The notes beneath the pieces were generated by a model. That model did no database searches, was not told the origin of the DNA, and saw nothing but the letters and a program-made list of their open reading frames with translations. Positions 1 through 64,000 of a stretch of 64,000 nucleotides of DNA are shown here, one piece after another (within the stretch, counting starts at the first letter, position 1; each line of letters begins with the position of its first letter). The position numbers and the translations under genes are program-made. This DNA is from Motilibacter rhizosphaerae (GTDB taxonomy: Bacteria > Actinomycetota > Actinomycetes > Motilibacterales > Motilibacteraceae): assembly GCF_004216915.1 (NCBI RefSeq), contig NZ_SGXD01000007.1, forward strand, positions 1 through 64,000, given 5' to 3'.

Positions 1-3590
<3,590 letters not shown>

Positions 3591-3759
3591 GCTGCTGTGC
3601 TGGGGGGTCGTGCCATCTGCGGGGCGCGAGGCGGCCAAGAGGGGTCCTTCCGAGGCTCGGACTCGAGGCGTACGGAGTGCGTGCCCACGACCCCCACCTC
3701 CGGGCGTCTCAGGACGACGTCTCGGGGCATCTGAAGTGCACAGGGCAGCGCAAAGCGAC

Positions 3760-3788
3760 AGCATACCCGTCCGGGCATGCTCGCGCAA
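3760..3788 (-). promoter_or_regulatory. Candidate sigma-A promoter of rpoB
   Basis: On the minus strand TTGCGC (3783-3788) is followed after 17 nt by TATGCT (3760-3765). Both hexamers are near consensus and the spacing is ideal. The transcript would start near 3752 and give a leader of about 160 nt before the rpoB ATG. The position of a start site is inferred. Confidence 0.6.
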
Positions 3789-4080
3789 ACCCCTGCTCCG
3801 GCCCCTCCAGCGGGTCCCCTCCGCACCGCGGAGGTCCAGCACCGGTCGGGCCGACGAGCACCGTCCCGGGGGCTCGCGCTCCCGTCCGGCGCGAGCAGGA
3901 TGGCCCGCGCGGGCCGGTGCGGTCAAGCACCCGGGAGGGGGTGTGGACGACCTTCTTCCCGCCGACACCTCGCCGACACTCCTCCGTCGACACCCGCGGG
4001 CCCGACCTGAGCTGTCCTCGCCCCTCCCGCGCGCACCCGCTCCCCCGCCGCGACGGGACAGGGGCACCCCCGGACGCAGC

Positions 4081-4112
4081 GAGGCCGCCCGTGCAGGTGC
4101 ACGGACGGCCTC
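4081..4112 (-). terminator. Hairpin terminator after rplL
   Basis: Two 15-nt arms (4081-4095 and 4098-4112) are complementary with a 2-nt loop. The single imperfect pair becomes a G.U wobble only in the minus-strand RNA, which fits its place 43 nt after the rplL stop. There is no U tract, as is common in high-GC actinobacteria. It separates the rplJL unit from rpoB. Confidence 0.7.
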
Positions 4113-4154
4113 AGGGCGCAGCGGCCGGACGCGGGGTCCGGCCGGTGCGCGGGA

Positions 4155-4544
4155 CTACTTGAGCGTGACGGTGGCGCCGGCGCCCTCGAGCTGCGCCTTG
4201 GCCTTCTCCGCCGCCTCCTTGGTGACCTTCTCCAGGACCGCCTTGGGCGTGCCGTCGACGAGGTCCTTGGCCTCCTTCAGGCCGAGGTTCGTGAGGGCGC
4301 GCACCTCCTTGATGACCTGGATCTTCTTGTCGCCGGCGCCCTCGAGGATGACGTCGAACTCGTCCTGCTCCTCGACGGCCTCGGCGGCCGCGCCGGCGCC
4401 CGCGCCGGCCGGGGCCGCGACGGCGACCGGAGCGGCGGCGGTGACGCCGAACGTGTCCTCGAACGCCTTCACGAACTCGGAGAGCTCGATGAGGGTGAGC
4501 TCCTTGAACGCGTCGAGGAGCTCGTCGGTGCTGAGCTTCGCCAT
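4155..4544 (-). CDS. rplL: 50S ribosomal protein L7/L12
   Basis: Stalk protein of the large ribosomal subunit, 129 residues. Layout is standard: an N-terminal dimerisation domain ([20 protein letters not shown]), an Ala/Pro/Gly-rich hinge (about residues 37-58), and the C-terminal domain that recruits translation factors, starting [22 protein letters not shown] and ending TVTLK. It follows rplJ by 50 nt on the same strand, the universal rplJ-rplL order, and is followed by a strong hairpin terminator. Confidence 0.98.
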
Positions 4545-4594
4545 GGTGGCGGTCCTTCCGTGCTGGGGATGTAGCGGGTCGGGCGAGGCGCTGG

Positions 4595-5248
4595 TCAGGC
4601 CTCGGTCGCCTCGGCGGCGGGAGCCGCCTCGGCCACGTCGGCGGCGGGAGCCGCCTCAGCCGCGTCGGCGGCCGGAGCCGCGTCGGCAGCCTCGGGGGCG
4701 TCGGCCGGAGCCGCAGCCTCCTCGGCGGGGGCGCCCTCCGCGCGCTGGGCGCGCAGGGCCTCCGCCAGGCGCGCGGCCTGGCTGAGCGGGGCCTGGAACA
4801 GCGCGGCCGCCTTGGCGAGCGTGGCGTTCATCGCGCCCGCCGCCTTGGACAGCAGCACCTCGCGCGACTCGAGGTCGGCGAGCTTGGTGATGTCGGCGGC
4901 GCTGAGGGGCTTGCCCTCCAGCACACCGCCCTTGATGACGAGCAGCGGGTGCGTACGGGCGAAGTCGCGCAGGCCCTTCGCGGCGTCGACCGGGTCGCCC
5001 TTGACGAAGGCGATGGCCGACGGGCCCGCGAGCAGGTCGTCGAGACCCGTCACGCCGGCCTCGCGGGCGGCGATCCTGGTCAGCGTGTTCTTCACCACGG
5101 CGTACGTGGCACCCTCGCCCAGGGAGCGGCGGAGCTCCTTCATCTGGGCGACGGTGAGCCCGCGGTACTCGGTGAGCACCGCCGCGGAGGAGTCACGGAA
5201 GTGCTCCGTCAGCTCGGCGACGGCGGTGGCCTTGTCAGCCTTCGCCAT
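4595..5248 (-). CDS. rplJ: 50S ribosomal protein L10, with a long Ala/Pro-rich tail
   Basis: Protein L10 anchors L7/L12 dimers on the ribosome and autoregulates its operon by binding the mRNA leader. The start ATG ([17 protein letters not shown]) follows GAAGGGAGA at proper spacing; the reading frame is open far upstream but that part is not L10. Residues 1 to about 172 are canonical ([24 protein letters not shown]). The remaining 45 or so residues are a repetitive tail built of Ala, Glu, Asp and Pro ([20 protein letters not shown]). At 217 residues it is clearly longer than typical actinobacterial L10 (about 175). The tail follows the helical region that binds L7/L12, so it may add a flexible acidic extension to the stalk. 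Confidence 0.97.
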
Positions 5249-5460
5249 GGGTCTCCCTTCGGTGCCGGCACGCGAAGGGCTCCGGGGACGACGAACGCCC
5301 CGGCGCAGGCGCACGGGGCGTGGCACGCTGGGGACCAGCGGGCGAGCTCTGTCCAACCTGCGCGGGCGCCCGCGGAGCGGGTCCTTCGGCTCCTTCGTGG
5401 TCGGGCAGGTGCCCGGGCACGGTGGAGCAGCCAGCGGTCTTCGGCTCCGCCAGCGTACGC
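5249..5460 (-). promoter_or_regulatory. Probable L10-type autoregulatory leader of rplJL
   Basis: The 335-bp rplA-rplJ gap has no gene. In its transcribed part, minus-strand GCCGAAGACCGCTGG (5431-5445) resembles, from memory, the conserved CCGAAGACNGCNGG element of actinobacterial L10 leaders, where the L10(L12)4 complex binds. Downstream are several GC-rich hairpins, for example CGCTG-GTCCC-CAGCG (5326-5340) and one around 5275-5300 just before the rplJ ribosome site. The assignment rests on motif plus position; the fold was not computed. Confidence 0.55.
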
Positions 5461-5481
5461 GACGCCGCGACCCCGTGTCGA
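5452..5481 (-). promoter_or_regulatory. Candidate promoter of rplJL
   Basis: Minus strand TCGACA (5476-5481), 18 nt, TACGCT (5452-5457). The -35 hexamer matches TTGACA at 5 of 6 positions. It sits between the rplKA terminator and the L10 leader motif, so the leader would start a few nucleotides downstream. The same arrangement is found before secE. Confidence 0.5.
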
Positions 5482-5504
5482 ATCCCGCCCTCCCCCCGGA
5501 CGCG

Positions 5505-5540
5505 CCGAGGGGGCGCCGGCCGGAGCCGGCGCCCCCTCGG
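5505..5540 (-). terminator. Strong hairpin terminator after rplA
   Basis: A perfect 16-bp GC-rich stem (5505-5520 with 5525-5540) closed by a four-base loop, UCCG in the minus-strand RNA. It lies 43 nt after the rplA stop and before the rplJL promoter, so it separates the rplKA and rplJL units. No U tract follows. Confidence 0.8.
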
Positions 5541-5583
5541 GACGCGCAGGTGGAGCTGTGCGGGTGGAGCGGAGGGGCGGTCC

Positions 5584-6300
5584 TCAGACCGCGGCCTCCT
5601 CCTCGAGCAGGTTGCGCGTGCGGCTGCTGTCGAGCGGGATGCCCGGGCCGTTGGTCGTGCTGACCGTGGCCTTCTTGATGTAGCGGCCCTTCGCGGCGGA
5701 GGGCTTCAGGCGGTTGATCTCCTCGAGCGCGGCGGAGTAGTTCTCCACCAGCGAGCGGTCGTCGAAGCTCGTCTTGCCGATGATGAAGTGGAGGTTCGAG
5801 TGGCGGTCGACGCGGAACTCGATCTTGCCCCCCTTGATCTCGGTGACGGCCTTGGCGACGTCCGCGGTGACCGTGCCGGTCTTGGGGTTCGGCATGAGGC
5901 CGCGGGGGCCGAGGACGCGGCCGAGGCGGCCGACCTTGCCCATGAGGTCCGGCGTGGCGACGACGGCGTCGAAGTCGAGGCGGCCCTTGGCGACCTCGTC
6001 GATGAGCTCGTCGGAGCCGACGATGTCGGCGCCGGCGGCGCGGGCGGCCTCGGCGCGGTCGCCGTTGGCGAAGACGAGGACGCGGGCCGTCTTGCCGGTG
6101 CCGTGCGGGAGGTTGACCGTGCCGCGGACCATCTGGTCGGCCTTGCGCGGGTCGACGCCCAGGCGGAAGGCGACCTCGACGGTCGCGTCGTACTTGGTGG
6201 AGGACGTCTCGCGGGCGAGGCGGACGGCCTCGAGCGGGGCGTAGAGCTTGTCGCCGTCGACCTTCTCGGCCGCGGCGCGGTAGGCCTTGCTGCGCTTCAT
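5584..6300 (-). CDS. rplA: 50S ribosomal protein L1
   Basis: L1 forms the mobile stalk at the ribosomal E site and represses its own rplKA mRNA in bacteria. 238 residues, the normal length. Starts [20 protein letters not shown] and carries the L1 signature region [20 protein letters not shown] with [23 protein letters not shown] after it. It is 80 nt downstream of rplK on the same strand and is followed by a strong terminator. Confidence 0.98.
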
Positions 6301-6380
6301 GGTGCTGCTCCGTGTCGTTCGTGGGAGGTGTGGTCCGGGCCGCGCGAGGCCCTGCCACGGGTCGGGGGGAGCCGGGTGGC

Positions 6381-6812
6381 TCAGCCCTCGACCGTGATGC
6401 CCATCTGGCGGGCGGTGCCGGCGATGATCTTCTCGGCGGCGTCGAGGTCGTTGGCGTTGAGGTCGGGCAGCTTGGTCTGCGCGATCTCGCGGACCTGGTC
6501 GCGGCTGAGCTTGCCGACCTTGGTCTTGTTCGGCGTCGACGAGCCCTTCTCCAGGCCGGCGGCGGCGAGGATCAGGCGGGCGGCCGGGGGGGTCTTCGTG
6601 ATGAACGTGAACGAGCGGTCCTCGTAGACGCTGATCTCGACCGGCACGACCTGGCCGCGCTGGGCCTCCGTCGCGGCGTTGTACGCCTTGACGAACTCCA
6701 TGATGTTGACGCCGTGCTGGCCCAGCGCGGGGCCGACGGGCGGCGCGGGCGTCGCCGCGCCGGCCTTGATCTGCAGCTTGATGATCGCTGCGAGCTTCTT
6801 CTTGGGAGGCAT
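6381..6812 (-). CDS. rplK: 50S ribosomal protein L11
   Basis: L11 lies at the GTPase-associated centre of the 50S subunit and is required for RelA-type stringent signalling. 143 residues, standard. Begins [34 protein letters not shown], with the conserved proline-rich N-terminal segment, and ends with the rRNA-binding domain ([18 protein letters not shown]). It is 43 nt downstream of nusG and upstream of rplA, the usual order. Confidence 0.98.
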
Positions 6813-6855
6813 CTCTCTCGCGTCCTCGTGGGTCAGCCCCGGCCGACGGCCGGGG

Positions 6856-7755
6856 TCAGATCTTCTGGATCTGGCTGAAGGGGAGCTCGACCGGGGTCTC
6901 GCGCCCGAAGATCTCGACGAGGCCGCGCACCTTGCGGGCGTCGACGTCGATCTCGTTGATGGTCGCGTGCAGCGTCGCGAAAGGCCCCTCGGTCACCATG
7001 ACCGAGTCGCCCACCGCGAAGTCCACGACCTTGACCTCGGGCGCCGCGGAGGCCGCCGCGCCCTTCTTCTCCTCGGGCTTCGGGGCGAGCATGCGCCCGA
7101 CCTCGTCGGTGCTGAGGGGCGAGGGGTTGTGCGCGTGGCCGACGAACTGCGTCACGCCGGGGGTGTTGCGCACGACGCCCCACGACTCGTCGGTGAGGTC
7201 CATGCGCACGAGGACGTACCCGGGGAACTTGGTCCGGCGCACGGTCTTGCGCTGGCCGTTCTTGATCTCGGTGACCTCCTCCATGGGCACCTCGACCTGG
7301 AAGATGAAGTCCTCCATGTTGAGCGTCGCGGTGCGCTGCTCGAGGTTGGCCTTCACCCGGTTCTCGTAGCCGGCGTAGGAGTTGATGACGTACCAGTCGC
7401 CCGGCGCCCGGCGCAGCGCGGCGTAGAACTCCGCGACCGGGTCCTCCTCGTCCTCGTCGGCCCCCTCAGGGGCGTCCTCGACGGCGTCCGGGGCGCCCGG
7501 CAGGTCGGCCTCCTCCTCGCCCGCGGCCTCCTCCTCGCCGGCCCCGCTCACGACCGCGCCCTCGAGGTAGCCGCTCGAGGCGTCGTCCGTGCCGCCGAGC
7601 GCGTCCGTGCCCGAGCCGGTGTCGTCACCCGGGTCGGCCGCGAACGGGTCGGTGCCGTAGCCCGCGCCGTAGGGCGAGCGGCCCGCGAACGCGCCCTCGG
7701 CGTCGGCAGCCTCGGCACTCTCGGTGTGCGGGACGTCGAAAGGACTCTGGGACAC
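6856..7755 (-). CDS. nusG: Transcription antitermination factor NusG
   Basis: NusG binds RNA polymerase and couples it to Rho or to the ribosome. The start GTG ([11 protein letters not shown]...) is chosen as the last plausible start after secE; the frame stays open upstream into secE. The first 115 or so residues are an acidic, Gly/Ala/Asp/Glu-rich low-complexity extension (many E and D between residues 50 and 105), a feature known in actinobacterial NusG. The NGN domain starts at [22 protein letters not shown], and the C-terminal KOW domain includes [20 protein letters not shown]. 299 residues in all. The ribosome site is weak (GGAG about 10 nt before GTG). Confidence 0.95.
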
Positions 7756-7820
7756 GGTGGGCGGCTCCGGTCTTCGGTGCGGGCGGTCGGTCAGGAGGGG
7801 GGGCGCGGCGGGGCCGCGGG

Positions 7821-8102
7821 TCAGCCGAAGACCCAGAACATGAGCCGGCCGAAGCCGTAGTCCAGGACGCTGAGCAGGGCGATCATCGCGATGACGAAGA
7901 CGATGACGACCGTGGTGTAGGTCGTCAGCTCGTTGCGCGTCGGCCAGATGACCTTGCGCAGCTCCGCGACGACCTGCCGGATGTAGAGCGAGAGGCGCGC
8001 GAGCGGACCGCCCCGCCCGACCGCCGCACGGGCGCCGCTGCGGGACGCCGGCGCGACGTCGCGCTCGGGGACGGCGCTGCTGCCGTCGTGCAGCTCGGTC
8101 AC
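7821..8102 (-). CDS. secE: Preprotein translocase subunit SecE
   Basis: Small essential subunit of the SecYEG channel, inner membrane. 93 residues from a GTG start ([15 protein letters not shown]). The N-terminal half is hydrophilic; the conserved amphipathic region [21 protein letters not shown] precedes a single transmembrane helix ([24 protein letters not shown]). It is the first gene of the secE-nusG-rplK-rplA block and has a candidate promoter about 120 nt upstream. The tRNA-Trp often found before secE in actinobacteria is absent here. Confidence 0.95.
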
Positions 8103-8223
8103 AGCGGGGCTCCACTCGGTGGTCGGTCGGTGCTGGCGGGCGGTGTCGTCCACCCGTGCGGGGCCGGCACGACCCGGGCGGGTGCGCAGGCGCGGGCACG
8201 GGTCGGCACGACGCCGACGGACC

Positions 8224-8253
8224 AGTGTACGGCGTGGTCCCTCCCGCGGTCGA
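8224..8253 (-). promoter_or_regulatory. Candidate promoter of secE-nusG
   Basis: Minus strand TCGACC (8248-8253), 18 nt, TACACT (8224-8229), the same spacing and near-identical hexamers as the candidate rplJL promoter. The transcript would start near 8217 with a leader of about 115 nt. Confidence 0.45.
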
Positions 8254-8308
8254 ACCGCGTACGGCCGGGGCGCCGGGAACGCCCGCGCGGGCACCGTCGG
8301 GCGTCTGG

Positions 8309-8314
8309 CACGAT
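8309..8314 (+). promoter_or_regulatory. Leaderless -10 element of aspC
   Basis: CACGAT ends exactly 6 nt before the ATG, so transcription would begin at or next to the start codon. No Shine-Dalgarno sequence is needed and none is convincing. The same 6-nt layout recurs at eight other genes here. Confidence 0.4.
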
Positions 8315-8320
8315 CGGGGC

Positions 8321-9541
8321 ATGACCTCCCCCGTCGCGCCCACCGCCGCCCGGGTCTCCGCCCGGGTGGGAGCCATCGCCGAGTCCGCCACCCTGGCCGT
8401 CGACGCCAAGGCGAAGGCGCTCAAGGCGGCGGGGCGGCCGGTCATCGGGTTCGGCGCCGGCGAGCCCGACTTCCCGACGCCCGCGCACATCGTCGAGGCC
8501 GCGGTGCGCGCGTGCTCGGACCCGAGGATGCACCACTACACCCCCGCGGCGGGGCTGCCCGAGCTGCGCGAGGCCGTCGCCGTCAAGACGCTGCGCGACT
8601 CCGGCTGGGGCGTGCAGGCGAGCCAGGTGCTCATCACCAACGGCGGCAAGCAGGCGGTCTACAACGCCTTCGCCGCGCTGCTCGACCCGGGCGACGAGGT
8701 GCTCGTGCCCGCGCCGTACTGGACGACCTACCCCGAGAGCATCCGGCTGGCCGGCGGTGTCCCCGTCGAGGTCCTCACGGACGAGACGACGGGCTACCTC
8801 GCGAGCGTCGAGCAGCTCGAGGCGGCGCTGACCCCGCGTACCAAGGTCCTGCTGTTCGTCTCCCCCTCGAACCCCACGGGGGCGGTCTACTCCCCCGAGC
8901 AGACGGCGGAGATCGGGCGCTGGGCGCTCGAGCGCGGCCTCTGGGTCGTCACCGACGAGATCTACGAGCACCTGGTCTACGGCGGCACGGTGTTCTCCTC
9001 GCTGCCGGCGCTGGTGCCCGAGCTCGCCGACCGCACCGTCGTGGTCAACGGCGTCGCCAAGACGTGGGCGATGACCGGCTGGCGCGTCGGGTGGCTCATC
9101 GGCCCCGGCGACGTGGTCCGCGCGGCTGGCAACCTGCAGTCGCACGCCACCTCCAACGTCAGCAACGTCGCGCAGGCCGCGGCGCTCGCGGCCGTCACCG
9201 ACGACCTCTCGGCGGTCCGCGAGATGCGCACGGCCTTCGACCGGCGCCGGCAGACCATGGTGCGGATGCTCAACGACGTCCCCGGCTTCGTCTGCCCGGA
9301 GCCGCTGGGCGCGTTCTACTGCTACCCCTCGGTCAAGGGCGCGCTCGGTCGCAGCATCCGCGGGCGCAGCGTCAGCAGCTCCGCCGAGCTGTGCGAGGTC
9401 GTCCTGGACGAGGCCGAGGTCGCGCTCGTGCCGGGTGAGGCGTTCGGGACGCCGGGCTACGTCCGGCTGTCGTACGCCCTGGGTGACGCCGACCTCGCCG
9501 AGGGCGTGGGGCGGGTCCAGCGCCTGCTGTCCGGGGAGTGA
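8321..9541 (+). CDS. aspC: Class I pyridoxal-phosphate aminotransferase, aspartate type
   Basis: Cytosolic transaminase, most likely aspartate/2-oxoglutarate. 406 residues. Visible fold-type I features: the substrate-binding motif [59 protein letters not shown], and the PLP-binding lysine K247 in [15 protein letters not shown]; the C-terminal arginine contact is in GYVRLSYA. It is the first of two plus-strand genes and its TGA overlaps the GTG of the deaminase gene. The adjacency to secE matches the order in Streptomyces-type genomes. The substrate is inferred from family resemblance. Confidence 0.92.
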
Positions 9542-10581
9542 CCGGCGCGGTCCCCCCGGAGCAGGGCCGCGACCTCGCCGCGCTGCCGAAGGCGCACCTG
9601 CACCTGCACTCGACCGGGTCGATGCGGCACGCCACCCTCGTCGAGCTCGCCTACCGCTCGGGGGTGCGGCTGCCGGAGAGCCTGCGCTCGCCCTCGCCCC
9701 CGCCGCTGCGCGACGTGGACAGCCGCGGGTGGTTCCGGTTCCAGCGGCTCTACGACGTCGCCCGCTCGGTGCTCACGACCGAGGACGACGTGCGGCGCCT
9801 CGTCCGCGAGGCGGCCGAGGACGAGGCGGCGGAGGGCTCGGGCTGGCTCGAGATCCAGGTCGACCCCTCGGGCTACGCCGCGCGCTACGGCGGCGTCACG
9901 CCGTTCCTCGAGCTGTTCCTCGCCGCGGCCCGCGAGGCCGAGGAGCTCACCGGCGTGGGCATCGGCGTCATCGTCGCGGCGAACCGCACCCGCCACCCCC
10001 TCGACGCCCGGACGCTCGCGCGGCTCGCCGTCCGCTACGCGGGGGCGGGCGTCGTGGGCTTCGGGCTCTCCAACGACGAGCGGCGCGGGGCGACGAGCGA
10101 GTTCGCCCGGGCGTTCGCGATCGCCCGGCACGGCGGGCTGCCCACCGTCCCCCACGCCGGCGAGCTGCGCGGCCCGGAGCACGTCCGCGCCGTGCTCGAG
10201 GTCGCCGACCCGGCGCGGCTCGGCCACGGCGTACGTGCTGCGGAGGACCCCGCGCTGCTCGAGGAGCTGGCCCGGAGGGGCACGGCCTGCGAGGTGTGCC
10301 CGGCGTCCAACGTGTCGCTGGGCGTCGCCGAGCGGCCCGAGGACGTGCCGCTGCGCCAGCTGCTCGCCGCGGGCGTGCCGGTCGCCCTGGGGGCGGACGA
10401 CCCGCTGCTGTTCGGCTCGCGGCTCACGGCGCAGTACGCGCTGGCGCGCTCCGCGCACGGCCTGGACGACGCGGCGCTGGCCGCCCTGGCGCGCTCCTCG
10501 GTGGAGTCGTCGTTCGCGCCGGAGGACCGCAAGCGGCGGCTGCTCGCGGGGATCGAGCGCTGGCTGGCGACGCCGCCCTAG
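9538..10581 (+). CDS. Adenosine deaminase family protein
   Basis: Amidohydrolase-fold purine deaminase, 347 residues from a GTG overlapping the aspC stop (GTGA). Zinc and catalytic motifs are visible: LHLH (H22, H24), HAGEL with the proton-shuttle Glu, LGHGVR, and GADDPLLFG with the metal and catalytic Asp pair. The first motif reads HSTGSM rather than the HLDGA of classical adenosine deaminase, a variant I have seen in actinobacterial relatives, so the exact substrate may be adenosine or another 6-aminopurine. Its stop overlaps the convergent murB stop by 3-4 bases (CTAG). Likely co-translated with aspC. Confidence 0.85.
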
Positions 10582-11645
10582 AGGGCGACACCCACGAGGG
10601 CGGGCTCGGGCTCCAGGACCACCCCGAAGCGGTCGGCCACCCTGTCGCGCAGCGTACGGGCCAGCGCGACGAGGTCCTCGGCCCGCGCGCCGCCCCTGTT
10701 GGTGAGCGCGAGGGCGTGCTTGCCGGACAGCGCGGCCGGGCCGTCGCCGTAGCCCGGCGGGAAGCCGGCGTGCTGGATGAGCCAGGCCGCCGAGAGCTTC
10801 ACGCGGCCCTCGGGCGCGGGCCAGCGCGGGGCGTCGGCCGGGACGCGCTCGGCCGCCGCGGCGGGCACGACCGGGTTGGTGAAGAAGGAGCCGGCACTGC
10901 GCGTGTCGGGGTCGGCCGGGTCGAGGACCATGCCCTTGCGGGCGCGCAGCGCGAGCACGGTCTCGCGGACCCGGGCGAGCGGGGCCCGTCCGCCCTCGGG
11001 GACGCCGAGCGCCCGGGCCAGCTCGGCGTAGCGGACCGGGTCGGACAGCTCGGCCGGCCGCAGGGCGAGCTCGACGCCCAGCACGACCCAGCGCTGGCGA
11101 GCGGCGGGGCCCTGCTCCGCGCCCGGCCAGTCCTCCGGCAAGCGCTCCTGCTTGAAGCGGCTGGTGCGGTAGCCGAAGCCGCAGTCCCCGACCGCGAGGG
11201 TGCGCCGCTGCCCGGTGAGCCGGTCCCAGGTGCGGACGCGCTCGACGACGGCGGCCACCTCCTGGCCGTACGCGCCGACGTTCTGGACGGGGGTGGCGCC
11301 GGTGGTGCCGGGGATCCCGGTGAGGCACTCGATGCCGGCCAGGCCCTCCTCGAGGGCGCGGTCGACGACCGACTCCCAGGGCTCCCCCGCGGCGACGTCG
11401 AGCGTGGGGTAGCCGCAGCCGCAGTCGACGAGGGCGGCGCCGCGCGTGGCGACCTGGACGACGGTCCCGGGGAAGCCGGCGTCGCCGACCAGCAGGTTGC
11501 TGCCGCCCCCGACGAGGAGGAGCGGCTCGCGCGCGGCGTCCGCCTCCTGGACCGCGCTGAGCAGCTCGGCCTCGGTCGTGGCCCGCACGAGGCGGCCGGC
11601 GGGGCCGCCCACCCCCAGGGTGGTGAGCTCGGCGAGGGTGCTCAC
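10578..11645 (-). CDS. murB: UDP-N-acetylenolpyruvoylglucosamine reductase
   Basis: NADPH- and FAD-dependent second step of peptidoglycan precursor synthesis, giving UDP-N-acetylmuramate. 355 residues from a GTG that overlaps the hadB-like stop (GTGA). Visible features: TTLGVGGPAGRLVRA, the FAD-binding LLVGGGSNLLVGDAGF, GIPGTTGATPVQNVGAYGQE, FGYRTSRFK, and the proton-donor segment AGSFFTNPVV. The C-terminal HAGFPPGYGDGPAALSGKHALALTNRGGA is typical of type I MurB. It is the last gene of the rpmG-hadA-hadB-murB run and converges on the deaminase. Confidence 0.96.
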   Translation of the reverse strand: MSTLAELTTLGVGGPAGRLVRATTEAELLSAVQEADAAREPLLLVGGGSNLLVGDAGFPGTVVQVATRGAALVDCGCGYPTLDVAAGEPWESVVDRALEEGLAGIECLTGIPGTTGATPVQNVGAYGQEVAAVVERVRTWDRLTGQRRTLAVGDCGFGYRTSRFKQERLPEDWPGAEQGPAARQRWVVLGVELALRPAELSDPVRYAELARALGVPEGGRAPLARVRETVLALRARKGMVLDPADPDTRSAGSFFTNPVVPAAAAERVPADAPRWPAPEGRVKLSAAWLIQHAGFPPGYGDGPAALSGKHALALTNRGGARAEDLVALARTLRDRVADRFGVVLEPEPALVGVAL

Positions 11646-12070
11646 GGCGCGAGCTGGAGCACGGCCCGGGCGCCGGCGAGCACGCGGACGCCGCTCGACA
11701 CGGCCTGCAGCTCGACGCGGACCCGCCCCTCGGGGAGGAGCTCGGCGACGCGGCCGCTGACGACCAGCTCGGCGCCCTGCTCGCCCCAGGGGACGACGAC
11801 GGGCTTGACGAAGCGCACGGAGAAGTCGGCGACGGCGTCCGGGCTCCCCGCCCAGGCGGTGAGCAGGCTGCCGGCGAGGGCCATCGTCAGCATCCCGTGG
11901 GCGATGACCCCGGGCAGGCCGACGGCCTCGGCGGTGCGCTCGTCCCAGTGGATGGGGTTGAAGTCCCCGGAGGCGCCGGCGTAGCGGACGAGGTCCGCAC
12001 GGGTGAGCGCGTGGGTCGTCGGGCCGAGCTCGTCGCCGACGGCGACGCCAGCGGCGGAGCGGAGCGTCAC
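11642..12070 (-). CDS. hadB: MaoC-type (3R)-hydroxyacyl dehydratase, HadB-like
   Basis: Hot-dog fold hydratase, 142 residues, GTG start overlapping the hadA stop by 4 nt. The catalytic Asp/His hydratase motif is present in YAGASGDFNPIHWDE (D and H six residues apart), followed by LPGVIAHGMLTMALAG. In mycobacteria HadAB dehydrates acyl-ACP in the FAS-II cycle; outside mycolate producers the substrate is less certain. Coupling to HadA by overlap fits a heterodimer in which this subunit carries the active site. Confidence 0.9.
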   Translation of the reverse strand: MTLRSAAGVAVGDELGPTTHALTRADLVRYAGASGDFNPIHWDERTAEAVGLPGVIAHGMLTMALAGSLLTAWAGSPDAVADFSVRFVKPVVVPWGEQGAELVVSGRVAELLPEGRVRVELQAVSSGVRVLAGARAVLQLAP

Positions 12071-12492
12071 GCGGACGCCTCCCCGCTCGCGGCGGAGGAG
12101 ATCACGAGCGTGGACCAGGCGCTGCCCAGCGGGCCCTCGGCGGCGGTGAGGTCGACGCGCACGGCCACCAGGGCCGCGGGGCCGAGGACGCGCACGGACT
12201 CGACCGTCGCCGTGCCCGAGACCCGGTCGCCCGGCACCAGGGCGCGGGTAAGGGCGAAGCGCTGCTCGCCGTGCACGACCCGCTCGAGCGCGATGCCGAG
12301 CCCGGGGTCCTCCAGCAGCGGCTGCAGCGCGCGCCAGGCCACCACGAAGGGGTAGGTCGGCGGCGCCGCGACGGGCTCGCCGCCGTCGCCCGTCCGCACG
12401 GCGGAGGCGAAGCGGCGGACCTCCTCGCGGCCGACCTCGTACGCCGCCGAGGCGGGGTAGGAGCGGCCGACGAGGGAGGCGTCGAGACCCAC
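12067..12492 (-). CDS. hadA: MaoC N-terminal-type dehydratase subunit, HadA-like
   Basis: Non-catalytic hot-dog partner (FAS1-like dehydratase domain), 141 residues. The GTG start (GLDASLVGRSYPASAAYEVG) is 20 nt after the rpmG stop; the reading frame remains open upstream but only covers rpmG out of frame. The conserved YEVGREEVRRFA, PPTYPFVVAW and VVHGEQRF segments identify the family. It lacks the D/H hydratase motif and so probably depends on the HadB-like protein encoded next. Confidence 0.87.
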   Translation of the reverse strand: MGLDASLVGRSYPASAAYEVGREEVRRFASAVRTGDGGEPVAAPPTYPFVVAWRALQPLLEDPGLGIALERVVHGEQRFALTRALVPGDRVSGTATVESVRVLGPAALVAVRVDLTAAEGPLGSAWSTLVISSAASGEASA

Positions 12493-12512
12493 GGACCTGC
12501 TCGCCAGCGGGA

Positions 12513-12677
12513 CTAGCGGGTCTCGCGGTGCGCGGTGTGCGTCCGGCAGTTCGGGCAGAACTTCTTCAGCTCGATCCGGTCGGGGTCGTTGCGCCGGTTC
12601 TTCTTGGTGATGTAGTTGCGGTGCTTGCACTCCTGGCAGGCCAGGGTGATCTTGGGACGGACGTCGGTGGCAGCCAC
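12513..12677 (-). CDS. rpmG: 50S ribosomal protein L33
   Basis: 54-residue ribosomal protein ([20 protein letters not shown]...). Four cysteines in two CxxC pairs (C14/C17 and C41/C44) mark the zinc-binding C+ paralogue. The start is a GTG with an excellent ribosome site (AAGGAAGG about 7 nt upstream). It follows tRNA-Met by 40 nt and heads the hadA-hadB-murB genes, a conserved actinobacterial order. Confidence 0.96.
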
Positions 12678-12717
12678 GGGTGCAGCCTTCCTTGCAGTTC
12701 GAGGGAGTCGGTGCGGG

Positions 12718-12790
12718 TAGCGGTGACCGGACTTGAACCGGTGACACAGCGATTATGAGCCGCTTGCTCTGCCAACTGAGCTACACCGCC
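12718..12790 (-). tRNA. tRNA-Met (CAT)
   Basis: 73 nt, minus strand. The acceptor arm GGCGGTG pairs with CACCGCT using one terminal wobble; D-arm GCTCAGTTGGCAGAGC; anticodon loop CTCATAA with CAT; T-arm CCGGTTCAAGTCCGG. No encoded CCA. Elongator-type rather than initiator because the acceptor ends pair at position 1-72. It is 41 nt downstream of tRNA-Thr. Confidence 0.95.
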
Positions 12791-12831
12791 GAGCAGGCGG
12801 CCTCCTTGCGGAGACCGCCGGACTGGATCAG

Positions 12832-12904
12832 AGCCCCAATACGGAATCGAACCGTAGACCTTCTCCTTACCATGGAGACGCTCTGCCGACTGAGCTATTG
12901 GGGC
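12832..12904 (-). tRNA. tRNA-Thr (GGT)
   Basis: 73 nt, minus strand. Acceptor GCCCCAA pairs with TTGGGGC, D-arm GCTCAGTCGGCAGAGC, anticodon stem-loop TCTCC-ATGGTAA-GGAGA with anticodon GGT, T-arm ACGGTTCGATTCCGT. No encoded CCA. A -10-like TATCCT lies at 12917-12922 on the same strand, about a dozen bases upstream, so the tRNA-Thr/tRNA-Met/rpmG unit probably starts here. Confidence 0.95.
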
Positions 12905-12956
12905 ACGCGAGGTACGAGGATACACGGTCCGCAGACCGTCGGGCGACCACCCCGGG

Positions 12957-14030
12957 CTATGCCCCCGGCAGCGCCCCCGGCGCCTGGCTCGGCGCCGCGA
13001 GGGTCGTGGGCGTGGCGCCCGCCGACGGGCTGCCGGCGCTCTGCGCCCGCGGCACCGCCGAGTCCCCAGGGTCGGCCGCCGCCGGAGTGCCGCCCGTCGC
13101 CGTCGACGGGCTGGCGCTCGCCGAGGAGCCGTCGCTGGGACTGCTCCCCGGGCTCGGCGTGGGGCTCGTCGACGGGTCCCCTCCACCCGTCGACGACGGC
13201 GACGGCGTGCTCGTGGGCGTCGAGGGCGCGCCGGAGCCCGCCGTCCACGTCCACGTCCGGGCCTCGGTCTGGACCTGCTCGCTGCCCTTGCAGCCGGTGT
13301 GGACGGCCGCGACGAGCACGTGCGGGCCCGGCCCGGAGAAGAGCAAGTCGCCCTCGACGAAGCCGGCGCTCGGCGCGCGGTCGCAGGCGCCCGGGACCGG
13401 CCGCGTCGCGCGGACCAGTCCGTCCTCGCGCAGCGCGACCAGCGTGACCGGGGCGTCCCCCCCGCTCCACCGCACGACGTAGTGCGCGCGGTAGCCGCCG
13501 TCGGAGGCACGGCCCGCGGAGGTCAGCTGGTAGCCGAGCACGACGGGCACCCCGCTGGGGGTGGGCGCCGCGGTCGTGGCTGCGGGGACCGCCGCCGAGG
13601 TGGTGGTCGGCAGCGCCAGGCCCGCGGCCGGGCTCGACGAGCCCACGGGGCGGACCGCGCCGGGCACCGTCACGGTCACGGCCGGCTGCGGCACGACGTG
13701 GGCGGACGCCTTCGGCGCAGGAGCGGTCGTGGCGGGCGCCGAGGCCGAGGCGGTCGCGCCCGAGCCCAGGACCGTCGTCGGCTGGGTCCCGGTGCCGTGC
13801 AGCCACCAGCCGCCGGCGGCGGCCACGGGCACGGCGGCCGCGGCGAGGGCGAGGACGCGGCGCGACGTCCGCTGCGCACTGGCCCGGGACAGCACGGCCC
13901 CGCGCAACTCGGTGGCGTCGAGGTAGCGCGGCGTCTCGTCCGCCAGGCGCGAGAGCCCCGCGCGCAGCATCGCGTCCACGTCCTCGGCGCCGCCGAGGCC
14001 GTCCCGTCCGGGCTGGTCCTGCCTGCTCAT
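12957..14030 (-). CDS. Membrane protein coupled to an ECF sigma factor (putative anti-sigma or sensor)
   Basis: 357 residues; its ATG overlaps the sigma gene stop (ATGA). Residues 1-55 are cytoplasmic and charged ([21 protein letters not shown]...); one membrane helix follows at about 59-80 (RRVLALAAAAVPVAAAGGWW). The rest is predicted outside: a Thr/Ala/Pro-rich linker, a compact region (about 185-275, VVLGYQLTSAG...VHTGCKGSEQVQTEARTWTW) with two cysteines, and a roughly 90-residue Ser/Pro/Thr/Gly tail. Topology and coupling fit an anti-sigma factor, but there is no recognisable zinc anti-sigma motif (HxxxCxxC), so the role is inferred from position only. Confidence 0.7.
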   Translation of the reverse strand: MSRQDQPGRDGLGGAEDVDAMLRAGLSRLADETPRYLDATELRGAVLSRASAQRTSRRVLALAAAAVPVAAAGGWWLHGTGTQPTTVLGSGATASASAPATTAPAPKASAHVVPQPAVTVTVPGAVRPVGSSSPAAGLALPTTTSAAVPAATTAAPTPSGVPVVLGYQLTSAGRASDGGYRAHYVVRWSGGDAPVTLVALREDGLVRATRPVPGACDRAPSAGFVEGDLLFSGPGPHVLVAAVHTGCKGSEQVQTEARTWTWTAGSGAPSTPTSTPSPSSTGGGDPSTSPTPSPGSSPSDGSSASASPSTATGGTPAAADPGDSAVPRAQSAGSPSAGATPTTLAAPSQAPGALPGA

Positions 14031-14599
14031 GCGCGCTCCCCTCCTCCCACCGGTCCGGCCCCCCGGCCGCCCCTGCCCTCGACCTGCGTCAGGTCCACTG
14101 CTGCACCCACTCCGTCCGCGGGCTCCGCGAGCAGCGCCCGCAGCTTGCCCATCGCGGCTGACGCCGTGCTCTTCACCGTGCCCGGGGAGATGCCGAGCGA
14201 CTCGGCGATCTCCTTCTCGGACATGTCCTCGTAGAACCTGAGGACGATCACCGCGCGCTGCCGGCGCGGCAGCTGCGCGAGCAGCCGGCGCACGTGCTCG
14301 CGGTCGTCCGCCGCGCCGTACGGGTCGAGCAGCTCCACGTCCGGCAGCTCGGCCGTCGGCCGCTCGCCGTTCCACTTCCGCTGCCACCAGCGGGTGTAGA
14401 TGCTCACCATGACCTTGCGGACGTAGGCCTCGGCGGCCGCCTCGTCGCGCAGGGTCTCCCAGCGCAGGTAGGTCTTGGTCAGCGCCGACTGGAGCAGGTC
14501 CTCGGCGAGGTGCCGGTCGCCCGTCAGGAGGTACGCCGTCCGCAGCAGCGCCGCGGAGCGCTCGCGCAGGAGACGGTCGAAGGCCTCCGGCGTCTCCAT
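14027..14599 (-). CDS. RNA polymerase ECF sigma factor, SigE family
   Basis: 190 residues from ATG ([14 protein letters not shown]) preceded by AGAGGGG at good spacing. Sigma-2 region: [36 protein letters not shown]; sigma-4 helix-turn-helix: [42 protein letters not shown]. Short linker and no sigma-3, hence group IV. The SigE-family Actinobacteria-type features are [17 protein letters not shown] and SPGTVKS. The downstream membrane protein is translationally coupled. An ECF-like promoter lies at 14780-14806; from there a GTG at 14770 in the same frame could give a longer form with 57 extra residues. I prefer the shorter one because it begins at the family start and has a ribosome site. Confidence 0.92.
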
Positions 14600-14877
14600 C
14601 GAACCCCTCTGGACGGCAACCTGGCGCCGCCCGGCACCGGCATCGGCCGGAGCAGGGCGGACCCCCAGGGTAGAGGAGGCCGGGACGGGCACGGGCACGG
14701 CAGCGCCCAGCACGGCGCGGCGCTGGGCGCCGAGGCCGGGCGCCAGCCCCAGGGCCGTGGAGTGCTGCACGTCTTTGAGGAGACGGCGAGGGGGTCAGGA
14801 GGTTCAGTCGTCGAGCCGGATCTTTGCACGCTCAAGGGCTGCTGGCCGCGACCGCCCACGACGCGCCCCGGACGCAC
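14600..14877. other. Upstream region of the sigma gene
   Basis: Non-coding or leader sequence of the sigma operon, about 280 bp. It contains the ECF-type promoter candidate described separately. A reading frame in phase with the sigma gene covers 14600-14770 and is Ala/Pro/Gly-rich without known features. Nothing else is recognised. Confidence 0.5.
14780..14806 (-). promoter_or_regulatory. ECF-type promoter candidate upstream of its sigma gene
   Basis: Minus strand TGAACC, 15 nt, CGTCTC, close to the ECF consensus GGAACC-N15/16-CGTCTA. It lies upstream of the ECF sigma gene on the same strand, so it suggests autoregulation. The predicted start is only a few nucleotides before an in-frame GTG at 14770. 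Confidence 0.45.
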
Positions 14878-14878
14878 G

Positions 14879-14910
14879 GACGGCGCCCTCCCGAGGGGGA
14901 GGGCGCCGTC
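14879..14910 (-). terminator. Hairpin terminator after tRNA-Tyr
   Basis: A perfect 14-bp stem (14879-14892 with 14897-14910), GC-rich, with loop GAGG. It starts 5 nt after the 3' end of tRNA-Tyr on the minus strand, the expected place for its terminator, and isolates the tRNA from the sigma operon. Confidence 0.75.
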
Positions 14911-14915
14911 TGGTG

Positions 14916-14997
14916 TGGCAGGTGAAGGATTCGAACCTTCGTAGGCTAAGCCGACGGATTTACAGTCCGCTCCCATTGGCCACTCGGGCAACCTGCC
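14916..14997 (-). tRNA. tRNA-Tyr (GTA)
   Basis: 82 nt with a long variable arm, typical of bacterial tRNA-Tyr. Acceptor GGCAGGT pairs with ACCTGCC; anticodon loop CTGTAAA carries GTA; T-arm GAAGGTTCGAATCCTTC. No encoded CCA. A -10-like TATTCT (15026-15031, minus) lies about 29 nt upstream of the 5' end, and a terminator follows at once. Confidence 0.95.
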
Positions 14998-15122
14998 GCA
15001 TCACCGGCGAGCCGGCGACTGAGGGAGAATACCGGATCGGCGACCCCGGGTCGCGCCACCCCCGGGGCTCGTCGCCGCCGGGACCGGCACGTACGGCAGC
15101 AGCACCAACGGAAGGGCCAGCC

Positions 15123-15614
15123 ATGGCGGACTCGTCGTTCGACATCGTGAGCAAGGTCGACCGCCAGGAGGTCGACAACGCGCTGAACCAGACGGCCAAG
15201 GAGCTGTCGCAGCGCTTCGACTTCAAGGGCACCGGCGCCACCATCGCGTGGTCCGGCGAGGAGGCGGTCGTGCTGGAGGCCAGCTCCGAGGAGCGGCTCA
15301 AGGCGGCGTACGACGTCTTCCAGGAGAAGCTCATCAAGCGCGGCATCTCGCTCAAGGCGGTGGACGCCGGGGAGCCCCAGCAGTCGGGCAAGACCTACAA
15401 GCTCACCGGCAGCATCAAGCAGGGCATCAGCCAGGACGACGCGAAGAAGCTCGCCAAGACGATCCGCGACGAGGGCCCCAAGGGCATCAAGGCGCAGGTC
15501 CAGGGCGACGAGCTGCGGGTGAGCTCGAAGAGCCGCGACGACCTGCAGGCCGTCATCGCGCTGCTCAAGGGCAAGGACCTCGACATCGCGGTGCAGTTCG
15601 TCAACTACCGCTAG
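15123..15614 (+). CDS. yajQ: YajQ family cyclic-di-GMP-binding / nucleotide-binding protein
   Basis: 163 residues, UPF0234 family. Start ATG ([21 protein letters not shown]) has GGAAGGG at good spacing. Family landmarks: [14 protein letters not shown], the repeated half [32 protein letters not shown] and [21 protein letters not shown]. The protein has two ferredoxin-like halves. Some YajQ proteins bind cyclic-di-GMP or tRNA/ribosomes; the role here is not shown. It converges with htpX over a short spacer with a repeat hairpin. Confidence 0.93.
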
Positions 15615-15623
15615 CCGTCCCCT

Positions 15624-15670
15624 CCCGTGATCCTGCACGTCCTGGGCCCCAGGACGTGCATGATCACGGG
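15624..15670. repeat. Inverted pair of the GTGATCATGCA repeat, probable bidirectional terminator
   Basis: The left copy (15624-15646) has core GTGATCCTGCA with one change; the right copy (15647-15670) is a perfect member of the dispersed family in reverse orientation. Together they form a stem of about 22 bp between the convergent yajQ and htpX genes, 10 nt after the yajQ stop and 20 nt after the htpX stop. Confidence 0.8.
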
Positions 15671-15690
15671 GAGGTCGGGGGGCGCGGGGG

Positions 15691-16554
15691 TCAGCGCAGG
15701 CCGGCGTACTCCTCGAGGCGGCGGACCCGCTCCGCGGTCGGCGGGTGCGTCGAGAAGAGCCGCCCCGCCCCGCCGGCACCGAACGGGTTCGCGATCATGA
15801 GCGAGCTCGTCGTCTGCAGCCGCGGCTCGGGCGGCAGCGGCAGGGCTCGCGCCCCCGCCTCGATCTTGCGCAGCGCGCTCGCCAGCGCCAGCGGGTCACC
15901 GGTGAGCGCGGCCCCGGACGCGTCGGCCTCGAACTCGCGCGACCGGCTGATCGCCAGCTGGACGAGCGAGGCGGCGACGGGCGCTAGCAGCAGGCCGAGC
16001 AGCACCACCACGGGGTTCGGCCGGTCGTCGTCGTCGCTGCCGCCGCCGAGCGGCAGGAACATCGCGAACTGCGCGACGTACATGACGACGGAGGCGAGCG
16101 TCGCCGCGACCGACGAGATGAGGATGTCGCGGTTGTAGACGTGCGAGAGCTCGTGCCCGAGCACGCCGCGCAGCTCGCGCTGGTCGAGCAGCTGGGTGAT
16201 GCCCTCGGTGACGCAGACCGCGGCGTGCTGGGGGTTGCGGCCGGTGGCGAAGGCGTTCGGCGCCTGGGTCGGCGAGACGTAGAGCTGCGGCATCGGCTGC
16301 TGCGCCGCGGTCGAGAGGTCGCGGACGATGGCGTACAGCCAGGGCGCCTCGACCTCGCTGACCGGGCGGGCGCGCATCGAGCGCAGCGCGATCGTGTCGC
16401 TCTTGAAGTAGGCGAACGCGTTCATGCCCAGGGCGAGCACGAGGGCGATGGTCAGCCCGCTCGCGCCGCCGACCAGCTGGCCGACGACGAGGATGAGCGC
16501 GCTGAGCACGCCCAGCAGGGCGGCGGTCCGCAGGCCGTTGTGGTGGCGGTGCAT
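15691..16554 (-). CDS. htpX: M48 family membrane zinc metalloprotease HtpX
   Basis: Integral-membrane protease that degrades misfolded membrane proteins. 287 residues; ATG start preceded by GGAGGAGA. Two N-terminal membrane helices (about residues 9-50), the zinc motif HELSH (134-138) in [15 protein letters not shown], two further helices (about 150-205), and the third zinc ligand Glu in [10 protein letters not shown]. The C-terminal [16 protein letters not shown] is the usual M48B ending. It lies 62 nt downstream of the nuoI-like gene and may be read from the same transcript. Confidence 0.95.
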
Positions 16555-16616
16555 CTGTCTCCTCCGGAGATCCGTACGTCCGGGGAACGACGCCGCGCGG
16601 GCCGCGGGTTCCGCGT

Positions 16617-16994
16617 TCAGCCGGAGGCGGACTGCCCGTCGGGCTGCGCGGCGCCCGGAGCGCTGCCCAGCCACTCCCCCAGCCGCTCCTTCCCGTGGAC
16701 CAGGTCGCCAAGCGCGGGCTCGGCGTAGTCGGTCTCCGGGGACCAGAACAGCGCGTCGAACGGGCAGACCTCGACGCAGATGCCGCAGTACAGGCAGAGC
16801 GCGTAGTCGATGTCGAACCGGTCCAGCACGTGCGCGGTCCGCGGCCGGCCGCCCGGCCCCTCGGCAGGGACGCGCTCGACGTGGGAGTCGATGGTGATGC
16901 ACCAGTCCGGGCACTCGCGCACGCAGAGCATGCAGACGGTACAGCTCTCCTCGCGCAGCGCGATGACCCCCCGGCGCCGGTCGCTCCCGCTCAT
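16617..16994 (-). CDS. NuoI-like 4Fe-4S ferredoxin subunit of an orphan complex I/hydrogenase-like set
   Basis: 125 residues with two 4Fe-4S motifs, [15 protein letters not shown] and [15 protein letters not shown], the NuoI/HycF arrangement. The ATG overlaps the nuoC-like stop (ATGA). It resembles the ferredoxin of group 4 hydrogenases and related complexes as much as that of complex I. The true nuoI is at 42150-42773. With NuoB- and NuoC-like partners but no NuoD- or NuoH-like gene nearby, its electron partners are unknown. Confidence 0.85.
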
Positions 16995-17560
16995 GCGCCG
17001 CCCCAGGTGCCGGGCTCGGGCACGCCCGGGGGCAGCGCGCGCCGGCGGGTCCGCCCGCTCGGCTCGTGCTCGCCGGGCCACTCGCGGGCGACGCGGGACG
17101 CCAGCACGAAGTCCTTGCGCAGCGGGTGCCCCTCGAACCCCGGCGGGAGCAGCAGCGGGCGGAGGTCCGGGTGCCCGCGGAAGCCCACGGCGTACATCTC
17201 GTGGGCCTCGCGCTCGTGCCAGGCCGCGCCGGGCAGCAGCGGCACGAGGCTGTCGACCTCCGGCGCGTCCGGCGGGAGACCCGTCGCCAGCAGTGCGACG
17301 GCCCCCGCGGAGGGTCCGTCGGGCGCGCGCAGGCAGACCAGGAGGTCGACGCGCTCCTCCTCGTCGACCGCACCGAGCCAGTCGAGCCACCCGGCGCCGG
17401 CGCGCTCGACCACGAGCCCGACCGCCTCGCGCCAGCGCCCGGGAGGCACCCGGGCGTACGCGACCTCGGCGGGCGCCCCCGGCCGCGAGCCGACCTCGAG
17501 CAGGTCGTCCCCGAGCTCCGCGAGCGCGTCGCGCAGGGCCGGCTCCAGCGCGGCTGTCAC
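16991..17560 (-). CDS. NuoC-like subunit of the orphan complex I/hydrogenase-like set
   Basis: 189 residues, GTG start overlapping the nuoB-like stop (GTGA). The C-terminal half carries the 30-kDa subunit signature: [20 protein letters not shown] followed by [16 protein letters not shown]. The N-terminal half (about 1-95) is weakly conserved. The signature is closer to the NuoC part of hydrogenase-type HycE/HyfG than to the genuine NuoC encoded at 50213-50956. The NuoD-like half is missing, so this cannot be a complete large subunit. Confidence 0.83.
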
Positions 17561-17991
17561 GCGACCAGCTCCTCGAGCCGGCGCAGGCCCTGCTCCAGGG
17601 CCTCGGGCTGCGGCGGGCAGCCGGGGATCCACAGGTCGACCGGCAGCACCTGCCCGATGCCCTTGGTCACCGAGTAGGAGTCCCAGTACGGGCCGCCCGA
17701 CGCGACGCACGCCCCGAAGGCGACCACACGGGCCCCCGGCGGGAGCGCGCGGTGCGCGGCGACGACGGCGGGGAGGCCCTTGTCCGTGACGGTGCCGCTG
17801 ACGAGCAGCACGTCCGCGCGGTCCGGCGCCTCCGCGAAGGGGGCCTCGACGGCGCCGGCGGCGAGCAGGCGCCGGGACGCGGCCGCGGAGACCTCCACCG
17901 CGCAGCAGGCGAGCCCGGCCTCGAGGACGTGGAGGCGCAGCCGGGCGCCCCAGTCGAGGACGGCGGCGGGCGGGGCGGGGGACGGGGTCAC
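17557..17991 (-). CDS. NuoB-like 4Fe-4S subunit of the orphan complex I/hydrogenase-like set
   Basis: 144 residues from GTG. The cysteines of cluster N2 are present: the CC pair in [11 protein letters not shown], Cys in FGACVASGG, and Cys in [12 protein letters not shown]. Shorter than the true NuoB (184 residues, 50953-51507). It heads a three-gene chain with 4-nt overlaps. A -10-like TACCCT (18001-18006, minus) lies 9 nt before the GTG. It diverges from the secreted fusion gene at 18177. Function is inferred from family only: transfer of electrons between ferredoxin-type clusters and a quinone or hydrogenase-like partner not encoded here. Confidence 0.83.
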
Positions 17992-18176
17992 GGCGGGTCC
18001 AGGGTAGTCCGCAGCCCTGGGTGACGAGCCCGGTCACGCTGCGCGACGCTTTCGCTCCCCGCATCACGCCAACGGGTGGAGCGGGTGCTGGTCAGCGCCT
18101 CGATGTCGACCGATGTTGACCCGGACGTCACGACGCACGGTTACGCTGCGCCTCCGACGACCCCGGAGGACCCCGC

Positions 18177-19922
18177 ATGACGCGCCCGCGCCGCCTGGCC
18201 CTGCTGACCGCCCCCGTGGCCCTCGCCGCGCTCACCGGAGGTCTCGCCGCAGCCCCTGCCGCACAGGCCGGGCCGACCGCCCTGCGGGCGCTCGCCGGCC
18301 TGCACACCGCGGCGTACGGCCCCTCGAAGGGCTACACCGCGACGGCGTTCGGCCGCGCCTGGGCCGACACCGACGGCAACGGCTGCGACAACCGCGACGA
18401 CGTGCTGTGGCGCGACTCCGGGCGCGGGGCGGCGTTCTCGACGACCGACCGCTGCGTGGTGACCTCAGCGGCGGTGCGCAGCGCGTACACCGGGCGCACG
18501 CTGCGCTACACGACGGGGAGCCGCGCGGTCTCGGTCGACCGCGTCGTCCCGCTGCCGCAGGCGTGGCGGAGCGGGGCGCGCAGCTGGGGCGCCCGCAAGC
18601 GCCAGCAGTTCGCCGAGGACCCGCTCAACCTCGTGACCGGCGAGGCGGCGCTCAGCCGCACCCGGGCCGCGAAGGACGCCTCCGGCTGGCTCCCCGCCGG
18701 GCGCGTCCAGCGCTGCGCGTTCGCCGCCCGGACCGTCGCGGTCCTCCGCACCTACGCGCTCAGCGTGACCAAGGCGGAGCGGGTCGCCCTCCAGCGCGCG
18801 CTCGCGCCCTGCCCCCGCCAGGCGCTGCCGACCGGCACCGGCATCCCGGCTCGGCCCAAGGCCGGCAGCACGCCCGCCGACCCGGGCACGCCGGCCAAGC
18901 CCGGCACACCGACGACGCCCGGCAGCCCCGGGAGCCCCGGCACGCCCGGCACGCCCGCCGCACCGACGACGCCGGGCACCCCCGGCACCCCGCCGCCGGC
19001 GGGCAGCACGCTGCCGCCCGTCGCGGGCGGGACGACCCCGAGCCCGGCCCAGCCGTGGACGCCGGACCAGAAGGCGCCGAGCTTCACCCCCGACGCGAGG
19101 ACCCTCCCCGACCTGCGCCTCGCCCTCGAGCAGGCGCGCCCGGGCACGGTCATCACGCTGGAGGACGGCGTCTACCCCGCGCGCCTCGAGCTCGACGCCA
19201 GCGGCACCGCGGCGGCACCGATCGTGCTGCGCGGCACCCGCGGCGCGATCATCGACGTGGACCGCGAGCGCACGGGGACGGCGCTCACCGTGAAGGGCAG
19301 CTGGTGGGTCGTGCAGGGCATCACGCTGCGCGACGCGCAGCGCGGGGTGCTGGTGCAGGGCGGCTCCCACGTCGTGCTCGACGGCATCGACGTGCACGAC
19401 GTCGGCAACGAGGGCGTCCGCTTCCGCGGCACGAGCGACGACGTGCTCCAGGGCAGCGACATCCACGAGACGGGCATCAACCGCGGCAACCTCGGCCAGG
19501 GCGTCGAGGTCGGCTCCCCGATCACCGTGTGGCAGGGCGGCCCCGACCGCGCCGACCGGATCACGGTCACGGGCAACCGGATCTGGCGGACGACGGCCGC
19601 GGGCGTCGACGTGAAGGAGGGCACCTCCGGCGCCCTCGTCACGGGCAACCACTTCTGGCACGTGGACCACGGGCACGACGACGAGCCCTACGGCCCGTAC
19701 AGCCCCTGGGTCGGGGTCGCCGGCAACGACGCGACCGTCACCGGCAACCGCGGCGACGGCGGGACGCCGGTCTGGGCGAAGGCGCCCCTCGACCCGCGCA
19801 CCCGCAAGCCGCTCGAGGGCTACGCACTGCGGCTCAGCGCGGACGACAACACGACGGACGGTGCCCCCGAGCCGCCGCTCAGCGACGACCACAGCACGGG
19901 TATCGACCGCGGCGACGACTGA
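18177..19922 (+). CDS. Secreted fusion: degenerate DUF1524 nuclease domain, Pro/Gly/Thr linker, parallel beta-helix
   Basis: 581 residues; ATG preceded by GGAGGA. Residues 1-31 form a signal peptide (MTRPRRLALLTAPVALAALT...AQA). Residues about 52-212 match the secreted HNH-type DUF1524 family (GCDNRDDVLWRD, AWRSGARSW, DPLNLV, WLPAG...C). However the catalytic His of the DHVVPL motif is Arg122 (DRVVPL, codon CGC at 18540-18542), and the Asn of the following NxSKG motif reads Ser (LSRTRAAKD), so nuclease activity is probably lost. Residues 222-300 are a PGTPGSPGTP linker. Residues about 308-575 form a right-handed beta-helix of the pectate lyase/NosD type (VLDGIDVHDVGNEGVRF, ITVTGNRIWRTTAAGVDV). 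It is likely extracellular; the substrate of the helix is unknown. A strong terminator follows. Confidence 0.85.
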   Translation: MTRPRRLALLTAPVALAALTGGLAAAPAAQAGPTALRALAGLHTAAYGPSKGYTATAFGRAWADTDGNGCDNRDDVLWRDSGRGAAFSTTDRCVVTSAAVRSAYTGRTLRYTTGSRAVSVDRVVPLPQAWRSGARSWGARKRQQFAEDPLNLVTGEAALSRTRAAKDASGWLPAGRVQRCAFAARTVAVLRTYALSVTKAERVALQRALAPCPRQALPTGTGIPARPKAGSTPADPGTPAKPGTPTTPGSPGSPGTPGTPAAPTTPGTPGTPPPAGSTLPPVAGGTTPSPAQPWTPDQKAPSFTPDARTLPDLRLALEQARPGTVITLEDGVYPARLELDASGTAAAPIVLRGTRGAIIDVDRERTGTALTVKGSWWVVQGITLRDAQRGVLVQGGSHVVLDGIDVHDVGNEGVRFRGTSDDVLQGSDIHETGINRGNLGQGVEVGSPITVWQGGPDRADRITVTGNRIWRTTAAGVDVKEGTSGALVTGNHFWHVDHGHDDEPYGPYSPWVGVAGNDATVTGNRGDGGTPVWAKAPLDPRTRKPLEGYALRLSADDNTTDGAPEPPLSDDHSTGIDRGDD

Positions 19923-19951
19923 CACGCGGCCCGGGCGGCCGGGCGGTGCAC

Positions 19952-19984
19952 CAGCGGGCGGAGGGGAATCCCCTCCGCCCGCTG
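19952..19984 (+). terminator. Hairpin terminator after the DUF1524/beta-helix gene
   Basis: A perfect 15-bp stem (19952-19966 with 19970-19984) with a 3-nt loop, 30 nt after the stop, followed by a short T-rich stretch (TCTGTT). It separates this gene from korAB. Confidence 0.8.
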
Positions 19985-20171
19985 TCTGTTGCGTCTCACG
20001 AGGCGGCTGCTCAGAGGCGTGGGGGCACCGACGACCGTAGGATGGTCCGTCGGCGCGCAACGCGGAGCGCCGTGCACACCCGTCCGGCCACCTCGGGGTC
20101 GAGCAGCAGGGTGCGCACCCGTGGGTCGGCGCCGTCAGGTCGCGCCGACGATCGACCGGAGGCTAGTGCGC

Positions 20172-22067
20172 GTGGCGAAGCAGGTCCAGCAACTCGAGCG
20201 CGTCGTCATCCGCTTCGCCGGGGACTCCGGCGACGGCATGCAGCTGACCGGTGACCGGTTCACCGCCGAGACCGCGTCGTTCGGCAACGACCTCTCGACG
20301 CTGCCCAACTTCCCCGCCGAGATCCGGGCGCCAGCCGGGACCCTGCCGGGCGTCTCGAGCTTCCAGCTCCACTTCGCCGACCGCGACATCATGACGCCCG
20401 GCGACGCGCCCGACGTGCTCGTCGCGATGAACCCGGCTGCGCTCAAGGCCAACCTCAAGGACCTGCCCAAGGGCGCGCTCGTCATCGTCAACACCGACGA
20501 GTTCACCAAGCGCAACCTCGCCAAGGTCGGCTGGGACGCCAACCCCCTCGAGGACGACACCCTCGACGGCTGGAACGTCCGCCGCATCCCGCTCACCTCG
20601 CTCACCGTCAAGGCGGTCGAGGGGCTCTCCATCACCAAGAAGGAGGCCGAGCGCGCGAAGAACATGTACGCCCTCGGCCTGCTCTCCTGGCTCTACAACC
20701 GGCCCACCGAGGGCACGGTCACGTTCCTCGAGCGCAAGTTCGGCCGGAAGCCCGAGATCCTCGAGGCGAACGTCGCGGCCTTCCGCGCGGGCCACGCCTA
20801 CGGCGAGACGACCGAGGACTTCGCGGTCTCGTACGAGGTCAAGCCGGCGCCGATGCCCGCCGGCACCTACCGCAACATCACCGGCAACCTCGCGCTCGCG
20901 TACGGCCTGGTGGCGGCGGCGCAGCGCAGCGGGCTCCCGCTGTTCCTGGGCGCGTACCCGATCACGCCGGCGTCGGACATCCTCCACGAGCTCTCGAAGC
21001 ACAAGCGCTTCGGCGTCACGACCTTCCAGGCCGAGGACGAGATCGCCGGTGTCGGCGCGGCGCTCGGGGCGAGCTTCGGCGGCGCGCTGGGCGTGACGAC
21101 CACCTCCGGCCCGGGTGTCGTGCTGAAGGGCGAGACGATCGGCCTCGCGGTCATGCAGGAGCTGCCGCTCGTCATCGTCGACGTCCAGCGCGGCGGCCCC
21201 TCCACGGGACTGCCGACCAAGACCGAGCAGGCCGACCTGCTGCTGGCGATGTTCGGCCGCAACGGCGAGTCGCCGGTCGCGGTCGTCGCGCCCCGCTCCC
21301 CCAGCGACTGCTTCGACGCGGCGATCGAGGCGTGCCGGATCGCGCTGCAGTTCCGCACGCCGGTGTTCCTGCTGTCGGACGGCTACCTCGCCAACGGCTC
21401 CGAGCCGTGGCACCTGCCGGACGTCGCGACGCTGCCCGACCTCCACGTCGAGTTCGCGACGGAGCCGAACCGCGAGGACGGCGCGTTCTGGCCGTACCTC
21501 CGCGACCCCGAGACGCTGGCCCGCCCGTGGGCGGTGCCCGGCACCCCGGGCCTCGAGCACCGCCTCGGCGGCATCGAGAAGGCCGACGGGTCCGGCGAGA
21601 TCTCCTACGACCCGGCCAACCACGACCTCATGGTCCGCACCCGCCAGGCGAAGATCGACGGCATCGCGCGGTTCATCGAGCCGCTCGAGGTCGACGACCC
21701 GGGTCGCGAGAGCGGCGAGGGCGCGCGCGTGCTCGTCCTCGGCTGGGGCTCGACCTACGGCCCGATCGGCGCCGCGGTCCGCCGCGCCCGCCGCGAGGGG
21801 CACAAGGTCGCCCAGGCGCACCTGCGCCACCTCAACCCGTTCCCGGCCAACACCGCCGAGGTGCTCAAGGGCTACGACCGGGTGCTCGTCCCCGAGATGA
21901 ACCTCGGCCAGCTCTCGCTGCTGCTGCGCGCGAAGTACCTCGTCGACGTCACGCCCTACAACCAGGTGCGCGGCCTGCCCTTCCGCGCGGTCGAGCTCGC
22001 CGAGGTCATCACCGGCCTCGTCGAGGAGGTCGAGAAGGCCGACGCCAACGAGGGAGCCCTGCGATGA
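20172..22067 (+). CDS. korA: 2-oxoacid:ferredoxin oxidoreductase subunit alpha (KorA type)
   Basis: Alpha/gamma fusion subunit of a two-subunit 2-oxoglutarate (or other 2-oxoacid) ferredoxin oxidoreductase, 631 residues. The gamma domain is N-terminal (RFAGDSGDGMQLTGDRFTAE), and the pyrimidine-type alpha domain begins near residue 255 (GAYPITPASDILHELS around 260). FQAEDEIAGVGAALGASFGG and GPGVVLKGETIGLAVMQELP are conserved. Two GTGs are possible, 20166 and 20172; the second is chosen because GGAGG (20158-20162) is 9 nt before it and relatives start (M)xKQVQQL. The stop overlaps the korB start (ATGA). A -10-like TAGGAT occurs at 20038-20043, so a leader of about 120 nt is possible. Confidence 0.93.
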   Translation: MAKQVQQLERVVIRFAGDSGDGMQLTGDRFTAETASFGNDLSTLPNFPAEIRAPAGTLPGVSSFQLHFADRDIMTPGDAPDVLVAMNPAALKANLKDLPKGALVIVNTDEFTKRNLAKVGWDANPLEDDTLDGWNVRRIPLTSLTVKAVEGLSITKKEAERAKNMYALGLLSWLYNRPTEGTVTFLERKFGRKPEILEANVAAFRAGHAYGETTEDFAVSYEVKPAPMPAGTYRNITGNLALAYGLVAAAQRSGLPLFLGAYPITPASDILHELSKHKRFGVTTFQAEDEIAGVGAALGASFGGALGVTTTSGPGVVLKGETIGLAVMQELPLVIVDVQRGGPSTGLPTKTEQADLLLAMFGRNGESPVAVVAPRSPSDCFDAAIEACRIALQFRTPVFLLSDGYLANGSEPWHLPDVATLPDLHVEFATEPNREDGAFWPYLRDPETLARPWAVPGTPGLEHRLGGIEKADGSGEISYDPANHDLMVRTRQAKIDGIARFIEPLEVDDPGRESGEGARVLVLGWGSTYGPIGAAVRRARREGHKVAQAHLRHLNPFPANTAEVLKGYDRVLVPEMNLGQLSLLLRAKYLVDVTPYNQVRGLPFRAVELAEVITGLVEEVEKADANEGALR

Positions 22068-23113
22068 CCGTCGCCGACCTGCCGACGCCGAAGCTCACGG
22101 CGAAGGACTTCAAGACCGACCAGGAGGTCCGCTGGTGCCCCGGCTGCGGGGACTACGCGATCCTGGCCGCCGTGCAGGGCTTCATGCCCGAGCTCGGGGT
22201 GGCGCGCGAGAACATCGCGATCGTCTCGGGCATCGGCTGCTCCAGCCGGTTCCCGTACTACATGAACACCTACGGCATGCACTCGATCCACGGGCGCGCG
22301 CCGGCGATCGCCACCGGCCTCGCGGTCGCGCGCCAGGACCTCTCGGTCTGGGTCATCACCGGTGACGGCGACGCCCTGTCGATCGGCGGCAACCACCTGA
22401 TCCACGCGCTGCGCCGCAACGTCGAGCTGAAGATCCTGCTGTTCAACAACCAGATCTACGGCCTGACCAAGGGGCAGTTCTCGCCCACCTCGGAGATGGG
22501 CAAGATCACCAAGTCCTCCCCGATGGGATCGCTCGACGCGCCGTTCAACCCGGTGTCGCTCGCGCTCGGCGCTGAGGCGACCTTCGTCGCGCGCACGATG
22601 GACTCCGACCGCAAGCACCTCACCTCGGTGCTGCGGGCGGCGGCGGAGCACAAGGGCTCGGCGCTGGTCGAGATCTACCAGAACTGCAACATCTTCAACG
22701 ACGGCGCGTTCGACGTGCTGAAGGACCCGGAGACGCGCGACGAGTTCGGCATCAAGCTCGAGCACGGGCAGCCGATCCGCTGGGGCGGCCAGGGCCAGCA
22801 CGGCATCGTCCGCAACGAGCGGACCGGCCACCTCGACGTCGTCGACGACGTGACCGACGAGAACGCCGGTCGGCTGCTCGTCCACGACGTGCACGCCGAC
22901 GACCCGAGCGTCGCGTTCGCGCTCTCCCGCCTGCAGGACGCCTCGCTCGCGCGCACGCCGTTCGGCGTGTTCCGCGACGTCGACCGGCCGGCGTACGGCG
23001 CGCTGGTGGCCGACCAGCTGCAGCGCGCGGCCGAGACGCAGGGCGCGGGCGGGACCGAGGACGCGCTGGCCTCGCTGATCGCCGGCGGCGACACGTGGAC
23101 CGTGGGCGCCTGA
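22064..23113 (+). CDS. korB: 2-oxoacid:ferredoxin oxidoreductase subunit beta (KorB type)
   Basis: Thiamine-diphosphate and 4Fe-4S subunit, 349 residues. Cluster cysteines are C25 and C28 in RWCPGCGDY, one in SGIGCSSRFP, and C208 in EIYQNCNIF. The TPP motif is GDGDALSIGGNH. With KorA it oxidatively decarboxylates a 2-oxoacid to acyl-CoA while reducing ferredoxin; resemblance to the 2-oxoglutarate enzyme of mycobacteria suggests 2-oxoglutarate. The rarD-like gene starts inside its last codons, so the three genes are probably one transcript. Confidence 0.94.
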   Translation: MTVADLPTPKLTAKDFKTDQEVRWCPGCGDYAILAAVQGFMPELGVARENIAIVSGIGCSSRFPYYMNTYGMHSIHGRAPAIATGLAVARQDLSVWVITGDGDALSIGGNHLIHALRRNVELKILLFNNQIYGLTKGQFSPTSEMGKITKSSPMGSLDAPFNPVSLALGAEATFVARTMDSDRKHLTSVLRAAAEHKGSALVEIYQNCNIFNDGAFDVLKDPETRDEFGIKLEHGQPIRWGGQGQHGIVRNERTGHLDVVDDVTDENAGRLLVHDVHADDPSVAFALSRLQDASLARTPFGVFRDVDRPAYGALVADQLQRAAETQGAGGTEDALASLIAGGDTWTVGA

Positions 23114-24039
23114 GCACCAGCCCCGTACCGGCCGAGGCCCGTCGCCGCTCCGAGGGAGTGGCGGCGGGCCTCGGCGCGTACGTCCTGTGGGGCGTGTTCC
23201 CGCTCTACTTCCCGCTGCTCGAGCCGGCGGGGCCGGTCGAGATCCTCGCCCACCGCATCACGTGGACGGCGCTGACCTGCGCGGTCGTGCTGGGCGTGCT
23301 GCGGATGCCACTGCCGTGGCGCGGCCTCACCCGCAGCCAGCTGCTCCGGCTCGGGGTCGCCGCCGTCGCCATCGCGGTCAACTGGGGCGTCTACATCGCC
23401 GCGGTCAACACGGGGCACGTCGTCGAAGCCGCCCTGGGCTACTTCGTGAACCCGCTCGTCTCGGTCCTCCTGGGCGTCGCCGTCCTGGGCGAGCGGCTGC
23501 GCGCGCTGACCTGGGCGGCCGTCGGCGTGGCGGCGTCCGGTGTCGCGGTGCTCACCGTGGCGTACGGCCACGTGCCGTGGATCGCGCTCGTCCTCGCGCT
23601 GTCGTTCGGGGGCTACGGCCTGCTGAAGAAGCAGGCCGCGGTCGCCCCGCTGCCCGCGCTCACGATCGAGTCCTGGGTGCTGGTGCCGGCCTCGATCGCC
23701 TCCGTCGTCGTCCTGGAGGCGCTCGGCGACGGCAGCCTCGACCGCGGACCGGGGCACGTCGCGCTGCTCGCGACGAGCGGGCTGGTGACCGCGGTGCCGC
23801 TCCTGCTCTTCGGCGCGGCGGCCAACCGCGTCCCGCTGTCGCTGCTCGGCCTGCTCCAGTACGTCACCCCCACACTGCAGCTGCTCGTCGGCGTGCTGGT
23901 CCGGCACGAGGCGATGACGGCGTCGCGGTGGGCGGGCTTCGGGCTCGTCTGGGCCTCGCTCGCGCTGCTCACCGCGGACGGGCTGCGCGGCCGCACGCGC
24001 GAGCCCGAGGAGGTTCCGGTGGAGGCGGCGTCCCGCTAG
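23095..24039 (+). CDS. rarD: RarD-type EamA permease
   Basis: 314 residues, about ten membrane helices in two EamA halves, no visible signal peptide. Family landmarks: GLGAYVLWGVFPLYFPLLEPAGPVEILAHRI, NWGVYIAAVNTGHVVEAALGYFVNPLVSVLLG, and YVTPTLQLLVGVL. RarD proteins are DMT-superfamily exporters of uncertain substrate (chloramphenicol-sensitive protein family). The GTG at 23095 overlaps korB by 19 nt; a second GTG at 23158 would trim 21 residues. Start choice is therefore moderate. Confidence 0.85.
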   Translation: MDRGRLSTSPVPAEARRRSEGVAAGLGAYVLWGVFPLYFPLLEPAGPVEILAHRITWTALTCAVVLGVLRMPLPWRGLTRSQLLRLGVAAVAIAVNWGVYIAAVNTGHVVEAALGYFVNPLVSVLLGVAVLGERLRALTWAAVGVAASGVAVLTVAYGHVPWIALVLALSFGGYGLLKKQAAVAPLPALTIESWVLVPASIASVVVLEALGDGSLDRGPGHVALLATSGLVTAVPLLLFGAAANRVPLSLLGLLQYVTPTLQLLVGVLVRHEAMTASRWAGFGLVWASLALLTADGLRGRTREPEEVPVEAASR

Positions 24040-24042
24040 CGT
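24037..24042 (+). promoter_or_regulatory. Possible near-leaderless -10 of the glycosyltransferase gene
   Basis: TAGCGT contains the rarD stop codon and ends 7 nt before the GTG of the next gene. GGAGG overlaps that GTG, so it cannot act as a ribosome site there, which favours a leaderless or near-leaderless start. Confidence 0.3.
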
Positions 24043-24049
24043 CGCGGAG

Positions 24050-25519
24050 GTGGTCGCCCCCCGGACGCCGCTCGCGGTCCGCCCCCTCGCGCTCGGCGCC
24101 GGTGCGCTGGTCGTGGTCCTGCTGCTGCTCGCCGGCCGCTACGGCTACCACCGCGACGAGCTGTACTTCCGGGTGCTCGGCCAGCACCCGGACTGGGGCG
24201 CGGTCGACCAGCCCCCGCTGACCCCGCTCGTCGCCCGAGCCGAGACCGCCCTGCTCGGCGACACCGTGACCGCGCTGCGCGTCGTGCCGGCGGTCTGCGC
24301 CAGCGCGTACGTGCTGCTGCTGGCGCTGCTCGCCCGCGAGCTCGGCGGCGGCCGGGGAGCGCAGCTGCTGGCGGCGACGGGCGCGCTCGGGTCGTTCCCG
24401 CTCATCGCGGGGCACACGCTGTCGACCGCGACGCTCGACCTGGTCACCTGGCTCGGCGCGCTGCTGCTCGTCACACGCGCACTGCTGCGCGGCGAGCGGC
24501 GCTGCTGGCTCTGGGCCGGGGTCGTCGTGGGCCTCGGGCTGTACGCCAAGCTGCTCGTCGCGCTGCTGCTCCTCGGCCTGCTCGCGGGGCTGCTGCTCGT
24601 CGGCCCCCGGCGCCCGCTGCGCGACCCGCTGCTCTGGGCCGGCGCCCTGCTGGTGCTCGCGGTCGGCGCGCCGAACATCGTCTACCAGATCGTGCACGGC
24701 TTTCCCGAGCGGGACATGGCCGCCTCGCTGGCCGCGCACAAGGGCTCGACCGCGCGGGCGACGTTCGTGCCGCTCCAGCTCGTCATGCTCGGCCCGCTGC
24801 TCGTCCCCGTGTGGGTGGCCGGGCTGCTGGCGCTGCTGCGCCGGCCCGAGTGGCGGCCGGTGCGGGCGGTGGCGGTCGCGTACCTGCTGGTCTGCGCGTT
24901 CCTGCTGCTCAGCGGCGGGCAGCCGTACTACACGCTCGGGCTGGTGGCGTACCTCTGGGCGGCGGGCTGCGTGGTCGCCGCGCGGTGGCGGCGCGGGCTC
25001 GTGCTCGCCGCGGTCGTGGTGGACGCGGCTGTGTCCGCCGTGATCGCCCTGCCGCTCGTGCCGCTCGCCTCGCTCGGCAGCACGCCGGTGCCCGTCGCCA
25101 ACCAGGTCGTGCGCGACTCGGTGGGCTGGCCGGCGTACGCGCAGGAGGTGGCGGCGGTGTGGACATCGCTCCCCCAGGCGGAGAGGGCGCACGCCGTCGT
25201 CGTCACGGCGAACTACGGCGAGCAGGGCGCGCTCGCGAGGTACGGGCCGGAGCTCGGGCTGCCGCGGGCGTACAGCGGTCAGAACCAGCTCTGGCACGTC
25301 GCGCGGCCGCCGGACTCCGCGACGACGACCGTGCTCGTCGGCTTCGGCGATGCCGGCGAGGACTGGCTCCACGAGCGGTTCGGCTCCTGCACGGTCCGCG
25401 GCCGGCTGGACGACCGGGTCGGCGTCGACAGCGAGGAGCAGGACGAGCCGGTGCGGGTGTGCACCGGCGTGCGCGAGCCGTGGAGCAGGCTCTGGCCGCG
25501 CTTCGCCCACCTGGACTGA
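24050..25519 (+). CDS. Membrane glycosyltransferase, ArnT/PMT_2 (GT39/GT83) family
   Basis: 489 residues, about 10-12 membrane helices followed by a soluble C-terminal part (about 350-489). The acidic motif YHRDELYFRVLG near residue 35 and the DQPPLTPLVARA segment are characteristic of lipid-linked sugar transferases that act on the outer face of the membrane with a polyprenyl-phosphate sugar donor. The acceptor is not deducible. The GTG start has no spaced ribosome site. It is 10 nt downstream of the rarD stop and converges with the minus-strand membrane gene 4 nt away. Confidence 0.82.
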   Translation: MVAPRTPLAVRPLALGAGALVVVLLLLAGRYGYHRDELYFRVLGQHPDWGAVDQPPLTPLVARAETALLGDTVTALRVVPAVCASAYVLLLALLARELGGGRGAQLLAATGALGSFPLIAGHTLSTATLDLVTWLGALLLVTRALLRGERRCWLWAGVVVGLGLYAKLLVALLLLGLLAGLLLVGPRRPLRDPLLWAGALLVLAVGAPNIVYQIVHGFPERDMAASLAAHKGSTARATFVPLQLVMLGPLLVPVWVAGLLALLRRPEWRPVRAVAVAYLLVCAFLLLSGGQPYYTLGLVAYLWAAGCVVAARWRRGLVLAAVVVDAAVSAVIALPLVPLASLGSTPVPVANQVVRDSVGWPAYAQEVAAVWTSLPQAERAHAVVVTANYGEQGALARYGPELGLPRAYSGQNQLWHVARPPDSATTTVLVGFGDAGEDWLHERFGSCTVRGRLDDRVGVDSEEQDEPVRVCTGVREPWSRLWPRFAHLD

Positions 25520-25523
25520 CGGG

Positions 25524-26330
25524 CTAGGCGGTCTGCTGCCCCTCCCCGGTGCTGGCGCCGCGGAGCGGGCGGGCGAGCGAGGCGATGACCAGCGCGCTGC
25601 CGGCGAACGCGGCCCAGGTGGGACCCACGCCGATGTCAGGGATCCAGGTGCTGATCCAGGTGCTGCCCAGGTCGCCGTCGCTGGTGTACGCCGCGTGCAG
25701 GCCGCCCACCGCCGCGACGCCCCATCCCAGCGCGAGGAGCACGGCTGCCAGCACCGCGCCGGCGCGCTCGACGCGCGGGCGCCAGGCGCCGAGCAGGAGG
25801 ACGGCGGCGGTGAGGACCACGGCAGCGGTCCACGCCGGTGACGCCTGCCAGAGCCACCGGCCGTTGACCCCCCAGGCCCCGCTGCCCCACCAGGGGAAGC
25901 ACGCGAGGAGCAGCAGCGGCACGGCGGCCGCAGGGCCGGGGCGGCGGAGCAGGGGTCCCAGGAGCACGAGCAGGACGGTCACGACGGCGAGGGGCGCTCC
26001 GGCGTCGAGCACGGCGTACGCCGCGGCGCGGCCCGCTGGGGCCAGGCCCGTGGGGACGGCGTCGCTGCAGAAGACGAAGTCGACGCCGTGACTGCTGGAC
26101 CTGCTGGGCCGTGGGGCGACCACCGCCACGAGCACGAGGACCGCTCCCAGCCCGGCCCGCAGCGGGGCAGCACGGCCTGGGGCCACGGCGAGGGCCAGGG
26201 CAGCGAGCAGCGCACCCGTGGTCCACCAGTCGAGCGGGCCGCGGAGGCAGCCGGACGGGCCGTGCAGGCGGTCGAGGACCAGGAGCGCGGCGGACGCCGC
26301 GGCGAGCAGCAGGAGCGGTCGGCGCGGCAC
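25524..26330 (-). CDS. Hypothetical polytopic membrane protein
   Basis: 268 residues with roughly seven hydrophobic helices, starting GTG-PRRPLLLLAAASAALLVLDRL. I recognise no family motif. Residues of interest are two segments with paired tryptophans (LACFPWWGSGAWGVNGRWLW, STWISTWIPDIGVGPTW) predicted in loops, and a few cysteines (SGCLRG, FVFCSD). A CAGACT element lies exactly 6 nt before the start, so it may be leaderless. It faces the glycosyltransferase gene; no operon partner. Confidence 0.7.
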   Translation of the reverse strand: MPRRPLLLLAAASAALLVLDRLHGPSGCLRGPLDWWTTGALLAALALAVAPGRAAPLRAGLGAVLVLVAVVAPRPSRSSSHGVDFVFCSDAVPTGLAPAGRAAAYAVLDAGAPLAVVTVLLVLLGPLLRRPGPAAAVPLLLLACFPWWGSGAWGVNGRWLWQASPAWTAAVVLTAAVLLLGAWRPRVERAGAVLAAVLLALGWGVAAVGGLHAAYTSDGDLGSTWISTWIPDIGVGPTWAAFAGSALVIASLARPLRGASTGEGQQTA

Positions 26331-26336
26331 GCGAAC

Positions 26337-26342
26337 AGTCTG
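26337..26342 (-). promoter_or_regulatory. Possible leaderless -10 of the membrane protein gene
   Basis: Minus strand CAGACT with 6 nt to the GTG start. It is a weaker -10 than the others of this layout. Confidence 0.25.
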
Positions 26343-26389
26343 GCGGACCTCCGGGCGGTCGGCAGCGATCCGGCCGATACCGCGCAGGA

Positions 26390-26418
26390 CCTCCTCGGCG
26401 GGGTCGCCGCCGAGGAGG
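26390..26418 (-). terminator. Hairpin terminator after the DUF4331 gene
   Basis: A perfect 11-bp stem (26390-26400 with 26408-26418) and 7-nt loop, 22 nt after the DUF4331 stop on the minus strand. Confidence 0.65.
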
Positions 26419-26440
26419 CCTGTCGCACTGGATCAGCCGG

Positions 26441-27922
26441 TCAGGCGGTCACGCTCCGCCGCCGGCGCGCGTACGTGCCGGTGAGGCCGAGCAGGAGCAG
26501 ACCCGCCGCGGCCGTCCCGACCAGCCCGGGAGCTGCCGAGCGCAGCGCGCCGGGACCGTTGCCCCCGTGGTGGCCGGAGCCGCCCGTCAGCAGGCTGACG
26601 CTGGTGCTGTCGCTGCCCTTGGGGATCGAGCCCGAGTGCGGCAGCGCGACGTACGGGAACGAGCTGGTGAACCCGGCGTCGTTGGCGTCCACGCCGTCAC
26701 CCAGGTCGTTGGGGTAGCCGACCAGCTCGCCGGCCACGGCCTGCAGGCTGATGTCGATGACGTCGTCGCCGAGGCGCCGCCCGTTCGGGAAGCCCTGCAC
26801 GTCGCCGCCGAGCACGCCCAACCGGTCGGGGTGCGCCGCCACCGGGGTGGAGGTGTTGACGCGCAGCTCCTCGGCCGGCGTGACGTGGGCCGGCTGGTTG
26901 AGGCCCTTCACCCCGGTGAGGAAGACCGAGACGAGGTCGTTGCGCGGCTCCGCGGGCACCGGGAGGCCGTAGACCGCGTTGAGCAGGTGCGGCAGCTCCG
27001 GGGCCGTGACGTACGGCGCGAACTGCGCGTCGTCCTGCGGCTTCGAGGCGTTCCAGGCGTCCTTGTCCTTGACCGGGATGACCACCTCGTTGACCAGCGG
27101 GTTGCCGAGGCGGCTGACCTGCACCTGCTGGCGCTTCGCGTTCTCCTTCGTCACGGTCGTCCACACGCCGACGACGGGGTCACCGTCCTTCACCAGGTCC
27201 TTGATGGGCACCTGGATCCCGAGGGTGTTGACGTTGTAGCCGCGCAGCGAGTCGTTGCCGACCTCCGAGAGGTTGCCGCCGTACAGCAGGTCGAAGACGC
27301 GCAGGTCGAGGAAGAACGGGTCGTCGGCCTGGCCGGCGAACGACGTGCCCGTCGCCCCGCTCCGGTCGAACGGGACGACCGCCTGCTGGCGCAGGGAGGC
27401 GTAGTCCGGCATGGACGCCGCCCCGACGTAGGACGGCGCCACGGGGGCGCGGTGCAGCACCCGGGGGCTGCTCCCGCCCTCGATCCGGCGGACCGTGTAG
27501 ATCTGCCGGAAGTTGAGGTCGGGGTCGGTCAGGCTCGTGACCGGACCGGTGTTGTAGAGGAACGTGCCCGGGTTCTGGTAGCTGCTGCTGAACTCGAACT
27601 GGTAGACGATGTCGGCCTTGCCGTCCCCGTCGTTGTCGATGTTGATGTTGTAGAGCGCATCGTCGTCGAACGGGTAGAAGTTCGGGCCGCCTGCCGGGTC
27701 CTCGAACGGGATGAAGTTCCCGAGGATCGTCAGGGTGTCCGGGGCGTCCGGGCTGCGGAAGGCGTAGACGTCCGTGGCGTCGTCCTTCGGCATCCCGGAG
27801 ATGAGGGGCGCCTCCCGGTGGGAGGACGCCGAGGCGGTCGGGGCGAGCGCGACGCCCGCCGACAGCAGCGCGAGGCTGCTGAGGGCGACGGGCGCTGCGC
27901 GGCGCAGCAGGGAGGGGGACAC
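26441..27922 (-). CDS. Secreted DUF4331 domain protein with C-terminal membrane anchor
   Basis: 493 residues from a GTG preceded by AAGGG. Signal peptide residues 1-32 (SPSLLRRAAPVALSSLALLS...ASA). The mature part opens SSHREAPLISGMPKDDATDVYAFRS, the hallmark of DUF4331, followed by DPAGGPNFYPFDDDALYNINIDNDGDGKADI with Ca-binding-like Asp repeats. A glycine-rich spacer then a C-terminal helix (GTAAAGLLLLGLTG) and RRRR tail suggest a surface protein held in the membrane; no LPxTG motif is present. The function of the family is unknown. Downstream hairpin terminator; an imperfect palindrome (27947-27964) lies in its leader. Confidence 0.88.
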   Translation of the reverse strand: MSPSLLRRAAPVALSSLALLSAGVALAPTASASSHREAPLISGMPKDDATDVYAFRSPDAPDTLTILGNFIPFEDPAGGPNFYPFDDDALYNINIDNDGDGKADIVYQFEFSSSYQNPGTFLYNTGPVTSLTDPDLNFRQIYTVRRIEGGSSPRVLHRAPVAPSYVGAASMPDYASLRQQAVVPFDRSGATGTSFAGQADDPFFLDLRVFDLLYGGNLSEVGNDSLRGYNVNTLGIQVPIKDLVKDGDPVVGVWTTVTKENAKRQQVQVSRLGNPLVNEVVIPVKDKDAWNASKPQDDAQFAPYVTAPELPHLLNAVYGLPVPAEPRNDLVSVFLTGVKGLNQPAHVTPAEELRVNTSTPVAAHPDRLGVLGGDVQGFPNGRRLGDDVIDISLQAVAGELVGYPNDLGDGVDANDAGFTSSFPYVALPHSGSIPKGSDSTSVSLLTGGSGHHGGNGPGALRSAAPGLVGTAAAGLLLLGLTGTYARRRRSVTA

Positions 27923-28052
27923 GGCGAGCCCTTTCTCGAGCCGGCGGTGTGACAGGTGCCACACCGAGCCCAGTTCGGAGACGGGCGGGACGCGGATCGG
28001 CGCGTTCCTGTGAACAGCAGGAGAACAGCCCGATCGGGCAGAGTCCGGGCCA

Positions 28053-28985
28053 CTAGGGCACGAGGACGACCTTCCCACTGGCGTGGCCGTCCTTGCTGTG
28101 CCTGTGCGCCTCGGCGACCTCCGCCAGCGCGTACGCCCGGTCCACGACGACCACCAGGTCCCCCGCTCCCGCCTGCCGGGCGAGCTCGGGCCGCGCGGCG
28201 TCGCGCAGCTCGGTGCCGGGGTCCGCGCCCGGGCCGCCGCCGAGCAGCCGGATCCCGGTGTCGCCGCGCCCGAACGCCGCGATGGACGCGATCCGCTGCA
28301 CGTCGCCGACGAGCTCGAGCGAGACGTCGACCGCCTCGTCGGTCCCCACGGCGTCGACGGCGGCGTCGACGCCCTGGGGAGCAGCGGCGCGTACGCGGTC
28401 GGCGAGGCCGTCGCCGTAGGTCACCGGCTCGGCGCCGAAGCGGCGCAGCAGCGGGAAGTTCCGCTCGCTCGCCGTGGCCACCACCGCGGCCCCCCGCAGC
28501 TTGGCGAGCTGGACGAGCATCAGCCCGACGCCGCCCGCCCCGCCGTGCACGAGGACGGTCTCGCCGGCCTCGAGACCGACAGCCGTGAGGGCGTGGACGG
28601 CGGTCGCGCCGGCGAGCATGAGTCCCGCGGCCTCGGCCCAGGGCAGGCTGGCGGGCTTCGGGACGAGCGCCGTCGCGGGCACCACGACCTGGTCGGCGTA
28701 CGCCCCGCTGATCCGGAGGGCGATGACCTCGTCGCCCACGGCCACGGTGTCGACGTCGGGCCCGAGGGCGAGGACGACGCCCGCCGCCTCGAAGCCCAGG
28801 CGCAGCGGCAGCTTCGCCGGGTCGCTGCTCCGTCCACCGCTGTAGGTCTTCCAGTCCACGGGGTTGATGCCGGCCGCGCGGACCTCGAGCAGCACCTCGC
28901 CCGGGCCTGGCGGGTCCAGCTGCACGTCGGTGACGGACAGGACGTCGGGGTCGCCGTACGCGGTGGCGACGACAGCTCTGGTCAT
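28053..28985 (-). CDS. Quinone oxidoreductase-like NADP-dependent dehydrogenase (zinc-free MDR)
   Basis: 310 residues. N-terminal GroES-like domain (VLLEVRAAGINPVDWKTYSG, LGFEAAGVV), then a Rossmann domain with VLVHGGAGGVGLMLVQLAKLRGA, which binds NADPH. The structural and catalytic zinc cysteines of alcohol dehydrogenases are absent, so it belongs to the QOR/zeta-crystallin branch. ATG (MTRAVVATAYGDPDVL) is chosen; a further in-frame start at 29021 is less likely. It diverges from the decayed hydrolase gene 59 nt away. Confidence 0.88.
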   Translation of the reverse strand: MTRAVVATAYGDPDVLSVTDVQLDPPGPGEVLLEVRAAGINPVDWKTYSGGRSSDPAKLPLRLGFEAAGVVLALGPDVDTVAVGDEVIALRISGAYADQVVVPATALVPKPASLPWAEAAGLMLAGATAVHALTAVGLEAGETVLVHGGAGGVGLMLVQLAKLRGAAVVATASERNFPLLRRFGAEPVTYGDGLADRVRAAAPQGVDAAVDAVGTDEAVDVSLELVGDVQRIASIAAFGRGDTGIRLLGGGPGADPGTELRDAARPELARQAGAGDLVVVVDRAYALAEVAEAHRHSKDGHASGKVVLVP

Positions 28986-29044
28986 GCGGCTGTCCTGCCC
29001 GCGAGGATGGCGCTGACGCACGACGACGGAGGTCCGCTGCGGAC

Positions 29045-29450
29045 GTGGTCCTGTTCCACCACGCGCAGGGGCTCACCCGCGGCGTCCACGCCCTCGCGGA
29101 CGCGCTCCGCGCAGGCGGAGCCCAGGTCACCACCCCGGACCTCTACGCCGGGCGCACCTTCGCCACCCTCGAGGACGGGGTCGCGCACGCCGAGGAGCTC
29201 GGGTCGGAGGAGGTGCTGGCACGCGGCACGGCTGCGGCGCCGGAGCGACCGGCGGTCTACGTCGGGGTGTCGCTCGGCGCCCTCCCGGCCCAGGCCCTGG
29301 CACAGACCCGTCCGGACGCGCTCGGCGCGGTGCTCGTCAGCTACCCCTGCGACGGTCACCTGTTCGTCGACAGTGGCCTGGCGGCGTTCGTACCCGGACA
29401 GCACCGCCCGGCTGCTGCAGCGCGTACGCGCCTTCCTCGACCGGCTGTGA
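29045..29450 (+). pseudogene. Dienelactone hydrolase family pseudogene (internal deletion plus frameshift)
   Basis: The N-terminal part is typical (VVLFHHAQGLTRGVHALADALRAGG, YAGRTFATLEDG, and the nucleophile region YVGVSLGALPAQ). The sequence then jumps from GAVLV straight to YPCDGHLF, lacking about 55-60 residues that should hold the catalytic Asp. After GLAAF one extra base (near 29390) shifts the frame; in the other frame the expected ending YPDSTARLLQRVRAFLDRL and stop follow at 29450. Without correction the frame continues to 29509 into the neighbouring gene. No start codon before GTG 29045 and two to three residues missing at the front. Confidence 0.75.
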
Positions 29451-29457
29451 CGAGTCC

Positions 29458-31071
29458 TCAGAGCGTCCGCGCCAGGCGCATGCGCAGCGGCCGGCCGTCC
29501 GGGTCGTAGAGCACGCGGTAGAGCGGCTCCGCCCACACCCGCTGCCAGGCGCGTACAGGATCCGGCCGGTGAGCCCGCGCCTGCCCCGGCGGCCGGGCAC
29601 CGCGCCGGCTGCTCCCGTGCCAGTCGTCGAGCGCACCCGACCGCTGGCGCCACAGGTCGAGGGCGCCGTCGAGGTCGAGCAGCCGTTCGTCGTCCGCGGG
29701 CAGGGCGAGGTGCTCCGCCCAGAGCTCCGCGCGCAACGAGCGTGGGAGGACCCGCGCGCCCTCAGCGGTTCCTGCCGGGTCGCGGGGCTCGCGCGCGTCC
29801 CGCTCGGGGTCGACGACGGCGCAGGTCGCCTCGCTGTCGCAGGTCCACGAGCGGCGGTTGAGGTTGTCCGACCCGCACGTCATCCAGATGTCGTCGACCA
29901 CGCAGACCTTGGCGTGGACGTAGATCGGGGTGCCGGCGGTGTTCTCGAGGTCGAAGACCCCGACTCGGTCGGGGGCCGCAGCTCGCAGCCGGCGGATCGC
30001 CTCGAGCTGGCCGATCCGGTTGGGCGGCCCCGTGAAGAACCCGTCGCTGTCAGGGAACCTCGGCACGACGGCGATGACGCGCAGGCCCGGCTCACGCCGC
30101 AGCGCACCCGCCAGCGCGTCGGCGACGAGGGGCGACCAGAGGTACTGGTCCTCGATGTAGACCAGCTTGCGGGCCAAGGAGAACGCCTTGAGGTACGCCC
30201 GTGCGACGCTCCGCTCGCCGAGCGGGGCGAACGGGAAGCCGCGGTGCTTGCGCCCGTAGGTCCGCAGCACCTGCACCGCGTGCGCTCCCGCTGCCGGCGG
30301 TGAGGGCAGCTGCTCCGGGAGCGGCTCGGGGTGGCGCGGCATCCGGGCCGCCCGCTGCACGGCCATCCGGTACGGCGTCCGCCGGTCGAGCGGCCGGTGG
30401 TCGTCCCAGCGCTCGACGAAGGTCTGCAGCACGTCACCCACCACCGGGCCACGCAGCTCGAGAGCCGCGTCGTGCCAGGGAGATCTGCCCTCGTAGCGCT
30501 TGTCCATCGGCTGCTGCTGAGGGTCGGCACCGTGCTCGGCGTCGTCACGCCGCCCGTGGCAGAGGTCGATGCCGCCCACGAAGGCGACGTCCCGCTCGGG
30601 TGCCCCGCGGTGCTGCACCACGACGACCTTCTGGTGGTGCGAGCCGAAGCGGCGTACGCGCTGGTCCAGCAGGACCTCCCCGCCGGCCTCGTTGAGCTCC
30701 TGGCCGAGGCGCTGGTTCTCCTGCGCGCTGAACGTCGCCCGGTCGCTGTGCGAGCGCCAGAGCAGACCGCGTACCTCGACACCGCGGGTGGCGAGCGTGC
30801 AGAGCAGCTCCCCGATCGTCGGCCCGTCGGGCAGCAGCCGCTGGTCGGCGTCACCGCGCCAGTCGGTGAACCACAGCCGGTCCCCCGGCACGAGCGCGTC
30901 GAGCTCGTCGTGGAGCCGCCGGAAGTACGTCGCGCCGTGGACCAGCGGGCGCACCTCGTTGCCGGTGGTCCACGCCAGGCCGTCGGGGTGGCGCCGGTCG
31001 ATCCGCGTCGCCGGGTTGCCCCGCTCGTCGGCCGAGAGGAACCAGCGGCCGGGAGCGGGGTCGGGGGCCAT
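29458..31071 (-). CDS. Phospholipase D superfamily protein
   Basis: 537 residues. Two HKD-type regions: HHQKVVVVQHRG with downstream DVAFVGGIDLCHGRRDD, and HAKVCVVDDIWMTCGSDNLNRRSW. The second is canonical; in the first the Asp of HxKx4D is Gln, a variant I recall in related actinobacterial PLDs. Such proteins cleave or transfer phosphodiester head groups (phospholipase D or cardiolipin-synthase-like). No signal peptide or membrane helix is seen, so it may act in the cytosol or at the membrane surface. A TAGCGT element lies exactly 6 nt before the ATG. Confidence 0.88.
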   Translation of the reverse strand: MAPDPAPGRWFLSADERGNPATRIDRRHPDGLAWTTGNEVRPLVHGATYFRRLHDELDALVPGDRLWFTDWRGDADQRLLPDGPTIGELLCTLATRGVEVRGLLWRSHSDRATFSAQENQRLGQELNEAGGEVLLDQRVRRFGSHHQKVVVVQHRGAPERDVAFVGGIDLCHGRRDDAEHGADPQQQPMDKRYEGRSPWHDAALELRGPVVGDVLQTFVERWDDHRPLDRRTPYRMAVQRAARMPRHPEPLPEQLPSPPAAGAHAVQVLRTYGRKHRGFPFAPLGERSVARAYLKAFSLARKLVYIEDQYLWSPLVADALAGALRREPGLRVIAVVPRFPDSDGFFTGPPNRIGQLEAIRRLRAAAPDRVGVFDLENTAGTPIYVHAKVCVVDDIWMTCGSDNLNRRSWTCDSEATCAVVDPERDAREPRDPAGTAEGARVLPRSLRAELWAEHLALPADDERLLDLDGALDLWRQRSGALDDWHGSSRRGARPPGQARAHRPDPVRAWQRVWAEPLYRVLYDPDGRPLRMRLARTL

Positions 31072-31077
31072 CCCGGC

Positions 31078-31083
31078 ACGCTA
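31078..31083 (-). promoter_or_regulatory. Leaderless -10 of the phospholipase D gene
   Basis: Minus strand TAGCGT, then GCCGGG, then ATG. No ribosome site is visible. Confidence 0.45.
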
Positions 31084-31208
31084 GCCGGTCGTCGCGCAGG
31101 CCGGTGGTCGGCCTCGACAAGGACTCCGCAAGCGGACGGCAAGCGCCCCGCGGCACCGTCATCGACGAGCAGCGGGCGACCCGCCCGCACGACCAGGAGG
31201 ACCTCACC

Positions 31209-31796
31209 ATGAACCGCAAGTTCCGCCTCGGCCTCGCCGGCGCCGCGCTCGTCGCCAGCAGCCTGGCCGCCCCCATCGCCTCGGCCCACGAGGACGGCGA
31301 GACGACCCCCACGCCCGTCCCGGTGCACATGACCGCCACCGACCGGGCCGAGCTGACCGCGCTGTACGACATCGTCAAGCCCTACAAGGACATCCAGAAG
31401 GCCCTGGCGGACGGGTACGTCCCGGCCTCCGAGTGCACGGAGTCCCCCGCGGGCGGGATGGGCGTGCACTACATCCTCCCGGCGCGCGCGGGCGCCCCCA
31501 TCCAGTGGGACAAGCCGGCGCTGCTGCTCTACATGCCGCTCCCCCACGGCAAGTTCCGGCTCATGGGCGCGGAGTACTTCAAGGCCGACGCCGACCAGGA
31601 CCTCACCACGGACGGCGACCGCCCCTCGCTCTTCGGCCGACCCTTCGACGGCCCGATGCTCGGCCACTCGGCCGACATGCCGATCCACTACGACCTGCAC
31701 GTCTGGCTGTATCAGCACAACCCCGCCGGACTCCTGGAGCCGTGGAACCCCACGGTGCACTGCCCCGTGCCCACCACTCCCGCGACCGAGAACTAG
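31209..31796 (+). CDS. Secreted His-rich protein of unknown function
   Basis: 195 residues; ATG preceded by AGGAGG at good spacing. Signal peptide 1-26 (MNRKFRLGLAGAALVASSLAAPIASA). The mature part has a conserved-looking central region, EYFKADADQD, and a C-terminal segment rich in His and Trp (GHSADMPIHYDLHVWLYQH) ending NPTVHCP, plus ECTESPAGGMGVHYIL earlier. Two cysteines (in ECTE and HCP) could form a disulfide, and the histidines could bind metal or haem; both are inferences. I recognise similar proteins only as uncharacterised secreted proteins. The FAD oxidase gene starts 10 nt after its stop. Confidence 0.75.
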   Translation: MNRKFRLGLAGAALVASSLAAPIASAHEDGETTPTPVPVHMTATDRAELTALYDIVKPYKDIQKALADGYVPASECTESPAGGMGVHYILPARAGAPIQWDKPALLLYMPLPHGKFRLMGAEYFKADADQDLTTDGDRPSLFGRPFDGPMLGHSADMPIHYDLHVWLYQHNPAGLLEPWNPTVHCPVPTTPATEN

Positions 31797-31806
31797 GACC
31801 AGGACG

Positions 31807-33213
31807 ATGACCATCACCACGACCAGCACCGACACCGCGCGCGCCGAGCTCGCCGCCCTGCTGCCCGGGCAGGTCCTCCTCCCGGGCGACGCGGGCTGGG
31901 AGGCCGGCCGCCTCGGCTGGACCGTCTCCGCCGCCCAGGAGCCCTGGGCCGTCGTCACCGTCGAGGAGGAGGAGGACGTCGCGACCACCGTGCGCTTCGC
32001 CGCCGAGCGCGGCCTGACCGTCTCCGCCCAGCCGGTGGGGCACGGCGCCACCACCGCGGCCACCGGCACGATCCTGCTGCGCACCAGGCCCTTGCGCGGC
32101 ATCATCGTCGACCCCGAGCGGCGCACGGCGCGCGTCGGCGCGGGCGTCAAGTGGGGCGAGCTGCTGGCCGCCGTCGCCCCGCACGGGCTCACCGGCCTCG
32201 CCGGCAGCAGCCCCGACCCCACCGTCGTCGGCTTCAGCGTCAGCGGCGGGCTCAGCTGGTTCGGCCGCGCGTACGGCCTCGCGGCGCACGCCCTGCGCGC
32301 TGTCGAGCTCGTCGACCCCAGCGGCCAGCACCGCCGCATCACGGCCGAGAACGACCCGGAGCTGTTCTGGGCCGTACGCGGCGGCGGCGGGGAGTTCGGC
32401 ATCATCACCGCGGTCGAGATCGCGCTGTTCCCCGCCCCGCACGTCTACGGCGGCCGCATCATGTGGCCGCTGGAGATGGCCCGCCCGGTGCTCCGGGCGT
32501 ACCGCGACGTGACGCGCTCCGCGCCCGACGAGCTCACGACGTGGGCGCACATCCTGCGCTTCCCGCCGATCCCCGAGGTGCCGGAGCCGCTGCGCGGCAG
32601 GTCCTTCGTCTCGGTCGAGGCGACGTTCCTCGGCTCGTCCGAGGACGCCGAGGAGCTGCTCGCGCCGCTGCGTACGCTCCCGGCGGTGGTGTTCGACTCG
32701 ATGGGCACCGTCCCGCTCGAGCGCCTCGGCGACATCCTGCAGGAGCCGCTCGACCCGATGCCCACGCAGGAGGTCTCCTGGCTGCTCGAGGACCTCGACG
32801 TGGCGACGATCGACCGGCTCGTGGACGTCGCGGGCGCCGGCGTGCAGACGCCGGTGCTCCTCGTGCAGCTGCGCCACCTCGGCGGCGCGCTGTCCCGGGG
32901 CTCGGTGGAGGACGGCCCGAACGGCGCAGTTCCCGAGCAGTACCAGGTGTTCTGCCTGGGTGTGCCGGTGAGCCCGGAGGTCGTGGCCGGCATCGCGGCG
33001 ACCTCGGCGCAGGTCACCGAGGCGGTGGCTCCGGTCGCGACCGGACGGACGTTCTTCACCTTCCTCGGTGCGGAGACGGACCCGAGCCGGGCCTTCACGC
33101 CCCGCTCGCTCGAGCGGCTCCGTGACGTCAAGCGCGCGGTCGACCCGCGCGGCACCGTCCGCGGCAACCGCCCGCTGCTCCCCGCCGCGCTGCCGGCGCA
33201 GCGGGAGGCGTGA
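31807..33213 (+). CDS. FAD-linked oxidase, berberine-bridge-enzyme-like
   Basis: 468 residues, vanillyl-alcohol-oxidase fold. FAD domain (PWAVVTVEEEEDVATTVRFAAERGL) with the His of QPVGHGATTAATG, the usual site of 8-alpha-histidyl FAD. The second site that would give a bicovalent 6-S-cysteinyl link is Ser (GLAGSSPDPTVVGFSVSGG), so only monocovalent flavin is expected. WAVRGGGGEFGIITAVEI is the conserved FAD loop. Substrate unknown; carbohydrates and alkaloids are oxidised by relatives. ATG start with GGACC upstream, 10 nt after the secreted protein gene, so the pair is co-transcribed. Confidence 0.87.
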   Translation: MTITTTSTDTARAELAALLPGQVLLPGDAGWEAGRLGWTVSAAQEPWAVVTVEEEEDVATTVRFAAERGLTVSAQPVGHGATTAATGTILLRTRPLRGIIVDPERRTARVGAGVKWGELLAAVAPHGLTGLAGSSPDPTVVGFSVSGGLSWFGRAYGLAAHALRAVELVDPSGQHRRITAENDPELFWAVRGGGGEFGIITAVEIALFPAPHVYGGRIMWPLEMARPVLRAYRDVTRSAPDELTTWAHILRFPPIPEVPEPLRGRSFVSVEATFLGSSEDAEELLAPLRTLPAVVFDSMGTVPLERLGDILQEPLDPMPTQEVSWLLEDLDVATIDRLVDVAGAGVQTPVLLVQLRHLGGALSRGSVEDGPNGAVPEQYQVFCLGVPVSPEVVAGIAATSAQVTEAVAPVATGRTFFTFLGAETDPSRAFTPRSLERLRDVKRAVDPRGTVRGNRPLLPAALPAQREA

Positions 33214-33216
33214 AGC

Positions 33217-34626
33217 TCAGCTCGCCCCGGGCTGCGCACGCAGCACGGCAGCGAGCCCCTCACGGACGTCGCACTGGTCGAGGGCGAAGGACCGGGCGAG
33301 GCGCTCCGCCTCGTCCGGTCCCACGCCCGCGAAGCACGCCGCGAACTCGTCCACCATCGGCTCCGAGAGCATGACGCTGCGGACGAGCACGCCGATCCAG
33401 TGCTTCTGCCCCCACGGGAACGGCGTGAAGTCGGGGAACTCCTCCTCGAAGAGCCGCTCGAGCGGCTCGAGGACATGGCGGATCCCGCGGTCGCTCCCGC
33501 CCCAGCGGTCGACGCCCAGCCGGCGCTTCTTCTCGAGGACAGGCGCGATGCGCTGGAGGTACGCGCTGTCCGGCCGCGCGGTCACCACGCCCTGCAGGCC
33601 GATGTCCTTGTAGGTCCACAGCGCCCAGCTCGCGCCGTGCTCGGCGTAGATCGCCAGCTGGTCCTGCAGCAGCTGGAGCCGCTCGGCGTCGCGCTCCGGG
33701 TCGCCGGTGTAGACCGGCCCGAACTCGCCGACCCAGATCGGGGTGCCGGTGCGACGCATGAACCCCGTACGCTCCAGGAAGACCTCCTCGACGACGTCGC
33801 GGTCGTAGAAGCGGCCGCGCGCCTCGCCGGGGTAGCGCCCGTCCTGCGTGATCACGGGGAGCACGTAGTCGTGCGCGGTGAACACCGCTCCCTCTGGGAC
33901 CTCGCTGAACATCGAGAAGTCCGTGGAGTAGCGGTTGCCGTCGAGGAAGAGCACCTTGTGCGGGTCGACCGCACGGATGGCCGCGACGAGCCGCTCGTAG
34001 AACGGGCCGATCCGCTCACCGCTCGCGTCGGCCGGCTCGTTGACGGGGTTGTAGCCGCCGACCCAGGGGTTGTCCCGGTAGCGGTCCGCCAGCGCCTCCC
34101 ACAGGTGCACGACGCGGTCCTGGAACTGGCGCTGGTTCCAGAACTCCGACCAGTTGGTCGGGTTGTCGCTGTGCCAGTGCTGGTTCTGCCACCCGGGCAG
34201 CGCGTGGAGGTCGAGGATCGCGTAGATCCCGTGCTGGGCGCATGCGTCGACGACCCGGTCCAGCCGCCGGAACCCCTCCTCCTTGAACTGGAACGGCGCG
34301 TCGTCGTCCTCGAAGTGCTTGTAGCTGAAGGGGACCCGCGCCGAGTTGAGGCCCAGCCCGGCCAGGAACTCCGCGTCGGCGGGGGCGAAGAAGCTGTCCA
34401 GCAGCACGTCGAAGAAGCGGGTGTACGCCTCCTCCCCCATCGCCCGGCGCAGCGCACGGCGCTGCTGCGACTCCGTCCCCGGGAAGCCGGTGATGAAGTT
34501 CTCCATGTTGAGGAAGCCGCCGAGCCCGAAGCCGCGCAGGACGACGGTCGCACCGGTGCCGTCGACGAGGCGGGTGCCCTCGACGTGCAGGGCCTTGCTG
34601 CTGCTGGGGACTGCGCTGTCCGGCAT
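33217..34626 (-). CDS. Glycoside hydrolase family 5-like protein
   Basis: 469 residues. TIM-barrel glycosidase with the acid/base Glu in GYNPVNEPA and the nucleophile Glu in WVGEFGP; also LNSARVPFSYKHFED and ILDLHALPGWQNQHWH. No signal peptide, so it may be cytosolic. Relatives include beta-1,3-/1,6-glucanases and endoglycosylceramidase-type enzymes; the substrate is not deducible. ATG has GGGAG at good spacing. It faces the FAD oxidase with only 3 nt between stops. A -10-like TACTGT (34661-34666) lies about 35 nt upstream. Confidence 0.85.
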   Translation of the reverse strand: MPDSAVPSSSKALHVEGTRLVDGTGATVVLRGFGLGGFLNMENFITGFPGTESQQRRALRRAMGEEAYTRFFDVLLDSFFAPADAEFLAGLGLNSARVPFSYKHFEDDDAPFQFKEEGFRRLDRVVDACAQHGIYAILDLHALPGWQNQHWHSDNPTNWSEFWNQRQFQDRVVHLWEALADRYRDNPWVGGYNPVNEPADASGERIGPFYERLVAAIRAVDPHKVLFLDGNRYSTDFSMFSEVPEGAVFTAHDYVLPVITQDGRYPGEARGRFYDRDVVEEVFLERTGFMRRTGTPIWVGEFGPVYTGDPERDAERLQLLQDQLAIYAEHGASWALWTYKDIGLQGVVTARPDSAYLQRIAPVLEKKRRLGVDRWGGSDRGIRHVLEPLERLFEEEFPDFTPFPWGQKHWIGVLVRSVMLSEPMVDEFAACFAGVGPDEAERLARSFALDQCDVREGLAAVLRAQPGAS

Positions 34627-34743
34627 CGTCGCTCCCTGGCTGGGCGGTGGCTGCCGCTCGACAGTAGACGACCGGCTCGGATCTCACTCAGCACGTACGC
34701 CGGGGCCAGGCAGCTCGCCGCCGCCGCGCCGGTCTGCCGTGAA

Positions 34744-34851
34744 GTTGATCAGGTTGCCCGATCGAGTGGGAGCCCGACCGTACGAGATGTGCCCCAGTCA
34801 CATCGGATTACGGCAGCACGGCGACCACGTCGTACGGGTCGCCTGATCAAC
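34744..34851. repeat. Imperfect inverted repeat with TGATCA-containing ends
   Basis: The 10-mer GTTGATCAGG (34744-34753) and its exact reverse complement (34842-34851) flank about 88 bp. Inside, one arm reads CCGTACGAGATGTG and the other, reversed, CCCGTACGACGTGG, so the symmetry extends imperfectly. This could be a decayed miniature element or a large cruciform. It lies in the non-coding gap between the GH5 gene and the GTGATCATGCA repeat array; nothing else is seen in 34667-34890. Confidence 0.5.
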
Positions 34852-34890
34852 GGGCCGGAGCGAGGGACTTGGACGCCCGCACCGGGCCGG

Positions 34891-35015
34891 CCCAAGACGT
34901 GCATGATCACCGGGAGGGGGCGCGCGCCCCGACCCCATGATGTGCATGATCACGAGCTGGGGGTACGCGGGCCCCCCTCCCCGCGCCCCAGGACGTGCAT
35001 GATCACGAGCTGGGG
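34891..35015. repeat. Three tandemly spaced copies of the GTGATCATGCA repeat
   Basis: Copies at 34891-34914, 34933-34953 and 34986-35015, all in the same orientation (reading TGCATGATCAC on plus). Two also share GAGCTGGGG after the core, so copy three (CCCCAG...CTGGGG) can form its own short hairpin. The array begins 11 nt after the polyprenyl synthase stop and is the last feature of the nuo-idsA transcript. Confidence 0.85.
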
Positions 35016-35025
35016 TGGCGCAGGG

Positions 35026-36039
35026 TCAGCTGGCGCGCTCGACCACCGCGGCGCAGAGGGCGTCCAGCGCCTCCTTGGCCGGGCACTCCGCCAGCGGCGC
35101 GAGCTCCGCGCGGGCGCGGTCGGCCCAGCGGCGTACCTCCGCGTGGGCGTCACCCAGCGCCCGGTGCGCCCGCAGCCGCTGCACGGCCTCGGCGAGGGCC
35201 GCGTCGTCGGCGAGGTCGCCGTCGAGCAGGGCCAGCAGGCGCCCGTCCTCCGGGTCGGCCGCGTCGGCGATGCGGCGGAAGCAGAGCACCGGGAGCGTCT
35301 CCACGCCCTCGCGCAGGTCGGTGCCGACCGCCTTGCCGGAGACGGCCGAGTCGGACTCGACGTCGAGCAGGTCGTCGGCGAGCTGGAAGGCGACGCCCAC
35401 GAGCTCGCCGTAGCGTGTGAGGACCTCCGCGACGCCCTCGCCGGCCCCGGCCTGCAGCGCGCCGAGCCGGCCGCTGGTCGCGATGAGCGAGCCCGTCTTG
35501 TCCGCGAGCACCGCGAGGTAGTGCTCGAGCGGGTCCCCGCCCCGCGGCCCCTCGGTCTCGCGGATCTGGCCGACGACGAGCCGCTCGAAGGTCCGCGCCT
35601 GGATGCGCACCGCCTCGGGGCCGAGGTCGGCGACCCGGGCCGCGGCGCGGGCGAAGAGGAAGTCGCCCACGAGGATCGAGACGGAGTTGCCGAAGCGCAC
35701 GTTGGTGCTAGGAGCCCCTCGCCGCAGCGTCGCCTCGTCCATGACGTCGTCGTGGTAGAGGCTCGCGAGGTGGGTCAGCTCGACGACCACCGCGGCCTGG
35801 CGGACCTCGTCGCGCTCGGCGTCCCCGAACTGGGCGGCGAGCAGGGTGAGCAGCGGGCGGAACCGCTTGCCTCCGGCGTCGACGAGGTGGCGCGCCGCCT
35901 CCGTCACGAGCGGGTAGTCGCTCGTCACGTCGGCGCGCAGGAGCTCCTCCACCGCGCCGAGGCCGGCGGAGAGGTCGGCCTCGAGCGAGGGGTGGAGGGC
36001 GGGCAGGCCGAGGCTGCTGGCGGCGGCGGACGTAGGCAT
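35026..36039 (-). CDS. Polyprenyl diphosphate synthase (menaquinone side chain)
   Basis: 337 residues, all-alpha prenyltransferase. First Asp-rich motif YHDDVMDEATLRRG (DDxxD) and second QLADDLLDVESD; GGKRFRPLLTLLAA near the start. The chain-length region before the first motif lacks bulky aromatic residues at the positions that stop chain growth early, consistent with a long-chain (hepta- to decaprenyl) product. The ATG is 7 nt after the nuoN stop and AGGG from that spacer is its ribosome site, so it belongs to the nuo transcript and probably makes the menaquinone tail used by complex I. Confidence 0.93.
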   Translation of the reverse strand: MPTSAAASSLGLPALHPSLEADLSAGLGAVEELLRADVTSDYPLVTEAARHLVDAGGKRFRPLLTLLAAQFGDAERDEVRQAAVVVELTHLASLYHDDVMDEATLRRGAPSTNVRFGNSVSILVGDFLFARAAARVADLGPEAVRIQARTFERLVVGQIRETEGPRGGDPLEHYLAVLADKTGSLIATSGRLGALQAGAGEGVAEVLTRYGELVGVAFQLADDLLDVESDSAVSGKAVGTDLREGVETLPVLCFRRIADAADPEDGRLLALLDGDLADDAALAEAVQRLRAHRALGDAHAEVRRWADRARAELAPLAECPAKEALDALCAAVVERAS

Positions 36040-36046
36040 GAGGGCC

Positions 36047-37612
36047 CTAGCGTACGAAACCCGCCGCACCGCTCGCGAGGTCGAGCACCGGCTGGGGCAC
36101 GACACCGAGGACGAGGGTGACGGCGACGCCCAGCGCGAGCGCCACGGTGGTGAGCACGGAGGGCACGGCGACGACCGGTCCGTCGGCCAGCGGCTCGGTG
36201 AAGAACATGAGCACGATGACGCGGACGTAGAAGAACGCGGCGATGACGCTGGCCAGCACGCCGACGACGACCACGGGCGCGGCACCGCTGTCGAGGGCGG
36301 CGGAGAAGACGCCGTACTTGCTCATGAACCCCGACGTCGGGGGCAGACCGGCGAACGCCAGGAGGAACAGGGTGAACGCGCCCGCGACGAGCGGCGAGCG
36401 CTTGCCCAGCCCGGCCCACTGCGACAGGTGCGTGGCCTCGCCCGCGCTGTCGCGCACGAGCGTGACGACGGCGAAGGCGCCGACCGTCGCGAAGCCGTAC
36501 GCCAGCAGGTAGAACAGCACGCTCGAGATGCCGCGGCCGTCGGCGGCGAGGACGCCGACGAGGATGAAGCCGGCGTGCGCGATGCTCGAGTAGGCGAGCA
36601 TGCGCTTGACGTCGTTCTGGGTGAGGCTGACGACCGCGCCGACGAGCATGGTGAGGATCGCCACCGCCCACAGCAGCGGGCGCCACTCCCAGCGCAGCCC
36701 GCCGAGGGCGACGTAGTACACGCGCAGCAGGGCGCCGAAGGCGGCGATCTTCGTGCAGGCCGCCATGAAGCCGGTGATCGGCGTGGGGGCGCCTTGGTAG
36801 ACGTCGGGGGTCCAGGCGTGGAACGGCACGATGCCCGCCTTGAACAGCAGCCCGACCGTCAGCAGCCCGACACCCGTGAGGAGCAGGGCGTCGCTGCCGG
36901 ACGCTCCGCTGATCGCATCGGCGATCCCGGACAGTCGCACGGTCCCGGCGTAGCCGTAGAGCAGCGCGGTGCCGTAGAGCAGGAAGGCGCTGGAGAAGGC
37001 GCCGAGCAGGAAGTACTTCAGCGCGGCCTCCTGGCTGAGCAGCCGGCGCCGGCGCGCGAGGCCGCAGAGCAGGTAGAGCGGCAGGGAGAGCACCTCGAGC
37101 GCGACGAACAGCAGCAGCAGGTCGTTGGCCGCGGGGAAGACGAGCATGCCGCCGACCGCGAAGAGCACCAGCGGGAAGACCTCGGTCTGCGCGACGCCGC
37201 GCATGCCGCTCGTGCGCTCGGCGTCGGAGCCGGGGAGGGCCGCGGCCTGGGGGGCGAAGGCACCGGCGGCGCCGGGATCGAGCGAGCGCTCGGCGACCAG
37301 CAGCACGGCGACGGCGGCCAGCAGGAGGATCGTGCCCTGGAGGAACAGCGCCGGGCCGTCGACGGCGACCGCGCCCTCGGCCATGATCCCGCGCGTGCCC
37401 TCGTGGTCGGCCACGACCGCCACCATGACGAGCGCCGCGACCAGGCCGCCGAGCGTGACGACGAGCTGGGCGGCCCAACGCACCGCCCGGGGGGCGAACG
37501 CCTCGACGAGGACCCCGAGCACCGCCGCGCCGAAGACGACGAAGATGGGCGACAGCGCGAAGTACTCGATGTGCGGAGCGGTGAAGTGCTCCAGCCCTGC
37601 CGCGGCGGTCAC
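36047..37612 (-). CDS. nuoN: NADH-quinone oxidoreductase subunit N
   Basis: Antiporter-like proton-pumping membrane subunit of complex I, 521 residues, about 14 helices. GTG start overlaps nuoM stop by 4 nt. Landmarks: EVLSLPLYLLCGLARRRRLLSQEAALKYFLLGAFSSAF, LLFKAGIVPFHAWTPDVYQGAPTPITGFMA, VVSLTQNDVKRMLAYSSIAHAG. The Glu in EVLSLP and Lys residues of the channel are present. Confidence 0.97.
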   Translation of the reverse strand: MTAAAGLEHFTAPHIEYFALSPIFVVFGAAVLGVLVEAFAPRAVRWAAQLVVTLGGLVAALVMVAVVADHEGTRGIMAEGAVAVDGPALFLQGTILLLAAVAVLLVAERSLDPGAAGAFAPQAAALPGSDAERTSGMRGVAQTEVFPLVLFAVGGMLVFPAANDLLLLFVALEVLSLPLYLLCGLARRRRLLSQEAALKYFLLGAFSSAFLLYGTALLYGYAGTVRLSGIADAISGASGSDALLLTGVGLLTVGLLFKAGIVPFHAWTPDVYQGAPTPITGFMAACTKIAAFGALLRVYYVALGGLRWEWRPLLWAVAILTMLVGAVVSLTQNDVKRMLAYSSIAHAGFILVGVLAADGRGISSVLFYLLAYGFATVGAFAVVTLVRDSAGEATHLSQWAGLGKRSPLVAGAFTLFLLAFAGLPPTSGFMSKYGVFSAALDSGAAPVVVVGVLASVIAAFFYVRVIVLMFFTEPLADGPVVAVPSVLTTVALALGVAVTLVLGVVPQPVLDLASGAAGFVR

Positions 37613-39150
37613 TTGGGTGCCCCTTCCGCCGCGGCCGGCTTGAGCACCGTCGCGGGATCGTGCTGGTGGACCGACTGCATGGTGCGCTGCACCGCGGGGT
37701 TGATGACGTCGAGGACGACCTGCGGCGCGACCCCGACGCCGATGAGGAGCGCGATGACAGGAGCGACGACCCACGCCTCGCGCGCCACGAGGTCGCGCAT
37801 GCCACCGACGCCCTCGACGACCGGGCCGGTCATCGTCCGCTGGAAGAGCAGCAGGATGTAGAGCGCGGCCAGGACGATGGCGAGGACCGCGACGACGGCG
37901 ACCCACTCGTAGCGGCGGAACGTCCCCAGCAGCACGAGGAACTCGCTGACGAAGCTGGAGAAGCCCGGCAGGGCCAGGCTCGACAGGCCGGAGAGCAGCA
38001 TCGACCCCGCCAGCAGCGGCGCGACCGTCTGCACGCCGCCGAAGTCGGCGATGCGGCGGCTGCCCCGACGCGCGACGAGCATCCCCGCGACGAGGAAGAG
38101 CCCTGCCGTCGAGAACCCGTGGCTCAGCATGTAGAGCGTCGAGCCCGCCTGCGCCTGGGAGGTCATCGCGAAGATGCCGAGGGCGATGAAGCCGAAGTGC
38201 GAGATCGAGGTGTACGCGACCAGCCGGATCACGTCCGCCTGGCCGATCGCGACGAGCGCACCGTAGATGATGCCGATGAGCGCCAGCGCGATGACGACCG
38301 GCCGCGCCCAGACGCTCGCGTCGGGGAACAGCGGCAGGCAGTACGCGATCATCCCGTACGTCCCGATCTTGTCCATGACGCCGACGAGCATCACGGCCCC
38401 GCCGGGAGGAGCCTCCGCGGCGGCGTCCGGCAGCCAGGTGTGAAGCGGCCACAGCGGGGCCTTGATGGCGAACGCCGCCATGAAGCCCAGGAAGAGCCAG
38501 CGCTGCGTCGTCGGGTCGAGGTGCGAGGCTTCGAGCGTCGTGCGCAGGAAGCCGTGCTTCCCGCCGGGCCCGGCGACGTAGGTGCCGATGACGGCGGCGA
38601 GCATGAGCAGGCCGCCGAGCAGGCTGTAGACGAGGAACTTCACCGCGGCGTAGGAGCGCTGGGCGCCGCCGAAGCCACCGATGATGAAGTACATCGGGAT
38701 GAGGCTGAACTCGAACGCGACGTAGAAGAGGAAGACGTCGGTGGCCGAGAACACCAGCACCAGCAGGGCCTCGACGAGCAGCATGAGCGCGAAGAAGGCC
38801 TGCGGCCGCGACCGCCCCTCCCCCAGGTCGACGTCGTGCCAGGAGGCGAGCAGGCAGACCGGGGCGAGCACGGCGGTCAGCGCGAGCAGGACGAGGGCGA
38901 TGCCGTCGACGCCCAGCGAGTAGCTCGCGCCGAGGGCCGGGATCCAGTCGTGCATCTCGGTGAACTGGAAGCCGCTGGCGTGCCGGTCGAAGTCCAGCCC
39001 GAGGCCGACGACGATGGCCAGCACGACGAGGGAGACCAGCAGCGAGAGGCGCTTCGCGAGCTCCTCGCGCCCGCGGGGAACGAGGGAGACGCCGAGGGCG
39101 CCGACCGCGGGGACGGCCGCCGCGAGGGTCAGCCAGGGCACGTCGGCCAT
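37609..39150 (-). CDS. nuoM: NADH-quinone oxidoreductase subunit M
   Basis: Antiporter-like subunit, 513 residues; ATG shares one base with the nuoL stop (TGATG). Landmarks: YVAFEFSLIPMYFIIGGFGG with the conserved Glu, KAPLWPLHTWLPDAAAEAPPGGAVMLVGVMDKIGTYG, and VAYTSISHFGFIALG. The sequence FSSFVSEFLVLLG near the end is typical. Confidence 0.97.
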   Translation of the reverse strand: MADVPWLTLAAAVPAVGALGVSLVPRGREELAKRLSLLVSLVVLAIVVGLGLDFDRHASGFQFTEMHDWIPALGASYSLGVDGIALVLLALTAVLAPVCLLASWHDVDLGEGRSRPQAFFALMLLVEALLVLVFSATDVFLFYVAFEFSLIPMYFIIGGFGGAQRSYAAVKFLVYSLLGGLLMLAAVIGTYVAGPGGKHGFLRTTLEASHLDPTTQRWLFLGFMAAFAIKAPLWPLHTWLPDAAAEAPPGGAVMLVGVMDKIGTYGMIAYCLPLFPDASVWARPVVIALALIGIIYGALVAIGQADVIRLVAYTSISHFGFIALGIFAMTSQAQAGSTLYMLSHGFSTAGLFLVAGMLVARRGSRRIADFGGVQTVAPLLAGSMLLSGLSSLALPGFSSFVSEFLVLLGTFRRYEWVAVVAVLAIVLAALYILLLFQRTMTGPVVEGVGGMRDLVAREAWVVAPVIALLIGVGVAPQVVLDVINPAVQRTMQSVHQHDPATVLKPAAAEGAPK

Positions 39151-41051
39151 CAGGACGCCACCACCAGCAGCGCACCGGCGATGAGCACCGCGCCGCCGAC
39201 GATGGACAGTGCGTAGCTGCGCACGAAGCCGGTCTGGAGCGGCCGCAGCCGTGCCGAGGTGCCGCCGAGCATGGCGGCGAAGCCGTTGACCACTGCGTCG
39301 ATCCCCTTGTTGTCGCCGAAGACGAGCGAGCGGGTGAGGTACTGGCCGGGCCGCATGAGCAGGGCCTCGTTGACCGCGTCCTGGTAGAGGTCGTTGCGCG
39401 CCGCCACGGTGAGCGGGCCGCCGACGGGCGCGACGACGGGGACGTCGCGGCGGGCGTACAGGGCGAGGGCACCGGCGGCGCCACCGGCGACGACGAGCAG
39501 CGTCAGCGCGGTGAGCACCCACGGGGAGAGCGTGTGCACGCCCTCCTCGGCGCTCTTCCCGACGACGGGGTCGAGCCAGTGCTGCAGCGTCGCGCCGTAC
39601 GCGAGGACCGCGCCGAGGAACGTGCTGCCCACCGCGAGCACGACCATCGGCGCCGTCATGGCCACGGGCGCCTCGTGCGGGTGGACGTCGTCGCGCCAGC
39701 GGCGCGGCCCGAAGAACGTCATCACCATGACGCGGGTCATGTAGAACGCCGTGATACCGGCTCCAAGCAGGGCGACCAGGCCGAGGATCCACCCGCTCGT
39801 GCCGCCCTTGTCGAAGGCGGCCTCGATGATCTTGTCCTTGCTCCAGAAGCCCGACAGGCCCGGGAAGCCGATGATGGCGAGGTAGCCCAGCCCGAAGGTC
39901 ACGAAGGTGACCGGCATGACCGAGCGCAGGCCGCCGAAGCGCCGCATGTCGGTGCGGTCGCCCATGGCGTGCATGACCGAGCCGGCTCCGAGGAAGAGCC
40001 CGGCCTTGAAGAAGCCGTGCGTCAGCAGGTGGAAGATGGCGACGGCATAGCCGGCAGGACCGAGGCCGGCCGCGAGCACCATGTAGCCGATCTGGCTCAT
40101 CGTGCTGGCGGCGAGCGCCTTCTTGATGTCGTCCTTCGCGGTGCCGATGAGGGCCCCGAACAGCAGCGTGACCGCGCCGACGATGGTGACGACGAGCCGG
40201 GCGTCCGGGGCGCCGTCGAAGATCGGCCCCGAGCGGACGATGAGGTAGACGCCGGCGGTCACCATCGTCGCGGCGTGGATGAGCGCGGAGACCGGGGTCG
40301 GGCCCGCCATGGCGTCACCGAGCCAGGACTGCAGCGGCAGCTGGGCCGACTTGCCGCAGGCCGCCAGCAGGAGCAGCAGGCCGATCAGCGTCAACCTGCC
40401 TTCGCTCGCGTCGCCCGCCTGCGGCAGGACCCGGGCGAAGTCCGTCGCGCCGAAGGTGACGAACATCGTGATGATCGCCAGCGACATCCCCATGTCCCCG
40501 ACGCGGTTGGCGACGAACGCCTTCTTCGCTGCCGTGGCGTAGGGCGGGTTGTGGGACCAGAACCCGATGAGGAGGTACGACGCCAGCCCCACGCCCTCCC
40601 AGCCGACGTAGACCACGAGGTAGTCGCTCGCCAGCACCAGCAGGAGCATCGCGGCGACGAACAGGTTGAGGTACGCGAAGAACCGCCGCCGGTCCTTGTC
40701 GTGCGACATGTAGGCGATGGAGTAGACGTGGATGAGCGTGCCGACGCCGGTGATGAGCAGCGCGAAGACGATGGAAAGCTGGTCCAGCCGCAGCCCGACG
40801 TCCATCTGGTAGTCGGCGACGTGCACCCCCGTCCAGAGCCGGGTGTAGCCCGGCCGGCGGTCCGTTGCGCGGCCGATCATCTGTAGCCACACGACCACCG
40901 CGACGACGAAGCTGGCCGCGGAGGCGAGCGTGCCCAGGATGTGCCCGACCGGGTCGGTGCGCCGCCCGCCGAGGAGCAGCACCGCCGCCCCGGCGATCGG
41001 GAACGCGAGGAGCAGCGGCGCCAGGGCGTACCCGGTGCTGACGGAGTCCAC
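39150..41051 (-). CDS. nuoL: NADH-quinone oxidoreductase subunit L
   Basis: Largest antiporter-like subunit, 633 residues from GTG ([15 protein letters not shown]). Landmarks: [73 protein letters not shown] and [22 protein letters not shown]. The long lateral helix and its C-terminal anchor are present. 10 nt downstream of nuoK. Confidence 0.97.
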
Positions 41052-41061
41052 GAAGACCGCC

Positions 41062-41361
41062 TCAGTACTTCAGCAGGTTGGCGTCGTCGACGGAGATCGA
41101 GCGACGGGTGCGGAAGATGGTGATGATGATCGCGAGCCCGATGACGACCTCGGCCGCGGCGACCACCATGACGAAGAACGCGATGACCTGGCCGTCGAGG
41201 TTGCCCTGGATGCGGGCGAACGTGACGAAGGACAGGTTGACCGCGTTGAGCATGAGCTCGACGCACATGAAGACGACGATCGCGTTGCGCCGCAGCATCA
41301 CGCCGGCGGCGCCGATCGCGAACAGGATCCCGCTGAGGTAGAGGTAGTTCGACAGGTCCAC
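41062..41361 (-). CDS. nuoK: NADH-quinone oxidoreductase subunit K
   Basis: 99 residues, three membrane helices: [37 protein letters not shown], then [23 protein letters not shown]. The conserved Glu residues in the second and third helix (CVELMLN and AAAEVVIG) are present. GTG start follows the nuoJ TAG with zero gap. Confidence 0.97.
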
Positions 41362-42153
41362 CTAGTGCCCCTCCTCGATCTCGCGGACGTCGTCGGCGAC
41401 CGGGTGCGCGCCGTGCCGGACATCCTGCACGTCGCCGCGCGCCACCAGCACCTTCGACACCGAGATCTCCGAGGTGCTGCCGTCGGGCAGCAGGGCGGGG
41501 AAGTCCACGGCGTTGTGCCGGGCGTAGACGCCCGGGTTGGGCAGCGGGCCGGGGTGGGTGGTCGTGCTGCGGAAGCGCGCCTCCGACAGCTCGCGCTGCG
41601 TGGGACGGGGGACGTGGCGCTCGCGGTGCGCGAGCACCATCGCCCCGAGCGCGGCGGTGATGAGCAGCGCGCTGGTGACCTCGAAGGCGAAGACGTAGCG
41701 GGTGAACAGCAGCCGGGCGATGCCCTGGACGTTGCCCTCCGCGTTGGCCTGCGCCAGTCCGGCGGGCTTCGCGTCCCCGAACGCCGCGTGCCCGAGCACG
41801 CCCAGCACGAGCACGCCGAAGCCGATCGCGAGCAGGATGCCGACGACGCGCTGGCCGCGCAGGGTCTCCACGAGCGACTCGCTCGAGTCGACGCCGACGA
41901 GCATGAGGACGAAGAGGAACAGCATCATGACCGCGCCGGTGTAGACGACGACCTGCACGATCCCGAGGAAGGGCCCGCTCTCCGCGAGGTAGAACGCCGC
42001 CAGCACGAGCATCGTCAGCGCCATCAGCAGGGCGGCGTGCACCGCCTTGCGGACGAGCAGCATGCCGACCGAGGCGAGCACGGCGATGGGCGCCATGACC
42101 CAGAAGCCGACCGCCTCGCCGGTCGTGGTCTGCGCGGCGAGCAGACCGCTCAC
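41362..42153 (-). CDS. nuoJ: NADH-quinone oxidoreductase subunit J
   Basis: 263 residues, five membrane helices, GTG start overlapping the nuoI stop by 4 nt. Landmarks: [50 protein letters not shown], the pi-bulge helix. Residues after about 175 form a soluble C-terminal tail ([31 protein letters not shown]...) longer than in enterobacteria, as usual in actinobacteria. Confidence 0.96.
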
Positions 42154-42773
42154 CGGCCCGCCCTCACGTCGTCGCCGCTGGGCTCGCTGAGCGCGGAGGC
42201 CCGCTCCGCGGCGTACCTGATCTGCACGTCGGTCGCGCGGGTGACCCGGCCCTGGTAGTAGTCCGTGTCCTCCATGCCCTCCGCCATCGGGTGGGGCGCC
42301 TCGACCATGCCCGGCAGCATCGGCCCGAGCAGGTCCTCCTTCTGGTAGATGAGGTCCGCCCGGTTGTCGTCGGCCAGCTCGTACTCGTTGGTCATGGTGA
42401 GCGCCCGCGTGGGGCAGGCCTCGATGCACAGCCCGCAGAGGATGCAGCGCAGGTAGTTGATCTGGTAGACGCGGCCGTAGCGCTCACCCGGGGAGAAGCG
42501 CTCCTCCTCGGTGTTGTCCGCGCCCTCGACGTAGATCGCGTCCGCAGGGCAGGCCCACGCGCACAGCTCGCAGCCGATGCACTTCTCGAGCCCGTCGGGG
42601 TGCCGGTTGAGCTGGTGCCGGCCGTGGAACCGCGGCGACGTCGGCACCTTCTCGAACGGGTACTGCTCCGTCACCGGCTTCTTGAACATCGTCCCGAAGG
42701 TGACGCCGAAGCCCTTGACCCCGCTCAACGGCCCCGGCTCGGGCGAGGTCTGGCTGCCCTGGGGATCAGGCAC
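42150..42773 (-). CDS. nuoI: NADH-quinone oxidoreductase subunit I
   Basis: 207 residues, two 4Fe-4S clusters (N6a/N6b): [20 protein letters not shown] and [23 protein letters not shown]. The GTG start ([14 protein letters not shown]) is chosen because GAGGAG lies 8 nt upstream; it overlaps nuoH by 8 nt. The frame is open further but that sequence is nuoH out of phase. Confidence 0.96.
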
Positions 42774-44109
42774 GGTGCGCTCCTCGGCTGGGGGTGGGGA
42801 TGCTGGCGGTGGGGGTGCTGCCCGCGGGGCCCTGGTGAGTGGCCACGCGCTGGCGCACGGTGTCGACCGAGGGCACGGGGAAGCCACCGGCGAAGGCGGC
42901 GCGGTCCGCGCTCGCGGCGTCCTCGACCGGCTCGGGCGCCCGGTGGACGACCGGCTCCGGCTGGTCGCGGCGGGCGGCCACCGCGTCGTACGCGAAGGAG
43001 AGCAGGAGCGCGACGACGAGCGCGCCGCCGACCCAGCCGAAGACCTGGCGGGTGCTGAGGTGCGTGTCGTCGTTGAGGGCCCGGACCGTCGCGACGGCGA
43101 GGATCCACACGAGGCTGACGGGGATGAGCCGCTTCCAGCCCAGGCGCATGAACTGGTCGTAGCGCAGCCGGGGCAGCGTGCCGCGCAGCCAGATGAAGAC
43201 GAAGATCAGCAGGACGACCTTCGAGATCCACCAGAGCAGCGGCCACCAGCCGGTGTTGGCGCCGGACCAGAACCACGTGATGGGCCAGGGGGCGCGCCAG
43301 CCGCCGAGGAACATCGTCGTGGCCAGCGCGGAGACGTTGACCATGTTGACGTACTCGGCGAGGAAGAAGAGCGCGAACTTCAGCGAGGAGTACTCGGTGT
43401 GGAACCCGCCGACGAGCTCGCCCTCGGCCTCGGGCAGGTCGAACGGCGCGCGGTTGGTCTCGCCGACCATCGAGACGAGGTAGACGAGGAAGGACACCGG
43501 CAGGGTCCAGAAGAACCAGTGGCTCTTCTGCGCGGTGACGATGTCGGAGGTCGACATCGAGCCCGAGTAGAGGAAGACCGCGACGAGGCTGAGGCCCATC
43601 GCCACCTCGTACGAGATCATCTGCGCGCTCGAGCGCAGGCCGCCGAGCAGCGGGTAGGTCGAGCCGCTCGACCAGCCCGCCAGCACGATGCCGTAGATCC
43701 CGATGCTCGCGACCGCGAGGACGTAGAGCACGCCGATCGGGAAGTCCGCGAGCTGCAGCGCGGTGTGGTGGCCGAAGATGCTGACCTCGGGGCCGAACGG
43801 CATCACCGCGAAGGCGAGGAAGGCCGGGCCCACCGAGAGCAGCGGGGCGAGGACGAAGACGATCTTGTCCGCGCCCTTCGGGATCAGGTCCTCCTTCAGC
43901 CCGAGCTTGACGCCGTCGGCGAGCGACTGCAGCAGTCCGAAGGGCCCGTGCACGTTGGGGCCCACGCGGTGCTGCATGCGGGCGACCACGCGGCGCTCGA
44001 ACCAGATGTTGAACAGCGTCATGACGACGAGGAAGCCGAAGACGACGACCGCCTTGCCGGCGATGAGCCACCAGGGGTCGTCGGCCAGCAGCTGCTGGGT
44101 GGGGTTCAC
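42766..44109 (-). CDS. nuoH: NADH-quinone oxidoreductase subunit H
   Basis: 447 residues from GTG ([14 protein letters not shown]), overlapping the nuoG stop. Eight helices forming the quinone-access channel; landmarks [61 protein letters not shown] (here GETNRAPF) and [20 protein letters not shown] roughly 55-residue Pro/Ala-rich cytoplasmic tail follows the last helix. Confidence 0.97.
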
Positions 44110-46757
44110 TCGCCCTCCTGGGGAGCAGCGGCGCCGTCCTGCACGGTGTCGGCAGCGGTGAAGAGGGCCGCCGGCTCGGCCGGCCCGTCGGGCTCGAGCA
44201 CGACGGAGACCCCCTCGCGCCCGCCCTGCGGCGTGCTGCCGCCCGCGGGCTCGACGAGCACCTCGGGCAGCACCGGGACGGCGGCGGGTCCGGCGGCCAG
44301 CGAGACCAGGTCCCCCGCACCGGCGCGCAGCGTGCGGCGGACCTCGCTGCCGGTGGAGCGGGTCGGCAGCCACACGACGCGGTCGGGCATCTCGGTGAGC
44401 ACGACCGGGAGCGTCACCATGCCGTACGCGGTGGCGACCGTCAGCGTCCCTCCCTCGACCACACCGACCTCCTCGGCCGTCGCCGGCGAGACCCGGGCGA
44501 CGGGAGCAGGCGCAGTGGCGGCGAGGAAGGGCTCGCCCTCCTGGAGCCGACCGCCGTCGAGCAGCTGGTGCCAGGTGGCGAGGACCGCCTGCCCGTGAGC
44601 GGGTACGGGCGGGCCGGGCACGGGGGCGTCGGGAGCCGTGGCGCGCCCGCCCTCCCACCGGCCGAGCTCGTCGAGCTCGTGGCGCGCGGCCGCGGTGTGG
44701 GGCAGACCGAGGTCGGCGCCCATCTCCTCGGCGAGCACGTGGAGGACACGGCCGTCGGGCAGCATCGGCTGCGCCAGCTGCGGGTTGGCGAGCACCGCGC
44801 GGAAGGGGCGTACGCGGCCCTCCCAGTCGAGGTAGCTGCCCTCGCGCTCGATGTCGGCGGCGACCGGCAGCACGACGTCGGCGAGCTCGGTCACCGCGCT
44901 GGGACGCTGCTCCAGGCTCACGAGGAACGGCACGGCCTTGAGCGCCGCCCGCGCGATCGCGGGGTCGGGCAGGTCGGCCGGGTCGACCCCGCCGACGACG
45001 AGACCGCCGAGCTGCCCGGACACGGCCGCGGCGAGGATGCCGGCGAGGTCGCGGCCCGGCGTGGTGGGCAGGCCCTCGGCGCCCCACGCGGTGGCGACGT
45101 CGATGCGCGCCTCGGCGTCGGTGACCGGCCGACCACCGGGCAGGAGCCCCGGCAGCGCACCGGCTTCCAGCGCGCCGCGCTCGCCGGCGCGGCGCGGGAC
45201 CCACGCGACCCGGGCGCCGGTGCGCGCCGCCAGCCGCGCCACGGCGCTCAGCGCGCCGCGCGAGGTGGCGAGGCGCTCGCCGACGAGGAGGACGGCACCG
45301 CTCTGCGTGAGGACGGTGCCGGTGGTCCCGAGCTCGCCGCCCTCGGCCAGCGCGTCGAGCACCTCGGCCTCGGTGCCGGGGGCCGCGGGGACGAGCGTCC
45401 CCGAGAGCTTCGTGAGCCCCCGCGTCGCGAAGGGCGCGACCGACAGGACCTGCAGGCCGGCCTTGCGGACCGCCTTGCGCAGCCGCAGGAAGAGGATGGG
45501 CGACTCCTCCTCGGGCTCGAGCCCGACGAGGAGGACGGCGCGCGCCCGCTCGAGGTCGGCGTACGTGACACCCCCCGTCGCTGGGCTCGTCCCGGCGACG
45601 GTGCTCGCGAGGAACTGCGCCTCCTCCGCGGAGTGCGGGCGGGCGCGGAAGTCGATGTCGTCGGTGCCGAGCACGACGCGGGCGAACTTCGCGTAGGCGT
45701 AGGCGTCCTCGACGGTGAGCCGGCCGCCGGGCAGGACCCCGACACCGCCGGCCGAGCGCGCGGCGAGCAGTCCGCGGGCGGCGACGTCGAGCGCGTCGGG
45801 CCAGCTCGTCGGGACGAGCGCGCCGGAGGAGTCGCGGACCAGCGGGGTGCGGAGGCGGTCGGGCAGGAAGGAGTACTGGAAGGCCCAGCGCCCCTTGTCG
45901 CAGTTCCACTCCTCGTTGACCTCGGGGTCGTCGCCGGCCATGCGGCGCAGCACCTTCCCGCGACGGGAGTCCGTGCGCTGCGCGCAGCCGGAGGCGCAGT
46001 GCTCGCACGCGGTCGGCGTGGAGACGAGGTCGAAGGGCCTGGCGCGGAAGCGGTACTGCGTACCGGTCAGCGCGCCGACCGGGCAGATCTGCACGGTGTT
46101 GCCGGAGAAGTAGCTCTCGAAGGGCTGCTTCTCGTAGATGCCGACCTGCTGGAGCGCGCCGCGCTCGAGCAGCTCGATGAACGGGTCGCCGGCGACCTGC
46201 TTGGAGAACCGCGTGCAGCGCGCGCAGAGCACGCAGCGCTCGCGGTCGAGCAGCACCTGCGCCGAGATCGGCACGGGCTTCGGGTAGGTCCGCTTGACGC
46301 CCTCGAAGCGGGACTCGCTGCGCCCGTTGCTCATCGCCTGGTTCTGCAGGGGGCACTCGCCGCCCTTGTCGCACACCGGGCAGTCGAGCGGGTGGTTGAT
46401 GAGCAGCAGCTCCATCACGCCCTTCTGCGCCTTGTCGGCGACGGGCGAGGAGAGCTGCGTCTCGATGACCATGCCCTCGGCGACGGTCGTCGTGCACGAC
46501 GCCGCCGGCTTCGGCATGCCGCGCCCGTTGCCGGCGTCCTTCACGTCGACGAGGCACTGGCGGCAGGCGCCGACGGGGTCGAGCAGCGGGTGGTCGCAGA
46601 AGCGCGGGATCGCGATGCCGAGCAGCTCGGCGGCGCGGATGACGAGCGTGCCCTTGGGCACCGAGACCGGGAAGCCGTCGATGGTGAGGTTCACCATCTC
46701 GACGCTGGGCTGGACCTCCGCGCCGCTGGCCGCGCCGCCGCTGGACAGGAGAGTCAT
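44106..46757 (-). CDS. nuoG: NADH-quinone oxidoreductase subunit G
   Basis: 883 residues, the 75-kDa peripheral subunit. ATG overlaps the nuoF stop. The 2Fe-2S N1b ligands are in [16 protein letters not shown] and a later Cys in PAASC; 4Fe-4S motifs [14 protein letters not shown] and [16 protein letters not shown] follow; molybdopterin-like domain begins [21 protein letters not shown] (cluster N7-type cysteines) and runs to the end without cofactor residues. It carries electrons from NuoE/F to NuoI. Confidence 0.96.
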
Positions 46758-48067
46758 GCCGTCACCGCCGTGCTCCCGCCGAAGACCGTGGACGCGACCG
46801 GGTCGAAGGGGCACCCGGCGTTGGTGAAGTGGGCGACGTACTCGTCGCGGAAGTACTTGATGGACGAGGTGATCGGGCTCGTGGCCCCGTCACCGAGCGC
46901 GCAGAACGACCGGCCGAGGATGTTGTCGCACAGGTCGAGCAGTTTTTCGAGGTCGGCCTCGGTGCCCTCCCCCGCCTCGAGCCGGTCGAGGGCCTGCACG
47001 AGCCACCACGTGCCCTCGCGGCACGGGGTGCACTTGCCGCAGGACTCGTGGGCGTAGAACTTCGTCCAGCGCGACACGCAGCGCACGACGCAGGTCGTCT
47101 CGTCGAAGACCTGGAGGGCCTTCGTGCCGAGCATCGAGCCCGCGGCCCCCACGCCCTCGTAGTCGAGGGGCACGTCGAGGTGCTCCGCCGTGAGCAGCGG
47201 CGTGGACGAACCGCCTGGCGTCCAGAACTTCAGCTCGTGGCCCTCGCGGACGCCGCCCGCGAGCTCGAGCAGCTGGCGCAGCGTGACGCCGAGCGGCGCC
47301 TCGTACTGGCCGGGGCGCTCCACGTGACCCGAGAGCGAGTAGAGCGTGGCGCCAGCGGACTTCTCGGTGCCCATCGTCTTGTACCAGTCGGCGCCGTTGA
47401 GCACGACGACCGGCACCGAGGCGATGGACTCGACGTTGTTGATGACGGTCGGCGAGCCGTACAGGCCGGCGATGGCCGGGAACGGCGGGCGGAGGCGCGG
47501 CTGGCCGCGGAAGCCCTCGAGCGAGTCGAGCAGCGCGGTCTCCTCCCCGCAGATGTACGCGCCGGCGCCCGCGTGCACGACGATCTCGAGGTCGTAGCCC
47601 GAGCCGAGGATGTCGCGCCCGACGTAGCCGGCGGCGTACGCCTCGCGGACCGCGGCGAGCACGCGGCGGTAGACGCTGGCGACCTCGCCCCGCACGTAGA
47701 TGAAGGCGTGGCTGGCGCGGATCGCGTAGGACGCGATGATGACGCCCTCGACCAGCTGGTGCGGCGCCGCCAGCATCAGCGGGATGTCCTTGCAGGTGCC
47801 GGGTTCGCTCTCGTCGGCGTTGACGACGAGGTAGTGGGGGCGCCCGTCGCCCTGCGGGATGAAGCTCCACTTCATGCCCGTGGGGAAGCCGGCACCACCG
47901 CGCCCGCGCAGGCCGGAGTCCTTGACGAGCGCGATGACGTCGTCGGGCGAGGTCTGCAGCGCGGCGTGCAGGCCGCGGTAGCCGTCCTTCGCGCGGTAGG
48001 ACTCGAGCGACCACGAGCGCTCCGAGTCCCAGGTACGGGACAGCACCGGGGTGAGCACGTCGGTCAC
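46754..48067 (-). CDS. nuoF: NADH-quinone oxidoreductase subunit F
   Basis: 437 residues, NADH/FMN-binding 51-kDa subunit. GTG ([13 protein letters not shown]) overlaps the nuoE stop and has AGGAGG upstream. NADH site [19 protein letters not shown] site [13 protein letters not shown] and [19 protein letters not shown], cluster N3 motif [11 protein letters not shown] with a fourth Cys near [10 protein letters not shown]. Confidence 0.97.
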
Positions 48068-48885
48068 GACCTCTCCTCCTGCTGGGCCGACCCCGTGGGG
48101 GTCGGGTTGGCCGGGTCGCTGCTGGCCGTGGGCAGCGGGGCGTCGTCGCCGCTCGGGCCACCCTGGTTGCCGTAGCCGGAGTCCGTCCCGGACTCGCCTG
48201 CGGCGTCGGCGGTCTGCGCCTCGTCGCGGTCGGGGCGGGGGGCGCTCCAGCCGCGCTGGCGGGCGAGCTCCAGGCCCACGAGGGTCGCCGGTCCTGCGCC
48301 GGTGCCGGTGTCGGCCAGGCCGTCCTCGAAGCCGGCGAGCAGCCGCTCGACCTCGCGGAAGGTGCACAGCCGCTCGGCACCGCGGGTGGGCGCCGGCGGG
48401 TCGCCCGCACGGATGCGGTCGACGAGGTCGGTCGCCGAGGCCGGCGTCTGGTTGTCGAAGAACTCCCAGTTGACCATCACCACGGGGGCGTAGTCGCAGG
48501 CCGCGTTGCACTCGAGGTGCTCGAGCGTGACGGTGCCGTCGGGAGTGGTGTCCCCGTGGTGGACGCCGAGGTGCTCCTCGAGCCGCTCGAGGATCGCATC
48601 ACCGCCGAGCACGCCGCACAGGCTGTTGGTGCAGACGCCGACCTGGTAGTCACCGCCGGGGCGGCGGCGGTACATCGAGTAGAACGTCGACACCGCCGTC
48701 ACTTCTGCGGTCGTGAGGTCGAGCCAGCGCGCGCAGAGCTCGACGCCCTCGGGGCTGACCCACCCCTCCTCGGACTGCACGAGGTGGAGCAGCGGGAGCA
48801 GGGCCGAGCGCGACCGGGGGTATCTCGCGATGACCTCCTTTGCGTCGATCTCCAGCCGCTGCAGGGCTTCCTCGGTGAGGGCCAC
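48064..48885 (-). CDS. nuoE: NADH-quinone oxidoreductase subunit E
   Basis: 273 residues, 24-kDa subunit with 2Fe-2S cluster N1a. Ligands are in GVCTNSLCGVLGG and LECNAACDYAPVVMVN. The GTG start shares one base with the nuoD stop. The last 80 or so residues are a Gly/Ser/Asp/Pro-rich low-complexity tail (GESGTDSGYGNQGGPSGDD) not seen in short NuoE proteins. Confidence 0.95.
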   Translation of the reverse strand: MALTEEALQRLEIDAKEVIARYPRSRSALLPLLHLVQSEEGWVSPEGVELCARWLDLTTAEVTAVSTFYSMYRRRPGGDYQVGVCTNSLCGVLGGDAILERLEEHLGVHHGDTTPDGTVTLEHLECNAACDYAPVVMVNWEFFDNQTPASATDLVDRIRAGDPPAPTRGAERLCTFREVERLLAGFEDGLADTGTGAGPATLVGLELARQRGWSAPRPDRDEAQTADAAGESGTDSGYGNQGGPSGDDAPLPTASSDPANPTPTGSAQQEERS

Positions 48886-50213
48886 TAGCGGTCCACCCCT
48901 CCCATGACCGGGTCGATCGAGGCGACCGCGGCGATGACGTCGGCGACCTGCGCGCCCTCGCACATCGCCGGCGCCGCCTGCAGGTTCTGGAACGACGGGT
49001 CGCGGTAGTGCACCCGGAAGGGCTTCGTGCCGCCGTCGGAGACGAGGTGGCAGCCGAGCTCCCCGCGCGGCGACTCGACCGCGGTGTAGACCTGGCCCGG
49101 CGGGACCCGGAAGCCCTCGGTCACCAGCTTGAAGTGGTGGATCAGGGCCTCCATCGACTCGCCCATGATGTGGCGGATGTGGTCCAGGGAGTTGCCGAGC
49201 CCGTCTCCGGAGAGCGCCAGCTGCGAGGGCCAGGCGATCTTCTTGTCCTCCACCATGACCGGGCCCGGCTTCAGCCGGCCCAGGCACTGCTCGACGATGT
49301 GCAGCGACTGCTCGATCTCGTCGAGGCGCACGCGGAACCGGCCGTACGCGTCGCAGCTGTCGCGGGTGATGACGTCGAAGTCGTAGGTCTCGTAGCCGCA
49401 GTACGGCTGCGCCCGGCGCAGGTCGTGCGGCAGCCCGGTCGAGCGGAGGATGGGGCCGGTGATGCCGAGCGCCATGCAGCCGGTGAGGTCGAGGTAGCCG
49501 ACGCCGACCGTGCGCTGCTTGAACACCCAGCTCTCGTTGCAGAGGTCGGCGTACTCGTGCAGGCGGCTGCGGACCAGCGCGACGGTGTCGCGGACGAGCT
49601 CCTCGGCGCCCGGCGGGAGGTCCTGCGCGAGGCCGCCCGGCCGGAAGTACGCGTGGTTCATGCGCAGCCCGGTGATGGTCTCGAAGACCTTGAGGATGAG
49701 CTCGCGCTCGCGGAAGCCGATCGTCATGACGGTCAGCGCGCCGAGCTCCATGCCGCCGGTCGCGATCGCGACGAGGTGGGAGGAGACGCGGTTGAGCTCC
49801 ATCATCATCACGCGGATGACCTCGGCGCGCTCCGGGACCTGGTCCTCGATGCCGAGCAGCCGCTCGACGCCGAGGACGTAGGCAGCCTCGTTGAACAGCG
49901 GCGCGAGGTAGTCCATGCGCGTCACGAACGTGACGCCCTGGGTCCAGCTGCGGTACTCGCAGTTCTTCTCGATGCCGGTGTGGAGGTAGCCGATGCCGAG
50001 ACGGGTCTCGGTGACGGTCTCCCCCTCCATCTCGAGGATCAGCCGGAGCACGCCGTGCGTCGAGGGGTGCTGCGGCCCCATGTTGACGACGATGCGCTCG
50101 TTGCCGATGTCGCTGCTGCTGTCCCGGCCGATCTCGTCTGTCAGCTCGTCCCAGTCCCCGCCGTTGACGGTGAAGACCCGCCCCTCCTGGGGCTCGTCGA
50201 TCGTCGTGCTCAT
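48885..50213 (-). CDS. nuoD: NADH-quinone oxidoreductase subunit D
   Basis: 442 residues, 49-kDa subunit forming the quinone pocket with NuoB. Landmarks [22 protein letters not shown] (the pocket His), [17 protein letters not shown], and [33 protein letters not shown] shares one base with the nuoC stop (TGATG). Confidence 0.97.
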
Positions 50214-50956
50214 CAGGTGTACGACCTCCGCTCGTCCGGCGGCGGGATCTGGGCGCCGTGGTACTCGACGGGGATCCCGCCGAGCGGGTAGTCCTTGCGC
50301 TGCGGGTGGCCGGGCCAGTCGTCCGGCATGAGGATCCGCGTCAGCGCGGGGTGCCCGTCGAAGACGAGGCCGAACATGTCCCACGCCTCGCGCTCGGGCC
50401 AGTCGTCGCCGGGATAGATCCCGACGACGCTCGGGACGTGCGGGTCCGCGTCGGGGGCGGTCGTCTCGACGCGTACGCGCCGGTTGTGGGTGATCGACAG
50501 CAGCGGCCACACGGCGTGCAGCTCGCGCCCGGCGTCATCGGGGTAGTGCACGCCGGCGACGCCGGCGGAGAACTCGAAGCGCAGCGCGGGGTCGTCGCGC
50601 AGGGTCTGCATGACCTCGCGCAGGTGCGTGCGCTTGACGACGAAGGTGAGCTCGCCGCGGTCGACGACGACCCGCTCGATCGCCTCGGCGAACTGGGGGT
50701 ACGCCCGCTCCAGCTCGTCCGCCACGTCGTCGAAGTAGCCGCCGTACGGGCGCTGCGCCGCCCCGGGGAGCTGCACGCGCCGGACGAGACCGCCGTAGCC
50801 GGTCGTGTCACCGCCGCCGCGGCCGCCGAACATGCCGCGCCGCACTTGGAAGACCTCGTTGGGCACGCCGCTCGCCTCGGGCGAGGGCTGCGCCTCGAGC
50901 TGCTGCCCGGCGTCGTTCGCGGTGAGCGCCGCGCCGGGCTCGCGCACGTCGCTCAT
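50213..50956 (-). CDS. nuoC: NADH-quinone oxidoreductase subunit C
   Basis: 247 residues, 30-kDa subunit. The first 90 residues form a variable Gly-rich extension ([15 protein letters not shown]); the conserved part ends [45 protein letters not shown] overlaps the nuoB stop (ATGA). Confidence 0.96.
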
Positions 50957-51507
50957 CGCAGCAGGCCCTTCTGGGCCGAGGTCGGGGGCGCAGCGAGCGC
51001 GAGCTGCTCGGCCTTGAGCTCCGCGCGCACCTTGTCGATGCCGAGCGGCGAGTGCTGGATCTTGTCGTGCAGCTTGAGGATCGCGTCGAGCAGCATCTCG
51101 GGGCGCGGCGGGCAGCCCGGCAGGTAGATGTCGACGGGCACGATGTGGTCGACGCCCTGGACGATGGCGTAGTTGTTGAACATCCCGCCGCTGCTCGCGC
51201 AGACGCCCATCGCGATGACCCACTTGGGGTTGGACATCTGGTCGTAGATCTGCCGCAGCACCGGCGCCATCTTGTTGCTCACGCGGCCCGCGACGATCAT
51301 CAGGTCGGCCTGGCGCGGCGAGGCGCGGAAGACCTCCATGCCGAAGCGCGACGAGTCGTACTTCGGGCCGCCGAACGTCATCATCTCGATCGCGCAGCAA
51401 GCCAGGCCGAACGTCGCCGGCCACAGCGAGGCCTTGCGCATGTAGCCCGCCAGCGCCTCGACGGTCGTGAGCGCGAAGCCGCTCGGCATCTTCTCTTCAA
51501 GTCCCAC
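50953..51507 (-). CDS. nuoB: NADH-quinone oxidoreductase subunit B
   Basis: 184 residues, carries cluster N2, the last before quinone. Cys ligands: [11 protein letters not shown] (CC pair), [13 protein letters not shown] and [14 protein letters not shown] start ([23 protein letters not shown]). 48 nt downstream of nuoA. Confidence 0.97.
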
Positions 51508-51555
51508 GGCTCTGGCCGCCTCTCCCTGGATCCCTGCGTCAGTGCTCGGGTACCG

Positions 51556-51912
51556 CTAGTCCCACTCGAGGCCGCCGCGCCGCCACACGTAGGCGTAGGC
51601 GACGAAGACCGTGGCGATGAACAGGACCATCTCCACGAGCCCGAAGATCCCGAGGCTGTCGAAGGTCACGGCCCAGGGGTACAGGAAGATGATCTCGATG
51701 TCGAAGAGGATGAAGAGCATCGCGGTGAGGAAGTACTTCACCGGGAAGCGGCCGCCGCCCACGGGCTGCGGCGTCGGCTCGATGCCGCACTCGTAGGCCT
51801 CCGCCTTCGCGCGGTTGTAGCGCGCGGGACCGGAGAGCACGCCCGAGACGAGCGAGAACACGCCGAAGCCGAAGGAGATCGCCCCGAGCCAGGCGATGGG
51901 CACCCAGTTCAT
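51556..51912 (-). CDS. nuoA: NADH-quinone oxidoreductase subunit A
   Basis: 118 residues, three membrane helices; landmarks YNRAKAEAYECGIEPTPQP and FPVKYFLTAMLFILFDIEIIFLYPWAV (TMH1-2 loop Cys and the DIEIIF signature). ATG preceded by AAGGAG. First gene of the 14-gene nuo operon; 152 nt below menJ, so read-through from menJ is possible. Confidence 0.97.
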   Translation of the reverse strand: MNWVPIAWLGAISFGFGVFSLVSGVLSGPARYNRAKAEAYECGIEPTPQPVGGGRFPVKYFLTAMLFILFDIEIIFLYPWAVTFDSLGIFGLVEMVLFIATVFVAYAYVWRRGGLEWD

Positions 51913-51930
51913 GCGTCCGCGCTCCTTGTC

Positions 51931-51985
51931 TCGTCCTGACGTCGTCGTCGGGGTGTCGAGTCGTCCCGACGTCGTCGTCGGGCGG
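51931..51985. repeat. Two 25-bp direct repeats in the nuoA leader
   Basis: Units 51931-51955 and 51961-51985 differ at three or four positions and have a 30-bp period, about three helical turns. Each contains GACGTCGTCGTCGG, which can also fold on itself (CCCGAC...GTCGGG in the second). They lie between a candidate -10 and the nuoA ribosome site, a plausible place for an operator. Confidence 0.65.
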
Positions 51986-51990
51986 GCCAG

Positions 51991-51996
51991 ATCCTA
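51991..51996 (-). promoter_or_regulatory. Candidate -10 of the nuo operon
   Basis: Minus strand TAGGAT; the transcript would start near 51984 and run through the two direct repeats. No convincing -35 at 17-18 nt was found, so an activator or another promoter may be involved. Confidence 0.35.
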
Positions 51997-52064
51997 CGTA
52001 CTGCTCGTGTCCTGCAGGTCACCGCCACCCTGCCGTGCCGTGGTGTGTCGGGCGGCGGTCGGGC

Positions 52065-53327
52065 TCACGCGCGGGGGACCACCTTCTGGAGCCCGTTGAT
52101 GAGCCGGTCGATGGCGTCCCCGCCGCGCGGGTCCGTGAGGTTGGCGAGCAGCTTGAGGGTGAACTGCATGAGCAGCGGGTGGGTCAGGCCGCGCTCGCTC
52201 GCGACCCGCATGACGCGCGGGTCGCTGATGAGCCGCACGAACATCCGCCCGAGCGTGAAGTAGCCGCCCCACTGCTCCTTCAGCGCCTGCGGGTACGCCG
52301 CCAGCGCCCGCTCGCGCTGCGCGCCCGAGGGACGCGCGAGCGCCTGGGCGACGACGTCCGCGGCGAGAGCGCCGGACTCCATGGCGTACGCGATGCCCTC
52401 GCCGTTGAACGGGTTGACCATGCCACCCGCGTCGCCGACGAGCAGCAGGCCGTCGGCGTAGTGCGGCGTGCGGTTGAAGCCCATGGGGAGGGCGGCGCCG
52501 CGCACGGGACCGACCTGGGAGTCCTCGGTGAAGCCGTACTCCGGCGGGAGCGCGGCGAGCCAGCGGCGCAGCACGTCGCGGCTGTCGACCTTGCCCCCGC
52601 CCTGCGCGGCGTTGAGGATGCCCAGCCCGACGTTGCTCGTGCCGTCGCCCATGCCGAAGATCCAGCCGTAGCCGGGCAGGAGCTTGCCGTCCTCGCGCAG
52701 CTCCAGCCAGGACTCCAGCCAGTCGTCCCGGTCGTTGCGGCTCGTGTAGTAGGCGCGCACCGCCACGGCCATCGGGCGGTCCTCGCGCACACGGCGGCCG
52801 ACGGCGAGCGAGAGGCGCGAGGAGTTCCCGTCGGCCGCGATGACGACCGGGGCGCGCACCTCGAGCGGCTCGCCCTCGCTGCCCTTGGCGGTCACGCCGA
52901 CGACGGCGCCCGTGCGCTCGTCGCGGACGGGACCCGTGACAGTGGTGCGCTCGGAGAGCCGGGCGCCCGCCTTCTGCGCGTGGCGGGCGAGCATCTCGTC
53001 GAAGTCGTCGCGCCGGCGCACGAGGCCGTAGTCGGGGTACGCCGCGAGCTCGGGCCAGCGCAGCTCGAGCCGGTGGCCGCCGCCGAGGATCCGCAGGCCC
53101 TTGTTGCGCAGCCAGCCCGCCTCGGGCGAGGTGTCGATGCCGAGCTTGACCAGCTGGGCGACCGCGCGCGGGGTGAGCCCGTCGCCGCAGACCTTCTCGC
53201 GGGGGAAGGCGCTCTTCTCGAGCAGCACGACGTCGAGGCCGGCACGCGCGAGGTGCGCGGCGGTCGTCGAGCCACCAGGGCCGGCGCCGACGACGACGAC
53301 GTCCGCCTCGGTCGTGCCCTCCGCCAC
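52065..53327 (-). CDS. menJ: Geranylgeranyl reductase family protein, probable menaquinone reductase MenJ
   Basis: 420 residues, FAD-dependent. N-terminal Rossmann motif VVVVGAGPGGSTTAAHLARAGLDVVLLEK, the PxxYxW-like loop, FPREKVCGDGLTPRAV, and the second flavin motif GLLLVGDAGGMVNPFNGEGIAYAMESG. MenJ saturates one isoprene unit of menaquinone. GTG start (AEGTTEADVVVVG) has AGGAGG 9 nt upstream. The neighbours (nuo, prenyl synthase, menG, isochorismate synthase) support a menaquinone role rather than archaeal-type lipid reduction. A Rex-like operator lies in its leader. Confidence 0.9.
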   Translation of the reverse strand: MAEGTTEADVVVVGAGPGGSTTAAHLARAGLDVVLLEKSAFPREKVCGDGLTPRAVAQLVKLGIDTSPEAGWLRNKGLRILGGGHRLELRWPELAAYPDYGLVRRRDDFDEMLARHAQKAGARLSERTTVTGPVRDERTGAVVGVTAKGSEGEPLEVRAPVVIAADGNSSRLSLAVGRRVREDRPMAVAVRAYYTSRNDRDDWLESWLELREDGKLLPGYGWIFGMGDGTSNVGLGILNAAQGGGKVDSRDVLRRWLAALPPEYGFTEDSQVGPVRGAALPMGFNRTPHYADGLLLVGDAGGMVNPFNGEGIAYAMESGALAADVVAQALARPSGAQRERALAAYPQALKEQWGGYFTLGRMFVRLISDPRVMRVASERGLTHPLLMQFTLKLLANLTDPRGGDAIDRLINGLQKVVPRA

Positions 53328-53366
53328 CGCCGCCCACCTCCTCGTGCACGCTGCCGCTGGAGGCGC

Positions 53367-53384
53367 TTGTGAAGTCCTTCACGA
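53367..53384. promoter_or_regulatory. Near-consensus Rex operator in the menJ leader
   Basis: TTGTGAAGTCCTTCACGA matches the Rex consensus TTGTGAAnnnnTTCACAA at 13 of 14 fixed positions. The dyad extends further: GGCGCT before and AGCGCC after are also complementary. A menJ -10 (TAGACT, 53399-53404, minus) puts the site just downstream of the start of transcription, where a bound repressor would block elongation. Rex represses respiratory genes when NADH/NAD+ is low; in Streptomyces its known targets include nuo and cyd genes. Confidence 0.6.
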
Positions 53385-53398
53385 GCGCCTGCACCCGC

Positions 53399-53404
53399 AG
53401 TCTA
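53399..53404 (-). promoter_or_regulatory. Candidate -10 of menJ
   Basis: Minus strand TAGACT. It would give a leader of about 64 nt containing the Rex-like dyad. A matching -35 is not clear. Confidence 0.4.
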
Positions 53405-53493
53405 GGCACGTCCTCGCCCGGGCGTCCGCCCCACCCGCCTGTGCGCGGCCTGTGGGTGGGGAGGAGCGTGCGCCGGGAGGGGCCGGCTCCGCA

Positions 53494-53499
53494 TACCGT
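53494..53499 (+). promoter_or_regulatory. Leaderless -10 of the DUF3105 gene
   Basis: TACCGT, then TGTCCC, then GTG. The 6-nt distance implies transcription from the start codon. Confidence 0.45.
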
Positions 53500-53505
53500 T
53501 GTCCC

Positions 53506-54360
53506 GTGTCCACCTCCAGCACCGGCACCGGCCGGTCCGCCGAGCAGCGCCGCAAGCGCGCTGCCGAGCTCCGCGAGCAGCAGCTGCGCGAGGAGCGCCG
53601 TCGTCGCACCACCGCCATCGCCGCCATCGTGGTCGGGGTCCTCGTCGTCGTCGGCGGCGTCGGGGGGCTGATCGCGTACCAGAAGAGCGGCGGCTCGTCG
53701 GCCGGCGGGCAGGTCGTCCCGACGACGCCGACGGGCGCCGTGACGAAGGAGCCGGCGCCGACCCAGGTCAAGGACGACTCCGGGATCCAGGGCGTCCTCG
53801 CCTGGAACACCGGGACGTACCCGGGCACCGGCAGCGACGTCGGCGCGATCGGCCACGACCACGTCGCCGGCCCGGTGCAGTACGCCGTGGTGCCTCCCGT
53901 CGGTGGCCCGCACAACGGGACGTGGATGAACGCCGGCGTCTACACCAAGCCGATCCCGAGCGAGCGGGCCGTGCACAACCTCGAGCACGGCGCGGTCTGG
54001 ATCACCTACCGCCCGGGGCTGGCCGCCTCGGAGGTGTCGGCGCTGCGCACGCTGGTGCACAAGCAGTCGCTGCTCCCCGAGTCGGCCGCGTCCCTGCAGA
54101 GCACGACGAGCAGCTCCAACCGCTTCGTCGACCTCAGCCCGTGGAAGGACGCGAGCCTCCCGAGCCCGATCGTCATCAGCTCCTGGGGCCACCAGCTGCG
54201 CGTGGACTCGGCCAGCGACCCGCGGCTGCAGAAGTTCATCGACACGTTCCGCGTGAGCAAGAAGTACACGCCGGAGTACGGCCCCGCCGTCGACGGCGTC
54301 CCGGTCTCGATCGGCGGGCGGCCCGCGGCCGACGGCGGTTCGCAGCCGAACCCGAACTAG
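53506..54360 (+). CDS. DUF3105 domain membrane-anchored protein
   Basis: 284 residues from GTG. Residues 1-34 are Arg/Glu-rich and cytoplasmic (EQRRKRAAELREQQLREERRRR), a single helix at about 35-57 (TTAIAAIVVGVLVVVGGVGG) and the DUF3105 domain outside. The hallmark AVHNLEHGAVWITYRPG is present, with GPVQYAVVPPVGGPHNGTWMN before it. The function of the family is unknown. It diverges from menJ and ends with a strong terminator. Confidence 0.9.
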   Translation: MSTSSTGTGRSAEQRRKRAAELREQQLREERRRRTTAIAAIVVGVLVVVGGVGGLIAYQKSGGSSAGGQVVPTTPTGAVTKEPAPTQVKDDSGIQGVLAWNTGTYPGTGSDVGAIGHDHVAGPVQYAVVPPVGGPHNGTWMNAGVYTKPIPSERAVHNLEHGAVWITYRPGLAASEVSALRTLVHKQSLLPESAASLQSTTSSSNRFVDLSPWKDASLPSPIVISSWGHQLRVDSASDPRLQKFIDTFRVSKKYTPEYGPAVDGVPVSIGGRPAADGGSQPNPN

Positions 54361-54414
54361 CGCCTGGAGGACCGGGGCCCGGCAGGGGCACCCGGACCAG
54401 CGCTCGAGCACGCT

Positions 54415-54448
54415 GACGGCGCGGCACCCGACCGGGTGCCGCGCCGTC
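54415..54448 (+). terminator. Hairpin terminator after the DUF3105 gene
   Basis: A perfect 15-bp stem (54415-54429 with 54434-54448) with a 4-nt loop, 55 nt after the stop. Confidence 0.75.
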
Positions 54449-54478
54449 GCTGCGCCTGGGTGCGGGTCCTCTTCTGCG

Positions 54479-54832
54479 GTGATCATGCAGATCTCGGGTC
54501 CTGGTGCGCGGACCGTGGGGTTCAGGGCCTCCAACCTCTCCGTGATCATGCAGATCTTGGCTCCGTTGGCAGGTCGGGTGCGGCGACCGGCCGGGGAGAG
54601 CCAGCAGGCGAGCGCGGGGCGGACACGGGGCTCGCGGGAGAGGGAGCGGGCCGGGGCAGCGGGGACGCGGGTGCAGACGGCGGAGGCGGAGGAGGGCCAC
54701 GAAGCCGAACTCGAGCCGGGTCTGGCCGGGGCAGGGGCGGCGGAGAAGCAGGGCCCCAGCAGGCAAGGCGGCGGAGCGAGAGGCGCGGCAGCGCGGGGCT
54801 GCACCCCTCCCTCGTGATCATGCACAGCTTGG
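54479..54832. repeat. Three copies of the GTGATCATGCA repeat before the HNH nuclease gene
   Basis: Exact cores at 54480-54490, 54542-54552 and 54814-54824, all on the plus orientation. The first two continue as GATCTCGGG/GATCTTGG, the third as CAGCTTGG. They lie in the 571-bp non-coding gap between the DUF3105 terminator and the nuclease promoter. Nothing else in the gap is recognised; 54590-54790 is Gly/Arg-coding-like G-rich sequence without a supported gene. Confidence 0.85.
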
Positions 54833-54896
54833 ATCGCGACGGCGACGCACCCTTCGGAGGCGCACGGAGACCGGCCAGGAGGCGGCACGTCGACCC

Positions 54897-54925
54897 TTGC
54901 CTGCTGTCTCCCCGTCGGCTAAGAT
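54897..54925 (+). promoter_or_regulatory. Leaderless promoter of the HNH nuclease gene
   Basis: TTGCCT (54897-54902), 17 nt, TAAGAT (54920-54925), then TCGAAC and the ATG at 54932. Good hexamers with ideal spacing, and again 6 nt to the start codon. Confidence 0.55.
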
Positions 54926-54931
54926 TCGAAC

Positions 54932-56416
54932 ATGCGTTCGAGTGACGGTCCTGAGCGGGGTGACGGGTTGCCCGTCCGCCCCGTGCCCGGGGTCGTCGCG
55001 CTGCCTGGGCCGGGGCTGCCGTTCGCGCAGGCACTGAAGCAGGTCGCCGTAGGGCCGATGCTGCTGTCGCTGGTGCAGCAGCTGAGTCGTGACGAGGGGC
55101 TGCTGCGGTCGTGGGCGCTGGCGGGGGAACCGGCCGCCGGTGTGGCCGGGTCGAAGGAGGGTCGCCCGGAGGTCGTGGTCCTCGCCGACGCGCGGTTGGC
55201 GCTGGTGCAGGCGTGCGCGCGGGTGGAGGCTGTGGCGGCGGCGGTGAAGGCGGAGCTGGTCGCCTCGGCCTACTCGCAGATCAGCGCCGCCACTGCGGAG
55301 ACAGTGCCGGGTGCGGCTCGGGGTGGTGGTGCGGAGGCGTCCGCGCGGGCGGAGATGGCGCTCGCGCTGCGGATGACCGAGCGCGGTGCCGCCGCGATGG
55401 TGGACGGTGCGCTGCTGCTGACGAGCCGTCATCCGGGTACGCGGTGGCTGCTCGCCGAGGGCCACCTGTCACCTGCCCACGCCCGCGTCGTGGTCGACGA
55501 GGCGTCCGTGCTGGCCGACGAGTTCATCCCGGCACTCGAGGCGGCGGTGCTGCGCCGCGCGCCGGAGCGGACGGTCAGCGAGCTGCGCCGCGACGTGCGC
55601 CGCGCGGTCGCGAAGCTCGACTCCCGCGGCGCGGCGGAACGGCACGCCGACGCCGTCCAGCAGCGCGCCGTCCGCGTCACCCCGCTGCCCGACGGGATGG
55701 CCGAGATCCGCGCCCTGCTCACCGCCGACGAAGCCCAGGTCGTGTCCAGCGCGCTCGACCGGATCGCCCGCGACCTGCCCACCGCCGACCGCGGGTTCGC
55801 CGCGCGAGCCGGGTCCCGCGCCGACGCGCTCGTCGCGGTCTGCTCGGTCCTGCTCGACCCGACCGCCGACGGCGACTTCCTCCCCGCCCTTGCCAGGACG
55901 GCCGCGCCGGTCGCCGTGCAGGTGCAGATCTCCGCCGCCACCCTCCTCGGCCTGACCGAGGACCCCGCCCACCTGACCGGCCACGGCCCGATCCCCGCCG
56001 ACCTCGGCCGCCTGCTCGCCTCCGACGGGACCTGGCAACTCGCCATCACCGACCCCGACGGCAAGCTCCTCGACCTCCACACGCTGCGCTACCAACCCAC
56101 CGCCGCCCAACGAGCACACGTGACCGCGCTGTGGCTGCACTGCGGCCACCCCACCTGCTCCGTACCCGCGGCCCGCTGCGACGTCGACCACACCGTGCCC
56201 TTCAACCACGAAGCTCCAGGCACTGGCGATCCCGACGACCCCGGCGGCGGGCACACCACCTGCCGCAACCTCTGCCCCAGATGCCGGCTCCACCACAACC
56301 TCAAGACCTGGTGGGGCTGGACCACCACCCCCCTCCCCGACGGCACCATCGCCCACCGCACCCCGCTCGGCCGCATCTACGAAGCACGACCAGAACCACA
56401 ACCCTGCGCCGCCTGA
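54932..56416 (+). CDS. DUF222 / HNH endonuclease (13E12 repeat family)
   Basis: 494 residues. Residues about 40-330 form the alpha-helical DUF222 region; a C-terminal zinc HNH nuclease domain follows, with cysteines in HCGHPTCSVPAARCDVDHTV (D419, H420), and NLCPRCRLHHNLKTWWGW. The HNH residues and zinc cysteines look intact, so it is probably an active DNA nuclease. Members of this family are often present in many copies per actinobacterial genome, including as the mycobacterial 13E12 repeat. Target and role are unknown. It is unlinked to any restriction or toxin partner here. Confidence 0.92.
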   Translation: MRSSDGPERGDGLPVRPVPGVVALPGPGLPFAQALKQVAVGPMLLSLVQQLSRDEGLLRSWALAGEPAAGVAGSKEGRPEVVVLADARLALVQACARVEAVAAAVKAELVASAYSQISAATAETVPGAARGGGAEASARAEMALALRMTERGAAAMVDGALLLTSRHPGTRWLLAEGHLSPAHARVVVDEASVLADEFIPALEAAVLRRAPERTVSELRRDVRRAVAKLDSRGAAERHADAVQQRAVRVTPLPDGMAEIRALLTADEAQVVSSALDRIARDLPTADRGFAARAGSRADALVAVCSVLLDPTADGDFLPALARTAAPVAVQVQISAATLLGLTEDPAHLTGHGPIPADLGRLLASDGTWQLAITDPDGKLLDLHTLRYQPTAAQRAHVTALWLHCGHPTCSVPAARCDVDHTVPFNHEAPGTGDPDDPGGGHTTCRNLCPRCRLHHNLKTWWGWTTTPLPDGTIAHRTPLGRIYEARPEPQPCAA

Positions 56417-56450
56417 CCACGATCGGACGCCCTACCCCCGTGGACGCCCA

Positions 56451-56477
56451 GCCCCGCCGGCACCAGCCGGACGGGGC
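56451..56477 (+). terminator. Weak hairpin after the HNH nuclease gene
   Basis: GCCCCGCCGG (56451-56460) pairs with CCGGACGGGGC (56467-56477) with one bulged base and a 6-nt loop, 35 nt after the stop. The 330-bp gap up to the GH16 gene holds only this and the GH16 promoter. Confidence 0.4.
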
Positions 56478-56654
56478 CAGCGGCGCGCGACAGCGCCCTG
56501 CCGACCACCGGGCATCCAGTGCGGACCGGTGGTCGTCGGAAGCGGAAGCGCGGACCGGGGGCGCCGTACTCGCGAAGCCGCTGGGCGGCCAGCACGACAG
56601 GCACCAGCCCCCGCCCCCGAGGTCACGAATCGGTCACGAGGGGGCATCCCGCCG

Positions 56655-56684
56655 TTGACGGGATACCGCCACACCGCCTACAAC
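56655..56684 (+). promoter_or_regulatory. Candidate promoter of the GH16 gene
   Basis: TTGACG (56655-56660), 18 nt, TACAAC (56679-56684). The -35 matches at 5 of 6 positions. It would give a leader of about 55 nt. Confidence 0.5.
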
Positions 56685-56746
56685 GCTTTTATCAAGGCGT
56701 GAAGGCGCAGGGCGCCCCGCCACCCCTCCCCCGGAAGGCAGGCAGC

Positions 56747-58930
56747 ATGGGCGCTGCTCCCCCCGTCGCGCGGCACCGCCGCCCCTGGTCCGGCCGCGGC
56801 CGTACCTCGAGGTCGAGGAGGACCGCGCTCGCGCTCGCCCTCCTCCTGCTCGCCCCGCTCCTCTCGGTCGTCTCGACCGGCGGGAGTGCCCACGCGGCTG
56901 ATGCGCTGCTGTCGCAGGGCAAGACGGCGACCGCCTCCTCGACGGAGAACGCCGGCTCCGCCGCCGCGAACGCCGTCGACGGCAACACCGGCACCCGCTG
57001 GTCCAGCGCGTTCTCCGACCCCCAGTGGCTCCAGGTCGACCTCGGCGCCACCGCCACCGTCACCTCGGTCACCCTGCAGTGGGAAGCCGCCTACGCCAAG
57101 GCCTTCCAGATCCAGACCAGCACCGACGCCGCCACCTGGACCACCGTCTACAGCACCACCACCAGCACCGGCGGCACCCAGACCCTCAACGTCACAGGTA
57201 CCGGGCGCTACATCCGCATGTACGGCACCGCCCGCGCCACCACCTACGGCTACAGCCTGTGGGAGTTCCAGGTCTACGGCACCACCGGCACCACCGGCGG
57301 CGGCACGTGCGGCACCACCAACGCCGCCCAGGGCAAGACCGCCACCGCCTCTAGCACCGAGAACGCCGGCACCCCCGCCAGCGCCGCCGTCGACGGCAAC
57401 CCCGGCACCCGCTGGTCCAGCGCCGCCACCGACCCCCAGTGGATCCAGATCGACCTCGGCACTCCCCAGACCCTCTGCCAGGTCGTCCTGCAGTGGGAAG
57501 CCGCCTACGCCAAGGCCTTCCAGCTCCAGACCTCCACCGACGCCGCCACCTGGACCACCAACTACTCGACCACCACCGGCACCGGCGGCACCCAGACCCT
57601 CACCGTCACCGGCACCGGGCGCTACCTCCGCATCTACGGCACCACCCGCGCCACCCAGTACGGCTACAGCCTCTGGGAGGTCCAGGCCTACACCACCGGC
57701 AGCGGCGGCAGCAGCGGCAGCGGGGACGTCGAGCTCTCCTACGGCAAGCCCGCCTCCGCCTCCTCGACCCAGGACGACGGCAACTGCTCGCAGTGCACGC
57801 CGGCGAAGGCCGTGGACCAGAACGCCGCCACGCGCTGGGCCACCTCGGCCTGGAGCGACCCGGGCTGGATCTCCGTCGACCTCGGTGCGACCGCGACCAT
57901 CCACTCCGTCGTCCTGCAGTGGGACGCGGCCTACGCCACCGCGTACCAGGTCCAGGTGTCGAACGACGGCACCACGTGGACGACGATCTACGCGACCACC
58001 ACCGGCAAGGGCTTCAAGGAGACCCTCACAGGGCTCAACGGCACCGGTCGCTACGTGAGGATGTTCGGCACAGCAAGGGGAACGGCGTACGGCTACAGCC
58101 TCTGGGAGTTCCAGGTCTACGGGACGGGCGGCAGCCCGACCGCACCTCCCGCCCCGGCGCCGAACGTCGCGCTCCCCGCGACCAGGCTCGTCTTCGACGA
58201 CGAGTTCAACGGCACCGCCGGCACGACGCCCGACCCCGCGAAGTGGACCCCCGAGACCGGTACGGGCCCCAACGGCGAGCTCGAGTACTACACGAACAAC
58301 AAGAACGCCACGATGGACGGCACGGGCGACCTCGTCATCGAGGCCCGCAAGGAGGTCACGGCCGGCTCGAGCTGCCCCCGCGACACGCTGTCCGGCAGCA
58401 CGACCTGCCAGTACACCTCGGGCCGCATCAACAGCCTCGGGAAGTTCTCGTTCACCTACGGCCACGCCGAAGCGCGCATCAAGGTCTCCGGCACCCAGGG
58501 GCTGTGGCCCGCGTTCTGGCTGCTGGGCGCCAACTTCCCGCAGGTCGGCTGGCCGGCGAGCGGCGAGATCGACATCATGGAGCACGTCGGCAAGGTGCCG
58601 GGCTCGGTCTACTCGACGCTGCACGCCCCGGCGTACAACGGCGGTGGCGGCTACGGCCAGCCGTACTCCATCAACGGCGACTTCGCCTCGGCCTTCCACA
58701 CGTACGCGGTGGACTGGGACGCCACGCACATGACGTTCTCCGTCGACGGCAATGCCTTCTTCACCGCGGACAAGGCGCAGATCGAGTCGACGCGCGGGCC
58801 GTGGGTCTACGACCACCCGTTCTTCATCATCCTCAACAACGCGGTCGGCGGTGACTGGCCCGGATCACCGGACGCGAGCACGCAGCTGCCGCAAAAGATG
58901 CTCGTGGACTACGTCCGCGTCTACCAGTAG
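56747..58930 (+). CDS. Secreted GH16 beta-glucanase with three discoidin/F5-8C domains
   Basis: 727 residues; ATG preceded by GGAAGG. Twin-arginine-free signal peptide, residues 1 to about 50, with a long charged n-region (RHRRPWSGRGRTSRSRRTALALALLLLAP...AHA). Three F5/8 type C (CBM32-like) modules at about 52-180, 195-315 and 326-462 (TASSTENAG...DGNTGTRWSS...YGYSLWEFQVYG). The catalytic jelly-roll domain is about 480-727: DDEFNG, then GEIDIMEHVG with the nucleophile Glu607, Asp609 and acid/base Glu612. GH16 enzymes of this type cut beta-1,3(-1,4)-glucans. Modules 1 and 2 are nearly identical at DNA level. It converges with the YjbR gene. Confidence 0.93.
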   Translation: MGAAPPVARHRRPWSGRGRTSRSRRTALALALLLLAPLLSVVSTGGSAHAADALLSQGKTATASSTENAGSAAANAVDGNTGTRWSSAFSDPQWLQVDLGATATVTSVTLQWEAAYAKAFQIQTSTDAATWTTVYSTTTSTGGTQTLNVTGTGRYIRMYGTARATTYGYSLWEFQVYGTTGTTGGGTCGTTNAAQGKTATASSTENAGTPASAAVDGNPGTRWSSAATDPQWIQIDLGTPQTLCQVVLQWEAAYAKAFQLQTSTDAATWTTNYSTTTGTGGTQTLTVTGTGRYLRIYGTTRATQYGYSLWEVQAYTTGSGGSSGSGDVELSYGKPASASSTQDDGNCSQCTPAKAVDQNAATRWATSAWSDPGWISVDLGATATIHSVVLQWDAAYATAYQVQVSNDGTTWTTIYATTTGKGFKETLTGLNGTGRYVRMFGTARGTAYGYSLWEFQVYGTGGSPTAPPAPAPNVALPATRLVFDDEFNGTAGTTPDPAKWTPETGTGPNGELEYYTNNKNATMDGTGDLVIEARKEVTAGSSCPRDTLSGSTTCQYTSGRINSLGKFSFTYGHAEARIKVSGTQGLWPAFWLLGANFPQVGWPASGEIDIMEHVGKVPGSVYSTLHAPAYNGGGGYGQPYSINGDFASAFHTYAVDWDATHMTFSVDGNAFFTADKAQIESTRGPWVYDHPFFIILNNAVGGDWPGSPDASTQLPQKMLVDYVRVYQ
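56917..57690 (+). repeat. Tandem duplication of the carbohydrate-binding module (414-bp unit)
   Basis: Two adjacent copies of the F5/8C module share long identical blocks, for example CAGTGGGAAGCCGCCTACGC at 57076 and 57490, giving a 414-bp period. The third module is diverged (period about 426). This is intragenic and in frame, a recent duplication or conversion. Confidence 0.8.
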
Positions 58931-58934
58931 CGGC

Positions 58935-59324
58935 TCACCGCTCGCGGAGCCGTCGCTCCACCAGCTCCCCCGGGGCCTTCGCCGCCCACGCGTCCTCCAG
59001 CGCGTCGGCGAGGGCCTCGGGGGCGACCGCGTCCAGCTTCACGAGGTACGCCGGGTACCCCTCGAAGTGCGCCATGTCGAAGAACGCCGGCTCCCCGGCG
59101 GCCAGCACGGCCTCCTTCTCGCCGAGGTCCTCCGTCGCCAGCGCGAGGATCGGCCCGGTGGGCGCCGGCACCGCGCCGAACCGCTTGAGGTCGGCCTTCG
59201 TGAACGGCCGCTCCCAGGCGAAGACCTTCCGGCGCACCGACCAGGCGCGCCGGCCGTGGCGCTCCCCCTCCTCGACCTCCGGCAGCGCGGCGGCGAGGGC
59301 CGCGACCTCCTCGACGGTCACCAT
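58935..59324 (-). CDS. YjbR / MmcQ family protein
   Basis: 129 residues; the ATG or the following GTG is the start. Family features: PEVEEGERHGRRAWSVRRKVFAWERPFTKADLKR, then a conserved hydrophobic core and the ending FEGYPAYLVKLDAV. The family has a DNA-binding-like cystatin-fold and no settled function. TACCGT lies 6 nt before the start. It faces the GH16 gene with 4 nt between stops. Confidence 0.85.
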   Translation of the reverse strand: MVTVEEVAALAAALPEVEEGERHGRRAWSVRRKVFAWERPFTKADLKRFGAVPAPTGPILALATEDLGEKEAVLAAGEPAFFDMAHFEGYPAYLVKLDAVAPEALADALEDAWAAKAPGELVERRLRER

Positions 59325-59330
59325 CCCCCG

Positions 59331-59336
59331 ACGGTA
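59331..59336 (-). promoter_or_regulatory. Leaderless -10 of the yjbR-like gene
   Basis: Minus strand TACCGT, then CGGGGG, then ATG. Same layout and hexamer as the DUF3105 gene. Confidence 0.4.
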
Positions 59337-59346
59337 GCGCCGTCGG

Positions 59347-60015
59347 TCAGCCGCCGAGGGGCGGCCGGAAGGGCACGGACCCGCTGACGGGCGGGACGGG
59401 GCGCTCCGTCCCCCGGTACGCACGGGGCACGACAGCACCCGTCGCGTCGAGGCCGCCGAGCTCGAAGCCGGCGGCCCGGATGCCGCGCACCACCGCGGGC
59501 AGCGCGGCGACCGTCTCGGCGCCCGCGCTGCTGTCGATCGCCCCGTCGTGCAGGACGACCACGGCCCCCGGCTCGAGGTGCGCGAGCACGCCGTCGCGGA
59601 TCTCGGCCGCCGTGGTCGCAGGGAGGTAGTCGGGAGGCCCGTACCCGCCGATGCAGGAGAACCCGAGCGCCGCAGCGATCCGCGAGACGGCGGCATCGAG
59701 CGCGAGGAAGGGCGGGCGGACGGCCCGGAACGGCGGCGCGACCCCTGCCTCGGCGAAGGCCTCCTCGGCGTCGAGCAGCTCACGGCGTACGGCCTCGGCG
59801 CCCAGCTCCGTCAGCGGCGGGTGCGTCAGCGTGTGGTTGAGCACGAGGTGGCCCTCCTCGGCGGCGAAGCGCACGAGGTGCGGGTTCGCCCGCACGCGCA
59901 CCCCCACGTCGAAGAAGGTCGCCACCGCCCGCTCGCCACGCAGCGCCTCGAGCGTGGCAGGCCGGTACGCGGAGGGGCCGTCGTCGAAGGTCAGCGCGAC
60001 CAGGGGGCGTTCCAC
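59347..60015 (-). CDS. Polysaccharide deacetylase (NodB homology, CE4)
   Basis: 222 residues from GTG. NodB motifs: TFDDGPS (Asp11, Asp12), NHTLTHPP with metal His61 and His65, and RAVRPPFLALD. The last catalytic His segment is VVLHDGAID. No signal peptide or membrane helix at the N-terminus, so it may be cytosolic or use a non-standard export route. Substrates of the family include chitin oligomers and peptidoglycan GlcNAc. It is downstream of the FAD/Fe-S dehydrogenase on the same strand, separated by 25 nt. Confidence 0.88.
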   Translation of the reverse strand: MERPLVALTFDDGPSAYRPATLEALRGERAVATFFDVGVRVRANPHLVRFAAEEGHLVLNHTLTHPPLTELGAEAVRRELLDAEEAFAEAGVAPPFRAVRPPFLALDAAVSRIAAALGFSCIGGYGPPDYLPATTAAEIRDGVLAHLEPGAVVVLHDGAIDSSAGAETVAALPAVVRGIRAAGFELGGLDATGAVVPRAYRGTERPVPPVSGSVPFRPPLGG

Positions 60016-60040
60016 GCTGAGCAGTCCTAGCAGACCCCGC

Positions 60041-62851
60041 TCAGCCGCCGAGCGCGCGGCGCACCAGCGTGGGCAGCGTCACGGCGGGAGGACCGGCGAG
60101 GTGGTCGAGCTGCGTACGGCAGCTGAAGCCGTCGGCGACGAGGACGTCATCGTCACCGAGGGCGGCACGCACGCGCGGGAGCCAGTGCTCCTCCCCGATC
60201 TGCCGGGAGACCGGCTCGTGGTCGGCGGAGAAGCCGAAGGACCCGGCGAGCCCGCAGCAGCCCGCGTCGAGCACCTCGGCGGTGGCACCCATGCGCTGCA
60301 GCAGCTCGCGGTCGGCGCCGCTCCAGCCGCCGGCGCTCGCGTGGCAGTGCGGGTGCACGACCGCCGCCGAGCTCAGCGTCGGCAGGCCCTCCAGCGTCAG
60401 CAGGTGCTCCGCGGGGCTCCGGGCGAGGTCCGCGAGTCGCGCCGCCCGCGGGTCGTCGGGGAGGAGCTTGGGCAGCTCGTCGCGGAAGCTCGACAGGCAG
60501 CTGGGCTCGGGCACGACGACGGGGATGCCGCGGCTGGTCCACGGCTCCAGCACGTCGAGCAGCCCGCGGAGGGAGCGCCGGGCGAGGTCGAGCATGCCGG
60601 TGTCGTAGAGCGGGCGCGCGCAGCACGCCCACTGCGTGGGTACGGCCACGCGCTCGCCGAGCGCCTCCAGGACCGCGACGAGGTCGCGACCCGTCTCGGG
60701 CGCGAAGGCGTCGGTGAACGTGTCCGGCCACACGACGACGGTGGGATCCCTCCATACGGCAGGCAGCGAGGAGCGCCATGAGCGCTGGGAGAACTGCGGC
60801 GCAGGCCGGGCGATCGTGACACCGGCGGCACGCCTGGCGAGTCGCGTGGCCAAGACGGCGTTGGCGAGCCGCGGCATACGCGAGCCGAGCCGTGCCGCCC
60901 ACGGGAACAAACCCAGCGCGTACATCTGGCGCGGCCGCAGGCGCTTCTCGTAGTAGTGCGCCAGGAACTCCGCCTTGTATGTCGCCATGTCGACATGAGT
61001 CGGGCAGTCCGAGACGCATCCCTTGCAGGACAGGCAGAGGTCGAGCGCCTCGCGCACGTCCTCGTTGCGCCAGGTCTGCGGGGTGACCTCGCCCTGGAAC
61101 ATCTCGACGAGGAGCTTCGCGCGGCCGCGGGTGCTGTGCCGCTCGTCGCGGGTCGCCCGGAAGGACGGGCACATGGTGCCGGTGTCGTCGCGGCGGCAGC
61201 GACCGACGCCGACGCAGCGTTCGGCCGCCTCCTGCAGCGTCGACCCGATGCTGAAGAACTGCTTGCCGGCAGGGCGCTTCTCGTAGCCCGGACCGAAGCG
61301 CAGGTTCGTGTCCAGCGGGTACGCGTCGACCACCTTGCCGGGGTTCATCCGCCCCCGCGGGTCGAAGACCGCCTTGAACTGGCGGAAGGCGTCGACGAGC
61401 TCCGGGCCGTACATCCGCTCGAGCAGCTCGCCCCGCGCCTGCCCGTCGCCGTGCTCACCGGAGAGCGAGCCACCGAGCGACACGACGAGGTCCGCGGCCC
61501 GCTCGACGTACGCCCGGTAGCGGCGCAGGCCCTCCACGGTGTGCAGGTCGAAGTCGTTGCGCGTGTGCACGCACCCCTGGCCGAAGTGGCCGTACCACGC
61601 GCCGGAGTAGCCGAAGTCCCGCCACAGCGCCGACACCCCCCGGAGGTACGCGCCCAGCCGCTCCGGCGCGACGGCGGCGTCCTCCCACCCCTCGGCGTTG
61701 TGCGTCCCGTCCGGGCGGATGGCGGTCGCCCCGAGCCCGGACTCGCGGATGAGCCACACCCGCCGCTGGTCCATCGAGTCCGCGTAGCAGCGGCGCTCGA
61801 GGTCCGCCGGCAGTGCAGCGACGAACGCCTCCGAGGCTGCGTCCGCCTCGTCGGCAGAGTCCCCACCCAGCTCCGCCAGCAGCCATCCGCGACCGGGCGG
61901 CAGCAGCGGGAGGTGCGCGACGTTGACGTCGTTCTCGCGCATCTGCCGCACGAGCGTGTCGTCGAACCCCTCGAGGCCGAGCAGCGGGTGCTCCAGCAGG
62001 GCAGGGACGGCGTCTGCCGCGGCGAAGATGTCGGGGTAGCCGAGCACGACCAGGCGGCGGTGCGCCGGGCTGTGTGAGAGCCGCACGGTCGCCTCGGTCA
62101 CCACGACGCAGGTGGACTCCGTGCCGACGAGCGCACGCGCAACGGAGAACCCCTTGTCCGGCAGCAGCTCGTCCAGGTTGAAGCCGCTGACCCGGCGCGG
62201 GATGTCAGGGAAGCGCTGGCGCACGAGGGGTTCGTAGCGTCGGGCGATCTCGCGCAGCCCGCCGAGCACCGGTGCGAGGGGCCCACCGGCGGCGGCGGCC
62301 GCGGCGTACTCCTCGTCGGTGTAGCTGCCCACGTCGAGGACGTCGCCGGCGTACGTCGCCACGCGCAGCCGGTCGACGTTGTCGACGGTCTTGCCGGCGA
62401 ACAGCGCGTGCGTGCCGCAGGAGCCGTTGCCGATCATCCCGCCGAGCGTGCACCAGGCGTGCGTCGCGGGGTCTGGGCCGAAGGTCAGGCCGTGCACCTC
62501 GGCCGCCCGCCGCAGGTCGTCGAGGACGACGCCCGGCTGCACCCGAGCCGTCGCTGCGACGGGGTCGACCTCGAGGATCCGCGTCATGTGCCGGGAGGTG
62601 TCGAGCACCACCGCGACGTTGACGGCCTGCCCCGCGAGGCTCGTCCCGGCGCCGCGAGCCACGACGGGCGCATCGTGCCGGGCACAGACACGGAGGGCCG
62701 CCACGACGTCGTCCTCGTCGAGCGGGAGGACGACGCCGAGCGGCACCTGGCGGTAGTTGGACGAGTCGGTGGCGTAGACCGCACGGACCGAGGGGGAGAA
62801 GTCCACCTCGCCGCGCACGGACCGGCGGAGGTCCTCCTCGAGCGCGGTCAC
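60041..62851 (-). CDS. FAD-binding and 4Fe-4S oxidoreductase, D-lactate / D-2-hydroxyacid dehydrogenase type
   Basis: 936 residues, a YdiJ-like fusion of GlcD- and GlcF-type modules. FAD domain (about 1-440): VARGAGTSLAGQAVNVAVVLDTS and SGFNLDELLPDKGFSVARALVGTES. GlcD C-terminal region ends GSLSGEHGDGQARGELLERMYGPELVDAF. Ferredoxin part: CVGVGRCRR with MCPSFRATRDERHSTRGRA, and CLSCKGCVSDCPTHVDMATYKAEF. Two CCG domains follow (WACCARPLYDTGMLD, HCHASA and CCGLAGSFGF). It probably oxidises a D-2-hydroxyacid and passes electrons to menaquinone. GTG start; a TAGCAT -10 lies 6 nt upstream. Confidence 0.9.
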   Translation of the reverse strand: MTALEEDLRRSVRGEVDFSPSVRAVYATDSSNYRQVPLGVVLPLDEDDVVAALRVCARHDAPVVARGAGTSLAGQAVNVAVVLDTSRHMTRILEVDPVAATARVQPGVVLDDLRRAAEVHGLTFGPDPATHAWCTLGGMIGNGSCGTHALFAGKTVDNVDRLRVATYAGDVLDVGSYTDEEYAAAAAAGGPLAPVLGGLREIARRYEPLVRQRFPDIPRRVSGFNLDELLPDKGFSVARALVGTESTCVVVTEATVRLSHSPAHRRLVVLGYPDIFAAADAVPALLEHPLLGLEGFDDTLVRQMRENDVNVAHLPLLPPGRGWLLAELGGDSADEADAASEAFVAALPADLERRCYADSMDQRRVWLIRESGLGATAIRPDGTHNAEGWEDAAVAPERLGAYLRGVSALWRDFGYSGAWYGHFGQGCVHTRNDFDLHTVEGLRRYRAYVERAADLVVSLGGSLSGEHGDGQARGELLERMYGPELVDAFRQFKAVFDPRGRMNPGKVVDAYPLDTNLRFGPGYEKRPAGKQFFSIGSTLQEAAERCVGVGRCRRDDTGTMCPSFRATRDERHSTRGRAKLLVEMFQGEVTPQTWRNEDVREALDLCLSCKGCVSDCPTHVDMATYKAEFLAHYYEKRLRPRQMYALGLFPWAARLGSRMPRLANAVLATRLARRAAGVTIARPAPQFSQRSWRSSLPAVWRDPTVVVWPDTFTDAFAPETGRDLVAVLEALGERVAVPTQWACCARPLYDTGMLDLARRSLRGLLDVLEPWTSRGIPVVVPEPSCLSSFRDELPKLLPDDPRAARLADLARSPAEHLLTLEGLPTLSSAAVVHPHCHASAGGWSGADRELLQRMGATAEVLDAGCCGLAGSFGFSADHEPVSRQIGEEHWLPRVRAALGDDDVLVADGFSCRTQLDHLAGPPAVTLPTLVRRALGG

Positions 62852-62857
62852 GCGGCC

Positions 62858-62863
62858 ATGCTA
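62858..62863 (-). promoter_or_regulatory. Leaderless -10 of the D-lactate dehydrogenase-type gene
   Basis: Minus strand TAGCAT, then GGCCGC, then GTG. A strong -10 in the recurrent 6-nt arrangement. Confidence 0.45.
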
Positions 62864-62865
62864 GG

Positions 62866-63039
62866 TCAGCCCTTGAACGCGTCCTTGACCTTCTCGCCGG
62901 CCTGCTTGAGGTCGGCGACGCCCTGGTCGGCCTGGCCCTCCGCCTGGAGGTCCTGGTCTCCGGACGCCTTGCCCGCGGCTTCCTTGGCCTGGCCGCCGAG
63001 CTTGTCCGCTGCGTTGCTGAGCTTGTCGTCGAGTCCCAT
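62866..63039 (-). CDS. CsbD family stress protein
   Basis: 57 residues, MGLDDKLSNAADKLGGQAKEAAGKASGDQDLQAEGQADQGVADLKQAGEKVKDAFKG-type composition, rich in Lys, Ala and Gly and without Cys or Trp. Matches the small CsbD family, induced by general stress in Bacillus; role unknown. There is no ribosome site; TACTCC (63046-63051, minus) lies exactly 6 nt before the ATG. Located 29 nt downstream of menG on the same strand, so both could be one transcript. Confidence 0.88.
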   Translation of the reverse strand: MGLDDKLSNAADKLGGQAKEAAGKASGDQDLQAEGQADQGVADLKQAGEKVKDAFKG

Positions 63040-63068
63040 GGTCGAGGAGTACCCCGCGAGGAGCGCTG

Positions 63069-63767
63069 TCACTCCGGGCGGCGGGCCCGGTGCAGGGCGA
63101 CGATCCCGCCGGTGAGGTCGCGCCACTCGACGTCGGTCCAGCCGCTCGCGGCGATCGTGCGGGCGAGCTCCGCCTGCGCGGGCCAGGCGGCGATCGACTC
63201 AGCGAGGTACGCGTAGGCGGGGCCGTTGCTGCCGACCCGCCGGGCCACCCGCGGGAGCGCGCGCATGAGGTAGCCGGAGTACACCGTCCGGAACGGCTTC
63301 CAGGTCGGCGCGCTGAACTCGCACACGACGAGGCGACCGCCCGGGCGCGTCACGCGGAGCAGCTCGCCGAGCGCGGCACCGGTGTCCATGACGTTGCGCA
63401 GCCCGAAGCTGATGGTGACGGCGTCGAACGACGCGTCCGCGAAGGGCAGGTGCAGCGCGTCCGCCGCGACGAACGAGAGCCTGCCGCCCAGCCGACGGGC
63501 CCCGACCTGCAGCATCCCCAGCGAGAAGTCGCCCGCGACGACCTCGGCGCCCGCCTCGGCGAAGGGCAGGGACGACGTGCCGGTCCCGGCGGCGAGGTCG
63601 AGGACCCGCTGGCCCTTGCGCGCGTCGACCGCCCGGCGCACCGCCCCGCGCCAGACGCGGGCCTGGCCGAGGGAGAGCACGTCGTTGGCCAGGTCGTAGC
63701 GCGGGGCCACCTCGTCGAACATCGCCGCGACGGCGTGCGGGTCCTTGTCGAGGTTCGCGCGGCTCAT
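63069..63767 (-). CDS. menG: Demethylmenaquinone methyltransferase
   Basis: SAM-dependent C-methylation, last step of menaquinone synthesis (UbiE/MenG family). 232 residues from ATG ([31 protein letters not shown]). SAM motif I is [16 protein letters not shown]; family motifs [34 protein letters not shown] and [14 protein letters not shown] are present. It diverges from the isochorismate synthase gene, 42 nt away. Confidence 0.94.
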
Positions 63768-63797
63768 GGTCGGACAGCCTGCCACGCGCGTACGCCG

Positions 63798-63803
63798 TAG
63801 GCT
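63798..63803 (+). promoter_or_regulatory. Leaderless -10 of the isochorismate synthase gene
   Basis: TAGGCT, then CGGTAG, then GTG at 63810. The -10 lies in the short menG-menF divergent gap. Confidence 0.4.
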
Positions 63804-63809
63804 CGGTAG

Positions 63810-64000
63810 GTGACCACCGCCCCCCTGCCGGAGCCGCTCGTGGCCCGCACGGAGGCCGTCGCCGACCCGGGCGCGCTGCTCGCGACGCTCCCCGAGCACG
63901 GCCCGCTCGCCTGGGTGCGCGAGGAGGACGGCCTGGTCGGCTGGGGCGAGGCGGCACGGCTGGTCGTGCGCGGCGCGGGTCGCTTCCTCGAGGCCGAGCA
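63810..64000 (+). CDS. menF: Isochorismate synthase, MenF-like (5' part only)
   Basis: The first 63 codons are inside the window; the gene runs off the right edge. GTG start, reading [20 protein letters not shown] and then [19 protein letters not shown], the N-terminal signature of chorismate-binding isochorismate synthases. It makes isochorismate, the first intermediate of classical menaquinone synthesis. Together with menG in divergent orientation it supports the classical rather than the futalosine pathway. Confidence 0.75.

Follow-up and report, generated by a model that had tools for sequence, protein, structure and literature searches.

A predicted Rex operator ahead of a menJ-like gene and the nuo genes in Motilibacter rhizosphaerae and its relatives

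A palindromic 18-mer lies just upstream of a menJ-like gene and the complex I (nuo) genes of Motilibacter rhizosphaerae, which raises the question of which regulator reads it. Rex control of nuo has already been published for Streptomyces, where the Rex protein of S. avermitilis footprints on the consensus TTGTGAANNNNTTCACAA and its binding is lowered by NADH (PMC5355995). In the stretch of DNA analysed here (64,000 nucleotides, referred to as the window), the sequence TTGTGAAGTCCTTCACGA occupies positions 53367-53384; in the direction of menJ (minus strand, 53384-53367) it reads TCGTGAAGGACTTCACAA. It was found exactly as described in an earlier sequence-only reading, departing from the Rex consensus at one of 14 fixed positions, namely by a G instead of an A at position 17. 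A pattern scan returned it as the sole match at up to three mismatches in the window and as the sole match at up to two mismatches in the 4.3-Mb genome, where the reversed control pattern gave none. At up to three mismatches the genome held five additional places, compared with one per strand for the reversed pattern. The 18-mer also forms the centre of an imperfect palindrome of 30 bp at 53361-53390, with 14-bp arms and one mismatched pair, a feature absent from the earlier reading. A DUF3105 gene starts at 53506 on the plus strand, 122 bp from the site and running in the opposite direction to menJ.

The gene behind the site (52065-53327, minus strand) encodes a geranylgeranyl reductase family protein that passes the subfamily model TIGR02032 with 275 bits (cut-off 158.8). 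It is followed after a gap of about 150 bp by nuoA (51556-51912, minus strand; NF005922, 200.8 bits, cut-off 155), the first complex I gene past menJ, and additional nuo genes on the same strand were recognised by eye from the reading frames beyond it. On the MenJ model NF045655 the protein scores 247.4 bits, below the cut-off of 700, while three further members of the family encoded by this genome reach 111, 104 and 49 bits, so that it is the best of the MenJ candidates tested. The nuo neighbourhood and a demethylmenaquinone methyltransferase gene at 63069-63833 would fit a role in menaquinone saturation. The earlier proposal that the site links menaquinone maturation and complex I to the NADH/NAD+ ratio is supported insofar as the site heads menJ-nuo. 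The cut-off of the MenJ model was missed, however, and neither the name menJ nor the role in menaquinone maturation that it implies is proven.

The same reading had called for a search for a rex gene in the genome, and one was found about 29 kb past the window, where a single match to the Rex N-terminal domain lies at C7:93094-93234. The encoded protein is a full Rex protein by model score (NF003992, 310 bits, cut-off 226) and by its two domains (PF06971 and PF02629), and it aligns to Thermus Rex across nearly the whole length. The DNA contacts described for T. maritima Rex are Gln46, Arg48, Lys49 and Ser52 (PMC8836258). When these were placed by eye, with the recognition-helix spacing as a guide, Gln46 and Arg48 proved to be retained. 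The base-reading Lys49 is replaced by Arg in this genome and in three members of its family (G001, G002, G003), and is Lys in a fourth (G004), while the contact residue Ser52 is Ala here and Ser in these four relatives (both by eye); the two substitutions in the Rex of this genome count against the Rex reading.

We analysed the conservation of the site in 148 evenly sampled genomes of the class. A match to the menJ-like protein of the window at E <= 1e-100 is present in 89 of them. These 89 genomes hold 93 menJ places, from which 91 stretches were retrieved and scanned; second copies of about 50% identity were left out in G035 and G138, both copies were retained in G064 and G027, and the truncated place G003:C228 was swapped for G003:C1. 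The nuoA gene lies within 500 bp past menJ in 73 loci, is far away in 10 and is unseen in 8, one of which (G003) carries the site on a contig that ends there. A site with at most two mismatches is present ahead of menJ in 71 of the 73 loci in which nuoA is this close, representing 20 of 21 families and 39 of 41 genera; the 71 loci are related by descent and thus non-independent, so that the family counts are the fairer measure. The reversed pattern was not found ahead of menJ in any of the 91 loci, even at up to three mismatches. In G137 and G018 the protein match begins at residue 60-63 and no site lies within 300 bp of the match start; their sites, at 488 and 343 bp, were scored as present in a wider window. 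All five genomes of the family of M. rhizosphaerae carry the site (at most two mismatches) 56-109 bp ahead of the menJ match. That the 18-mer is a chance palindrome is a negligible alternative: shuffled versions of the window (n = 100) gave on average 0.03 matches at up to three mismatches and at least one match in 3 of 100 cases, but its recurrence at this position in 20 families (71 of 73 loci, compared with none of 91 for the reversed pattern) speaks against chance.

The letters of the conserved sites bear on which protein reads them. Information content is high across the 18-mer and drops to a moderate level over roughly 2 bp on each side and to a low level farther out, a profile partly explained by the fact that the sites were selected with the pattern. 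The site in the window carries the commonest base of its relatives at every fixed position, and its sole mismatch to the consensus, a C at position 2 in the menJ reading, occurs in 57% of the genus-weighted sites. The core of a Crp-type site, TGTGA-N6-TCACA, is contained in the Rex consensus, and the site could therefore be read by a cAMP-receptor-like regulator of the Crp/GlxR type instead of Rex. The site in the window matches this core with one mismatch (by eye), and a search for the core alone, which leaves positions 1, 7, 12 and 18 free, again gave a site with at most two mismatches in 71 of 73 loci. However, the inner N6 and the outer bases are not free in the core-found sites, since the genus-weighted frequencies are 85% for T1, 99% for A7, 97% for T12 and 100% for A18. 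Furthermore, rex is present in 88 of the 89 genomes with menJ, and the sole rex-less one (G010) has no site. Reading by a Crp-type regulator is accordingly very improbable. We consider it highly probable that 53367-53384 is a Rex operator of the menJ-nuo transcription unit, as judged from a motif that lies in the leader of a respiratory locus, is kept ahead of menJ-nuo in 71 of 73 loci and is accompanied by a rex gene in the same genome; the earlier claim of a Rex operator is thereby strengthened.

Two of the 73 loci with adjacent menJ and nuoA are devoid of the site. One belongs to G010, which has no rex gene and whose best 18-mer in 900 bp shows six mismatches. Upstream of menJ in this genome (locus L212) the hexamer TAGACT is retained, and TCGTGGATCTCTCACGGT, which lies 12 nt farther on, has by eye the look of a degenerate operator. 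This pattern, seen in one genome, fits a loss of rex followed by decay of the operator; no other genome of the G010 family was in the sample when further rex-less relatives were sought. The second locus belongs to G062, in which rex is present and menJ and nuoA are adjacent; this locus counts against the Rex reading.

The arrangement of the leader is likewise preserved. Toward menJ, the hexamer TAGACT (53404-53399, minus strand), the likely -10 element of the menJ promoter, is followed after 14 nt by the operator, a likely ribosome-binding sequence GAGGAGG (53337-53343, minus strand, by eye) and the GTG start codon at 53327. A scan of 53200-53700 with the consensus sigma-70 pattern detected no promoter, so the promoter call rests on the comparison with relatives. 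Among 72 loci, a TANNNT hexamer ends 10-17 nt ahead of the site in 66, from 18 of 20 families (TAGACT in 32, TACACT in 25, others in 9), while the background was 19 of 1944 8-position windows farther upstream; in the remaining six loci a TANNNT lies 1-9 nt ahead of the site (by eye). The placement of the site just downstream of a menJ -10 element, as proposed earlier, is consequently upheld by the relatives though not by the sigma-70 scan. Transcription commonly starts about 7 nt past a -10 element. If TAGACT is the -10, the operator would thus begin a few bases past the start.

Because the palindrome would lie within the menJ leader, it could also act as an RNA hairpin affecting stability or translation, alone or besides Rex. 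The leader does fold better than shuffled sequences (z -2.95; 2 of 200 shuffles at least as good), the predicted hairpin coincides with the 30-bp palindrome, and the complementarity of the flanks in relatives exceeds the null level at +1 (z 3.2) and, by a small margin, at +2 (z 1.7). From +3 outward, however, complementarity is at the null level, so that the outer arms are kept for only about 2 bp in relatives. In addition, a search of 53000-54000 gave no Rfam family at gathering scores, a scan of 53200-53700 gave no terminator, and the conserved feature consists of the letters of the Rex consensus themselves. A conserved RNA hairpin was rejected since pairing is unsupported beyond +2 of the operator, and we regard a hairpin function, with or without Rex, as very improbable.

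Rex control of menJ-nuo would operate as follows. At a low ratio of NADH to NAD+, a Rex dimer would occupy the palindrome just past the transcription start and block RNA polymerase during or right after initiation; a rise in NADH would release Rex, and the quinone-modifying reductase and complex I would then be made together, so that NADH could be reoxidised. We infer the binding of Rex to the site, the block of RNA polymerase, the cotranscription of menJ and nuo and the role of the enzyme, while the NADH response is presumed for this Rex from the behaviour of studied Rex proteins. The sequence-only reading had regarded the site as an extension of nuo control to menJ; the site does precede menJ, but it is rather the operator of a probable menJ-nuo unit.

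Known systems resemble this arrangement in part. The operator of nuoA1-N1 in S. avermitilis, for which Rex binding, a footprint and de-repression were demonstrated, shares the consensus, a Rex family regulator and the downstream complex I genes with the locus described here, but it lies directly ahead of nuoA at -42 to -16 (PMC5355995), whereas the operator in the window precedes menJ and would lie just past the start if TAGACT is the -10. A position past the start is found at cydA1BCD of S. avermitilis, where the footprint extends from -3 to +25 (PMC5355995); this is a different target, and cydA was not found in the genome of the window. In Actinomyces oris a geranylgeranyl reductase gene (ggr) and ubiE stand beside nuo, and insertions in ggr and in nuo genes form one mutant class, while the available text of that study mentions neither a Rex site nor Rex regulation (PMC5478893). 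The words geranylgeranyl and menaquinone are absent from the main text of PMC5355995, and nuo is not mentioned in the available text of PMC4172946. No report of a Rex site preceding a geranylgeranyl reductase gene appeared in the titles and abstract beginnings of the matches listed, which cover few subscription papers; the menJ-first layout may already be in the RegPrecise collection. Rex and its operator are known, as is the control of nuo by Rex; the extension made here concerns the menJ-first layout and how widely it occurs.

The contrast with Streptomyces was also apparent within our sample. Family f16 has operators that are letter-identical to those of named Streptomyces, and we therefore regard it as Streptomycetaceae. 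Of its 14 loci, 10 showed nuoA; all 10 carry the site shortly ahead of nuoA and none ahead of menJ. Among 80 named loci, only two, both from Actinopolymorpha, carry a site in the 300 bp that precede menJ. The nuoA gene was seen in 52 of the named loci and lies outside the stretch in 28; in 49 of the 52 it is located more than 700 bp past menJ, and each of these 49 carries a site in the 300 bp that precede nuoA. By title, 48 of these 49 are Streptomyces, Streptacidiphilus or Wenjunlia, the exception being Actinobacteria bacterium OV450. The other three of the 52 are the two Actinopolymorpha loci and L060, a locus from a metagenome-assembled genome in which rex is present and menJ and nuoA are adjacent, and in which no site at up to three mismatches was found within 6.2 kb. 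L060 likewise counts against the Rex reading; by eye, however, a menG-like gene appears to end directly ahead of menJ in this locus, and the promoter may therefore be located elsewhere. Since the site stands ahead of menJ when nuoA is near and ahead of nuoA when it is far, the operator appears to go with the promoter that feeds nuo. Judged from its breadth, the menJ-side layout would be older than that of Streptomyces. Two loci of family f14 (L246 of G033 and L249 of G073) carry a perfect site ahead of menJ together with a two-mismatch site ahead of nuoA, possibly a state between the two layouts.

If this reading is correct, Rex governs a quinone-modifying reductase plus complex I in many actinomycete families, in contrast to complex I alone as published for Streptomyces. 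The locus is of interest for how widely the menJ-first layout occurs, for its contrast with Streptomyces and for a possible one-operon regulon. It provides a conserved operator with nearly fixed promoter spacing that is open to testing, a lineage in which the operator would have moved along with the nuo promoter, and a single rex-less genome that is missing the operator and retains the -10-like hexamer.

The size of the regulon was considered next to these findings. The sequence-only reading had suggested a scan for further copies of the motif at genes such as rex and cydAB, and had named a lack of enrichment upstream of respiratory genes as a refutation. The motif is indeed not enriched in the genome, where no further copy at up to two mismatches was found (a single operator need not have one), and the lack of a second site that would point to an active regulon counts against the Rex reading. 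The case consequently rests on the relatives. No site with fewer than seven mismatches is present in the 3.1-kb rex locus of this genome, and the best matches in rex loci of the family have six mismatches in G001, three in G002 and G003, where one half of the site is good, and four in G004. A cydA gene was not found in this genome or its congener G001; it is present in two of the five family genomes (G002 and G004), whose four cydA loci contain nothing with fewer than five mismatches. In G001, too, the menJ site is the sole site at up to two mismatches. Probes with three mismatches were bound more weakly by S. avermitilis Rex than those with one or two (PMC5355995), and the five three-mismatch places in the genome could thus be weak targets. 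A one-operon Rex regulon is therefore possible, given the sole strong site at menJ-nuo, the lack of a site by rex and the missing cydA. The broader proposal that Rex in this genus has been reduced to a one-operon switch for menJ-nuo, with the menJ-side operator being old and the nuoA operator of Streptomyces derived, is one that we consider somewhat less likely than not. NADH would in that case control only the amount of complex I and the tuning of its quinone.

A second Rex-like site was observed in each of three family loci (L030, L031 and L032, at 1501-1518 in each), with one mismatch in G002 and G003 and two in G004; the neighbourhoods in G002 and G003 look alike. Elsewhere in the window, at 54932-56416, a 494-amino-acid frame without an NCBIfam match has an HNH-like cysteine/histidine pattern near its end (by eye). 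Ahead of this gene, GTGATCATGCA occurs three times at 54479-54830, twice followed by GATCT, and has the look of a short dispersed repeat. Finally, the near-palindrome TTGTGATAGC-N2-TCACAA or its reverse-strand form recurs at G062:C1:991179-991196, G098:C1:23109, G143:C1:919046, G040:C3:13190 and G027:C1:2325857, and is perhaps the site of another regulator.
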